Shown here: one piece after another, positions 1 to 40,755 of the stretch | How the letters are laid out: each line of letters starts with the position of its first letter | How positions within the stretch are numbered: the stretch's first letter is position 1 | From: Oscillospiraceae bacterium | GTDB lineage: Bacteria > Bacillota > Clostridia > UBA1381 | Direction: 5' to 3' | Assembly: GCA_022509025.1 (NCBI GenBank) | Contig: JAFLUB010000023.1 | Coordinates: 1-40,755, forward strand | DNA: 40,755 bases | Position numbers and translations under genes: made by a program | The notes under the pieces: model-generated | The model's input: the letters and a program-made list of their open reading frames with translations, nothing else | The model's database searches: none | Told to the model about the DNA's origin: nothing

Positions 1-18
1 ACGACGCTCTTCCGATCT
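1..18 (+). other. Illumina TruSeq adapter remnant (not genomic)
   Basis: The contig opens with ACGACGCTCTTCCGATCT, the 3' end of the Illumina TruSeq universal adapter. It is untrimmed library sequence, so the left boundary of the contig is not a biological junction. The first genomic base is about position 19. Confidence 0.97.
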
Positions 19-27
19 CTTGAGGCA

Positions 28-55
28 TTGACATCAATAAAGTATGTGATATACG
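28..55 (+). promoter_or_regulatory. Candidate sigma-A promoter upstream of the L,D-transpeptidase
   Basis: A TTGACA -35 box (28-33) is followed after 16 bases by TATACG (50-55), preceded by a TG extended -10 element. It lies about 105 bases before the chosen start codon. Only the nearby adapter junction lowers confidence. Confidence 0.4.
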
Positions 56-160
56 GAGACGGACAGATAAGAGAATAGCCTGATGCAATATATTTCTGAC
101 ATGAACGCGCAGAGGGAATATGCAGGGCATAGAAGTATATATGGAGGAAGTAATATAATT

Positions 161-1834
161 ATGGGGGACAACAAAGAAATCAATGTTAATGACGCGGAAA
201 AAGAAGCTATCGAAGTAACTGACAGCGAACAGGTTCCTGAAACTGATAAACCGGATGAGGATGTCGATGCTGCGGCAGAAAATGCGGCAGAGGACAAATC
301 TGAGGAGAAACAGGATGCTGACACCGGAGAGAAACAGGATACTGACACTGAGGACTCAAATGTCGAAACAGAAGATGATTTCGGCGAGTTCGATTCAGAA
401 GAAACTGAAAATCATGATGACGCTCAGGAAGAGTCAGAGAATGATGACGATAATACTGAAAAAAGTAAATCCCGCTTCCCATGGAAGAAGCTTCTGGTTT
501 CTTCCGGAGTAATTGTTGTGTTGATTGCAGCGGTGTATTTGGGCGGATGTGTATTTTATAACAGCCATTTCATGTTTAACACCTTGATAGGCGGCGTGGA
601 TTGCTCAAATCTTACAGCGGAGGCCGCAAAGGAAAAAATACAGAATGAGATTGACAACTATACATTCACATTCTATGAAAAGAATGACGTGCAGGAAGTA
701 ATAACAGGAGATGAAATTCATCTTACATATTCTCCGATAGAGGGTATGGAAGCACTGTTGGATGAGCAGGAGACGTTGCTTTGGATTGATGTGCGGAAGG
801 TGCGTAATCTGCCGCTGAATATTGAAGTTGATTATGATAAAGACACGCTGTATAACCGTATTACAGAGATGAATTTTGCGGCTAACTCAAGGGAAATTAT
901 AGAGGGAAGCGTTAATAATATTTTTTATGACAACGGCGCATATTATGTTAATGATGACGGAACACAAGACGTTATCAGCATCAATGAAATGTACGAAAAG
1001 GTTAAGCCGAAAATTAAGGATCTTTACCGCGGCATGTCTATGGAGAAGGAAAACTGTTACGGCGGACTTGAGAACGATGACATGATGAAGGGCGTACTTA
1101 ATCTTCTGAATAAATATGTTTCAGCAAATGTGACATATACCAACGGTGAAGAGAAGACTGTGGTTGACAGTGACAAAATCAGCCAGTGGCTCCGTGTAGG
1201 TGATGATTATTCCGTAAATATCGAGACTGAAAAGGTCAGAGAATTTATTGATGAACTTGCCAAGTCATATAACACCTACGGTAAGGAGCGTAAATTTACC
1301 ACATCAAAGGGTAATGTTGTGACGGTAAGCGGCGGAAATTATGGATGGCTTGTTAATAATAAAAAGGAAACCGAGGAACTGTGTAATATTATAAGAAACG
1401 GTGAAACGGTGGAGCGAGAGCCTGTATATGAACGCACAGCCGCAGTTCATGGTCCCGATAATGATATTGCAAACACATATGCAGAAATAAGCATAGCTGA
1501 CCAGCATTTGTGGTACTATAAGGATGGTAATCTTGTTGTTTCAACGGATGTTGTAACAGGACGTACCGGAGGTCGTGACACACCGAAAGGAACATACTTC
1601 GTCGCATATAAGGCACGGAATACTGTATTGACAGGTCCCGGTTACGCATCACCTGTCAGCTTCTGGATGCCGTTTAACGGCGGAGTAGGCATGCATGATG
1701 CGTCATGGCGCAGTACCTTCGGAGGAACTATTTACCAGGGGAACGGTTCACACGGATGTGTCAATATGCCATACAGTGCTGCTGAAAAGGTTTATCAATC
1801 AATCTCAGCCGGGGATCCGGTTATAGTATATTAA
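161..1834 (+). CDS. Membrane-anchored L,D-transpeptidase (YkuD) with peptidoglycan-binding domain
   Basis: Likely makes 3-3 cross-links in peptidoglycan, or attaches proteins to it, outside the cytoplasmic membrane. The 557-residue product has a very acidic cytoplasmic N-terminus of about 100 residues, rich in Glu, Asp and Asn. A KKLLVSSGVIVVLIAAVYLG membrane segment follows, then an extracellular region resembling the PG_binding_4 module. The YkuD catalytic domain is at the C-terminus, with GVGMHDASW and the SHGCVNMP active-site motif containing the nucleophilic Cys. The start at 161 has GGAGG 13 bases upstream. An upstream in-frame ATG at 83 has no good ribosome site and would add 26 residues, so it was not used. 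The gene is monocistronic, ending in a strong terminator. The substrate specificity cannot be read from sequence. Confidence 0.9.
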   Translation: MGDNKEINVNDAEKEAIEVTDSEQVPETDKPDEDVDAAAENAAEDKSEEKQDADTGEKQDTDTEDSNVETEDDFGEFDSEETENHDDAQEESENDDDNTEKSKSRFPWKKLLVSSGVIVVLIAAVYLGGCVFYNSHFMFNTLIGGVDCSNLTAEAAKEKIQNEIDNYTFTFYEKNDVQEVITGDEIHLTYSPIEGMEALLDEQETLLWIDVRKVRNLPLNIEVDYDKDTLYNRITEMNFAANSREIIEGSVNNIFYDNGAYYVNDDGTQDVISINEMYEKVKPKIKDLYRGMSMEKENCYGGLENDDMMKGVLNLLNKYVSANVTYTNGEEKTVVDSDKISQWLRVGDDYSVNIETEKVREFIDELAKSYNTYGKERKFTTSKGNVVTVSGGNYGWLVNNKKETEELCNIIRNGETVEREPVYERTAAVHGPDNDIANTYAEISIADQHLWYYKDGNLVVSTDVVTGRTGGRDTPKGTYFVAYKARNTVLTGPGYASPVSFWMPFNGGVGMHDASWRSTFGGTIYQGNGSHGCVNMPYSAAEKVYQSISAGDPVIVY

Positions 1835-1839
1835 TAAAT

Positions 1840-1887
1840 AAGTCTTATGGTTAATGTCATTGATGTTAATCATAAGACTTTTTTTTA
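1840..1887 (+). terminator. Intrinsic terminator after the L,D-transpeptidase
   Basis: A 15-bp stem begins with AAGTCTTATGGTTAA, has one G-T pair, and is followed directly by eight T residues. It separates this gene from addBA. Confidence 0.92.
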
Positions 1888-1970
1888 ATTATTTTACTGT
1901 ATGTTTTTGTATAAAGTACTTTTTTTTGTACAAGTATTATGATAAAATGTTATTAAGATTAAGAATGGGA

Positions 1971-1996
1971 GATTAACGTGATAAATCACGTTAATC
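1971..1996 (+). repeat. Perfect 11-bp palindrome with 4-nt loop in the addB leader
   Basis: GATTAACGTGA and TCACGTTAATC flank TAAA. The half-site matches the outer ends (TTAACGTG / CACGTTA) of the structured repeats upstream of polA, znuC and zur. It may be a collapsed copy of the outer stem of that element; this is inference. Confidence 0.6.
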
Positions 1997-2053
1997 GGAT
2001 TTTATTGCCCGTGCGATTTTTTTCTCGCGTTGCTTCGAAAAACACACATGGGC

Positions 2054-2142
2054 ATAATATCCATTTGACGCCTTATCTGCCCACGATGAGGACGTTAAAT
2101 TTTTTATTACTATTTGTGGGCAGAAAGGCTATGGATATTATT
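2054..2142 (+). promoter_or_regulatory. Structured addB leader that can occlude the start site
   Basis: ATAATATCCAT (2054-2064) is perfectly complementary to ATGGATATTAT (2131-2141), which spans the first of two candidate AddB start codons. Nested inside, TCTGCCCAC (2076-2084) pairs perfectly with GTGGGCAGA (2116-2124), the edge of the AGAAAGG ribosome site. Together they form a 20-bp interrupted hairpin holding the ribosome site in an internal loop. This is consistent with translational control of AddAB. The two complementarities are seen directly; a regulatory role is inferred. Confidence 0.5.
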
Positions 2143-5100
2143 ATGGGAATAAGCATTATACGCGGAGCCATATGCTCCGGTAAGAGCAAAATGTGCCTTA
2201 GTGATATAGAAAAGATACATAATGAAAATCCTTCGTTGAGGTGTATAATGATAGTTCCCGATCATTATTCATATGAAACGGAAAAGATGTTCGTGGAAAA
2301 ATTCGGAGGAATAGGTCTTAATAACATAGAAGTTCTGACACTCCGCCGCATGGCAATAAATATGCTGAGTTACGGAGAACTTAATCATCTCACCGGATCA
2401 GGCAAGCAAATGCTTATATATAAAGCGGTTTCCTCAGCCTGTGATGAACTCAGCGTAAGAGACGAAAAGGATATGAAGCTTGTAACCTCAATGCGGCAGA
2501 GAGGTTTTCTTGATGTTGCCGCGTCGCTTATAAGCGAGATGAAGAGGTATCTTGTGACTCCGGAGGGGCTAAGGGAAAATGCGGAAATAATAAACGATAA
2601 TAAAACCCTTAAAAACAAGCTCACAGCACTGGCGCTTGTATATGAAAAGTATATAAAATACGTGGAGGAATCAGGCTGCAGCGACAGCGATGATGACTTA
2701 TATCGTCTTGCCGGACGTATTGAACAGGGAAATGAATTTGATTCCGATACATATATCTGGGTAAACCGCTTCGATAAATTTATGCCGCAGCAGCTTTGTG
2801 TTATTGAGGCTCTTTTAAAAAAGGGCGTGAATATGACGGTAAGCGTATGCTGTCCCGATGCAGAGGACGAATCTGAAAAACTATTATATACTCAGACCGA
2901 GAAAACGCTTAATAAAATAAGGGAGCTGGCGGATGTCTACGGGTTTGAGGGCGAGAGAAGCGCGGGGGAAGGTCTTTCGCATATTAAGGATAAGCCTGAT
3001 TTATACAAATTGTTCCGTTACTGGACTGAGGATTTTGAGTATAAAGATATACCGCGTAATATCGCTTTATTCCAGAGCCGCGACTCATACGGGGAAATTG
3101 AGCGTATAGCCTGCAAGATAACGGATTTAGTACGGGAAGAGGGATATCGTTACCGTGATATAGCGATTCTGTGCGGTGACGAGGAGGAATACAGACACCT
3201 TATTGAGGCGGTTTTCGGTGAGTATGAAATTCCGTACTTTACCGACAGAAAGATTATACTTAGCGACCACCCTATCGCAATGCAGATTTTATCTCTGTTT
3301 TCTTTGATTGAAGATGATTGGAGTTATGACAGCGTATTCAGATATCTCCGTTCGGGATTTATATACAGAAAAGAGCAGAAAGGAAACTACACGTTTTATA
3401 GCCCGCTCAATCAGGAGGATATTGATTCTCTCGAAAACTTTGTCTTAAAATGCGGAATACGCGGCGCAAAAAGATGGACTCAGGAGGAAAAGTGGCTTCG
3501 CGAAAATGATATAGTAAACGCCGCTTTCGGTGAGGAGGGCGAAAATGAAGCAGAGGAAATAATAGACTCTCTGAGAAAAGAAATCGCGCTGCCTGTATCA
3601 AAATTTGCCGAAAAGGTGAAAGGCAGAAAAACGGCGATGGAATTTGCCACAGCTTTGTTTGAGTATTTAAAGGATATCCATCTGTATGAAGGGTTAAAGA
3701 CGGATATATCATCGTTCCGCAAAAGGGATATGATTAATGAGGCGGAGCAGTTTACGAAAATATGGAATTTAATTCTGGACGTACTTAACCAGACAACTTC
3801 CGCGCTGTCGGAGGACAAAATAAAGATAGAGGATTTTGCCGCATATATGAATGTGGGACTTTCAAAATGTGAAATACGCACTATACCGTCAGGGATAGAT
3901 CAGGTGTATGTCGGAAGTGTGGAAAGAAGCAGTCATGCAAATGTAAAAGCTATGTTCATTGCCGGAGCGAAAAGCGGTACATTTCCGACGGTTATAAAAA
4001 CAGAAGGATTTCTTTCCAATAAAGACCGTGGCACGCTTAGCGACAGATACGGAATAAAGCTTGCTCCCGATACTAAAAAGAAGATGGACGAGCAGTATTT
4101 TAAGGTTTACAGAGCCTTATGCGCTGTGAGTGAAAAGCTATATCTGAGCTACTCAATACAGGATGAGGAGGGTTCGCCGCTCCTGCCGTCCGGTATGCTT
4201 AATGACATATTCAGGAAGTTCCCGAATATGCGCGTTTATGATAATCTTTTGAATGACGCTAATAATGACAGAGTGTATATTTCCTCACCCAAAGCTACTA
4301 TACACAGAATGCTTATATCTCTTTCGGACAGATATGACGGTCGTAAAAACCCGCTCTGGGACATTGTCCGGGAATGGTATGAGGAAAGTCCTGAGCGCCG
4401 TTCTGTACTGTCCCTGATGGATAAGGCGGATTATTATAACAGACGCGGTGTAATGCTTGACAGTGATATTGCAAATATGCTTTATGACGGAAAAATAGTA
4501 TACAGCGCGAGCCGTATAAACACGTTTGCAAGCTGTCCGTTTGAATATTTCTTAAAATACGGACTTGGCGCGAAGGAACGCGATGAATGGGACGTGACTC
4601 CGGCAAATATGGGAAGCTATGCGCACCGTGTTATAAATGATTTCTGCGTGGCGGTTGAAGACGGCGCGGAAACTAACGCGGAAAAGATAAGAGCATGGCG
4701 TTCTCTCAATGATGAAAAGAGAAACGGAATACTGCAAAAGATAATAGATGAAACCTGTGAAAATATGCTGTCATCACAGGTTCGTGACAAGGAGCGCACA
4801 GCAGGAATATTCCGGCGTATGGGCAAAACCATTTCCGAGGCTGCCACACTCGTTCAGAGAAGTCTTTCAGCCGGTGATTTTGCCGAGAACGGCATGGAGT
4901 GTAATTTCGAAATAGACTTATCTGAAAATGTCGCTTTGCGCGGGCTTATTGACAGGATAGACGTTTGTGAAACGTCTGACGGCAAGAGATATATGCGGAT
5001 AATCGACTACAAAACAGGAACAACTAAATTTGACGTTGTTAATATTTCCAACGGCTATGATATGCAAATGGTGATATACGCTCTCGCGGCGGCACAGCTC

Positions 5101-5649
5101 ATGAAGGAAAACGGTTTCGATACTGATGTTACAGGTATCTATTATACAGGCGTGAGAAGTAAATACAGGGAACTTACTAAAACCGTTACAGAGGATAACG
5201 TAAGAGAAAAAAATATACGTGAAATGTGTCTTGACGGAGTGACCTTTGCCGGCGATGGTGAGGAAGAAACAGCAAAAGTGCTTCATAGTATGGATAACGG
5301 GTTTTTTGAAAACGGAGAAAGCGAGTATGCGAAGATAAAAACCGATAAAGACGGGAACATAAAAGGCGTGCGCTCATCTGACGAAATAAACGGAGTTATG
5401 GCTCACGTCACGGAAACGATTCTGGATATGGACAGCCGCGCGCGGGAGGGCGATATAAGTCTTAACCCGTATGATTCGGGCAAGGGGAGCAGCGCGTGTG
5501 CATACTGCTCTTATGAAAGCGTGTGTAAATTTGATGAAAGCAGACGTATTCCGCGCGATAGACGGGGCAGCGCAGATGAGATATGGGAAATCATGAAAAC
5601 TAAGGGCGCAGCGCTGAGAGGAGTGAAGAACGATGCCGATATGGACTGA
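2143..5649 (+). CDS. addB: ATP-dependent helicase/nuclease subunit B
   Basis: With AddA it forms the Firmicute equivalent of RecBCD, which resects double-strand breaks for RecA-mediated repair. The protein has an N-terminal P-loop (GAICSGKS) and a C-terminal RecB-like nuclease with RIIDYKTG near residue 953. It carries the AddB Fe-S cluster cysteines: one in ASCPFEYFLKYG near residue 797 and three in CAYCSYESVC near residue 1120. The 1168-residue length fits the family. The frame stays open upstream to a GTG at 1978, but those codons lie in a palindromic leader. Starts at 2131 and 2143 are both possible; 2143 gives an MG-start like known AddB proteins and a better distance from AGAAAGG. The end overlaps addA by 17 bases, implying translational coupling. 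Confidence 0.95.
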   Translation: MGISIIRGAICSGKSKMCLSDIEKIHNENPSLRCIMIVPDHYSYETEKMFVEKFGGIGLNNIEVLTLRRMAINMLSYGELNHLTGSGKQMLIYKAVSSACDELSVRDEKDMKLVTSMRQRGFLDVAASLISEMKRYLVTPEGLRENAEIINDNKTLKNKLTALALVYEKYIKYVEESGCSDSDDDLYRLAGRIEQGNEFDSDTYIWVNRFDKFMPQQLCVIEALLKKGVNMTVSVCCPDAEDESEKLLYTQTEKTLNKIRELADVYGFEGERSAGEGLSHIKDKPDLYKLFRYWTEDFEYKDIPRNIALFQSRDSYGEIERIACKITDLVREEGYRYRDIAILCGDEEEYRHLIEAVFGEYEIPYFTDRKIILSDHPIAMQILSLFSLIEDDWSYDSVFRYLRSGFIYRKEQKGNYTFYSPLNQEDIDSLENFVLKCGIRGAKRWTQEEKWLRENDIVNAAFGEEGENEAEEIIDSLRKEIALPVSKFAEKVKGRKTAMEFATALFEYLKDIHLYEGLKTDISSFRKRDMINEAEQFTKIWNLILDVLNQTTSALSEDKIKIEDFAAYMNVGLSKCEIRTIPSGIDQVYVGSVERSSHANVKAMFIAGAKSGTFPTVIKTEGFLSNKDRGTLSDRYGIKLAPDTKKKMDEQYFKVYRALCAVSEKLYLSYSIQDEEGSPLLPSGMLNDIFRKFPNMRVYDNLLNDANNDRVYISSPKATIHRMLISLSDRYDGRKNPLWDIVREWYEESPERRSVLSLMDKADYYNRRGVMLDSDIANMLYDGKIVYSASRINTFASCPFEYFLKYGLGAKERDEWDVTPANMGSYAHRVINDFCVAVEDGAETNAEKIRAWRSLNDEKRNGILQKIIDETCENMLSSQVRDKERTAGIFRRMGKTISEAATLVQRSLSAGDFAENGMECNFEIDLSENVALRGLIDRIDVCETSDGKRYMRIIDYKTGTTKFDVVNISNGYDMQMVIYALAAAQLMKENGFDTDVTGIYYTGVRSKYRELTKTVTEDNVREKNIREMCLDGVTFAGDGEEETAKVLHSMDNGFFENGESEYAKIKTDKDGNIKGVRSSDEINGVMAHVTETILDMDSRAREGDISLNPYDSGKGSSACAYCSYESVCKFDESRRIPRDRRGSADEIWEIMKTKGAALRGVKNDADMD

Positions 5650-8600
5650 CGCGCAGAAAAAAGCGATTTATGAGCCTTCGGGAGAAGGCAGCATACTGGT
5701 AAGCGCGGCGGCAGGCTCCGGTAAGACGGCAGTGCTTGTGGAGCGCATCGCGAATATGATAATGCGTGATGAGGACAGAGTATCTGTGGACGAACTGCTT
5801 GTTGTAACATTCACAGAGGCAGCGGCAGCGGAGATGCGCGAGAGAATTGTGAGACGTATAAATGAAGAATACCGTCTTCAGCTCAGTAAAGGAAATGCCC
5901 TAAAGGCAAAGTACCTGAGAGAACAGATTAACCTTACGGCTTCCGCTGATATAAATACTATAGATTCTTTCTGCCTTAACGTGGTGAAAAATAATTTCCA
6001 TGTTCTCGGCGTTGACCCGAATTTCAGTATAATGGATAACAATGAGCGCGATATGCTTATGGACGACACATTATCAGAACTGTTTATGTCGCTGTACGCA
6101 ACAGAAAACGAGGAGGAAAAAGAAAGATTTAATTCGCTTGTCAATATATACGCATCTAACCGCGACGATGAGGGGCTAAAAAGAATTATCCGTAAGGTAT
6201 ATAATTTCATTCAGTCGTTCCCGTCGCCTGAGGAATGGCTTCGTGAAAAGGCGGATATGTACAGCGATGACATGACGGAAAGCAAATGGATAAAAGATAT
6301 TTTTCTCACCCGGCACAGGGATAATATTATACTCCGTCATGAAAGCTTCTGGCAGGAACTTATAGATAAAATGCTTGATATTGTGAAAAAGCATTATAAT
6401 ATAAACACTGAAAACATTATCGCGTATGAGGAGATAAAAGAAGCGGATGCATATTGGGGTAAAATCTGGAGTAATGTGTGCAAATGCCGCGAGGCGGTCA
6501 GTATGCTTAAAACTGCCGAAGGCTATGATGATATCTACGGGATTTATAAGACGTACATTGAAAAAAAATCGTATCTCGGTTCGGCAATCAACGCTGTGCC
6601 GAAGAAAAAGGAAGCGTCTGATGATGAGTGGCAGTATTACTATAACGAATATAATTATATGCGTGATAATCTGCGTCAGGAATGTATGAAGATGCCGGTG
6701 CAGGACAGAAGCGCTTTTAACGCGTATCTGCACTCAGACAAGCTAAAAAAACATACGGATGATATTGTCTGGCTTACTGAGCTGTTTATTGAAATGTTTG
6801 AAGAGAAGAAGAATAAAAAGAATGAAAAAACCTTTTCGGATATAGAACATCTCGCATACAGACTGTTTCGGGAGAACGAGAATATACGCGGCGAATACGC
6901 GCAGCGTTACAGGGAAATACTGATTGACGAGTATCAGGATACGAACGGTTTGCAGGATGCGATTTTCACTTCAATATCACGTGATAATAAGAATATGTTC
7001 ATGGTCGGGGACCTCAAACAGAGTATTTACCGTTTCCGCGGCGGTGATCCGACTATTTTCAAAAACAAAAGCAAGCTGTTTGGCGAAGGTGACGGTAAAA
7101 GGATAGTGCTGTCGCAGAATTTCAGAAGCCGCAAAGAGGTTTTAAGAAGCATAAACTCAATCTTTTCCGAAGTTATGTCGGACGAGGTGGGTGATGTTGT
7201 ATACGGCCAAGACGAAGAGTTGAAGCGTGACGAGGACAGAGAATGCTACATTGACGGCGAAAATCTGGAAAGTCAGGAGAATATAAGAAGCGGCTATTCA
7301 TCGGAGCTTCATACCATTTCCGTATTTCCTGATGAAGATACGGAGGAGGAAATAACGGCGGACAGAGCAGAGGCAAAGTATATTGCGGAGCGTATACGTG
7401 CTCTTGTTGACGGACATTATAAAGTGCATGCGGGTAACGGAAAATACCGCGATATAGAATATCGTGATATTGTGATTTTGATGCGCTCTGTTAAGAGCAG
7501 CGGCGATATGCTTAGCGATATGCTTGCAAAATTCAATATTCCTGCATTTGTACAGAAGGAGGAGTATTTTGAACGCAGAGAAATAAAACTGATACTGTCT
7601 CTTATCTCGCTTATAAATAACCATATGCAGGATATTCCTCTTGTAGCCGTGATGCGTTCACCGATAGGCGGATTCAGCGAAAATGAACTTGCTATGATTA
7701 AGATAGACTATAAAGGCAAATCCTTTTATAAAGCGGTAAAAAATTATAAGACAGCGGAAAATAATCTTAACGAAAAGGAAAAACGGCTTCGTGATAAGTG
7801 CCGGCGTTTTATAAATGACATAGACCGATGGAGAGGGTATGTGAAAATAAAGCCGATTGCTCAGCTTATATGGACGCTTTATGAGGAAACGAATATTTAT
7901 GATTTCATGGGCGCGCTGGAGGGCGGTGAAGAGGCACAGGCGAATCTCAAGCTTCTTTATGAACGCGCGAAAAGATACGAGGAATCAGGATTTAAAGGTA
8001 TCTTTAATTTTATACGCTATATTGAACGAATGGAAAACAGGCATGATGACATTAGCGGCGCAAGGCTTGTGAATGAGAGCCATAACGTAGTCAGGATAAT
8101 GACGATACATAAAAGTAAGGGGCTGGAATTCCCTGTTGTATTTCTTGCGCGAACGACAAAGAAATTCAACGCCTATATACCGGGCGATGAAACCAGAATA
8201 CGTCTTCATAAGGATTTCGGTATCGGTGTGGACTATTATGATTATGAGGATATGTACTGTAAAAAGCTTATCTTCAACACATATATAAAGGATGAAAGCG
8301 ACAGAGAACACAGAAGCGAGGAAATGCGGCTCATGTATGTTGCAATGACGCGCGCGAAGGAAAAGCTTATTGTGACATCATCGCGGTTATATAAGAGCAA
8401 GGAAGATTATGATGAAACAATGAACGCGCTCCGTCTTTCGTGCGCTGGATATGCCGGAATAAGGAGAGCGGCCGCAACAGCTTCCTGCTATAATGACTGG
8501 ATAACTCCGGCGGTTATGAAGAACGGTGAATGCTGGGCGCAATTTGAAAGAAGCGTTTCTTCTCTCGAATATGCTCAGGATGAAGATACGGAAAAAGACG

Positions 8601-9361
8601 AAATCATAATAGAGAATCCTGACGAAGTAAGAGCGCAGGTAAGGAAAATCCTTGAATTCAGCTATAAATATCCTCTAAGCGGCGCTATTCCGGCTAAAAC
8701 CTCTGTGACAGCAATAAAGGAGATGGAGGATGAGGAACACTCACTCAGGGAAGGCCCTGTGTATATGATACATGAGCCGGAGTTTATGAGAAGCGAAAAA
8801 CGCGGAGCGCAAATCGGCACAGCGCATCATCAGGTAATGGCGTATATAGACATCGACAAAATGAAAAAAGTACCTGTGACGGATTACGAGGAGTTCGTCG
8901 GGAAAGAGATAAAACGCATCGTGGATATGGGACAGCTGGAAAATGTGATTGCTGAAGATGAAAAGCTTCTTGATGAAATATGTAAAAATGTATGCTCATT
9001 TTTCAGAAGTGAAATGGGAAAAGCTATATTCGCTGCAAGACGCGTATACAGAGAGAAGCCGTTTGAGATAGAAATAACGGCTAACGAATATGACAGGAAA
9101 CTGGATGGGGTATACATCGATGAAAAGGTAATAGTTCAGGGTATCATAGACCTTTATTTCGAGGACAGTAACGGCGATATAATACTTGTCGATTATAAAA
9201 CCGACCGCTGCAGAGGTGAAGAGGAGAAACAGAATATCGCTTTGCGCTATTCGAAGCAGCTTGAGCTTTACGGAATGGCTATGGAAAAAATATTAAAAAA
9301 ATCTGTAAAAGATAAATATTTGTATTTATTTTCAGCGAAAAGTGTGGTAAAATTAGATTAG
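5633..9361 (+). CDS. addA: ATP-dependent helicase/nuclease subunit A
   Basis: This is the UvrD-type 3'-5' helicase and second nuclease of the AddAB break-processing complex. It has the expected Q-motif WTDAQKKAI, Walker A AAAGSGKTAV near residue 30, and DEYQDT (Walker B) near 431. VGDLKQSIYRFRGGDP, IHKSKGLEFPVVF near 824 and YVAMTRAKE near 901 are the later helicase motifs. The C-terminal nuclease motif LVDYKTD lies near 1185. At 1242 residues it is a normal full-length AddA. The start has GAGAGGAG upstream within addB. The next gene begins only 23 bases after its stop, so a three-gene operon is likely. Confidence 0.97.
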   Translation: MPIWTDAQKKAIYEPSGEGSILVSAAAGSGKTAVLVERIANMIMRDEDRVSVDELLVVTFTEAAAAEMRERIVRRINEEYRLQLSKGNALKAKYLREQINLTASADINTIDSFCLNVVKNNFHVLGVDPNFSIMDNNERDMLMDDTLSELFMSLYATENEEEKERFNSLVNIYASNRDDEGLKRIIRKVYNFIQSFPSPEEWLREKADMYSDDMTESKWIKDIFLTRHRDNIILRHESFWQELIDKMLDIVKKHYNINTENIIAYEEIKEADAYWGKIWSNVCKCREAVSMLKTAEGYDDIYGIYKTYIEKKSYLGSAINAVPKKKEASDDEWQYYYNEYNYMRDNLRQECMKMPVQDRSAFNAYLHSDKLKKHTDDIVWLTELFIEMFEEKKNKKNEKTFSDIEHLAYRLFRENENIRGEYAQRYREILIDEYQDTNGLQDAIFTSISRDNKNMFMVGDLKQSIYRFRGGDPTIFKNKSKLFGEGDGKRIVLSQNFRSRKEVLRSINSIFSEVMSDEVGDVVYGQDEELKRDEDRECYIDGENLESQENIRSGYSSELHTISVFPDEDTEEEITADRAEAKYIAERIRALVDGHYKVHAGNGKYRDIEYRDIVILMRSVKSSGDMLSDMLAKFNIPAFVQKEEYFERREIKLILSLISLINNHMQDIPLVAVMRSPIGGFSENELAMIKIDYKGKSFYKAVKNYKTAENNLNEKEKRLRDKCRRFINDIDRWRGYVKIKPIAQLIWTLYEETNIYDFMGALEGGEEAQANLKLLYERAKRYEESGFKGIFNFIRYIERMENRHDDISGARLVNESHNVVRIMTIHKSKGLEFPVVFLARTTKKFNAYIPGDETRIRLHKDFGIGVDYYDYEDMYCKKLIFNTYIKDESDREHRSEEMRLMYVAMTRAKEKLIVTSSRLYKSKEDYDETMNALRLSCAGYAGIRRAAATASCYNDWITPAVMKNGECWAQFERSVSSLEYAQDEDTEKDEIIIENPDEVRAQVRKILEFSYKYPLSGAIPAKTSVTAIKEMEDEEHSLREGPVYMIHEPEFMRSEKRGAQIGTAHHQVMAYIDIDKMKKVPVTDYEEFVGKEIKRIVDMGQLENVIAEDEKLLDEICKNVCSFFRSEMGKAIFAARRVYREKPFEIEITANEYDRKLDGVYIDEKVIVQGIIDLYFEDSNGDIILVDYKTDRCRGEEEKQNIALRYSKQLELYGMAMEKILKKSVKDKYLYLFSAKSVVKLD

Positions 9362-9384
9362 TATGAAATTATGAGGTGAAGATA

Positions 9385-9750
9385 ATGGCAAACTACGGCA
9401 ATTTTAATTTGAATAGGAAAAGAAAGGGCAAAAAAATTATTGTTGCTGTGGTTAGTGTAATTATTTGTCTGGCGGCAATATTATTCCTCATTGGAATAAC
9501 CGTGGGTTCAGACGGAACTGAAATGGAGCATGTTTCAGCTGTAGTAGAGGAAAACACGTACCTGAAAATGCAGATAAGCGAGCTTAATGATGCGGTTGCG
9601 AGAATGCAGAAAGAAATAGATGATCTGACAGCCCAACTCGCTTCAATGCCCACTCCTGCGCCGACACAATACGGCATGCCCGGGGGAACGGAACAACCGG
9701 CAGAAACACCACGCGGAAATATTTCGCCGAGAGGTTCATTAAGACAATAA
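9385..9750 (+). CDS. Small single-pass membrane protein with coiled coil (unknown function)
   Basis: This 121-residue protein was not recognised. A basic cytoplasmic head (NRKRKGKK) is followed by one membrane helix, about residues 20-40. Next comes an external coiled-coil stretch (KMQISELNDAVARMQKEIDD) and a Pro/Thr/Gly-rich tail. The topology resembles small divisome or envelope anchors such as FtsL-like proteins, but no family signature is visible. The start at 9385 has GAGGTGA 5 bases upstream; an ATG at 9376 is too close to that site. It sits at the end of the addBA transcript, before a bidirectional terminator. Confidence 0.75.
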   Translation: MANYGNFNLNRKRKGKKIIVAVVSVIICLAAILFLIGITVGSDGTEMEHVSAVVEENTYLKMQISELNDAVARMQKEIDDLTAQLASMPTPAPTQYGMPGGTEQPAETPRGNISPRGSLRQ

Positions 9751-9793
9751 AAATATATGCGTGTGCAGATATGCACACGCATATATTTTTTAT
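9750..9793. terminator. Bidirectional intrinsic terminator between convergent genes
   Basis: A 16-bp stem (starting AATATATGCGTGTGCA) with a GATA loop is flanked by A and T tracts, so it works on both strands. It ends the addBA transcript (+) and icd (-). Confidence 0.9.
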
Positions 9794-9798
9794 ATCTC

Positions 9799-11010
9799 TT
9801 ACATCAGCTTCTGCAGTCTTTCATTTACCGCAACGAGGAACGCTTCCGTATCAACTGTCTGCTTATTTGGAAGTGTTGACAGAGCGGCTAAATCACCTGT
9901 CATAACGCCTTCTTCAATAGTCTGTATTGTCGCCTTTTCAAGATTATCTGCGAACTTTACAAGGTCACTCAATTCGTCCAGCTCGCCTCTTTTTCTGAGC
10001 GCGCCTGTCCATGCGAATAGCGTGGCAACTGAATTGGTTGAGGTCTTTTCACCCTTTAAATGCTTATAGTAATGTCTTTGAACAGTGCCGTGCGCCGCTT
10101 CATACTCGTATACGCCGTCCGGTGAGACAAGCACCGATGTCATCATAGCGAGAGAGCCATATGCAGTCGCAACCATGTCAGACATAACATCACCGTCATA
10201 ATTCTTGCACGCCCATATATATCCGCCGTTTGAGCGCACAACTCTTGCGACAGCGTCGTCGATCAGCGTGTAGAAATACTCAATGCCTGCATCCTCAAAC
10301 TTTTCCTTGTATTCATTGTCATAAATCTCCTGGAAAATATCCTTGAATCGGTGGTCATATTTCTTTGAGATTGTATCCTTTGTAGCGAACCAGATATCCT
10401 GATTCATGTCAAGCGCGTAATTAAAGCAAGCTCTTGCGAAGCTTCCGATGGACTTGTCCCTGTTATGCACACCCTGAATAATACCATCCTCATTTGCAAA
10501 ATCAAATATAAGCTCGCGCGTTTCATTACCGTCAGCATCTGTTGTCACAAGCTCGGCTTTGCTGCCGGCTTTAACCTGCATTTCAACGTTCTTATAAATA
10601 TCGCCGTATGCGTGACGCGCTATTGTGATAGGCTTTGTCCATGTAGGGATATAAGGAGTAATACCCTTAACAAGAATAGGCGTTCTGAACACTGTGCCGT
10701 CAAGCATTGCGCGGATAGTTCCGTTTGGTGACTTCCACATTTCTTTAAGGTCGTATTCCGTCATTCTTGCCGCGTTAGGCGTTATTGTCGCGCACTTTAC
10801 CGCAACGCCGTATTTCTTTGTCGCGTTAGCGCTGTCAACCGTTACCTGGTCATTGGTTTCATTTCTGTATTCAAGACCGAGATCGTAATATTCCGTTTTA
10901 AGGTCTATGTAAGGTGTAAGGAGAATATCCTTAATCATCTTCCATATAATACGTGTCATCTCGTCGCCGTCCATTTCAACAAGCGGCGTTTTCATCTGAA
11001 TTTTAGCCAT
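9799..11010 (-). CDS. icd: NADP-dependent isocitrate dehydrogenase
   Basis: Oxidatively decarboxylates isocitrate to 2-oxoglutarate with NADP, feeding glutamate synthesis and any partial TCA cycle. The 403-residue protein belongs to the homodimeric type II group, the one shared with eukaryotic NADP enzymes, rather than the E. coli-type. It opens with [30 protein letters not shown] and [19 protein letters not shown] are typical substrate and metal-binding segments, and [14 protein letters not shown] is a cofactor-region signature. The start has AAAGG 11 bases upstream. A near-perfect promoter lies in the short gap after the upstream phosphodiesterase gene, so it has its own transcription start. 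Confidence 0.96.
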
Positions 11011-11038
11011 TTAAAATCATTCCTTTCATAAATAAACA

Positions 11039-11055
11039 GGGCTGAATATCAGCCC
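11039..11055. other. Hairpin with ATA triloop in the icd leader
   Basis: GGGCTGA and TCAGCCC form a perfect 7-bp stem around ATA. On the minus strand it lies between the icd promoter and its ribosome site. It may also be a weak terminator for the upstream gene, but the following T run is interrupted. Confidence 0.5.
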
Positions 11056-11071
11056 CATTACTCGTTACTAA

Positions 11072-11100
11072 ATTATAACATACACGCACCGAAATGTCAA
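11072..11100 (-). promoter_or_regulatory. Sigma-A promoter of icd
   Basis: On the minus strand TTGACA (11100-11095) and TATAAT (11077-11072) are separated by exactly 17 bases. This is a full consensus match placed about 60 bases before the icd start. Confidence 0.9.
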
Positions 11101-11102
11101 TA

Positions 11103-13943
11103 TCAATTTGACGAATCCAGCAGAGCCTCAAAGTCCCGGCAGGGAAGAGGTCTTGAGTAGAAAAATCCCTGTACCATATCACAGCCTGCTTCTTTAAGGA
11201 AATCGCGCTGCTCTTTTGTTTCAACGCCTTCGCATATTGTTTTTAATTGTATCTTAGACGCCATTTCAAGTATAGCTTCGACAATAACTCGTCCGCGCTC
11301 TGATGTTTCCGCGTTGTCTATGAACACCTTATCAATTTTAAGAGTGTCAATAGGAAGCTCGCGCAGCAGATTAAGCGATGAATACCCGCTTCCGAAGTCG
11401 TCCATTGATATGCTGAAACCGCGTTCCTTAAGCTCATACAGCAGAGAAACGGCATAGCTGTCTTCTTCGCTGAAGATGCTTTCGGTGATTTCCATCTCTA
11501 TATATTCCTTCGGTATTTTATACTCGCTCACAAGCTTATCAAGCTTCTCGGCAAACCCCTTATCTATAAGATGACAGCGTGAAACATTCATTGAGATAGG
11601 AACCATAGGCTGTTTTTTCTTCAGACGCTCCTTCATCATTTTGAATACTGATTTATAAACATAGAAATCCAGATTCAGAATGAATCCGTTCTGCTCAAAG
11701 AGCGGCACGAAAACTGACGGCGACATAAGACCTCTTTCTCTGTGGTTCCAGCGCACAAGAGCCTCTGCGCCTATTATCTTATCAGTGTTAAGCTCATATT
11801 TAGGCTGATAGAAAACGATAAATTCCCCACGGTTAAGGGCATGAACCATTTCAACCTCAATAACATTTTTCGTGTTAAGCTGGTCAGCCATTTCATTTGT
11901 GAAATACCTGAGGTAATTCGCGCTTCTGCCCTGCTTATCATCTTTTGCGATATTAGCTTTGTCTATATAGCTTGACAGAGGTATGGCAGGGTCGTATGCC
12001 GGGATAGGGCAGACTCCTGTTTTTATTGGTACGCGATATTCTGATGAGTCATGGATATGTATATCAATATGCTCCAGAGCAGCAAGTCTTCTTTTATTTT
12101 CAGGCGTGTCTTCTACAAGAATAATAAAGTTATCGCCCTGAAGACGCGCATATAATCCTTCATCCTTGAATATCTTTGCAATTTCATTTGATATGCTCAC
12201 AAGTGTCTGGTCGCCGATTATACGTCCGAATCTGTCGTTTATCAGCTTGAAGTTTCTTGCGTCAAGAGAAGCGAGAAGATGTGGCAGATCAGGATTTTTA
12301 GCAAGCATTTTTTCGGCTGCTTTGTAAAAATACATACTGTTGTGTATATTGGTAAGAGAATCGCTTTGCGATAGTTTTTTGAAATACCGCTCACGCAGCT
12401 TGAATATTATGATTACAAGTGCAAACACAATAATAACAAGCATGATAAGCCATTTGTATTCGTAAACAATATCGCGTATATTCGGAACATAGGTGTTGCC
12501 CATTATGTATGTTATAACACCTGTGTCTGCTTCAATATCTGTCGGAGTGTTTGAAATTGCGTCATTTATCAGGTTAACGACGTCCTGCGGACAAGTCACT
12601 TTTGAAATTCCGAAGCTTACGGGAACAACAACATTAAGATTCTCAAAAATCGAAAGCTTGGGATGGGTGGTAAGGCTTAACTTTGTCTGCATATCTATTG
12701 ACGAAATAAGAGCGGCGTCAACTCTGCCGAAGTCAGCGGCGGTTAAAAGCGAGTTAACGGAACCGTATTCTTTTATTGTCCATGTCGGATATTGAGCCGT
12801 GAGGTAGTCCTCAATCCATATATCGTCCCTGACAATTCCTATCCGGTGTTCACCTTCTTCTGATATTTCATTGTTGTTTTTCACCACCGGCACATATTTA
12901 AGAGATGCGTACGGTTTGCTTGCTTCAATCAGTCCCTGGGATGAACCTGTCACGGTAAGTATTATATCCGCTCTTCCTATAACTATGCTGTTCATAGTTA
13001 TGTCTTCCTGTTCGCCCGGTATATATACAAGCTCAAGACCGCAGTTGGCTGCTACCTTTTTCAGCACATCAATATATATTCCTGTGTATTCAGATGTTTC
13101 CTGATCAAGGTACGCCATGGGATAGTGGCTGTTCGAGACAAACACACGCAGTTTTTTCTGTGTCTTGGACGCGCGCATATTCTCAGTTGTAAAAGGAATC
13201 ATATTAGCATATGGAATGCGGAAATAATCCTGATATAAATTCTGTATGTAAAACGGTGAAAGCTTTTTATGCTCCGCTAAAAGTCCGTTCAGGAAGTCAA
13301 GCGTCTCTTTATCGCCCTTTTTAACGGCGCAGTAATAGCTGATATTACCTAATTTTGCCGCAATACGCAATCCTTCCGGCGCTTCTGTGACAGGTGAAAG
13401 GATAGCGTCAATATCTCCGGAAACAGCCGCGCTCGTAAGCTCGTCAATAGTAGTGAAATAAACAGGGATGTAATTAAAACCGTGCTCTGAAGCGTATCGG
13501 CGAAGTCTTTCTTCAAAATAAGAGTCCTTTATAAGACCTATCTTCATATTGTTAAAGCTTAAGAAGTTTTCAAAATAGATATCACTTTCAATTGAAGTAA
13601 GAAGTGTAAGGAAGCCGGTTGCCATAGGTTCAGATGTATAATCCACGCTTGTCAGAAGTGACTCGCTCGCAGGAACCATGCACAGGAAATCAATCTGACC
13701 ATCTGAGAGCGCGTCAAGTCCCTCGGAGAGCTTATAATCTCCGGTCATATTCAACATGGAAAACAATGATTCCTCAAATACATCAGATATACTTGCCCGG
13801 GCGTATTGCGAAACACTGTTTCCGGAAAATTCATAATCGCTGAGTATTCCGGCGTCATATGTGTTGTCAGCATAAACAGATGCTGCAAATGCGAATACGG
13901 CAAGTAGTGAAAAAACAATTAAAATCCTTTTTAAATTCTTCAT
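11103..13943 (-). CDS. Membrane c-di-GMP phosphodiesterase: dual solute-binding-like sensor, degenerate GGDEF, EAL
   Basis: Likely degrades c-di-GMP in response to a small extracellular ligand. The order is a signal peptide (1-25), two tandem solute-binding family 3-like domains (about 30-250 and 265-480), and one membrane helix (about 492-515). A GGDEF fold and a C-terminal EAL domain (about 700-946) follow. In the GGDEF domain the catalytic motif is degraded to LQGDNF, so cyclase activity is unlikely. The EAL domain retains EALVRW, the Asn in NVSRCHL, EMEITES, SMDDFGSGYSSL, the Lys in TLKIDKVFI, and CEGVET, so it should be active. It has its own promoter. Possible ligands, by analogy with the binding-protein fold, are amino acids. 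Confidence 0.93.
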   Translation of the reverse strand: MKNLKRILIVFSLLAVFAFAASVYADNTYDAGILSDYEFSGNSVSQYARASISDVFEESLFSMLNMTGDYKLSEGLDALSDGQIDFLCMVPASESLLTSVDYTSEPMATGFLTLLTSIESDIYFENFLSFNNMKIGLIKDSYFEERLRRYASEHGFNYIPVYFTTIDELTSAAVSGDIDAILSPVTEAPEGLRIAAKLGNISYYCAVKKGDKETLDFLNGLLAEHKKLSPFYIQNLYQDYFRIPYANMIPFTTENMRASKTQKKLRVFVSNSHYPMAYLDQETSEYTGIYIDVLKKVAANCGLELVYIPGEQEDITMNSIVIGRADIILTVTGSSQGLIEASKPYASLKYVPVVKNNNEISEEGEHRIGIVRDDIWIEDYLTAQYPTWTIKEYGSVNSLLTAADFGRVDAALISSIDMQTKLSLTTHPKLSIFENLNVVVPVSFGISKVTCPQDVVNLINDAISNTPTDIEADTGVITYIMGNTYVPNIRDIVYEYKWLIMLVIIVFALVIIIFKLRERYFKKLSQSDSLTNIHNSMYFYKAAEKMLAKNPDLPHLLASLDARNFKLINDRFGRIIGDQTLVSISNEIAKIFKDEGLYARLQGDNFIILVEDTPENKRRLAALEHIDIHIHDSSEYRVPIKTGVCPIPAYDPAIPLSSYIDKANIAKDDKQGRSANYLRYFTNEMADQLNTKNVIEVEMVHALNRGEFIVFYQPKYELNTDKIIGAEALVRWNHRERGLMSPSVFVPLFEQNGFILNLDFYVYKSVFKMMKERLKKKQPMVPISMNVSRCHLIDKGFAEKLDKLVSEYKIPKEYIEMEITESIFSEEDSYAVSLLYELKERGFSISMDDFGSGYSSLNLLRELPIDTLKIDKVFIDNAETSERGRVIVEAILEMASKIQLKTICEGVETKEQRDFLKEAGCDMVQGFFYSRPLPCRDFEALLDSSN

Positions 13944-13980
13944 CGGCTTATCCTCAATAATTTAAATTTGTCTAACATAT

Positions 13981-14009
13981 ATTATATAACAATTTGTACC
14001 AATAATCAA
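13981..14009 (-). promoter_or_regulatory. Sigma-A promoter of the EAL-domain gene
   Basis: On the minus strand TTGATT (14009-14004) and TATAAT (13986-13981) are 17 bases apart, about 38 bases before the start codon. An inverted repeat TTGTGA-N5-TCACAA (14054-14070) lies about 45 bases further upstream. Confidence 0.75.
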
Positions 14010-14114
14010 ATGTTATTTGAAGAAATACCATAATTTTTTTAATATTGCTTGCATTGTGAAACAATCACAAAACTGTCAAGGAGTTCGATATTTACTGGCA
14101 GTTTATTATTAATG

Positions 14115-14228
14115 TTACAATTCAGCAATAACGTCATTCTTTATCACATATTCGATTAAATCTTCGCTCTTACAGCATAGCGCCTTTGAAAGCATAATCA
14201 AATATTCACCTTTGACAATATTATCCTC
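14115..14228 (-). pseudogene. Remnant of an XRE-type regulator C-terminus
   Basis: The minus strand keeps a 37-codon open stretch ending in a stop. It encodes KGEYLIMLSKALCCKSEDLI and then EYVIKND, resembling the last helices of small XRE/Cro regulators (typically L..IC.AL.C...DLIEY). It has no good start codon and is cut off upstream by a stop, so it is best read as a decayed gene. It lies downstream of an intact XRE gene in the same orientation. The rest of the 436-base gap between the EAL and XRE genes holds two terminators and one promoter. Confidence 0.35.
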
Positions 14229-14235
14229 TTATGGC

Positions 14236-14268
14236 AAAAGGACTTCCGGCAATCGGAAGTCCCTTTTT
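14236..14268. terminator. Intrinsic terminator hairpin
   Basis: GGACTTCCG and CGGAAGTCC pair perfectly around GCAAT, followed by CTTTTT on the plus strand and CTTTTG on the minus strand. It could be a second stop for the minus-strand XRE transcript. Confidence 0.8.
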
Positions 14269-14272
14269 AGAT

Positions 14273-14301
14273 TTGACAAATGCTTAGATTCAAGGTATTC
14301 T
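14273..14301 (+). promoter_or_regulatory. Sigma-A promoter facing a nearby terminator
   Basis: TTGACA (14273-14278) and TATTCT (14296-14301) are 17 bases apart. The only thing downstream before a strong terminator is about 75 bases without a convincing reading frame. Confidence 0.65.
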
Positions 14302-14306
14302 ATATA

Positions 14307-14381
14307 TGTTGTCGATATGACAATTAGCAACAAATGTAAACAAAAGGCGGTCTCGGTAAATATGCTGAGACCGTCTTTTTT
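14307..14381 (+). ncRNA. Candidate short RNA antisense to the 3' end of the XRE gene
   Basis: Between a good promoter and a perfect-looking terminator lies a predicted transcript of about 70 nt. It contains a small hairpin TTGTC-GATAT-GACAA and the terminator stem. That stem pairs GGCGGTCTC (14346-14354) with GAGACCGTC (14367-14375), followed by six T residues. The end just touches the stop codon of the convergent XRE gene. The same hairpin also serves as the terminator for that gene. Expression is inferred only from signals. Confidence 0.45.
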
Positions 14382-14607
14382 AATCTCTGAATTCAAATAA
14401 TCTTTTTAGCGGTATGTTGAGCGCGTCAGCAATGTCAACGAGGGTGTTGACTGTACACGCAGCGGCGGCAGTCTCAATGCGTTGCATATGATTACGGCTT
14501 ATACCACATTTTTCAGCAAGTTGCATCTGGGTTAGTCCCTGCGCCTTTCTGTAATGTAGTATATTCAGACCTATTCCCAGCCAAGTATCGAAATATCTTC
14601 CGTTCAT
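14380..14607 (-). CDS. Small XRE/Cro-family helix-turn-helix regulator
   Basis: A 75-residue DNA-binding protein made of a single HTH_3 domain. LNILHYRKAQGLTQMQLAEK supplies the first helices, CGISRNHMQRIE the recognition helix, and LVDIADALNIPLKRLFEF the closing helices. Such stand-alone regulators usually repress nearby promoters, often including their own. The ATG at 14607 has AGGAG 8 bases upstream; a GTG three codons earlier overlaps that site. The divergent LRR gene, whose promoter is about 80 bases away, is a possible target, but this is a positional guess only. Confidence 0.85.
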   Translation of the reverse strand: MNGRYFDTWLGIGLNILHYRKAQGLTQMQLAEKCGISRNHMQRIETAAAACTVNTLVDIADALNIPLKRLFEFRD

Positions 14608-14689
14608 CTTAATCACTCCTCATTACAATTATAGTGCAGTTTATAACGACAATCGACCACCCCCAAAATGGTAAATACCACAAAATAAG

Positions 14690-14718
14690 TTGCATTTATT
14701 GAAAAATTATGATATAAT
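14690..14718 (+). promoter_or_regulatory. Sigma-A promoter of the LRR protein gene
   Basis: TTGCAT and TATAAT are separated by exactly 17 bases, about 106 bases upstream of the start codon. A CCGC-TG-CGGCGG stretch lies in the leader. Confidence 0.8.
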
Positions 14719-14824
14719 ACACCTTGTTAATTTGCATTATATGTTACATTTCAACAATTTATTCGCTTTTCCGCTGCGGCGGTTTATATAAACAAAGGTA
14801 TGAACAATAGAAAGGATGGAATTT

Positions 14825-17800
14825 ATGAAGAAAAGGATTTTGATAATGTTAGCGGTAATGGCGGCGATGCTGTCATTTACGGCGGCAACGGCAAGCGCTG
14901 AGACAGTAAAGGATTGGTATTTGTATTTTGATGCTTCCACCGGTACAATCACAGATTGTCACACTGCTGCGCGCGGTGATTTAATTATTCCGAGCGAAAT
15001 AGACGGTGTTGCCGTTACAAGCATCGGCAAAAATGCATTCGAAGACTGCACAGGAATAACCAGTGTAACAATCCCCGATAGTGTAACCAGTATCGGCAAT
15101 TACGCATTTAATAAGTGTTATGGGTTAACTAGTGTAACAATCCCCAACAGTGTGGCAAGCATTGGTCTTCGTGCCTTTCAGAGATGTGTTGGACTAACCG
15201 ACATAATGATTGCTGACGGCGCGACAAGCACCGGCACCTATATGTTTGCTGACTGTACAGGACTAACCAGCGTAACGATTCCCGACAGCATGACAAGTAT
15301 CGGCACAGGCACGTTTAGTGGTTGTACAGGATTAACCAGCATAACCATTCCCAACAGCGTGACAACCATCGACCAGAGCGCGTTTAGTGGTTGTACAGGA
15401 TTAACCAGCATAACAATTCCCGATAGCGTAAAAAACATTGAAGCGGAAGCATTTAAAGACTGCACGGGATTAACCGACGTAACAATTTCCGATGGTGTGA
15501 CATTCATTCGGCGTGAAGCATTTAGCGGTTGTACAGGATTAACCGAAATAACCATTCCCGACAGCGTGACAAGTATTACTGACACTACGTTTGAAAATTG
15601 TAGTAATATAGAAAAAATCATCGTGAGTTCCGAAAATACCAGATACAAAGATGAAGATGGAGTTCTCTTTGATAAATCCGGTACGGAAATCATATACTAT
15701 CCGCGCAAAAAGCAAGGTCATTACAGTATCCCCGACGGTGTAACCCGTATTGGCGATTATGCGTTTAGCGGTTGTACAGGATTAACCGGCATAACCATCC
15801 CCAATAGCGTGAAAAGCATTACCGGGTACTCGTTTAGTGGTTGTACAGGATTAACCGACATAACCATTCCCAATAGCGTGACAAGCCTTGGCGCAGGTAC
15901 ATTTGAAAACTGCACAGGATTAACCAGCATAACTATCCCTGACGGTGTAACAAGTGTCGGCGGAGCAACATTTAGGGGATGCACCGGATTAACAGATGTA
16001 ACAATCCCTAATAGTGTGACAAGTCTTAGCGGATTTAAAAACTGCACAGCTTTAACCGGCATAACCATCCCCGACAGCGTGACAACTATTAACAACGAAG
16101 CATTTAGAGGTTGCACAGCATTGACTAGTATTACAATACCGGATAGTGTCACCAACCTTGGCGAAAACGCTTTTCGTGAATGTTCTAAATTGAGGAAAGT
16201 AGTTATCGGCAATGGATTAAAAACTACCGGCAGATATGTATTTGACGGCTCTCCCGTATCACATGTATATTATAAGGGCAGTGAGGAGGAATGGACTGCG
16301 CTTAAAATTTCTCTCTTATCCAATGCACAATGGCATTATAACAGTGATGGAGACGAGCAAGAGCCCGAATCCAACATAGAGTATCTGAGCTTCGACAGCG
16401 AAACCGGTGTTATCACCGGATGTGATAACAGAATAAGCGGCGACCTGGTGATACCGTCAGAAATAGATGGAGTAAAAGTAGAAGAGATTAAGTCGTATGC
16501 ATTTTACAATTGCAGAGGATTAACCGGCATAACCATCCCCGATGATGTGACAGAGATTGGTAATTATGCATTTTATAACTGTACAGGATTAACCAGCATA
16601 ATCCTTCCCAATGGCATGACACGCATTTCTCGTCAGTTGTTTTATAACTGTAATGAATTAACCAGCATAACAATTCCTGATAGTGTGACAACTATTGGCG
16701 AATCTGCATTTTGGGATTGTACAGGATTAACCGGCATAACCATACCCAATAGCGTAACAACCATAGAAAGTGATGCATTCAGAGGTTGCACAGGATTGAC
16801 TGAAATAACAATTCCCGACAGCGTGACAACTATTGGCGGTGGGGGAGCTGGCGGTAGTATATTTGCCGAGTGTACAGGACTAACCAGTGTAACCCTTCCG
16901 GATGGCATAACAAGTCTTGGTGATATTGGTTTTGAGGGTATTGAATTTAGTATGTGTACTTTTGGAGGTTGTACGAGTTTAACTGAAATCAATATCCCCG
17001 ATAGTGTGACAATTATCGGCGATCATGCATTCGCCGGTTGTGCGAGTCTAACTGAAATTGACATTCCCGATAGTGTAACACAAATTGGAAATTATGCATT
17101 TTATGAATGCGGCGGTTTAACCAATGTAACCATCCCCGATGGAGTGACAGAAATTGGAAATTATGCATTTTTTAACTGTACGGGTTTAACCGAAATCAAC
17201 ATCCCTGACAGTGTAACTAGTATTGGTGGTGGTTTTGCATTTTGGGGTTGTACAGGATTAACCGAAATAACTATATCTGACAGCGTGACAAATATTCATG
17301 GTACATTTATCACTTCTGATAATATAGAAGAGGTCAACATTAGTCCTGAAAGTTCTTGCTATAAAGTAGAAGATAGAGTTGTTTATAATAAAGCCGGTAC
17401 AGCTGTAATATACTGCCCTCCGAAAAAACAAGGCAACCACAGTATTTCTGACGGAGTTATAAGCATTGACGAGTATGCATTTAGCGGTTGTACAGAATTA
17501 ACCGAAATAATCATACCCGATAGTGTGACAAGCATTGGCGATGGTGCGTTTAGCGGTTGTACAGGATTAACCGAAATAATCATACCCGATAGTGTGACAA
17601 GCATTGGCGATGGTGCGTTTAGCGGTTGTACAGGATTAACCGAAATAATCATTCCCGATAGTGTGACAAGCATTGGCGATAGTGCGTTTAGCGGTTGCAC
17701 AGGATTAACCAATATAACAATTCCTGACGGTGTAACCGGCATTGGAGATTCTACGTTTAAAAATTGTACAGCCTTAACTGTCATAACTATGCAGGATAGC

Positions 17801-18385
17801 GTGACAAGTATTGGTAGTAACGCATTTGAAAACTGCACTGAACTGACAAGCGTTGCGCTACCTGAAACTGTGACAAGTATCGGTTCGAGTGCATTTAAAT
17901 CTTGTATTGGCTTAAACAATATTGTTATCCATAATAGCATGACAAGCATTAGTTCTAATGCATTTAGTGATTGCAAATCTCTTAAAGATGTGTATTACGG
18001 TGGAAATGAAAATGAATGGAAAGCTATAACTATAAGCAGTGGAAACAATTATCTTACTAATGCAACAATCCACTACAATACACTGCCCGAACCGGAGCCG
18101 GAGGATGTTGTTATAGATGATGTGGCTGTTGAAAAGACAACTACCGGTTATAAGATTACTGTTAAACTTGAAGAAGCGCCGACAGCGAAATGCGCGCTTA
18201 TTACCGCATTGTATAACGGAGATGAAAGCACCGGACTTGCAACATCAGCCTTCAATTCCGACACGTCGGAGAAAACCGTTGAGGTTATGGCGAATACTTC
18301 CGATACGGCAAGAATATTTATATGGAACAGTCTTAAAGGTATGCGTCCGCTTTGCGGAGCCCAAACCGTGAATATAACACAATAA
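14825..18385 (+). CDS. Secreted BspA-like leucine-rich-repeat protein (LRR_5)
   Basis: A 1186-residue exported protein, probably surface-associated and acting in adhesion or host/substrate binding as other BspA-like proteins do. A signal peptide (about 1-26) is followed by two arms of 23-residue repeats of the type IGDGAFSGCTGLTEIIIPDS. Each arm starts with the same module (FDASTGTITDC and FDSETGVITGC, each followed by IPSEIDGV). Each arm also contains one insert ending in a KKQGxxSI motif and one YY.G...EW module, so the protein looks like an internal duplication. The C-terminal 90 residues are a separate beta-type domain. No LPXTG motif is visible, so anchoring is unclear. The start at 14825 has AGAAAGG 9 bases upstream; an ATG at 14816 overlaps that site. 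Confidence 0.93.
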   Translation: MKKRILIMLAVMAAMLSFTAATASAETVKDWYLYFDASTGTITDCHTAARGDLIIPSEIDGVAVTSIGKNAFEDCTGITSVTIPDSVTSIGNYAFNKCYGLTSVTIPNSVASIGLRAFQRCVGLTDIMIADGATSTGTYMFADCTGLTSVTIPDSMTSIGTGTFSGCTGLTSITIPNSVTTIDQSAFSGCTGLTSITIPDSVKNIEAEAFKDCTGLTDVTISDGVTFIRREAFSGCTGLTEITIPDSVTSITDTTFENCSNIEKIIVSSENTRYKDEDGVLFDKSGTEIIYYPRKKQGHYSIPDGVTRIGDYAFSGCTGLTGITIPNSVKSITGYSFSGCTGLTDITIPNSVTSLGAGTFENCTGLTSITIPDGVTSVGGATFRGCTGLTDVTIPNSVTSLSGFKNCTALTGITIPDSVTTINNEAFRGCTALTSITIPDSVTNLGENAFRECSKLRKVVIGNGLKTTGRYVFDGSPVSHVYYKGSEEEWTALKISLLSNAQWHYNSDGDEQEPESNIEYLSFDSETGVITGCDNRISGDLVIPSEIDGVKVEEIKSYAFYNCRGLTGITIPDDVTEIGNYAFYNCTGLTSIILPNGMTRISRQLFYNCNELTSITIPDSVTTIGESAFWDCTGLTGITIPNSVTTIESDAFRGCTGLTEITIPDSVTTIGGGGAGGSIFAECTGLTSVTLPDGITSLGDIGFEGIEFSMCTFGGCTSLTEINIPDSVTIIGDHAFAGCASLTEIDIPDSVTQIGNYAFYECGGLTNVTIPDGVTEIGNYAFFNCTGLTEINIPDSVTSIGGGFAFWGCTGLTEITISDSVTNIHGTFITSDNIEEVNISPESSCYKVEDRVVYNKAGTAVIYCPPKKQGNHSISDGVISIDEYAFSGCTELTEIIIPDSVTSIGDGAFSGCTGLTEIIIPDSVTSIGDGAFSGCTGLTEIIIPDSVTSIGDSAFSGCTGLTNITIPDGVTGIGDSTFKNCTALTVITMQDSVTSIGSNAFENCTELTSVALPETVTSIGSSAFKSCIGLNNIVIHNSMTSISSNAFSDCKSLKDVYYGGNENEWKAITISSGNNYLTNATIHYNTLPEPEPEDVVIDDVAVEKTTTGYKITVKLEEAPTAKCALITALYNGDESTGLATSAFNSDTSEKTVEVMANTSDTARIFIWNSLKGMRPLCGAQTVNITQ
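17501..17707 (+). repeat. Three near-identical 69-bp tandem repeats within the LRR gene
   Basis: Units starting at 17501, 17570 and 17639 each encode one 23-residue LRR. The first two are identical apart from one base in the shared flank, and the third differs at a few positions. Other repeats in the gene are far more diverged, so these are recent duplications and could vary in copy number. Confidence 0.9.
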
Positions 18386-18484
18386 ACGAGTCACATTCAT
18401 ATATCCTCAAAGGGTGCGGCACTATGCCGTATCCTTCGGGGAACAACTTATATATAAAATAGATGAAAAGATGGAGGAAGGATT

Positions 18485-19162
18485 ATGAAAAAAATAGTTG
18501 CAGTTATTTCCGCATTAGCGTTATGTCTTTCACTGACTGCGTGCGGGGGCGGAACAAACAAGGCGGAGAATGTGGTGGAGGGCGCGCTGGGCGCTCTGAA
18601 ATCAGTAAACATTGATAAGCTTACTGAGTATGTGGACATAGACTATAAAGACCTTGACACTTACAAACTGAAACAGTATGAACCGGTTTTTGAAGCGATT
18701 TCGGAAAATCTCGACTACAAAATCATTTCCACGGAGCAGAAGGACGATAACAATGTAGTTGTAAAAACAGAGGTTACAGTAAGTGATTTGTCTCCGTTCA
18801 TAGGTGATTATCTGCCAAAGACATTGAAATACATGATGGCAAACTTCGCAAATATTGCTTCGGGTGCGGTTACTCAGGAAAACGCAGAACAAGAGTTATC
18901 TGAAATGCTTAAAGAAAGCCTTGCAAACACCGACCTCAGTAATCTTATAACAAAGGAATTAAGCGTAAGAGTTAAAAAGGGCGACGATAAAAAGTGGAAG
19001 GTACATCTGGATGACAGCTTTGTAAGCTCCATGTTTACAACCTTGTTCAGCGCGGCATATCAGAATATCGGCAATGCCGTATCTGAGGGATTGAATTACG
19101 GGGACAATCCGGGAATGGATATGCTTGATAAAATGATGGAGGAGTTTACAACTCCGCAGTGA
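18485..19162 (+). CDS. Putative lipoprotein of unknown function
   Basis: A 225-residue protein with a lipoprotein signal peptide ending in LTAC, followed by GGGTNK. The mature part is mostly soluble and alternates acidic and hydrophobic segments: VEGALGALKSVNIDKLTEYV, a beta-rich middle, then LSVRVKKGDDKKWKVHLDDS. It ends in a helical region with Met-rich termini. The layout (helix pair, then K.W.V.LD) recalls DUF4878/DUF5105-type lipoproteins, but family membership is not certain. The start has GGAGG upstream. It lies 99 bases after the LRR gene with no clear terminator between, so co-transcription is possible. A terminator follows. Confidence 0.8.
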   Translation: MKKIVAVISALALCLSLTACGGGTNKAENVVEGALGALKSVNIDKLTEYVDIDYKDLDTYKLKQYEPVFEAISENLDYKIISTEQKDDNNVVVKTEVTVSDLSPFIGDYLPKTLKYMMANFANIASGAVTQENAEQELSEMLKESLANTDLSNLITKELSVRVKKGDDKKWKVHLDDSFVSSMFTTLFSAAYQNIGNAVSEGLNYGDNPGMDMLDKMMEEFTTPQ

Positions 19163-19224
19163 TATAGATACCGGATTTAATAAATTCAGATATTAAGAAA
19201 ATTGTATAATGTCGTTATAGATAA

Positions 19225-19265
19225 AAGAGCGTTCTGTTTCAATCGAAACAGCGCGTTCTTTTTTA
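19225..19265 (+). terminator. Intrinsic terminator after the lipoprotein gene
   Basis: A stem of about 14 bp (CTGTTTC and GAAACAG at the tip around AATC, AGAGCG and CGTTCT below with small bulges) is followed by six T residues. Confidence 0.85.
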
Positions 19266-19296
19266 TATAAAAAAAATATCATAATTTTTTTCGGAC

Positions 19297-19325
19297 ACAT
19301 ATTAAATGAAAAAGCGCATATACAT
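19297..19325 (+). promoter_or_regulatory. Possible sigma-E-type promoter of spoIVA
   Basis: ACATATT (19297-19303) and CATATACAT (19317-19325) loosely match the sigma-E -35 and -10 elements, with 13 bases between. spoIVA is a known mother-cell sigma-E gene, which raises the prior. The region is AT-rich, so a chance match is possible. Confidence 0.3.
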
Positions 19326-19362
19326 ATAACATATATTTTGGACAAAAGGAGGAAATGTAAAA

Positions 19363-20841
19363 GTGGAGGAGTATAATATTTACAATGATATAGCGCAGAG
19401 GAGTCAGGGGGATGTGTATATAGGCGTGGTAGGACCTGTCAGAACGGGTAAATCAACTTTTATAAAAAAGTTTATGGATTTGCTGGTGATACCGAATATT
19501 GAAAATGTGTATCAGGCGGAACGCGCGCGGGACGAATTGCCGCAGTCGGCGGCGGGCAGGACGATTATGACCACCGAACCGAAGTTTATACCGAATGAGG
19601 CTGTTGAAATCTCACTGGGAGATAACGCTCATCTGAGAGTACGAATGATAGACTGCGTGGGATATATTGTTGACAGCTCTCTGGGATATGTTGAGGAGGG
19701 CGAGCCGAGAATGGTGACGACACCGTGGTTTGAAGAACCGATTGCTTTTAACGAGGCCGCGGAGATAGGAACAAGGAAGGTTATAACCGAGCACAGCACA
19801 ATAGGACTTGTAGTCACTACGGACGGCACTATCACGGATATTAACAGAGAGGACTACGTTGAGGCGGAAAATAAGGTTATAAGTGAATTGAAGTCAATAA
19901 ACAAGCCGTTTATAGTGCTCCTGAACTCCACCAATCCGCGTTCACAGACGGCGCAGAGTCTTAAAAATGAGCTTGGCGCACGCCACGGAGTTCCGGTTAT
20001 CGCAGTGGACTGCGAGGCACTCACCGCATCGGATATACACGATATTATTGAAACGGTGCTGTTTGAATTTCCTCTCCGTGAAATCAATATCAGGATTCCC
20101 GACTGGATAGGAGACCTTGATAACGAGCATTGGCTGAAACAGGATATATACGGAGCTGTTATGGATAATATCAACGGCGTGAACCGTATACGCAACGTAA
20201 GAGACCTTTCAGGCGGCATAGACAGTCTTGAGTTTATAAAACGCGCATATATAGAAAGCATGGATTTAGGCAGCGGTAATGTGAAAATGTGCATAGAGCT
20301 TCCCCAGCCGCTTTTCTACAGGGTGCTTGGCGAAACTTCGGGCTTTGAGATAGACAGCGAGCATCAGCTTATGACGCTGATGGAAGAGCTTGCTTCCATA
20401 AAAGAGGAGTATGACAAGGTCGCGTTCGCGCTGCATGAGGTTATGGAAAAAGGCTATGGAATTGTGTCTCCGTCAACTGAGGAGCTGTCATTGAACGAAC
20501 CGAAAATAGTTAAGCAGGGCGGTAAGTTCGGGGTTAAATTAAAGGCATCCGCTCCGAGCATACATATGATACGCGCTGACATTGAAACAGAGGTAAGTCC
20601 TATTGTCGGCACAGAAAAACAGTCGGAGGAGCTTGTGCATTATCTGTTGTCTGAATTTGAAAGTGATCCCACAAAGATATGGCAGTCGAATATATTCGGT
20701 AAGTCTTTATATGAACTGGTTAACGAAGGACTGCATAATAAGCTGTCGCGTATGCCAGAGTCGGCAAGAATGAAACTCAGAGAAACATTGCAGCGGATTA
20801 TAAACGACGGCAGTAACGGACTTATTTGTATTATTCTATAG
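19363..20841 (+). CDS. spoIVA: Stage IV sporulation protein A (spore coat ATPase)
   Basis: Builds the basement layer of the spore coat: it polymerises around the forespore using ATP hydrolysis. The 492-residue protein matches the family throughout. It has MEEYNIYNDIAQRSQGDVYI at the N-terminus, a P-loop GPVRTGKST near residue 24, and the conserved DELPQSAAGRTIMTTEPKF segment. DCVGYIVDSSLGY follows in the nucleotide-binding domain. The start is GTG with AAAGGAGG 10 bases upstream, a very strong site. Its presence marks the organism as an endospore former. Only 9 bases separate it from the following lipoprotein gene, so the two are probably co-transcribed. Confidence 0.97.
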   Translation: MEEYNIYNDIAQRSQGDVYIGVVGPVRTGKSTFIKKFMDLLVIPNIENVYQAERARDELPQSAAGRTIMTTEPKFIPNEAVEISLGDNAHLRVRMIDCVGYIVDSSLGYVEEGEPRMVTTPWFEEPIAFNEAAEIGTRKVITEHSTIGLVVTTDGTITDINREDYVEAENKVISELKSINKPFIVLLNSTNPRSQTAQSLKNELGARHGVPVIAVDCEALTASDIHDIIETVLFEFPLREINIRIPDWIGDLDNEHWLKQDIYGAVMDNINGVNRIRNVRDLSGGIDSLEFIKRAYIESMDLGSGNVKMCIELPQPLFYRVLGETSGFEIDSEHQLMTLMEELASIKEEYDKVAFALHEVMEKGYGIVSPSTEELSLNEPKIVKQGGKFGVKLKASAPSIHMIRADIETEVSPIVGTEKQSEELVHYLLSEFESDPTKIWQSNIFGKSLYELVNEGLHNKLSRMPESARMKLRETLQRIINDGSNGLICIIL

Positions 20842-20850
20842 GCGGAGGGT

Positions 20851-21552
20851 ATGATGAGACGTTTGCTTGTTTTTACAGTTATGGCGCTGTGTCTTAGCGG
20901 GTGCAGTATAAACAGGGTACATACTGAAAAAACCATAAAGGAGTACGAAACGGATTATTCAAGCGTCTACGCGGAAACGATACAATTTTCGGGGATTTCA
21001 GACAAAGAATTTGAGAACGCTCTGAACGGAGAAATTGAGCAGGCTGTCGAGAGTGAACTGGTAGCTTTCGACAGTCAGGCTTCAGAGAGCAGCGATAATG
21101 TACGAATGGGGAATAAATGCGTGATGGAGATTGACTGGGAAGAGGAATATAATAAAAATGATTTTATAAGCGTTGTTGAAGAAAAGTATGTATATACGGG
21201 CGGCGCGCACGGCAGCACTGTGCGAATACCGAAAAACATCGACCTTTCCGAATTGAAAGAGGTAAAGCTTAGTGATTTATTTGCGGATGATGGATATGTA
21301 AATACTCTGAATCGTATGATAAATGAGCTTATGACAGAACATAGCGACGAATACAAGGACCTGTGGGCGAAGCCTGAGATACAGGACAGACATCAGACGG
21401 ATTTTTATATAGATGATGATAAGCTTGTGATATTTTTCCAGCCGTATGAGCTGTCGTATTACGCGCGCGGCTTTGTTGAATTCCCACTGTCGCTTACTGA
21501 GCTCAGCGGTTATATGAAAGAAGAATACAGAAGATTGGGGATGCCCAATTAA
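20851..21552 (+). CDS. Lipoprotein with DUF4163/DUF3298-like domains
   Basis: A 233-residue exported lipoprotein (lipobox LSGC). The mature part resembles the extracellular DUF4163-DUF3298 unit of RsiV and PdaC. It has an N-terminal Y...I.F.GI segment, then EKYVYTGGAHGSTVR, LSDLFADDGYVNTLNRMIN, and FYIDDDKLVIFFQPYEL near the end. In RsiV this unit binds lysozyme; here there is no anti-sigma domain or deacetylase, so the role is unknown. Start codons at 20851 and 20854 are both possible behind GGCGGAGGG; 20854 has the better spacing. Position after spoIVA suggests co-expression during sporulation. Confidence 0.82.
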   Translation: MMRRLLVFTVMALCLSGCSINRVHTEKTIKEYETDYSSVYAETIQFSGISDKEFENALNGEIEQAVESELVAFDSQASESSDNVRMGNKCVMEIDWEEEYNKNDFISVVEEKYVYTGGAHGSTVRIPKNIDLSELKEVKLSDLFADDGYVNTLNRMINELMTEHSDEYKDLWAKPEIQDRHQTDFYIDDDKLVIFFQPYELSYYARGFVEFPLSLTELSGYMKEEYRRLGMPN

Positions 21553-21571
21553 GAAGCAGTCTCAATGGGCT

Positions 21572-21730
21572 GATTGGATTTAGATGCTCAACGAAGAAAC
21601 TCACCCGACGGCGTATCGTAACGGTTTTGCTTTTAGCAAAACTCGCCTGTGGCGATTATCTGGCTATAAGCCGATAGCGTGCAGGGTACTCCGAGAGGTG
21701 AGTTTTGTTCGTAGTTTAAAGGCTTTTTTC
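21572..21730 (+). ncRNA. Candidate structured RNA of about 160 nt (family not recognised)
   Basis: AAACTCACC (21597-21605) pairs with GGTGAGTTT (21697-21705), and the helix continues outward with interruptions (GAAG/GTTC, TTTA/TAAA). A six-T run follows immediately, typical of a closing-stem terminator. Inside are two hairpins: GTTTTGC-TTTTA-GCAAAAC (21624-21642) within a GGCG/CGCC stem, and TATC-T-GGCT-ATA-AGCC-GATA (21657-21676). Overall it is a three-way junction. The size fits a 6S-like or riboswitch-like RNA, but no known consensus was recognised and no promoter was found. It could be the 3' UTR of the lipoprotein gene. Confidence 0.45.
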
Positions 21731-21740
21731 TGATATATGT

Positions 21741-21776
21741 ATGCCTTTAAACGTTCTGCGCTAAATCGGGCAGTCC
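21741..21776 (-). repeat. Dispersed repeat, copy 1 of 2
   Basis: On the minus strand this contains ATTTAGCGCAGAAC, then a TTAAAGGCAT-like end. The same segment, with few changes, occurs on the plus strand at 40531-40560. Part of it (GCCTTTAAAC, 21743-21752) is also the exact inverse of GTTTAAAGGC at 21714-21723. Confidence 0.6.
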
Positions 21777-21785
21777 ATTTTTGTG

Positions 21786-21812
21786 TAAAAAAACACCGCC
21801 CTTTGGGCGGCG
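21786..21812 (-). terminator. Minus-strand intrinsic terminator
   Basis: On the minus strand, CCGCCC-AAA-GGGCGG is followed by TG and seven T residues. It would back up the htrA terminator and shield the candidate RNA from htrA read-through. Confidence 0.85.
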
Positions 21813-21825
21813 CTAAAAACAAATA

Positions 21826-21949
21826 CATTTGGGGAGTAAATGTTTTATAGGGGGGGTATCACAACTATAAAAGATGTAACTATAGCAACAAATATCTTTG
21901 ATATTTGATAGCTTCGGGGGGACCCTTGCCTTTTGGGGAAAGGCAAGGG
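21826..21949. repeat. Run of four consecutive hairpins behind htrA
   Basis: In order: CATTT/AAATG (21826-21842), TTTTATAG/CTATAAAA (21843-21872, with a seven-G run in the loop), CAAATATC-TTT-GATATTTG (21889-21907), and CCCTTGCCTTT/AAAGGCAAGGG (21923-21949). With the two flanking terminators this makes six hairpins in 200 bases. No reading frame explains the stretch between 21553 and 22013. Confidence 0.7.
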
Positions 21950-21954
21950 CATAT

Positions 21955-21992
21955 GAAAAAAAGGATGGTATCGGCTGTATTATACAGCCATC
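21955..21992 (-). terminator. Intrinsic terminator of htrA
   Basis: On the minus strand GGCTGTA-TAA-TACAGCC sits inside a GATGG/CCATC outer pairing, followed by a run of seven T residues. Confidence 0.75.
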
Positions 21993-22013
21993 AATTAAAA
22001 CTGAATTTCTTAA

Positions 22014-23252
22014 TTATTTATTACCCGAATCTTCCATAAGACGAACCTGAATTTCCATTGTTTCGCCGTCACGGAGTATCTTGAATGTCAGGTAGTCTCC
22101 TGCCTTTTTCTTGTCACGGATATTGTTAACTTCCTCTGTGGAAGATACTTTCTGACCGTCCACCTCTAAAATCATATCATAGGGCTTGAGTCCTGCTTCT
22201 TCAGCGCCGCTGCCTTCACTCACGCTGCTGATAAAGAGACCGTATCCGGTGTCACGTATCTGAATACCAACGAGAGGTCTGCCTGTGACATATCCTGATG
22301 ACATTAAATCGTCAATAATCGGCTTTGCCTCTGAGATAGCTATTGCAAATCCCATTCCTTCAACACCTGATGATGACAGCTTAACAGAGTTAATACCTAT
22401 GATTTCGCCATATTGGTTTATCAGCGCTCCGCCGGAGTTTCCGGAGTTTATCGCCGCATCAGTCTGAATAAGGTTATAAGTTCTGTTTTCTATTGTCATT
22501 GTTCTGTTGAGTGCGCTTATAATTCCGGCAGTAACGCTTCCGGAGAATTCCTGTCCCATAGGGTTGCCTATTGCGACAGCAAGCTCGCCGACCTGAACTG
22601 CTGTTGAATCGCCGAGGGTCGCGGCAGTAAGTTCAGTTTTGCCCGGGTCAATCTTCAGAACGGCAAGGTCTGTTTTTGTATCCTGCCCAACGAGCTTAGC
22701 GGAAAATTCTTCACCGGTATTTAATATTACCGAAATTTCCGATGCTCCGTCAATAACGTGCTGATTGGTTACTATATATCCGTCTTTCTGGAATACAATA
22801 CCTGAGCCGCTGCCCTGTTCAACCGTTTCGCCGCTTCCTGACGGATCGTTTGAGTAGTAATAATATCTTCCGGTGAACGGGTCATAGAATCTCTGCTTTA
22901 TTGTTGCTTTATTTATCACTCCCACAACGCTCGGACCAACCTGTTGAGCTATTTCGGGAACTGTCAGAATTCTTTTGCCGCTTCTGTATGCCGCAAGCTG
23001 TGTGCTGTTGTCATTTGGTGAATTATTCTGCTGTTGTTGAGTAATTGTGCTTGAATCGGCCGGCATATGCATGGTCTGGCGGGCATTCTTCATTGCAAAG
23101 TACATTCCCGTACCGAAAACTCCTGCCGTAAATATACTTGCCGCCAGCGCGGAACAAATTGCCGTAAGCCATACTTTAGGCTTCTTAGCTTTTTTCGGTT
23201 TCTGATTGTAAATAATCAAGTCAGTTGATTCTGTGTAAGGATATCTTTTCAT
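22014..23252 (-). CDS. htrA: HtrA/DegP-like membrane-anchored serine protease with PDZ domain
   Basis: Degrades or refolds misfolded proteins at the outer face of the membrane. The 412-residue protein has a short basic cytoplasmic N-terminus, one membrane helix (about 30-52) and a low-complexity Gln/Asn linker. The trypsin-like domain has the full triad: His in VTNQHVI (about residue 162), Asp in KTDLAVLKID (about 191), and Ser in NSGNSGGAL (about 271). A single C-terminal PDZ domain (RPLVGIQIRDTGYGLFISSV onward) completes the family layout. The start has TTGGAGG upstream. It is transcribed divergently from polA and ends in a strong terminator. No clear CtsR- or CssR-type site was identified. 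Confidence 0.95.
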   Translation of the reverse strand: MKRYPYTESTDLIIYNQKPKKAKKPKVWLTAICSALAASIFTAGVFGTGMYFAMKNARQTMHMPADSSTITQQQQNNSPNDNSTQLAAYRSGKRILTVPEIAQQVGPSVVGVINKATIKQRFYDPFTGRYYYYSNDPSGSGETVEQGSGSGIVFQKDGYIVTNQHVIDGASEISVILNTGEEFSAKLVGQDTKTDLAVLKIDPGKTELTAATLGDSTAVQVGELAVAIGNPMGQEFSGSVTAGIISALNRTMTIENRTYNLIQTDAAINSGNSGGALINQYGEIIGINSVKLSSSGVEGMGFAIAISEAKPIIDDLMSSGYVTGRPLVGIQIRDTGYGLFISSVSEGSGAEEAGLKPYDMILEVDGQKVSSTEEVNNIRDKKKAGDYLTFKILRDGETMEIQVRLMEDSGNK

Positions 23253-23413
23253 TTTTTCAAGCCTCCAATATAAGTATTGTCAAAATCACCTTAATTAATA
23301 CTTGTTACAGCATTTCCTGTACTTTGATTATATAATATAGCATACTTTTGACATTGGTATGAATTAAATGTAAATAGAAATCATATATTTTATGAATAAA
23401 TTGTTAACAAGTA

Positions 23414-23442
23414 TTGACAAGTGTCTATAATAAGAATAAAAT
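23414..23442 (+). promoter_or_regulatory. Sigma-A promoter of polA
   Basis: TTGACA (23414-23419) and TAAAAT (23437-23442) are 17 bases apart. The start would be near 23449, giving a structured leader of about 165 nt before polA. Confidence 0.85.
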
Positions 23443-23454
23443 ATAAACATATAA

Positions 23455-23477
23455 TTGCAAATGCAAATTATTTGCAA
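23455..23477. promoter_or_regulatory. Candidate Fur-family operator between htrA and polA
   Basis: TGCAAAT-T-ATTTGCA (23462-23476) is a perfect 7-1-7 palindrome, the geometry of Fur/Zur/PerR boxes. A further TTGCAAAT half-site lies directly upstream. It is just downstream of the polA -10 box. A zur-like gene lies in the same window, and its leader carries a related GCAAAT-GCA-ATTTGC palindrome (29194-29208). The half-site differs from known B. subtilis boxes, so assignment is inference. Confidence 0.35.
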
Positions 23478-23597
23478 TTAACGGGAAGAATGAGCGGCGC
23501 ATCTCACCCTTTTTCGGGACTTGAAGTATCAATATACGTCAGCGTCCCTCAAAAGAGCAATCTGCTTGCGCATTTTCCACGTTATCAAGTGTGATAA
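23478..23597 (+). repeat. Structured repeat element, copy A (upstream of polA)
   Basis: This shares a core of about 95 bases (GGCGCATCTCACCCTTT ... TTTTCCACGTTAT) with copies upstream of znuC and zur. Nested stems: CTTTT/AAAAG (23509-23513, 23551-23555), GGGAC/GTCCC (23516-23520, 23544-23548) and GTAT/ATAC (23526-23529, 23534-23537, loop CAAT). A TTATCA-AGTG-TGATAA hairpin (23582-23597) lies just before the polA ribosome site. The GGGAC/GTCCC pair is replaced by GGAAC/GTTCC in copy C, a compensatory change. The element is in the leader of polA. A 34-codon reading frame (23490-23594) also runs through it. Confidence 0.75.
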
Positions 23598-23613
23598 GAA
23601 GAAAGGAAAAAAC

Positions 23614-26229
23614 ATGAAAAAACTGCTTATTATTGACTCAAACAGTATTCTGAACAGAGCGTTTTACGGAGTGCGGTATCTGAGCGCGAAAGACGGTACG
23701 CCGACAAACGCTATATACGGATTTTTGAATATTCTTTTAAAGCTTATAAAGGAGCAGGAGCCGGATTATATATGCGCCGCGTTTGATGTGAAGGCTCCGA
23801 CCTTCCGTCATAAGCAGTATGAGGGATATAAGGCGCAGCGTAAGCCTATGCCGGAGGGCTTGGCGGTACAGATGCCGCTCATGAAGGAAGTTCTTGGCGC
23901 TATGGGTATAACAATCCTCGAAAAAGAGGGCTATGAGGCTGATGATATTATAGGAACTGTTGCAAGACTTTGTTCCCAGAGCGGCATCAGCTGTTTTATT
24001 GCCACGGGCGATAAGGATGATTTGCAGCTTGCTGACGATAAGACAAGGGTAATTCTGACTGTCACAAAATCAGGTTATAACGAAACAATTGTTTATGACG
24101 AAGATGCTGTAAAGGAGCGTTACCATGTAACGCCGAAGGAGTTTATTGACGTGAAGGCGCTTATGGGCGACCCGTCTGATAATATTCCGGGCGTTAAGGG
24201 CATAGGCGAAAAGACGGCAATGAGTCTTATCGAAAAATACCACAGCATAGAATATATATATGATAACATTGACGCAATAGACCTTAAGGGCGCAATGCTC
24301 CAAAAGCTTAAAGACGGACGCGATATGGCATTCATGTCAAAGGAGCTTGCCACTATAGATGTTCATACGCCTATTGAGTTTTCTGCGGAAGACTGCGTAT
24401 TTAACGGTTTTAATGAGAACGACGGGCTATATGATATTTTAAGACGTCTTGAACTTAACAGTATTATTAAGAAGCTTGACCTATCACCTGAGCAGGGCAG
24501 GGAAACAGCGCATGAGGATATTTTTGAAGGCTTTTCATATGCTGCGGCTGAAAATCTGTCTGCTATCACTGATAAAAAGCTTCCTTTAGTGTTAGATTTT
24601 AACGGTGACAGAATTTCTGCTATTGCCGCCGCGTCAGGTAAAAATGCGGTAGTGGTTTCGGGTGAGAATGCTGAAAAATGCGCAAAGGCAATCCTTGAAG
24701 ACAGCGGCATAGAAAAAATCCTTTTTGACGCGAAAGAAACTATTGTAAAGCTAAGCGGTAAGATTGAGATAAAGAATATGTCAGACGATACTGCGATTGC
24801 CGCATATCTCACAGACCCGGCAAGAAATGAATACACGATTGAGAGATTAACCGCTGATTATTTCGGTGTTGAAATTGAGAAGCCCGAGGCAAAGCAGCTT
24901 TCCCTGCTTGATGATGACGAAAGTGACAGAGGCGAGTATCTTGCCAAGTGCGCGGTTGCTCTCGGTTTGCTTAATGAGCGTATCAATAAAAAAATAGAAG
25001 AAAACGGACAGGAAAAACTCTACCGTGAAGTGGAGCTTCCGCTTGTTGAGGTGCTTGCGCATCTGGAAATAAACGGTTTCCTTGTGGACGATGCGCAGCT
25101 TAAGGAATTTTCAAAAAAGCTTGCGGCGAAGATTGACGCATTGACAAACGAGATTTATATGCTTGCCGGTGAGGAGTTTAATATCAATTCTCCGAAGCAG
25201 CTCGGCGTTATACTTTTTGAAAAGCTGAATCTTACGCCGGTTAAGAAAACGAAAACAGGCTATGCCACAAATGTTGATGTGCTTGAGAAGCTCAAGGATA
25301 AACATCCGATAATCGGTTTCCTGATGGAATACCGTCAGCTTACGAAGCTCAAAAGCACTTATTGTGACGGGCTTGCGGCTGTGATTAATCCCGAGACACA
25401 CCGTATACATTCCGTATTCACGCAGACCGTGACTGTTACAGGCAGACTGTCATCAACTGAGCCGAACTTGCAGAATATACCAACCCGCACGGAATTAGGA
25501 CGCGAGATACGCAAGATGTTTGTCGCAAGGGAAGGCTATGTGCTTGTGGACGCGGACTATTCGCAGATTGAACTCCGCGTACTCGCGCATATAGCTGATG
25601 ACGAGACTATGATAGAGGCATTCAAAAACGACGAGGATATCCATGCGGTTACAGCGTCGCAGGTACTCGGCATACCGCTTGATGAAGTGACAAAGGAACA
25701 GCGTTCAAGCGCGAAGGCGGTTAATTTCGGTATCGTCTACGGCATAGGAGAGTTTTCTCTGTCTCAGGATTTGAAAATTTCCGTAAAGGAAGCGAAAGCG
25801 TATATTGACGGATATCTTGAAAAATATCATGGCGTGCGTAATTATATGGAAAATATCAGAGAACAGGCGAAAAAGGACGGATACGTGAAAACCATGATGA
25901 ACAGGATACGCTATATTCCTGAGTTGAAATCACCGAATTATAATATACGTCAGTTCGGCGAGCGTGTCGCGCTCAATACACCCATACAGGGCAGCGCGGC
26001 GGATATCATAAAGCTTGCGATGGTAAGAACGGATAACAGACTTATAAGGGAAAATATGAAATCACGGCTTATTCTTCAGGTACACGACGAGCTGATTGTC
26101 GAGGCGCATGAGGATGAGGTGGAGCAGGTAAAGAAGATACTGCTTGAAGAAATGCAGGGCGCAATGGAGCTTCGTGTGCCGCTTAAGGTGGATATGTCGG
26201 TAGGCCATAGCTGGTATGATGCAAAGTAA
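23614..26229 (+). CDS. polA: DNA polymerase I
   Basis: Fills gaps and removes RNA primers in replication and repair. The 871-residue protein has an N-terminal 5'-3' exonuclease (about 1-290, LLIIDSNSILNRAFYGV with DDLQLADD further on). The middle 3'-5' exonuclease fold (about 300-465) lacks the catalytic DxE at its start, where LVLDFNGD is found, so proofreading is probably lost, as in Bacillus Pol I. The polymerase domain has motif A DADYSQIELR (about 645), motif B KAVNFGIVYG (about 701) and motif C QVHDE (about 822). The start at 23614 has AGAAAGG 7 bases upstream. The frame extends 31 codons further up through the repeat element, which is not conserved polymerase sequence. The stop codon lies inside a 10-bp hairpin. 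Confidence 0.97.
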   Translation: MKKLLIIDSNSILNRAFYGVRYLSAKDGTPTNAIYGFLNILLKLIKEQEPDYICAAFDVKAPTFRHKQYEGYKAQRKPMPEGLAVQMPLMKEVLGAMGITILEKEGYEADDIIGTVARLCSQSGISCFIATGDKDDLQLADDKTRVILTVTKSGYNETIVYDEDAVKERYHVTPKEFIDVKALMGDPSDNIPGVKGIGEKTAMSLIEKYHSIEYIYDNIDAIDLKGAMLQKLKDGRDMAFMSKELATIDVHTPIEFSAEDCVFNGFNENDGLYDILRRLELNSIIKKLDLSPEQGRETAHEDIFEGFSYAAAENLSAITDKKLPLVLDFNGDRISAIAAASGKNAVVVSGENAEKCAKAILEDSGIEKILFDAKETIVKLSGKIEIKNMSDDTAIAAYLTDPARNEYTIERLTADYFGVEIEKPEAKQLSLLDDDESDRGEYLAKCAVALGLLNERINKKIEENGQEKLYREVELPLVEVLAHLEINGFLVDDAQLKEFSKKLAAKIDALTNEIYMLAGEEFNINSPKQLGVILFEKLNLTPVKKTKTGYATNVDVLEKLKDKHPIIGFLMEYRQLTKLKSTYCDGLAAVINPETHRIHSVFTQTVTVTGRLSSTEPNLQNIPTRTELGREIRKMFVAREGYVLVDADYSQIELRVLAHIADDETMIEAFKNDEDIHAVTASQVLGIPLDEVTKEQRSSAKAVNFGIVYGIGEFSLSQDLKISVKEAKAYIDGYLEKYHGVRNYMENIREQAKKDGYVKTMMNRIRYIPELKSPNYNIRQFGERVALNTPIQGSAADIIKLAMVRTDNRLIRENMKSRLILQVHDELIVEAHEDEVEQVKKILLEEMQGAMELRVPLKVDMSVGHSWYDAK

Positions 26230-26523
26230 CTTTGCATAGCAAAGTTACGCAAGTATACGAGTCAAGCAAACGCATGGTCAAGCGACTTCACGAAGTGAAG
26301 TCGCGACACCATACGAGCGCACCGGTGTGACGTCATGAAGCGAAGCGGAATGACAAGGCAGCACAGCTGCCGCAACAAGGAGGCACACAGGCGAAGTATG
26401 GTCTGACCGGAGGTCAGCCAAAAGTATAAAGAATACTGATGTATATTCTTTGCGAAGCAAATCTGTTTGCCAGTTTGCGTCAATGCGAAGCATTGTGACG
26501 AAGTATACCGGCACGTAGTGCCG
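26226..26523. repeat. Array of about nine mini-hairpins, mostly with 3-nt loops, between polA and znuA
   Basis: Successive stems: GTAACTTTGC-ATA (26226-26248), GCGACTTCAC-GAA (26282-26304), GTCAT..ATGAC around GCGAAGC (26332-26354), GGCAGC-ACA (26357-26371), CTGACC-GGA (26403-26417). Then AAAGAATA/TATTCTTT (26428-26451), TTTGC-GAA (26449-26461), CGTCA/ATGC-GAA (26478-26500), and CGGCAC-GTA (26509-26523). Stem sequences differ, but the architecture repeats. Spacers repeatedly carry a GAAGTAT-like motif. No reading frame is credible in the 322-base gap. Confidence 0.85.
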
Positions 26524-26551
26524 AAGATATTGAAATGAAAGGAATCCATGC

Positions 26552-27394
26552 ATGAAAAAAATAATATTATTAATCACAGCATTATTTCTGCTTGCATCAT
26601 GCGCAAAATCGCATGAGCAGTCGGATAAATTACAGGTTTACACATCGTTCTATCCAATGTACGACTTCGCGCGCACGATAGGCGGCGATGACATTGACTT
26701 ATACAACATTGTCCCTGTCGGCACAGAGCCGCACGACTTTGAGCCTACGGCTGCGGATATGGCAAAGCTTAGTAAGGCTGATGTTTTCATATATAACGGA
26801 CGCGGAGTAGACGAATGGGCGGAGGATATCGCAAAAACTCTTCCGGATACGGTTTTTGTGATAAATACATCAGCGGCGCTTTCAACTTACTATGACGGCG
26901 ATCCGCACACGTGGCTGAGTCCGTTTTGTGCTGCTATGCAAGCAGAAAAGATTTGCAAATCACTTGAAACGGCAGATAGCCAAAACGCCGGGAAGTACCG
27001 TGAGCGCATGAACAGCTTATCATCTCAGCTTGATGAGCTTTACTGGGAATATTTCAATGCAGGTTTTGTGGGTATGAAATTATTCGTAACTCACGGTGCG
27101 TACAATGCGTTGTGCAAAGACTACGAAATGACACAGATAGCGCTTGAAGGCACAGCGGGCGAAAGTGACCCGTCACCCGCGCAGATGGCTGAGGTTGTCA
27201 ATCAGATTAAGGCTGATGGCGCGAAGTATATTTTCTACGACCCGCTTGAGGGTGACAAAACCGCTTCCGCCGCCGCTAAAGAGGCGGGGATAGAGACTCT
27301 GCCGCTCTATACATTTGAGGGCGACACTGAGAATAGAGACTACGTAACTGTTATGCGGTTTAATTTAGAGCAATTGAAAAAAGCTCGACAGTAA
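26552..27394 (+). CDS. znuA: Zinc/manganese ABC transporter substrate-binding lipoprotein
   Basis: The outer-face binding protein of a cluster A-I (ZnuA/TroA) metal importer. The 280-residue protein has a lipoprotein signal ending in LASC. Metal ligands expected in the family are present: GTEPHDFEP (His near residue 60), DPHTWLSP (His near 118), VTHGAYN (His near 181) and an acidic residue in YDPLEG (near 229). The His-rich loop seen in many ZnuA proteins is absent, so zinc and manganese cannot be told apart from this gene alone. The adjacent Zur/Fur-type regulator favours zinc. The start has AAAGG 9 bases upstream. The frame ends just 4 bases before the structured repeat that precedes znuC. 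Confidence 0.9.
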   Translation: MKKIILLITALFLLASCAKSHEQSDKLQVYTSFYPMYDFARTIGGDDIDLYNIVPVGTEPHDFEPTAADMAKLSKADVFIYNGRGVDEWAEDIAKTLPDTVFVINTSAALSTYYDGDPHTWLSPFCAAMQAEKICKSLETADSQNAGKYRERMNSLSSQLDELYWEYFNAGFVGMKLFVTHGAYNALCKDYEMTQIALEGTAGESDPSPAQMAEVVNQIKADGAKYIFYDPLEGDKTASAAAKEAGIETLPLYTFEGDTENRDYVTVMRFNLEQLKKARQ

Positions 27395-27398
27395 GGAG

Positions 27399-27539
27399 AT
27401 AACGTGAAAATAGACGGCGCATCTCACCCTTTATCGGAACTTGAAGTATCCGCATACGTCGGCGTTACTCAAAAGGGCGACCTGCTTGTCTCTTTCCCAC
27501 GTTATGATTTGTGCCGCAAAGCGGCGGAATGGAGAGAAA
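27399..27539 (+). repeat. Structured repeat element, copy B (between znuA and znuC)
   Basis: The 107-base core is bounded by perfect 8-bp inverted ends ATAACGTG (27399-27406) and CACGTTAT (27498-27505). Inner stems: CCCTTT/AAAGGG (27427-27432, 27472-27477), GGAAC/GTTAC (one mismatch; 27436-27440, 27464-27468), and GTAT/ATAC with loop CCGC. A GCCGC-AAA-GCGGC hairpin and GGAATGGAGAG follow, supplying the znuC ribosome site. A GTG at 27404, with AAGGAG upstream, opens a 58-codon frame through the whole element. Confidence 0.78.
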
Positions 27540-28280
27540 ATGGAACAGGAAATTTTAAAGGTTCAGAACCTGTGCTTTGAATACCCCGACACGTCCGTTC
27601 TGAGAGACGTAAATTTCGCGCTCAACAAGGGTGATTTCTTAGGTATAATCGGCGCAAACGGCGCGGGAAAAAGCACGCTTATAAAGCTTATACTTAAAAT
27701 ACTACCTCTCAGTGAGGGCAAAATAACGCTGTTTGGCGAGGACTTGGCGAAATTTCGTGATAATCACAAAATAGGCTATGTTTCCCAGAAAGCCAATTCA
27801 TTTAATTCGGATTTCCCGGCGACTGTTAAAGAGGTTGTTATGGCAAACCTCTACAGCAAGAAGGGGCTGTTCAGACGCTATACCCATGAGGATGAGGAAA
27901 AAATGCGCAGCGTTCTTAAAAAGGTTGGTATGGAGGAGTACGAAAATAAGCTTATAGGCTCACTTTCAGGCGGACAGCAGCAGCGTATTTTTATTGCGCG
28001 CGCTCTGATTTCTGAGCCTGAACTGTTACTCATGGACGAGCCGACTGTTGGCGTGGATGCAAAATCAGTAAAGCAGATAATGGAAATAATCTGTGAGCTT
28101 AATAAACATGGAATGACTATAATAATGACTAACCATGATACACCCGAGCTTGTGCGAGTATCGGGTAAGCTTCTGATATTCTGTGAACATGGCAACGGAG
28201 AGTTCGTGCGCCGCAACGACCTTACCGTGGAACAGGTAAACGATATATTTGCGGGAAGGAGGGCGCACCATCATGCTTGA
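27540..28280 (+). CDS. znuC: Zinc/manganese ABC transporter ATP-binding protein
   Basis: Energises the metal importer by ATP hydrolysis at the cytoplasmic face. The 246-residue protein has Walker A GANGAGKSTLI, Q-loop SQKAN, signature LSGGQQQRIFIARAL, Walker B LLLMDEPTVGVD and the H-loop TNHD, all intact. The true start is 27540, with GGAGAG upstream. The frame is open to 27441 only because it runs through the repeat element, in a different frame from the one open in copy A. The end overlaps znuB by 8 bases, implying coupled translation. It ends in GRRAHHHA, a His-rich tail that may touch metal. Confidence 0.95.
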   Translation: MEQEILKVQNLCFEYPDTSVLRDVNFALNKGDFLGIIGANGAGKSTLIKLILKILPLSEGKITLFGEDLAKFRDNHKIGYVSQKANSFNSDFPATVKEVVMANLYSKKGLFRRYTHEDEEKMRSVLKKVGMEEYENKLIGSLSGGQQQRIFIARALISEPELLLMDEPTVGVDAKSVKQIMEIICELNKHGMTIIMTNHDTPELVRVSGKLLIFCEHGNGEFVRRNDLTVEQVNDIFAGRRAHHHA

Positions 28281-29079
28281 GATTTTCGGATTTGATTTTA
28301 TGCGTCGCGCGTTTGTTGTCGCGGCGGTGATAGCGGTAATTGCGCCATGTATAGGTATGCCGCTTGTTTTAAAAAGACTTTCCGCGATAGGCGACGCGAC
28401 CTCACATTCGGCGCTTGCCGGAATCGCTTTGGGACTTGTTACAGGAGTAAATCCGATAGTGGGCGCTGTGGTATTTTCAATTATTGCGGTGCTTGGTATA
28501 GAAGCATTAAGACGAGTTTTCGGAAAATACTCGGAGATTGCGACGGTTGTGGTGATGTCAGCAGGAATAGGACTGACGGCGGTTTTGTCGGGATTTATAA
28601 CGAACGGCTCCGCGAACTTAAACAGCTTCCTGTTTGGCTCAATTGTTGCGATATCGGATTTTGAAATGTACTTAACAATAGGACTCGGCGCGGCGGTGAT
28701 AATCGTTTCGTTTCTGTTATATAAAGAGCTGTTCTTCGTCACGTTTGATGAGGAAGCCGCAAGGCTTGCCGGAGTGCCTGTGGGCGGGATAAACTTTGTT
28801 ATTATGGTTCTGACCGCAGTGACTGTGTCGGTAGCGTCAAGAATAGTCGGCGCGCTTATGATTTCCTCGCTTCTGGTAATACCTGTTGCAACAGCAATGA
28901 TGATAGCGAAAAGCTATAAAAAGACGCTGATTTTATCTGTAGTCTTAGCCGAGCTTTTCACAATTTCAGGATTGTTTGTATCATACTATCTGGATTTAAG
29001 ACCGGGCGGAACGATAGTGCTGATAGGAGTAATATTTCTTGTATGCTCTGCTATAATGACAGCAAAAAGAAGAAGGTGA
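28273..29079 (+). CDS. znuB: Zinc/manganese ABC transporter permease
   Basis: The membrane channel subunit (ABC-3 family) of the importer. The 268-residue protein has about eight membrane segments. Family features include AIGDATSHSALAGIALG near the N-terminus, VTFDEEAARLAGVPV in the cytoplasmic coupling region, and RIVGALMISSLLVIPVATA. The ATG at 28273 has AAGGAGG upstream and lies inside the znuC stop region. Its own stop is followed at once by copy C of the structured repeat and then the regulator gene. Confidence 0.95.
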   Translation: MLEIFGFDFMRRAFVVAAVIAVIAPCIGMPLVLKRLSAIGDATSHSALAGIALGLVTGVNPIVGAVVFSIIAVLGIEALRRVFGKYSEIATVVVMSAGIGLTAVLSGFITNGSANLNSFLFGSIVAISDFEMYLTIGLGAAVIIVSFLLYKELFFVTFDEEAARLAGVPVGGINFVIMVLTAVTVSVASRIVGALMISSLLVIPVATAMMIAKSYKKTLILSVVLAELFTISGLFVSYYLDLRPGGTIVLIGVIFLVCSAIMTAKRRR

Positions 29080-29268
29080 TTAACGTGAAAAATGAGCAGC
29101 GTATCTCACCCTTTATCGGAACTTGAAGTATAATCATACGACTGCGTTCCTTAAAAGGGCAATATACTTGGTCCCCGGTTGCATGGGCGAGCAGCAAATG
29201 CAATTTGCGACCAGCCTTTTCCACGTTGCAATTTGTGCCGCTATAATGTAGCGGAATGGAGGATTATT
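29080..29268 (+). repeat. Structured repeat element, copy C (between znuB and zur)
   Basis: The same core as copies A and B, with TTAACGTG and CCACGTT ends. Stems are CCCTTT/AAAGGG (29109-29114, 29154-29159), GGAAC/GTTCC (29118-29122, 29146-29150) and GTAT/ATAC with loop AATC. A foldable insertion of about 45 bases (29169-29213) is bounded by TGGTC/GACCA and contains GCAAAT-GCA-ATTTGC. A CCGCTA/TAGCGG hairpin and GGAATGGAGGA give the ribosome site of the regulator gene. Confidence 0.75.
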
Positions 29269-29673
29269 ATGGAAATAAATAGGATACTTTCGGGCGTAGG
29301 TCTTAAATGTACAAGACAGCGTATACAGGTTATGGAGATACTCCTTAAAAACTCCGCGCCTATGACGGCGGAGAATATATATGAGCTTACCGATGATATG
29401 TCTTTGTCCACAGTGTACAGGATTGCGGAAAAGCTTTTTGAAAAGGGTATAGTGAGTAAACACACTATACAGGACAGTGATAAGTTCTATTATGAAATTT
29501 CAGCCGATAAGCACCGTCATTACGCTATATGTCTTGAATGCGGACGCATGCGGCATATAAGTGTTTGCCCTGTAACTTCTCCGGCGATAGACGGTTTCAC
29601 TGTTACGGGACATAAGCTTGAGATATACGGATATTGTGATAAGTGTTCTGATATTATTGCCGATAAGGCGTAA
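29269..29673 (+). CDS. zur: Fur-family metal-dependent repressor, probably Zur
   Basis: A 134-residue DNA-binding repressor. The winged helix includes GLKCTRQRIQVMEILLKNSA and LSTVYRIAEKLFEKGIV. The dimerisation domain holds the regulatory site HRHYAIC and four structural zinc cysteines in CLECG and CDKC. Position directly after a zinc-type ABC operon makes Zur more likely than Fur or PerR, but specificity cannot be read from the sequence with certainty. The ATG at 29269 has GGAGG upstream; the frame is open further upstream only through the repeat element. It ends the operon at a strong terminator. Confidence 0.85.
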   Translation: MEINRILSGVGLKCTRQRIQVMEILLKNSAPMTAENIYELTDDMSLSTVYRIAEKLFEKGIVSKHTIQDSDKFYYEISADKHRHYAICLECGRMRHISVCPVTSPAIDGFTVTGHKLEIYGYCDKCSDIIADKA

Positions 29674-29680
29674 AATAAAT

Positions 29681-29749
29681 AAAAGCTATTAATAATAAAA
29701 CTGCCGAGGTCTGTTCAAACCGGGGCAGTTTTATTGTTAACAGCTTTTT
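29681..29749. terminator. Strong bidirectional terminator between zur and the zinc-ribbon gene
   Basis: AATAAAACTGCC and GGCAGTTTTATT form a perfect 12-bp stem. An outer AAAAGCT/AGCTTTT pairing extends it. A and T tracts on both sides suit both convergent transcripts. Confidence 0.88.
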
Positions 29750-29764
29750 CAATATTAAACAGTA

Positions 29765-30544
29765 TTACAGCTTTGCGCCGCACTTCTTGCAGAATTTTTC
29801 AGCGCCGCTGTTTTCTTTTCCGCATGACGGACATATCTGAGTTGCGTCGCTTACTGCAGAAGCTGCCGTAATTGACTTCACAGTAGTTTTTTTAGCCGGC
29901 TTTTTGCCGTATTCATAAAATCCGGCTTTGACTAAACCGAGGAACATCGGTGCAAACAGTCCGTAAACAAGCGATATAAGTATATTTATAATTGCAAACA
30001 CTATTCCGACATAGGGGATAAGCGCAAGCAGTGAGAATATAGCTGATAAAACCACGAATGCAACCACGGGCAGCGCTAAAGCCGCAAACATATTAAGCTT
30101 GTATCCCTTTGTGTCCTGCATTGATTGTTTCAGAGCATCTGTCGCGCTTACTGTTTTTTCTTCGAGCAGGATATATGGTGTGAAAGCGTAGGAAAGCGCT
30201 TTTATAACAGCAATTACAGGTCCTGCTATAGGTATGATAAACCACAGCAGAATCCATAACCCTTTCCAGCACATTCCGCCTGCGACATGAGCGAAGGTTT
30301 TAAGGTCTGAGAACGGTGAAAGCAGTGTCTTTGTATCCGCGTCACCGCCGTTATACACCTTGAAATACACAGCCGCGAGTCCGGCGCTCAATGCCGCCGT
30401 TATCGGAATAGAAACAATCGGAAGGTTTACGCAGAGAATCGCGGCTATTAATGCGAGTAATCCGCCAAGAAGCGAGATGCCCCATAACCTTACCGGCAAC
30501 CGTCCTATAATGTTGAATGCTCTTGAATAAATTCTTTTAATCAT
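29765..30544 (-). CDS. Multi-pass membrane protein with C-terminal zinc ribbon
   Basis: A 259-residue protein of unknown function. About six membrane helices, some glycine- and proline-rich, are separated by a conserved-looking cytoplasmic segment (PYILLEEKTVSATDALKQSM). The layout resembles DUF975-type integral membrane proteins. The last 25 residues form a zinc ribbon (CPSCGKENSGAEKFCKKCG). Two starts are possible, 30556 and 30544; the second has a better distance from AGAAAGG. The 25 bases around the start are nearly identical to those of addB. It lies 26 bases after araD, so it may be the last gene of the operon, though its function does not suggest a link to pentose use. Confidence 0.82.
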   Translation of the reverse strand: MIKRIYSRAFNIIGRLPVRLWGISLLGGLLALIAAILCVNLPIVSIPITAALSAGLAAVYFKVYNGGDADTKTLLSPFSDLKTFAHVAGGMCWKGLWILLWFIIPIAGPVIAVIKALSYAFTPYILLEEKTVSATDALKQSMQDTKGYKLNMFAALALPVVAFVVLSAIFSLLALIPYVGIVFAIINILISLVYGLFAPMFLGLVKAGFYEYGKKPAKKTTVKSITAASAVSDATQICPSCGKENSGAEKFCKKCGAKL

Positions 30545-30570
30545 AATAATATCCATAACCTTTCTGCAAT

Positions 30571-31263
30571 TTATTTGCTTTGACCGTAATAAGCATTTGC
30601 ACCGTGTTTTCTGTAGTAATGCTTATCCTGTAATTCCTGCGGCGCGCTCTGCACATCAGGGTTTATTGCCTCTGTATGTACCGCCATCTTTGCGACCTCT
30701 TCAAGAACGACCGCGTTATGAACGGCATCCATACCGTCTTTACCCCATGTGAACGGGCCGTGGTTCTTGCAAAGCACCGCGGGAACAGCCTCATAATCCT
30801 TATCCTTGAAATAGTCAACAATCAGTACGCCGGTATTCTTTTCATAGCCTTCGTCTATTTCTTCTTTTGTGAGATTTCTCACGCATGGGATTTCACCGTA
30901 CATATAGTCTGCGTGTGTTGTGCCGTAGCAGGGGATACCGCGTCCCGCCTGCGCCCAGCTTGTCGCCCACGGCGAATGAGTGTGGACTATGCCGCCAATG
31001 TTCGGGAACGCTTTGTAAAGCTCGGCATGTGTCGCCGTGTCGGACGAGGGATTGTATTTACCCTCAATTTTATTTCCGTCAAGGTCAACGATAACCATGT
31101 CCTCAGGCTTTAACTTGTCATAGTCAACGCCTGACGGCTTTATTGCAAAATATCCGGTTTCCCTGTCTATCTCGCTGACGTTGCCCCATGTGAATGTGAC
31201 AAGTCCGTATTTGGGAAGCTGCATATTCGCTTCATAAACTCTTTTTTTCAGTTCTTCTAACAT
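30571..31263 (-). CDS. araD: L-ribulose-5-phosphate 4-epimerase
   Basis: Converts L-ribulose 5-phosphate to D-xylulose 5-phosphate, linking arabinose use to the pentose phosphate pathway. The 230-residue class II aldolase-family enzyme has the N-terminal FTWGNVS phosphate-binding loop. Zinc ligands lie in [14 protein letters not shown] and a further His in the C-terminal half, and [17 protein letters not shown] is typical of AraD. The ATG at 31263 has AAGGAG upstream. An in-frame ATG six codons earlier overlaps that site and was not used. It is one base from the upstream lipoprotein gene, and the sugar kinase is two genes upstream, so a pentose operon is clear. No araA gene is in the window. 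Confidence 0.93.
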
Positions 31264-31264
31264 A

Positions 31265-31723
31265 TTAAAAATCTCCTTCATTTAATTCCGGAAAACGTTC
31301 GGCAGTCCACTTTCTTAATTTAGAAACGATTGCATCCTTGTCCTCCGCAACATAAGTTTGCTGTTTTTTTCTGTAATATACTCTGCCATTATAGAAATGA
31401 TAATCAAGTCCTGCATGGTCATAGTTCCAGAACATGACAACGACTTCATCCAACGGAGTGGCTTTTGTGCTTCTTGCAGAATAACCATCGTCTGTTTTTT
31501 TAAATTTTAATTCCGACAAATCAGAATAAATTTCTTCTTTTTGTTCTACTGAAAGCCAAAATTCACTCTCATGCCACTTGTACGGCTCACTCATTGAATA
31601 GCGGTTGTAGAACACTTCCGCTCCGTCAACATTTTCCGGTTCATATCCCTTTGGAAAAGAAGTAACACATGAGGAAAGGACGGTGCTTATGATTATCAGC
31701 AATGGGATAATATACCTTTTCAT
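31265..31723 (-). CDS. Small lipoprotein of unknown function
   Basis: A 152-residue exported protein with lipobox LSSC. The mature part is mixed alpha/beta, rich in Tyr and Trp, with [20 protein letters not shown] and [20 protein letters not shown] as its most distinctive stretches. No family was recognised. It sits between a sugar kinase and araD with gaps of 3 and 1 bases, so it is certainly co-transcribed and probably translationally coupled. Such a placement is unusual, as araBD genes are normally adjacent. The protein may have been inserted there without a metabolic role. Confidence 0.78.
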
Positions 31724-31726
31724 TGT

Positions 31727-33319
31727 TTACCTCATATTTTCCACCGCCGCTTTTTCAATCGGCATTCCCTTAGCATAACGCTCAGTGAAAGCGTTGAAGC
31801 CTTCAACGTCTGCCGCGTCGGGTTCAAGCGTGTACACATTTCCGTTTGCGAATACTTTATTGTTTAAGAAATCGGTAAGAGTTTCGTCGTTTTCTTTATG
31901 AAGCATATATGACGCAAGCAGCGCGATACCCCATGCGCCGCCCTCACCGGCTGTTTCCATGAGCGAAACGGGAGTGTTCATAGCCGCAGCCATGAATTTC
32001 TGCCCAACGTCTTTGGTCTTAAACAGACCGCCGTGACCGAACATTTTGTCTATCTTAACGTTTTCCTTCGCCAGAATATCCATGCCGAGTTTAAGCGTGC
32101 CGAGCGATGAATAGAGGTGAGTTCGCATCATGTTGGCAAGATTAAATTTACTGTTCGGTGTACGCACAAACAGAGGACGTCCCTCAGGCATATGCGTAAT
32201 GTTTTCCCCCGAGAAATAGTTGTAGGAAATAAGTCCTCCGCAATCAGCGTCACCCTCAAGCGCCTTGAAGTAAAGTGTCTCATACAGCTTTGACATACTT
32301 ATCTCTACACCCAGTTCCTCAGCAAATTCGCGGAATATATTCACCCACGCGTTTATGTCGGACGTGCAGTTGTTAACGTGAACCATCGCAACATCATCAC
32401 CCGCCGGGGTTGTTACTATATCAATTTCAGGATATGCCTTTTCGAGAGGCTTTTCCAGTACTATCATCGCAAATACTGATGTGCCGGCTGAGACATTTCC
32501 CGTACGCTTAGTAATGCTGTTTGTCGCAGTCATACCGGTTCCGGCATCGCCCTCCGGCGGACACATCGGGATACCCGGTTTTAATGTGCCTGTCGGGTCA
32601 AGAAGCTTTGCGCCCTCCTCTGAAAGAACGCCTGCTTTATCTCCTGCCCCGAGAACCTTCGGCATCATGCTTTCTACGCTGAAACCGTGCGCCTTCACAG
32701 ACGGTATATTATCAAATTTCTGAAGCATTTCTTTGTTATAATCTTTCGTGGAGCTGTCAATAGGGAACATTCCCGACGCTTCGCCGACACCCAGGACAAA
32801 TTCATCAGTAAGCTTCCAATGCACATATCCCGCAAGAGTAGTGAAACACTTTACTGACGGAATATGCTCTTCTCCGTTTAAAATTGCCTGGTAAAGATGC
32901 GCGATACTCCAGCGCTCCGGAATATTAAAGCCGAAAAGCTCCGTAAGCTCTTCCGCCGCTTTGCCTGTTATGCTGTTACGCCATGTGCGGAACGGCACAA
33001 GCAGGTTTTTGTTTTCGTCAAATGCCATATAGCCGTGCATCATCGCGCTGAAGCCTATTGCGCCGATTGTGGTAAGCTTAACGCCGTATTGCTTTTCCAC
33101 GTCTTTTGCAAGGTCAGCGTAACAACTCTGAAGTCCTGACCATATATCATCAAGGGAATATGTCCATATACCGTTTTCAAGACGGTTTTCCCAATCGTGG
33201 CTGCCTGAGGCTATAGGATTATTATCCTCATCTACAAGCACTGCCTTGATACGTGTTGAACCAAACTCAATACCGAGAGCGGTTTTGCCGTTTTCAATAG
33301 CTTTTTTTGTGTTTTCCAT
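31727..33319 (-). CDS. araB: FGGY-family sugar kinase, probably ribulokinase
   Basis: Phosphorylates a pentulose with ATP. The 530-residue protein has the N-terminal ATP-binding [17 protein letters not shown], the conserved [13 protein letters not shown] and TWRNSIT segments, and [12 protein letters not shown] in the second domain. The C-terminal part has [20 protein letters not shown] and [12 protein letters not shown]. This long FGGY subgroup is usually called ribulokinase-like or xylulokinase-like in Firmicutes and Bacteroidetes. Linkage to araD favours L-ribulose as substrate, but xylulose cannot be excluded. AAAGG lies 9 bases before the start. The gene follows the carboxypeptidase gene by 33 bases with no terminator. 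Confidence 0.85.
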
Positions 33320-33352
33320 AGCTTTCTTCCTTTCATATTAATTATAACTTTA

Positions 33353-34672
33353 TTATCGTTCCATATAAGCGAGATAATAGCCTTTAATCAGATTTTCATA
33401 ATTCATAACGGAAAAACTTTTTCCCATCAACCGGATGTCAAGACATTTTTCATTTTCATTCCATATATATGAATCTGCAAATTCTGCAAGCTCATCTGCT
33501 AAGACTGCTGTATAACCATTCAGATTATAAACGTTTGAGAAAGTATATTCTTTACCTGAGCATATTATTCTTGCTGATATACCGCTGTTTCTTGCAACAT
33601 CAAATATTTTGCTTCCGACAGGATATGAGTGATATATTTCCATCGGTATTCCGGTGATTGCATTTGCCGGTTTTCTGCGTGCTGTAATGGTTTGCGTCTC
33701 ATTGTCCCAGTCTACGTCAAAGCCGTAATTGAGCAAATCCTCCATGAGAAAACACAGACCTTTCTCTGGTCCCTGATAGCTGAAAGTAGGAATCTCACAG
33801 TCGTTAATGAATATGCGCATATCAGTTGAGAAAAGACTGTTATATAAGTAGTCCGCTGTGATGAAACCCTGGTCCAGCAATCTGATTGAATCATCAAATC
33901 TTGCCGGCCCGAAGTCGGAATGCATCGTTACAGCAACAATACGTACACCGTAGCGCTGAGCTGTCGAAGTAAGACAGCCTCCCGCCAGATTAGTCGTTCC
34001 GGTTTTAAATCCGTCTGCTCCCCAATATTCGTTAGCGCCGCCCGGGATTAACGCGTTGGTGTTCGCGTACGTCAATCCGCCGAATGTTATATATGGGCGG
34101 GATGTGTAGGTGAGAACATCCGGGTATTCATTTATCAGGCATGATGTAAGTCTTGCCATTGAGCGCGCAGTTATGCGGTTTGAATCCGAAAGTCCGGACG
34201 CGTCTTCAAAATATGCGTCAAGTCCCAACTCAGCTACAGTTGCATTCATAAGATTAACAAATTCCTGAGTGTTTCCGCATAAATATTTGCCAATCATATC
34301 GCAGGCAGCGCATGCCGACGGCACAAGTATTGCGCCGAGAATTTCGTCAACGGTGTATGCCTGTCCTTCTTCGATAAGCGCGTTTGTGGCGTCGCCGGTG
34401 CGCGAGCTGATTGCATCCTCAGCGTCAGCAATGATTATTGTGTCCTTAGTAATAGTGTTATCTGCTATTTTACGGTAAACTATGTACGCTGTCATAATCT
34501 TAGTCATGCTTGCGGGAGCAAGAAGCTCGTCAGCGTTAAGTTCATAATAACTGTCACCCGTTTGGGTATCCATTACGAATGCTGCTTGTGACGTTAAATC
34601 AAGTTCTGCATGTGCAACGCTTCCAAGCACTATTGAAATGCATGCGAAGATACTTATAAGACTTTTTTTCAT
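33353..34672 (-). CDS. D-alanyl-D-alanine carboxypeptidase (peptidase S11) with unusual second motif
   Basis: A low-molecular-weight penicillin-binding protein that trims the terminal D-Ala from peptidoglycan stems. The 439-residue protein has a signal peptide (about 1-23). The catalytic SMTK lies near residue 55 and KTGTT near 221. The SxN motif position near 119 reads SACA in LVPSACAACDM, so the usual Asn appears to be a Cys. The C-terminal third resembles a copper-amine-oxidase-like domain (FINDCEIP and FDVDWDNETQTITARR) rather than the usual S11 C-terminal domain. The ATG at 34672 has AAAGG 10 bases upstream; an ATG six codons earlier overlaps that site. It has a consensus promoter. Confidence 0.9.
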   Translation of the reverse strand: MKKSLISIFACISIVLGSVAHAELDLTSQAAFVMDTQTGDSYYELNADELLAPASMTKIMTAYIVYRKIADNTITKDTIIIADAEDAISSRTGDATNALIEEGQAYTVDEILGAILVPSACAACDMIGKYLCGNTQEFVNLMNATVAELGLDAYFEDASGLSDSNRITARSMARLTSCLINEYPDVLTYTSRPYITFGGLTYANTNALIPGGANEYWGADGFKTGTTNLAGGCLTSTAQRYGVRIVAVTMHSDFGPARFDDSIRLLDQGFITADYLYNSLFSTDMRIFINDCEIPTFSYQGPEKGLCFLMEDLLNYGFDVDWDNETQTITARRKPANAITGIPMEIYHSYPVGSKIFDVARNSGISARIICSGKEYTFSNVYNLNGYTAVLADELAEFADSYIWNENEKCLDIRLMGKSFSVMNYENLIKGYYLAYMER

Positions 34673-34714
34673 GGACGCATTTCCTTTCATATTTCCCTGA
34701 TTATTAATTATTAT

Positions 34715-34743
34715 ATTATATTACAATTGCGCGGCTTTGTCAA
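34715..34743 (-). promoter_or_regulatory. Sigma-A promoter of the carboxypeptidase gene
   Basis: On the minus strand TTGACA (34743-34738) and TATAAT (34720-34715) are exactly 17 bases apart, a full consensus. It could drive all five minus-strand genes down to 29765. Confidence 0.92.
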
Positions 34744-34787
34744 TAAATTACAAAAAGCGATATCATAACAATGAAAAAACATAAAGG

Positions 34788-34816
34788 TTGCAATTTATTC
34801 TGAAATATGATATAAT
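34788..34816 (+). promoter_or_regulatory. Sigma-A promoter of the DUF815 ATPase gene
   Basis: TTGCAA (34788-34793) and TATAAT (34811-34816) are 17 bases apart, about 35 bases before the start codon. It is divergent from the carboxypeptidase promoter. Confidence 0.88.
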
Positions 34817-34850
34817 AGAATAGAGTTTATTATAGACTTTGGAGGGTAGA

Positions 34851-36005
34851 ATGGATTTACTTATATTCGATGGGATAGAGAATGACTCTTGTGTAAAAGG
34901 AGTCATGGAAAAAAATAACGTCGAGGTGCTCAGAGGTATTATAAAGTTCTCCGAAACGGAGGGGGTAACAGACAGCGCAATCAGGGAGTATATTGCGTCG
35001 CTTCTTGCAAATGACGATAATATCCTTTCGCGTCTTTCCCGGTCGGGAAAGAGTATCGGAGACGATTTATATCGTCTTTCGCTGATGGATATAGAACATA
35101 TTTATAAAACGCTGTTTGCTATTCCGATGAAATATAAACCGTCCGGCAATGATACCGGCTTTTCCGCGGCGTACATAGACTCAATAAAATCTATAACAGG
35201 CTCAGACTCTGCCAAGAAGCTTCTTGACTTGCTTATAAAACACTACAGAACTCTCGGTTGCGGAGTGCTGGCAAAATACACAGCGTTCAAGTATGATGGC
35301 GCGCTTACCGGCGTGAGCGATGTTGACGCGATTACATTTGATGACCTTGTAGGAATTGAGCATCAGAAGAAAACAGTTATAGATAACACAAGGACGTTTC
35401 TTGATGGTAACGCGGCGAATAACGTATTGTTGTTCGGTGATCGCGGCACAGGGAAATCGTCCTCTGTGAAGGCGCTTATCAATATGTTTGGTAGTGACGG
35501 ACTGCGCATGATTGAGATGCCTAAAAGCTGTATAAAGGATATACCATCGCTTTCAAGAATGCTTGCCCAAAGCCCTAACCGGTATATTATCTTCCTGGAT
35601 GATTTAACTCTGGATCCGGAAGAACCTGAATTTAAAGCATTGAAAATAGCAATGGAAGGTCAACTTCAGGCGAACGCGGAAAATGTGCTTATCTATGCGA
35701 CTTCCAATCGCAGACATCTTGTCCGCGAAAACTGGTCTGACCGTGAAGGCGGCGAGGTCCATGTCAATGACCACATTCAGGAAACTCTGTCTTTGTCGGA
35801 ACGATTCGGTATAAGCCTTGTTTTTTCAGCGCCAACCAAGAAAGAGTATCTTAATATTGTTTGTGAACTTCTAAAAAAACGCGGCATTGAAATGAACGCT
35901 GATATAGAAAAACAGGCTGTTGTCTGGGAAATGAATTACGGAGGAAAGAGCGCGAGATGCGCCAAGCAGTTTGTTACCGCTTACTTATCAAGAAAGGGAG
36001 ATTAA
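34851..36005 (+). CDS. DUF815-family AAA+ ATPase
   Basis: A 384-residue cytoplasmic protein. The N-terminal half is helical and of unknown role. The C-terminal AAA+ domain has Walker A LLFGDRGTGKSS (about residue 195), Walker B YIIFLDDLTL, and sensor-1 ATSNRRHL. Conserved flanks read FDDLVGIEHQKKTVIDNT and QETLSLSERFGISLVF. This matches DUF815, a family common in Clostridia and proteobacteria with no firmly established function. The ATG at 34851 has GGAGGG 6 bases upstream; a TTG at 34839 is within the leader. The secreted-protein gene begins 2 bases after its stop, so the two share a transcript. Confidence 0.9.
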   Translation: MDLLIFDGIENDSCVKGVMEKNNVEVLRGIIKFSETEGVTDSAIREYIASLLANDDNILSRLSRSGKSIGDDLYRLSLMDIEHIYKTLFAIPMKYKPSGNDTGFSAAYIDSIKSITGSDSAKKLLDLLIKHYRTLGCGVLAKYTAFKYDGALTGVSDVDAITFDDLVGIEHQKKTVIDNTRTFLDGNAANNVLLFGDRGTGKSSSVKALINMFGSDGLRMIEMPKSCIKDIPSLSRMLAQSPNRYIIFLDDLTLDPEEPEFKALKIAMEGQLQANAENVLIYATSNRRHLVRENWSDREGGEVHVNDHIQETLSLSERFGISLVFSAPTKKEYLNIVCELLKKRGIEMNADIEKQAVVWEMNYGGKSARCAKQFVTAYLSRKGD

Positions 36006-36007
36006 TA

Positions 36008-37165
36008 ATGAAGAAAAAACTATTAACATTTATACTGGCTCTGTCACTTTTCAGTGGGAGCGTCGTGTTTGCCGAAACGCTTTCAGCTCCTTATAACGGC
36101 AAAACGGCAGTGATTGACAATGCATCAGGCACAAAGGCTGTACTTGTATGCTTTGATGCAGACGGAAAGCTGTGCTACAGCAATCTTTACACGGCTGAGG
36201 ACGGCAAATTTTCCGCTGATATTCCGGAAGAGTACAAGGATACAAAGAAAAAGATTTATTTTGTAGAAACAGGTGAAATTAAAGACCTTGAGTTAACTGA
36301 GGATAGTATGTCTGATTCTATGCCGGAATCTACAGCCGCGCCTGTTACCACACCGGCGGCTGAAGCTAAGCCGGAGGCTACTAAAAAGCCGGAAACAAAG
36401 CCAACGAGCAAACCTAAGAGCACTCTGCCATCGATTTACGAGAAGGAGGTTGACTCGATTTATGCTCCGGCGCTTGTGAAAGAGGTTACGATGAGTATCG
36501 GCGCTGATGGGAATGAGGTTTGCGCGGTTACAATGTTCTATCAGGGCAAAGAGCTGTCAGTCGATATAGATACGGATTTGGAGATATCAACTGCGCCTGA
36601 CGAATATTCATTCATGCGGGGGAAAACGGTTGACAATCTGCAAATGGGAGATGTAATCTGTCCTATAGCCAATATTGCGGGTGATACGATAAAATCTGTT
36701 GACTTTATTTTCAGACCAACCAAAGATGATATCGCGACAGGAGATACAGATTACGGAACAAATTTTGAAAAGCTGTTCGCGTCAAACGGTAAGGTTGGCG
36801 GAAAATGGACATTTATGCGCTATGGTGAAAAGCCGTCCTCTGAAAAATATCAGTACGCGTTCGGAATTATAGGTAAGGTAGATAAAAATCTTCTGACGCT
36901 TATAAACAAGGAAGGCGACGAGGATAAGAGTATAGAAATTAATATGCAGAATGACACAATTGTGTACAGCTGCGATGTCGACGGAAGAGAATACGAGGTT
37001 GAGATTGGCTCTAAGGAAAGCGTAAGCGCAACTATTCCGAAGAATGCCTTTAACAAAACAGGCAAGGTAGACTTGAATGACGACTATAGCTATAACTATG
37101 CGCTTGTAAGAACAGTCAACGATATTGCGACTGAGATTATAGTTTATAATAATTATAACGAATAA
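36008..37165 (+). CDS. Secreted protein with Pro/Thr/Lys-rich linker (unknown function)
   Basis: A 385-residue exported protein not assigned to a family. A signal peptide ends near SVVFA (about residue 20). A small beta-rich domain (YNGKTAVIDNASGTKAVLVC) follows. A linker of about 45 residues, rich in Pro, Thr, Ala and Lys, then leads to a C-terminal beta-rich domain (about 150-385) with DVDGREYEVEIGSKESVSA. The linker is typical of wall-spanning spacers. No membrane anchor or sortase motif is visible. The ATG at 36008 follows AGAAAGGGAG and begins 2 bases after the ATPase stop. Confidence 0.8.
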   Translation: MKKKLLTFILALSLFSGSVVFAETLSAPYNGKTAVIDNASGTKAVLVCFDADGKLCYSNLYTAEDGKFSADIPEEYKDTKKKIYFVETGEIKDLELTEDSMSDSMPESTAAPVTTPAAEAKPEATKKPETKPTSKPKSTLPSIYEKEVDSIYAPALVKEVTMSIGADGNEVCAVTMFYQGKELSVDIDTDLEISTAPDEYSFMRGKTVDNLQMGDVICPIANIAGDTIKSVDFIFRPTKDDIATGDTDYGTNFEKLFASNGKVGGKWTFMRYGEKPSSEKYQYAFGIIGKVDKNLLTLINKEGDEDKSIEINMQNDTIVYSCDVDGREYEVEIGSKESVSATIPKNAFNKTGKVDLNDDYSYNYALVRTVNDIATEIIVYNNYNE

Positions 37166-37178
37166 GATACGACGTAAG

Positions 37179-37262
37179 ATGTAATTTTGCGTAGCGTAGG
37201 AGGTGAACAACACGCTTGCGTGTTGTAGCATAGCAAAATGTAATTTTGCGTAGCGTAGGAGG
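37179..37262 (+). promoter_or_regulatory. Duplicated 25-bp ribosome-site segment with alternative stems
   Basis: The 25-bp segment at 37179-37203 is repeated exactly at 37238-37262; each copy ends in AGGAGG. Between them lies a hairpin ACAACACGC-TT-GCGTGTTGT. GCAAAAT (37233-37239) can pair with ATTTTGC of copy 1 (37184-37190) or with ATTTTGC of copy 2 (37243-37249, loop GTA), but not both. The second pairing lies next to the real ribosome site. This resembles a translational switch; regulation is inferred. Confidence 0.6.
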
Positions 37263-37273
37263 AAATTTTGACA

Positions 37274-38281
37274 ATGAGTAACTTAAGAAAAGTTGTTGCG
37301 GCAGTGATATTTACCGCAATTGCGCTGATTGGATTTCAAGCCGCATATGCTGATGACATATCGGTAATAATGGATTCAGTTGCGACTTCGGAGTCTGAAT
37401 ATGTAAATTTTGATGCTGTGAAGCCTTTGCAGATAGATAACCGCACTCTTGTTTCTGCACGCAGCATGGCTGAAGCGGCGGGTATGGAAGTAAGCTGGGA
37501 TCAGGATACTCAGACTGCTATTTTGACGCTTAATCCGGATGCCTATTCTGAAAAGCCTATCGAAAGATACGGCGCGGATATAATCAGTCAGATAAACGAT
37601 TTTGGACTTAATCTTCGTCCTTTAAGTATAACTGTGGCATTAAGACTTTATGATAATAATGCGGTTATCAGATTTAACTTCATGGAGAAAGACGGAGACA
37701 TTGTAGCGATAGGTAAAAATTATGAAATGGACGTTCAGGCGACCTTGGTTAATGATGGAACTATTGTTATTCCTATTCGTCATTCAATGGAAATGCTGGG
37801 TCTGAACGTCAATTGGAATCAGAACGAATTATGTGCGTATGTTTCTATTCCGAATAATCCTAAACCGCCGACAGACGTGGCGATAATTGTAAATCACGGC
37901 GAAGGTGAGTATTCATCATCACTTCCTGCGCCTGATGACGGTGGAATACATTTACAACCACCGTCAAATGAAGGTAACCCGAATATCGGTATTTATCTGG
38001 GAAGATTTAAAATAACCCACTATTGTCCATGTACAATATGCAATGGTAACGGCAGCGGAAGAACAGCATGGGCAGGTCAGATTATACCGGGTCAGACGAT
38101 AGCTGTAGATCCAAGTATAATACCGAAACTCAGCTGGGTCTATATTGATGGCTACGGCTACAGACGCGCCGAGGATAGTGGCAGCGGTATAAACCAATAC
38201 AGCATAGATATAGCCGTTCCTTCTCATGCGCTTGCTTATCAGCTTGGCGTGGTGTACAAGGACGTGTATTTGGTAGAATAA
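37274..38281 (+). CDS. Exported cell-wall protein with copper-amine-oxidase-like and 3D domains
   Basis: A 335-residue exported protein. After a signal peptide (ends near AAYA) come one or two copper-amine-oxidase-like repeats (IDNRTLVSARSMAEAAGMEV and IVIPIRHSMEMLGLNV). These are common wall-associated modules in Clostridia. The C-terminal 95 residues form a 3D domain: YCPCTICNG, SGRTAW, IAVDPSIIP, AEDSGSGI and IDIAVPSHA, with its three conserved Asp. 3D domains occur in Rpf-like and MltA-like peptidoglycan hydrolases, so lytic transglycosylase activity is likely. ATG at 37274 and TTG at 37268 are both possible behind AGGAGG. Confidence 0.88.
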   Translation: MSNLRKVVAAVIFTAIALIGFQAAYADDISVIMDSVATSESEYVNFDAVKPLQIDNRTLVSARSMAEAAGMEVSWDQDTQTAILTLNPDAYSEKPIERYGADIISQINDFGLNLRPLSITVALRLYDNNAVIRFNFMEKDGDIVAIGKNYEMDVQATLVNDGTIVIPIRHSMEMLGLNVNWNQNELCAYVSIPNNPKPPTDVAIIVNHGEGEYSSSLPAPDDGGIHLQPPSNEGNPNIGIYLGRFKITHYCPCTICNGNGSGRTAWAGQIIPGQTIAVDPSIIPKLSWVYIDGYGYRRAEDSGSGINQYSIDIAVPSHALAYQLGVVYKDVYLVE

Positions 38282-38303
38282 AAGTTGATTAATTTTATAA
38301 AAA

Positions 38304-38348
38304 GCACAAAATGCTATTGCGTCAGCAATAGCGTTTTGTGTTTTTTTG
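38304..38348 (+). terminator. Intrinsic terminator after the 3D-domain gene
   Basis: A 16-bp stem (CACAAAATGCTATTGC side, one G-T pair) around GTCA is followed by seven T residues. Confidence 0.93.
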
Positions 38349-38429
38349 CTCATCTTACAAAAATTTTTGTTTAAACTATCTTTTTGGTGGTATATATTAA
38401 GTAGAATATTATATAAAGGAGAGGTAAAA

Positions 38430-39659
38430 ATGCCAGTTGGAAATGTTATGGTGGGACAGTCCGGCGGTCCTACATCAGTAATTAATTCAAGTCTTGTCGG
38501 AGTATTCAAAACAGCAAAGGATATGGGCTGCGCTAAGGTCTACGGTATGCGTAACGGTATCGAGGGGCTTCTGAGCGAGAGGTATGTGGATTTATCAGAT
38601 TATATCCGCAACGACCTTGACATTGAGCTTTTAAAGCGTACACCATCCTCATTTTTGGGAACGTGCCGATATAAGCTGCCTGAAGCGACTGATAAGCCGG
38701 AGGTTTATGACCGTCTTTTTGATATATTGAAAAAGCTTGAGATAAAGCATTTCTTCTATATAGGCGGAAACGACTCAATGGACACGATAAAGAAGCTGTC
38801 AAATCATGCGAAGGATATCGGTAGCGACATCACATTTATGGGTGTTCCAAAGACGATTGATAATGACCTTGCTGTTACAGACCATACTCCAGGTTTTGGC
38901 AGTGCGGCGAAATATATAGCGTCAGCGATGAAAGAGATTATCCGTGACGCTAATACATACGGAACAGACCTTATCACGATTGTGGAAGTAATGGGAAGAA
39001 ACGCCGGTTGGCTTACGGGCGCGGCGGCACTTTCAAGAACAGAGGACTGCGCGGGTCCTGACCTTATCTATCTGCCTGAGTGTCCGTTTGAATATGATAA
39101 GTTTGTCAGCAAGATTCAGGAGATAAAGAAATATAAGAATACAATCACTATCGCAGTTTCAGAGGGACTTAAAACTCCTGACGGCAAGTATGTCTGCGAA
39201 GCTAATAAGGCGGCTGTGTTTGAGGATTCGTTCGGTCATAAGATGCTTGGCGGTACGGCGCTGTATCTTGCTGACGCAATTGCGGCTGAAACGGGTATAA
39301 AATCAAGAGGTATCGTATTCTCAACACTCCAGAGATGCGCGTCGCATATAGTTTCGCGCCGTGATATAACCGAGGCGTTCACCGCCGGTGCAGACGCTGT
39401 TCAGGCGGCGCTCAACGGCGAGACGGGTAAGATGATAATCTTTGAAAGAATCTCCAACGAGCCTTATCAGATTTTAACATCATCATATGATGTAAATCTT
39501 ATCGCAAACATTGAAAAGGTTGTTCCGCAGGAATGGATTACGGACGATAATACATATGTCTCTAAAGAATTTGAGCAGTATGTCCGCCCGCTTATCATAG
39601 GCGAGCTTTCACCGTTCATGGTTGACGGTCTGCCAAGACATTTGTTTATTGATAAATAA
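38430..39659 (+). CDS. pfp: Pyrophosphate-dependent phosphofructokinase
   Basis: Phosphorylates fructose 6-phosphate in glycolysis, probably using PPi reversibly. The 409-residue protein opens with VMVGQSGGPTSVINSSLVG. It has GGNDSMDT near residue 112, where ATP enzymes have GGDGS, and PKTIDNDL near 139. The Lys in the latter marks PPi enzymes. EVMGRNAGWL and SEGLKTPDG follow. This is typical of the group II B2-type PFKs in Clostridia. The ATG at 38430 has AAAGGAGAGG upstream. The frame is open further upstream with no ribosome site. It is monocistronic, after a strong terminator. No clear terminator follows. Confidence 0.93.
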   Translation: MPVGNVMVGQSGGPTSVINSSLVGVFKTAKDMGCAKVYGMRNGIEGLLSERYVDLSDYIRNDLDIELLKRTPSSFLGTCRYKLPEATDKPEVYDRLFDILKKLEIKHFFYIGGNDSMDTIKKLSNHAKDIGSDITFMGVPKTIDNDLAVTDHTPGFGSAAKYIASAMKEIIRDANTYGTDLITIVEVMGRNAGWLTGAAALSRTEDCAGPDLIYLPECPFEYDKFVSKIQEIKKYKNTITIAVSEGLKTPDGKYVCEANKAAVFEDSFGHKMLGGTALYLADAIAAETGIKSRGIVFSTLQRCASHIVSRRDITEAFTAGADAVQAALNGETGKMIIFERISNEPYQILTSSYDVNLIANIEKVVPQEWITDDNTYVSKEFEQYVRPLIIGELSPFMVDGLPRHLFIDK

Positions 39660-39738
39660 ATGCAGAGACTGAGTTGTGATAAAACATATAAAGAGGCTTA
39701 TAACTATCTCATTGTACATTCCTTATTTTACAAAACTA

Positions 39739-39768
39739 TTGACTTATATTTGAGCATAATATTATAAT
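39739..39768 (+). promoter_or_regulatory. Sigma-A promoter of the SH3-domain gene
   Basis: TTGACT (39739-39744) and TATAAT (39763-39768) are 18 bases apart, about 40 bases before the start codon. Confidence 0.82.
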
Positions 39769-39807
39769 ATAAATATAAAAATATTACTGTAAAGGGGGAT
39801 TTTTCCT

Positions 39808-40512
39808 GTGTTAAAGAAACTTTTGAAGCTTACGGTATCAGTATCTGTCCTAATGTTTTTATTAGCAGTAACGGTTTGCGCGCAGACTATGTATATCGCA
39901 AACGTTAAGGACTCGGTTTATCTGAGAAAGGCTCCGGCTTCGGACGCGTATTACAAAACAATACCTGTCGGAACGGCAGTAAATAGCATAGGCTGGAAAA
40001 GGGGTAGCGACGGCGTAGGCTACAATCAGGTTGAATACAAGGGTCAGCGCGGTTGGGTTAAAACAGAATATCTTTCAAAAAATAAGCCCGGCAGCGGCAC
40101 TACCATGTATATCGCAAACGTTAAGGACTCGGTTTATCTGAGAAAAGCTCCCGCTTCGGATGAGCATTACACAACTATACCCGTTGGAGCGGCAGTAAAC
40201 AGCATAGGCTGGAAAAGGGGCAGCGACGGCGTAGGCTACAATCAGGTTGAATATAAGGGTCAGCGCGGCTGGGTCAAAACAGAATATCTTTCATATGGGG
40301 CGAGCAGTTCAATAACTGCAAGTAAGGCAAAGGAAATAGTAAGGTCCAAAAAGAAACTCGGCAGCAGCTCGCAGATAACGGCGAAAGATATGGGAAGTTA
40401 TTACCAGATAAATGTGCGTACTCCGTTTTATGACAACGGTCATAAGGAATGGGATGAATATTCATGCCGCATAGATAAAGCCACCGGTAATCTTTATGCT
40501 GAGGCAGGTTGA
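39808..40512 (+). CDS. Secreted protein with two bacterial SH3 domains
   Basis: A 234-residue exported protein likely to bind peptidoglycan or a wall polymer. A signal peptide (about 1-25) is followed by two almost identical bacterial SH3 domains, each starting MYIANVKDSVYLRKAPASD and ending GQRGWVKTEYLS. A C-terminal domain of about 60 residues (EIVRSKKKLGSSSQITAKDM and CRIDKATGNLYAEAG) weakly resembles PepSY. No enzymatic domain is present. The start is GTG, with AAAGGGGGA upstream. It has its own promoter. Confidence 0.88.
   Translation: MLKKLLKLTVSVSVLMFLLAVTVCAQTMYIANVKDSVYLRKAPASDAYYKTIPVGTAVNSIGWKRGSDGVGYNQVEYKGQRGWVKTEYLSKNKPGSGTTMYIANVKDSVYLRKAPASDEHYTTIPVGAAVNSIGWKRGSDGVGYNQVEYKGQRGWVKTEYLSYGASSSITASKAKEIVRSKKKLGSSSQITAKDMGSYYQINVRTPFYDNGHKEWDEYSCRIDKATGNLYAEAG
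39886..40293 (+). repeat. Direct duplication of the SH3-coding segment
   Basis: The segments from 39886 and from 40102 are offset by 216 bases (72 codons) and nearly identical at DNA level over about 190 bases, including synonymous sites. This is a recent in-frame duplication. Confidence 0.92.
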
Positions 40513-40530
40513 TAACGAACTGTGGGCTAC

Positions 40531-40560
40531 TGCATTTAGCGCAGAACTTAGAAAGGCATT
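40531..40560 (+). repeat. Dispersed repeat, copy 2 of 2
   Basis: ATTTAGCGCAGAAC followed by AAAGGCAT matches the minus strand at 21741-21776 with few changes. It lies just after the SH3 gene. Confidence 0.6.
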
Positions 40561-40611
40561 AAATTAGTATAAAACTTGAATTTATAGATTTTTTTAAATG
40601 ATTTAAATGTT

Positions 40612-40645
40612 GAATTTCGCAATAATTTGCGAAATTCTTCTTTTT
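40612..40645 (+). terminator. Intrinsic terminator after the SH3-domain gene
   Basis: GAATTTCGCAA and TTGCGAAATTC form a perfect 11-bp stem around TAAT, followed by TTCTTTTT. Confidence 0.88.
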
Positions 40646-40668
40646 GGTGCCGAATAGGCGTAATTTAA

Positions 40669-40689
40669 ACCACCAGTTATACTGGTGGT
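40669..40689. other. Hairpin with TAT triloop near the contig end
   Basis: ACCACCAGT and ACTGGTGGT form a perfect 9-bp stem around TAT. Sub-terminal hairpins of this kind mark the ends of IS200/IS605 elements, and such repeats often break assemblies. Only 66 bases follow, and no transposase is present. The assignment is tentative. Confidence 0.35.
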
Positions 40690-40755
40690 AGATAAAATAC
40701 TTTAGTATAAGAAAACCTCCTGATATAATAGAAATGAGATTTGGCGATCGCATTA

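Follow-up and report, generated by a model that had tools for sequence, protein, structure and literature searches.

An interspersed palindromic repeat of Clostridia that probably enters gene starts while leaving the genes active

Integron attC sites are imperfect palindromes with a conserved structure and a free sequence, and are recombined as folded single strands. Among the short repeats of bacteria, MITEs are defined in PMC3049150, the available text of which also states that the BOX, RUP and SPRITE repeats of pneumococcus can be co-transcribed and are over-represented between convergent genes. REPs with RAYT transposases are, in the available text of PMC3733652, extragenic palindromes of 20-40 bp that are presumed to be miniature transposons and lie mostly downstream of coding regions.

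In this study, three copies of a palindromic repeat were analyzed in a 40,755-nt stretch of clostridial DNA (the window). An earlier note had located them at 23478-23597, 27399-27539 and 29080-29268, directly before polA, znuC and zur; the coordinates are correct, and the 3' neighbors were identified by Pfam as DNA_pol_A, ABC_tran and FUR (Table 1). Its reading of the stems also holds. One stem is GGGAC/GTCCC in copy A and GGAAC/GTTCC in copy C, a compensatory change; its counterpart in copy B, absent from that note, is GGAAC/GTTAC with one broken pair. The GTAT/ATAC stem is invariant with the loops CAAT, CCGC and AATC, the ribosome site is preceded by TTATCA/TGATAA, GCCGC/GCGGC or CCGCTA/TAGCGG in copies A, B and C, and the outer ends of copy B form the inverted repeat ATAACGTG/CACGTTAT. 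Copy A has GGG at positions 5-7 in place of GTG and no SD-like motif on its left, and an SD-like AGAAAGGA follows its terminal hairpin at 23600-23607. Copy B now parts the left-hand SD from znuC, and the AGAAGGTGA ahead of zur is retained in several relatives without the repeat.

Table 1. Positions in the window of the three repeat copies, the associated SD motifs and the neighboring genes
Feature	Position	Strand	Basis
Copy A palindromic core, upstream of polA	23479..23584	+	Covariance model, 113.3 bits; BLAST
Copy A terminal hairpin TTATCA-AGTG-TGATAA, differs from the usual tail	23582..23597	+	Sequence
polA (context)	23614..26229	+	Pfam DNA_pol_A
Left-hand SD AAGGAG of znuC, overlaps znuA stop TAA (27392-27394)	27393..27398	+	Sequence; repeat-free junction in relative G002
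Copy B palindromic core, znuA-znuC junction, internal GTG 27404-27406	27400..27504	+	Covariance model, 102 bits; fold
Copy B tail hairpin GCCGC-AAA-GCGGC	27513..27525	+	Sequence; fold
SD GGAG closing copy B; znuC start codon at 27540	27531..27534	+	Sequence
znuC-like ABC ATPase (context), beside ZnuA and ABC-3	27540..28280	+	Pfam ABC_tran
Left-hand SD of zur, AAGG of AGAAGGTGA, within znuB end	29073..29076	+	Sequence; relatives
Copy C palindromic core with ~45-nt insert, znuB-zur junction, internal GTG 29085-29087	29081..29228	+	Covariance model, 76.9 bits
Copy C hairpin insert (CCGGTTGC...GCGACCAGCC), ~45 nt, common to a subset of copies	about 29172..29216	+	Alignment
Copy C tail hairpin CCGCTA-TAATG-TAGCGG	29238..29254	+	Sequence
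SD GGAGG closing copy C; zur start codon at 29269	29258..29262	+	Sequence
zur-like FUR-family regulator (context)	29269..29673	+	Pfam FUR

The three copies are members of a large interspersed repeat family and do not define a zinc or polA regulon. Its abundance is far above chance: a BLAST search with copy A gave 47 matches in the host genome. The covariance model, with matches counted at E up to 0.001 and 150 of 1446 first-look candidates scored, gave 110 host matches, comprising 80 distinct places (a few of them weak or partial) and 30 re-hits on the opposite strand. The copies are dispersed, and most of them stand directly ahead of a gene start. The repeat is present in 14 of 41 genomes, including the host, and class-wide its distribution is patchy (16 of 291 genomes). 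In genome G021, 10 aligned copies are near-identical, with a mean identity of 96.8% (range 93-99%). A phage or plasmid origin was rejected: phages and plasmids gave no match, and neither did viral contigs scanned twice for exact patterns.

Aligned copies share a 106-nt core, TAACGTGAAAAAT...CACGTTA, with nested stems. Its terminal inverted repeats (TAACGTGAAAAAT/...TTTTCCACGTTA) form an outer helix of 16 pairs in which 87.8% of cells are paired; in tailed copies the right terminal inverted repeat is internal. The stem preservation and paired substitutions expected by the earlier note were found across homologous copies: 24 of 38 stem pairs show two-sided changes against 15.8 in shuffles, and the structure scores 0.265, compared with 0.122 shuffled and at most 0.096 slid.

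In 65 of 114 copies, the core is followed by a GC-rich hairpin and AATGGAG(G)ATTA, and then by the host start codon; these counts leave out partial copies, those with less than 40-60 nt of flank on the left, those in which another repeat takes the place of the left end and those of a second subfamily, and they count twice a few sites common to G002 and G006. A qualifying reading frame (60 or more codons, or 40 or more if cut by the stretch end) opens 5-12 nt past the tail SD in 62 of the 65 tailed copies, and in 54 of these the distance is 6 or 7 nt; the exceptions are L045, L062 and L279. Such a frame lies 3-9 nt after 760 of 5543 GGAG sites in G002, a chance level of about 14%. A start triplet occurs 3-9 nt after the tail SD in all 65, but the open-frame count is preferred because 1672 of the 5543 GGAG sites also have a triplet. 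The tail-less form is common (49/114), and 34 of these 49 copies have an SD and a gene start within 130 nt. Within the host, a sense start with an SD lies within 130 nt of 57 of 77 copies, compared with 113 of 326 random intergenic points and 1101 of 5266 random points; part of the remaining 20 are tandem units or lie at contig ends. Four host copies are antisense to a start (L261, L262, L277 and L281). In G002, copy L216 comes after a gene and ahead of a terminator-like hairpin.

An SD-like motif was also found on the left of many copies. It stands no more than 9 nt upstream of 43 of 65 tailed copies versus 7 of 49 tail-less ones (40/56 versus 10/58 with an earlier tail detector); overall only 50 of 114 copies have it. 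Because the copies are not independent of one another and subfamilies have features in common, Fisher tests on such counts overstate independence. GGAG or GAGG, counted per copy because an instance-wise profile scores GGAGG twice, occurs within 14 nt upstream of 42 of 114 copies, with 1-4 nt between motif and repeat in 35 of the 42; the three preceding 14-nt windows contain it in 6, 8 and 5 of 114. The left end of the repeat, TAAC-GTG-AAA-AAT, resembles a gene start, spaced as usual behind the upstream SD. Its GTG is present in 42 of 50 copies with a left SD and 25 of 64 without, or 38 of 43 and 10 of 22 among tailed copies alone. Where copies stand in tandem, the join between a tail and the following head makes the same SD-GTG junction (GGAGGATTAACGTG). 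The left SD was compared with relatives at four sites, those of copies B and C, L049 and L052, and at all four the gene's own SD is visible at the relatives' junctions. Tailed copies thus typically occupy the SD-start spacer and appear to exchange SDs. A conserved leader peptide was rejected: many frames approximate VKNKRRISPFFGT, but they are 3 to 77 codons long and their substitutions track the stems.

Positions of the repeat are mostly unconserved between species. No copy was found at any of 28 znuB loci from relatives, each taken as the match with some 1.5 kb added, and one of 29 polA loci had one (in G021). Of 13 host junctions inspected in G002, a single one is filled; the other 12 are without the repeat, one of these with a different insert. 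In relatives, zur follows znuB at 10 of 18 loci inspected, and there the stop-start gap is at most 8 nt or the two overlap. Some sites are common to close relatives, namely three in G002 and G006, L038 with L064, and L285 with L209. Read from this presence and absence among relatives, the repeat is insertional, the alternative being loss in the relatives.

The search for a mobilizing enzyme, which covered Y1 transposases in the host and in 26 further genomes, found none, and no longer partner element with the same ends was found. A Y1 transposase (RAYT or IS200/IS605) as mobilizer was rejected, as it neither co-occurs with the repeat nor is flanked by copies: 31 Y1 loci (82,481 bases) contain no repeat copy, and the repeat-bearing drafts G006, G012, G114 and G142 have no Y1 match. 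By eye, comparison with empty sites gave no consistent target-site duplication. The TA at both repeat ends is part of the stem, and the 13-bp direct repeat flanking L190, a subfamily copy, may be its own tail. Nor is the SD generally such a duplication; by eye, its left and right variants agree in wB, L039 and L070, and differ in L031, L047 and L057.

The earlier note had left two readings, a cis-acting RNA family or a mobile palindrome supplying ribosome sites, and the dispersed copies, the empty orthologous junctions and the repeat's own SD support the latter. We consider it probable that an interspersed, covarying palindrome spreads as a non-autonomous mobile element, its tailed form typically lying between an upstream SD-like motif and a start codon and bringing a 3' hairpin and a further SD. 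Mostly placed ahead of gene starts and often equipped with its own ribosome site, the repeat likely enters gene starts while the genes stay active. Translation of a short leader frame within the repeat would then begin from the gene's own SD, and that of the downstream gene from the tail SD of the repeat; insertion where a gene is most sensitive may thereby be tolerated. Mobility is predicted to depend on a recombinase or transposase supplied in trans and acting on the folded DNA palindrome. The SD-like GGAGGAT is perhaps an exchange site, a proposal made because tandem tail-head joins recreate the SD-GTG junction. Extended further, the SD itself might be the docking site: the repeat would integrate in sense by exchange at GGAGGAT, its internal GTG leader would capture the gene's SD, and the gene would receive a new, hairpin-shielded SD, making every translation start in the genome a potential and survivable landing site. 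This extension is tentative, and we hold it to be possible but less likely than not.

A MITE-like repeat without target preference, whose copies selection spares in short intergenic gaps and whose hairpin-SD tail by chance preserves translation of the following gene, is a doubtful alternative. Open frames span 90-98% of G002 contigs, many copies occupy tight junctions within operons, 42 of 49 tail-less copies are without a left SD, and a few placements are antisense or otherwise; however, 14 of 28 copies with at least 40 nt of free upstream DNA still lie directly behind an SD (within 9 nt), where harm is expected to be greatest, and the distance from SD to repeat is narrow. That the repeat is a cis-regulatory RNA family, a riboswitch-like or protein-binding leader for polA, zinc and other genes, is highly improbable. 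It would account for the strong covariation, the mostly sense placement before start codons, the conserved internal loops, the positions common to close relatives and the single copies in polA leaders of two genera. However, the repeat is missing from nearly all of the orthologous loci described above, the 57 downstream proteins have no evident common function, and no lasting association with particular genes across species was found. In stem mismatch cells, A-C outnumbers G-U (115 versus 57), which does not favor a sense-strand RNA, and RNA folding is unexceptional (z of -0.86 and -0.56). The earlier note recognized no known riboswitch in it, and Rfam agrees: the window has no match at the gathering threshold, and a search of 23400-29400 with E up to 5 gave only a chance-level match inside znuB (E 4.2). 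With sites mostly unconserved, neighbors unrelated and mismatch types unfavorable, a regulatory RNA family is unlikely.

Compared with integron attC sites, the repeat is likewise an imperfect palindrome with structure conserved over sequence; however, no cassette genes were seen, and the attC sequence boxes were not found by eye. Like MITEs as presented in the available text of PMC3049150, it is short, non-coding, palindromic, multi-copy and present or absent at orthologous sites; it is non-autonomous, with no transposase gene (106-nt core plus tail or insert), has terminal inverted repeats and shows insertion polymorphism between relatives. It differs from them in that no consistent target-site duplication or parent transposon was seen, and in often having an SD module and lying in the SD-start spacer. 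One end of REPs carries GTAG, an unpaired tetranucleotide to which the upstream-SD GGAG of many copies is similar; in contrast, the core here is 106 nt, copies are mostly upstream of genes, Y1 transposases do not track the repeat, no RAYT gene is flanked by it, and the aligned core has no GTAG tag. As with BOX, RUP and SPRITE in the same partial text of PMC3049150, it is a structured interspersed repeat of a Firmicute with few ties to the functional classes of its neighbors; unlike them, as far as the descriptions set them apart, it is mostly sense, before gene starts and often with an SD. In the PMC literature searched, so far as its text was available and with subscription papers outside, no repeat of the SD spacer was recognized.

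If confirmed, this would be a new survival strategy for mobile DNA and a natural origin for leader sequences and for upstream frames ahead of housekeeping genes, as well as a reason why automated searches may call the repeat a new regulatory RNA. In the available descriptions, BOX, RUP, SPRITE and REPs gather between convergent genes or downstream of genes, whereas this repeat lies before gene starts, often in the SD-start spacer.

The copies A, B and C, which precede polA, znuC and zur in the window, and their stems match the description in the earlier note, which missed one broken pair of the GGAAC stem in copy B. Its view that the element is not a known riboswitch also held, as no Rfam family was matched. 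A BLAST search with copy A gave 47 matches in the host draft genome (2.49 Mb, 87.55% complete). A covariance model built from 81 copies (R1) gave 110 host matches at E up to 0.001, scoring having covered 150 of the 1446 first-look candidates; these were counted as 80 distinct places, a few of them partial or weak matches, and 30 opposite-strand re-hits of the palindrome. Copy A matched 14 of 41 genomes (the host and 40 relatives), all in the host's family. In the covariance search of related genomes that the note had proposed, with 13 candidates scored per genome, 16 of 291 genomes of the class matched at 1e-5, nine of them, host included, in the host's family. Under the same scoring, G287, a genome of another family, showed 12 matches of up to 120 bits, which suggests horizontal spread. 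The exact core pattern occurs in two named records, the Clostridia MAGs RGIG8725 and Lapin-008; no match was obtained in the phages, plasmids or viral contigs searched.

The repeat is a dispersed and covarying palindrome. Its stems were examined in an alignment (A2) of 81 copies, from which partial copies and carriers of the 45-nt insert were left out, except the tandem unit L051, which runs into that insert. Two-sided changes were found in 24 of 38 pairs (shuffled mean, 15.8), 261 cells changed on both sides (70.7 when shuffled), and the covariation score was 0.265, compared with 0.122 for shuffled and at most 0.096 for slid versions. The proposed pair of columns 14-99 was without support (7/81 cells), and single-sequence RNA folds barely beat shuffles (z of -0.86 for copy C and -0.56 for copy B). 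Over 34 pairs, 115 mismatch cells were A-C, half of them from four pairs, and 57 were G-U. Selection on a sense-strand RNA would be expected to leave the opposite excess. This pattern fits a DNA palindrome no less well than an RNA.

Structural elements of the repeat and further repeats in the window
Feature	Position in window	Sequence or remark
Outer helix		TAACGTGAAAAATNNNC/GNNNNTTTTCCACGTTA
3-bp helix		GCA/TGC, between two conserved internal loops
Helix		CCCTTTT/AAAAGGG
Helix		GGAAC/GTTCC
Helix		GTAT/ATAC, almost invariant
Hairpin module of about 45 nt	29172-29216	GGTTGCATGGGCGAGCAGCAAATGCAATTTGCGACCAGCC; one fixed 3'-arm position; breaks outer pairing
69-nt periodic repeat	15002-17954	at least 29 copies; likely a predicted leucine-rich-repeat protein gene
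Two 192-nt direct repeats	39886-40293	92% alike

Several copies hold further elements. The hairpin module is also carried by a subset of other host copies (L030, L033, L036, L045, L049 and L052). A second palindromic repeat of about 70 nt (AACCCGACCC...GGAACCTTGTTGTTTCACA) sits in the GTAT loop of the host copies L018, L277 and L286, with ATAAG-like sequence on both sides, and takes the place of the left end in L266, L270, L272 and L278. Further short palindromic inserts in L068, L081 and L086 (G002, G006) and L082-L085 (G006), two other genomes, occupy two fixed points, one in the GTAT loop and one ahead of CTCACC or a variant of that motif. A second subfamily (L089, L107, L112, L114, L115 and L190) has different ends (AAGTTTGAAAA or AGTCTGAAAA) and a different tail, about GTGAAAGGAGTTAATGG, but is built similarly and also stands ahead of gene starts; in L190, an identical 13 bp (GAAAGGAATAAGT) occurs on both flanks. 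The host locus L176 (contig C18) is a Y1 transposase gene (open frame of 251 aa); the repeats on either side of this gene are of a GGGGACGGTTCT type of its own, not the palindrome under study.

Presence of the repeat differs by site between relatives. In profile searches, none of 28 relatives' znuB loci (match plus about 1.5 kb, as a rule including both the znuA-znuC and znuB-zur junctions) held a copy, nor did the 19 loci of the gene behind L052 or 15 of 16 of that behind L024; a single one of 29 polA loci, that of G021, a genome from a different genus, carries a copy of its own. In 10 of 18 relatives viewed, zur comes directly after znuB, and there the two genes overlap or lie at most 8 nt apart, compared with 189 nt in the window. 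The polA leaders of G002 and G006 hold, where copy A stands in the window, a different insert with a mirrored hairpin (ggctcccctaataggggagc; L117, L120). Thirteen host junctions were viewed in G002: L038 alone was filled in both genomes, L022 stood opposite a different insert, and 11 were without a copy; a second common site is L285, matched by a deleted copy in L209. By eye, G002 and G006 have at least three sites in common. Scanning 790,485 bases of G002 yielded 14 copies, two of them below 80 bits, and one deleted copy.

A sense start codon with a Shine-Dalgarno motif (SD) and open frame follows within 130 nt of 57 of 77 host copies, compared with 1101/5266 random points and 113/326 random intergenic points. 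The remaining 20 are explained in part by tandem arrangement, by the end of a contig or by a start whose SD was not recognised; four are antisense to a gene start. In G002, L216 stands between the end of a gene and a terminator-like hairpin. The repeat often provides the stop codon of the preceding gene, TAACGTGA holding TAA and TGA in two frames. No common function was apparent among the 57 downstream proteins.

The repeat often carries a ribosome site. Counts were made on 114 copies from ten genomes for which both ends and flanking sequence were present. The tail, which consists of a GC-rich hairpin followed by GGAG, occurs in 65 of them; its stem varies in sequence while its pairing stays (GCCGCC/GGCGGC, CGCTA/TAGCG, CGCTAC/GTAGCG, GAAGCCGC/GCGGCTTC). 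The tail SD stands at start-codon distance: 62 of 65 are followed by an open frame of at least 60 codons (40 for frames truncated by the end of the stretch), 54 of them at 6 or 7 nt, while 760 of 5543 GGAG sites at large in G002 are so followed at 3-9 nt. An SD and a gene start also occur within 130 nt of 34 of the 49 copies that lack the tail. An SD-like motif and a GTG also mark the repeat's left. GGAG or GAGG was present in the 14 nt upstream of 42 of 114 copies, with a 1-4 nt gap in 35; the three windows farther upstream gave 6, 8 and 5 of 114. Under a wider definition (within 9 nt), this left SD accompanies 43/65 tailed vs 7/49 tail-less copies (p ~2e-8) and is associated with GTG at repeat positions 5-7 (GTG in 42/50 copies with the left SD and 25/64 without it, p ~1e-6; tailed copies alone, 38/43 and 10/22), these p-values being optimistic because the copies are related. 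The left SD and GTG are mostly 6-7 nt apart. At copies B and C, L049 and L052, relatives without the repeat show the left SD to belong to the gene itself. In the tandem copy L104 of G021, catggaggat-TAACGTG joins the tail SD of one unit to the next unit's GTG.

We propose that a folded DNA repeat is mobilised in trans, with SD-like sequence serving as the exchange site; a leader frame inside the repeat would then be translated from the gene's former SD, and the tail SD may rescue the downstream gene. Selection alone, without targeting, may have produced this placement; however, among the 28 copies whose free upstream DNA measured 40 nt or more, 14 still stood directly behind an SD.

The repeat behaves as a MITE or REP would, but no consistent target-site duplication was found, and a search of Y1 transposases found no mobilising enzyme. 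The tested REP/RAYT features are absent. The BOX, RUP and SPRITE repeats of pneumococcus are over-represented between convergent genes (PMC3049150), a placement different from that of the repeat described here.
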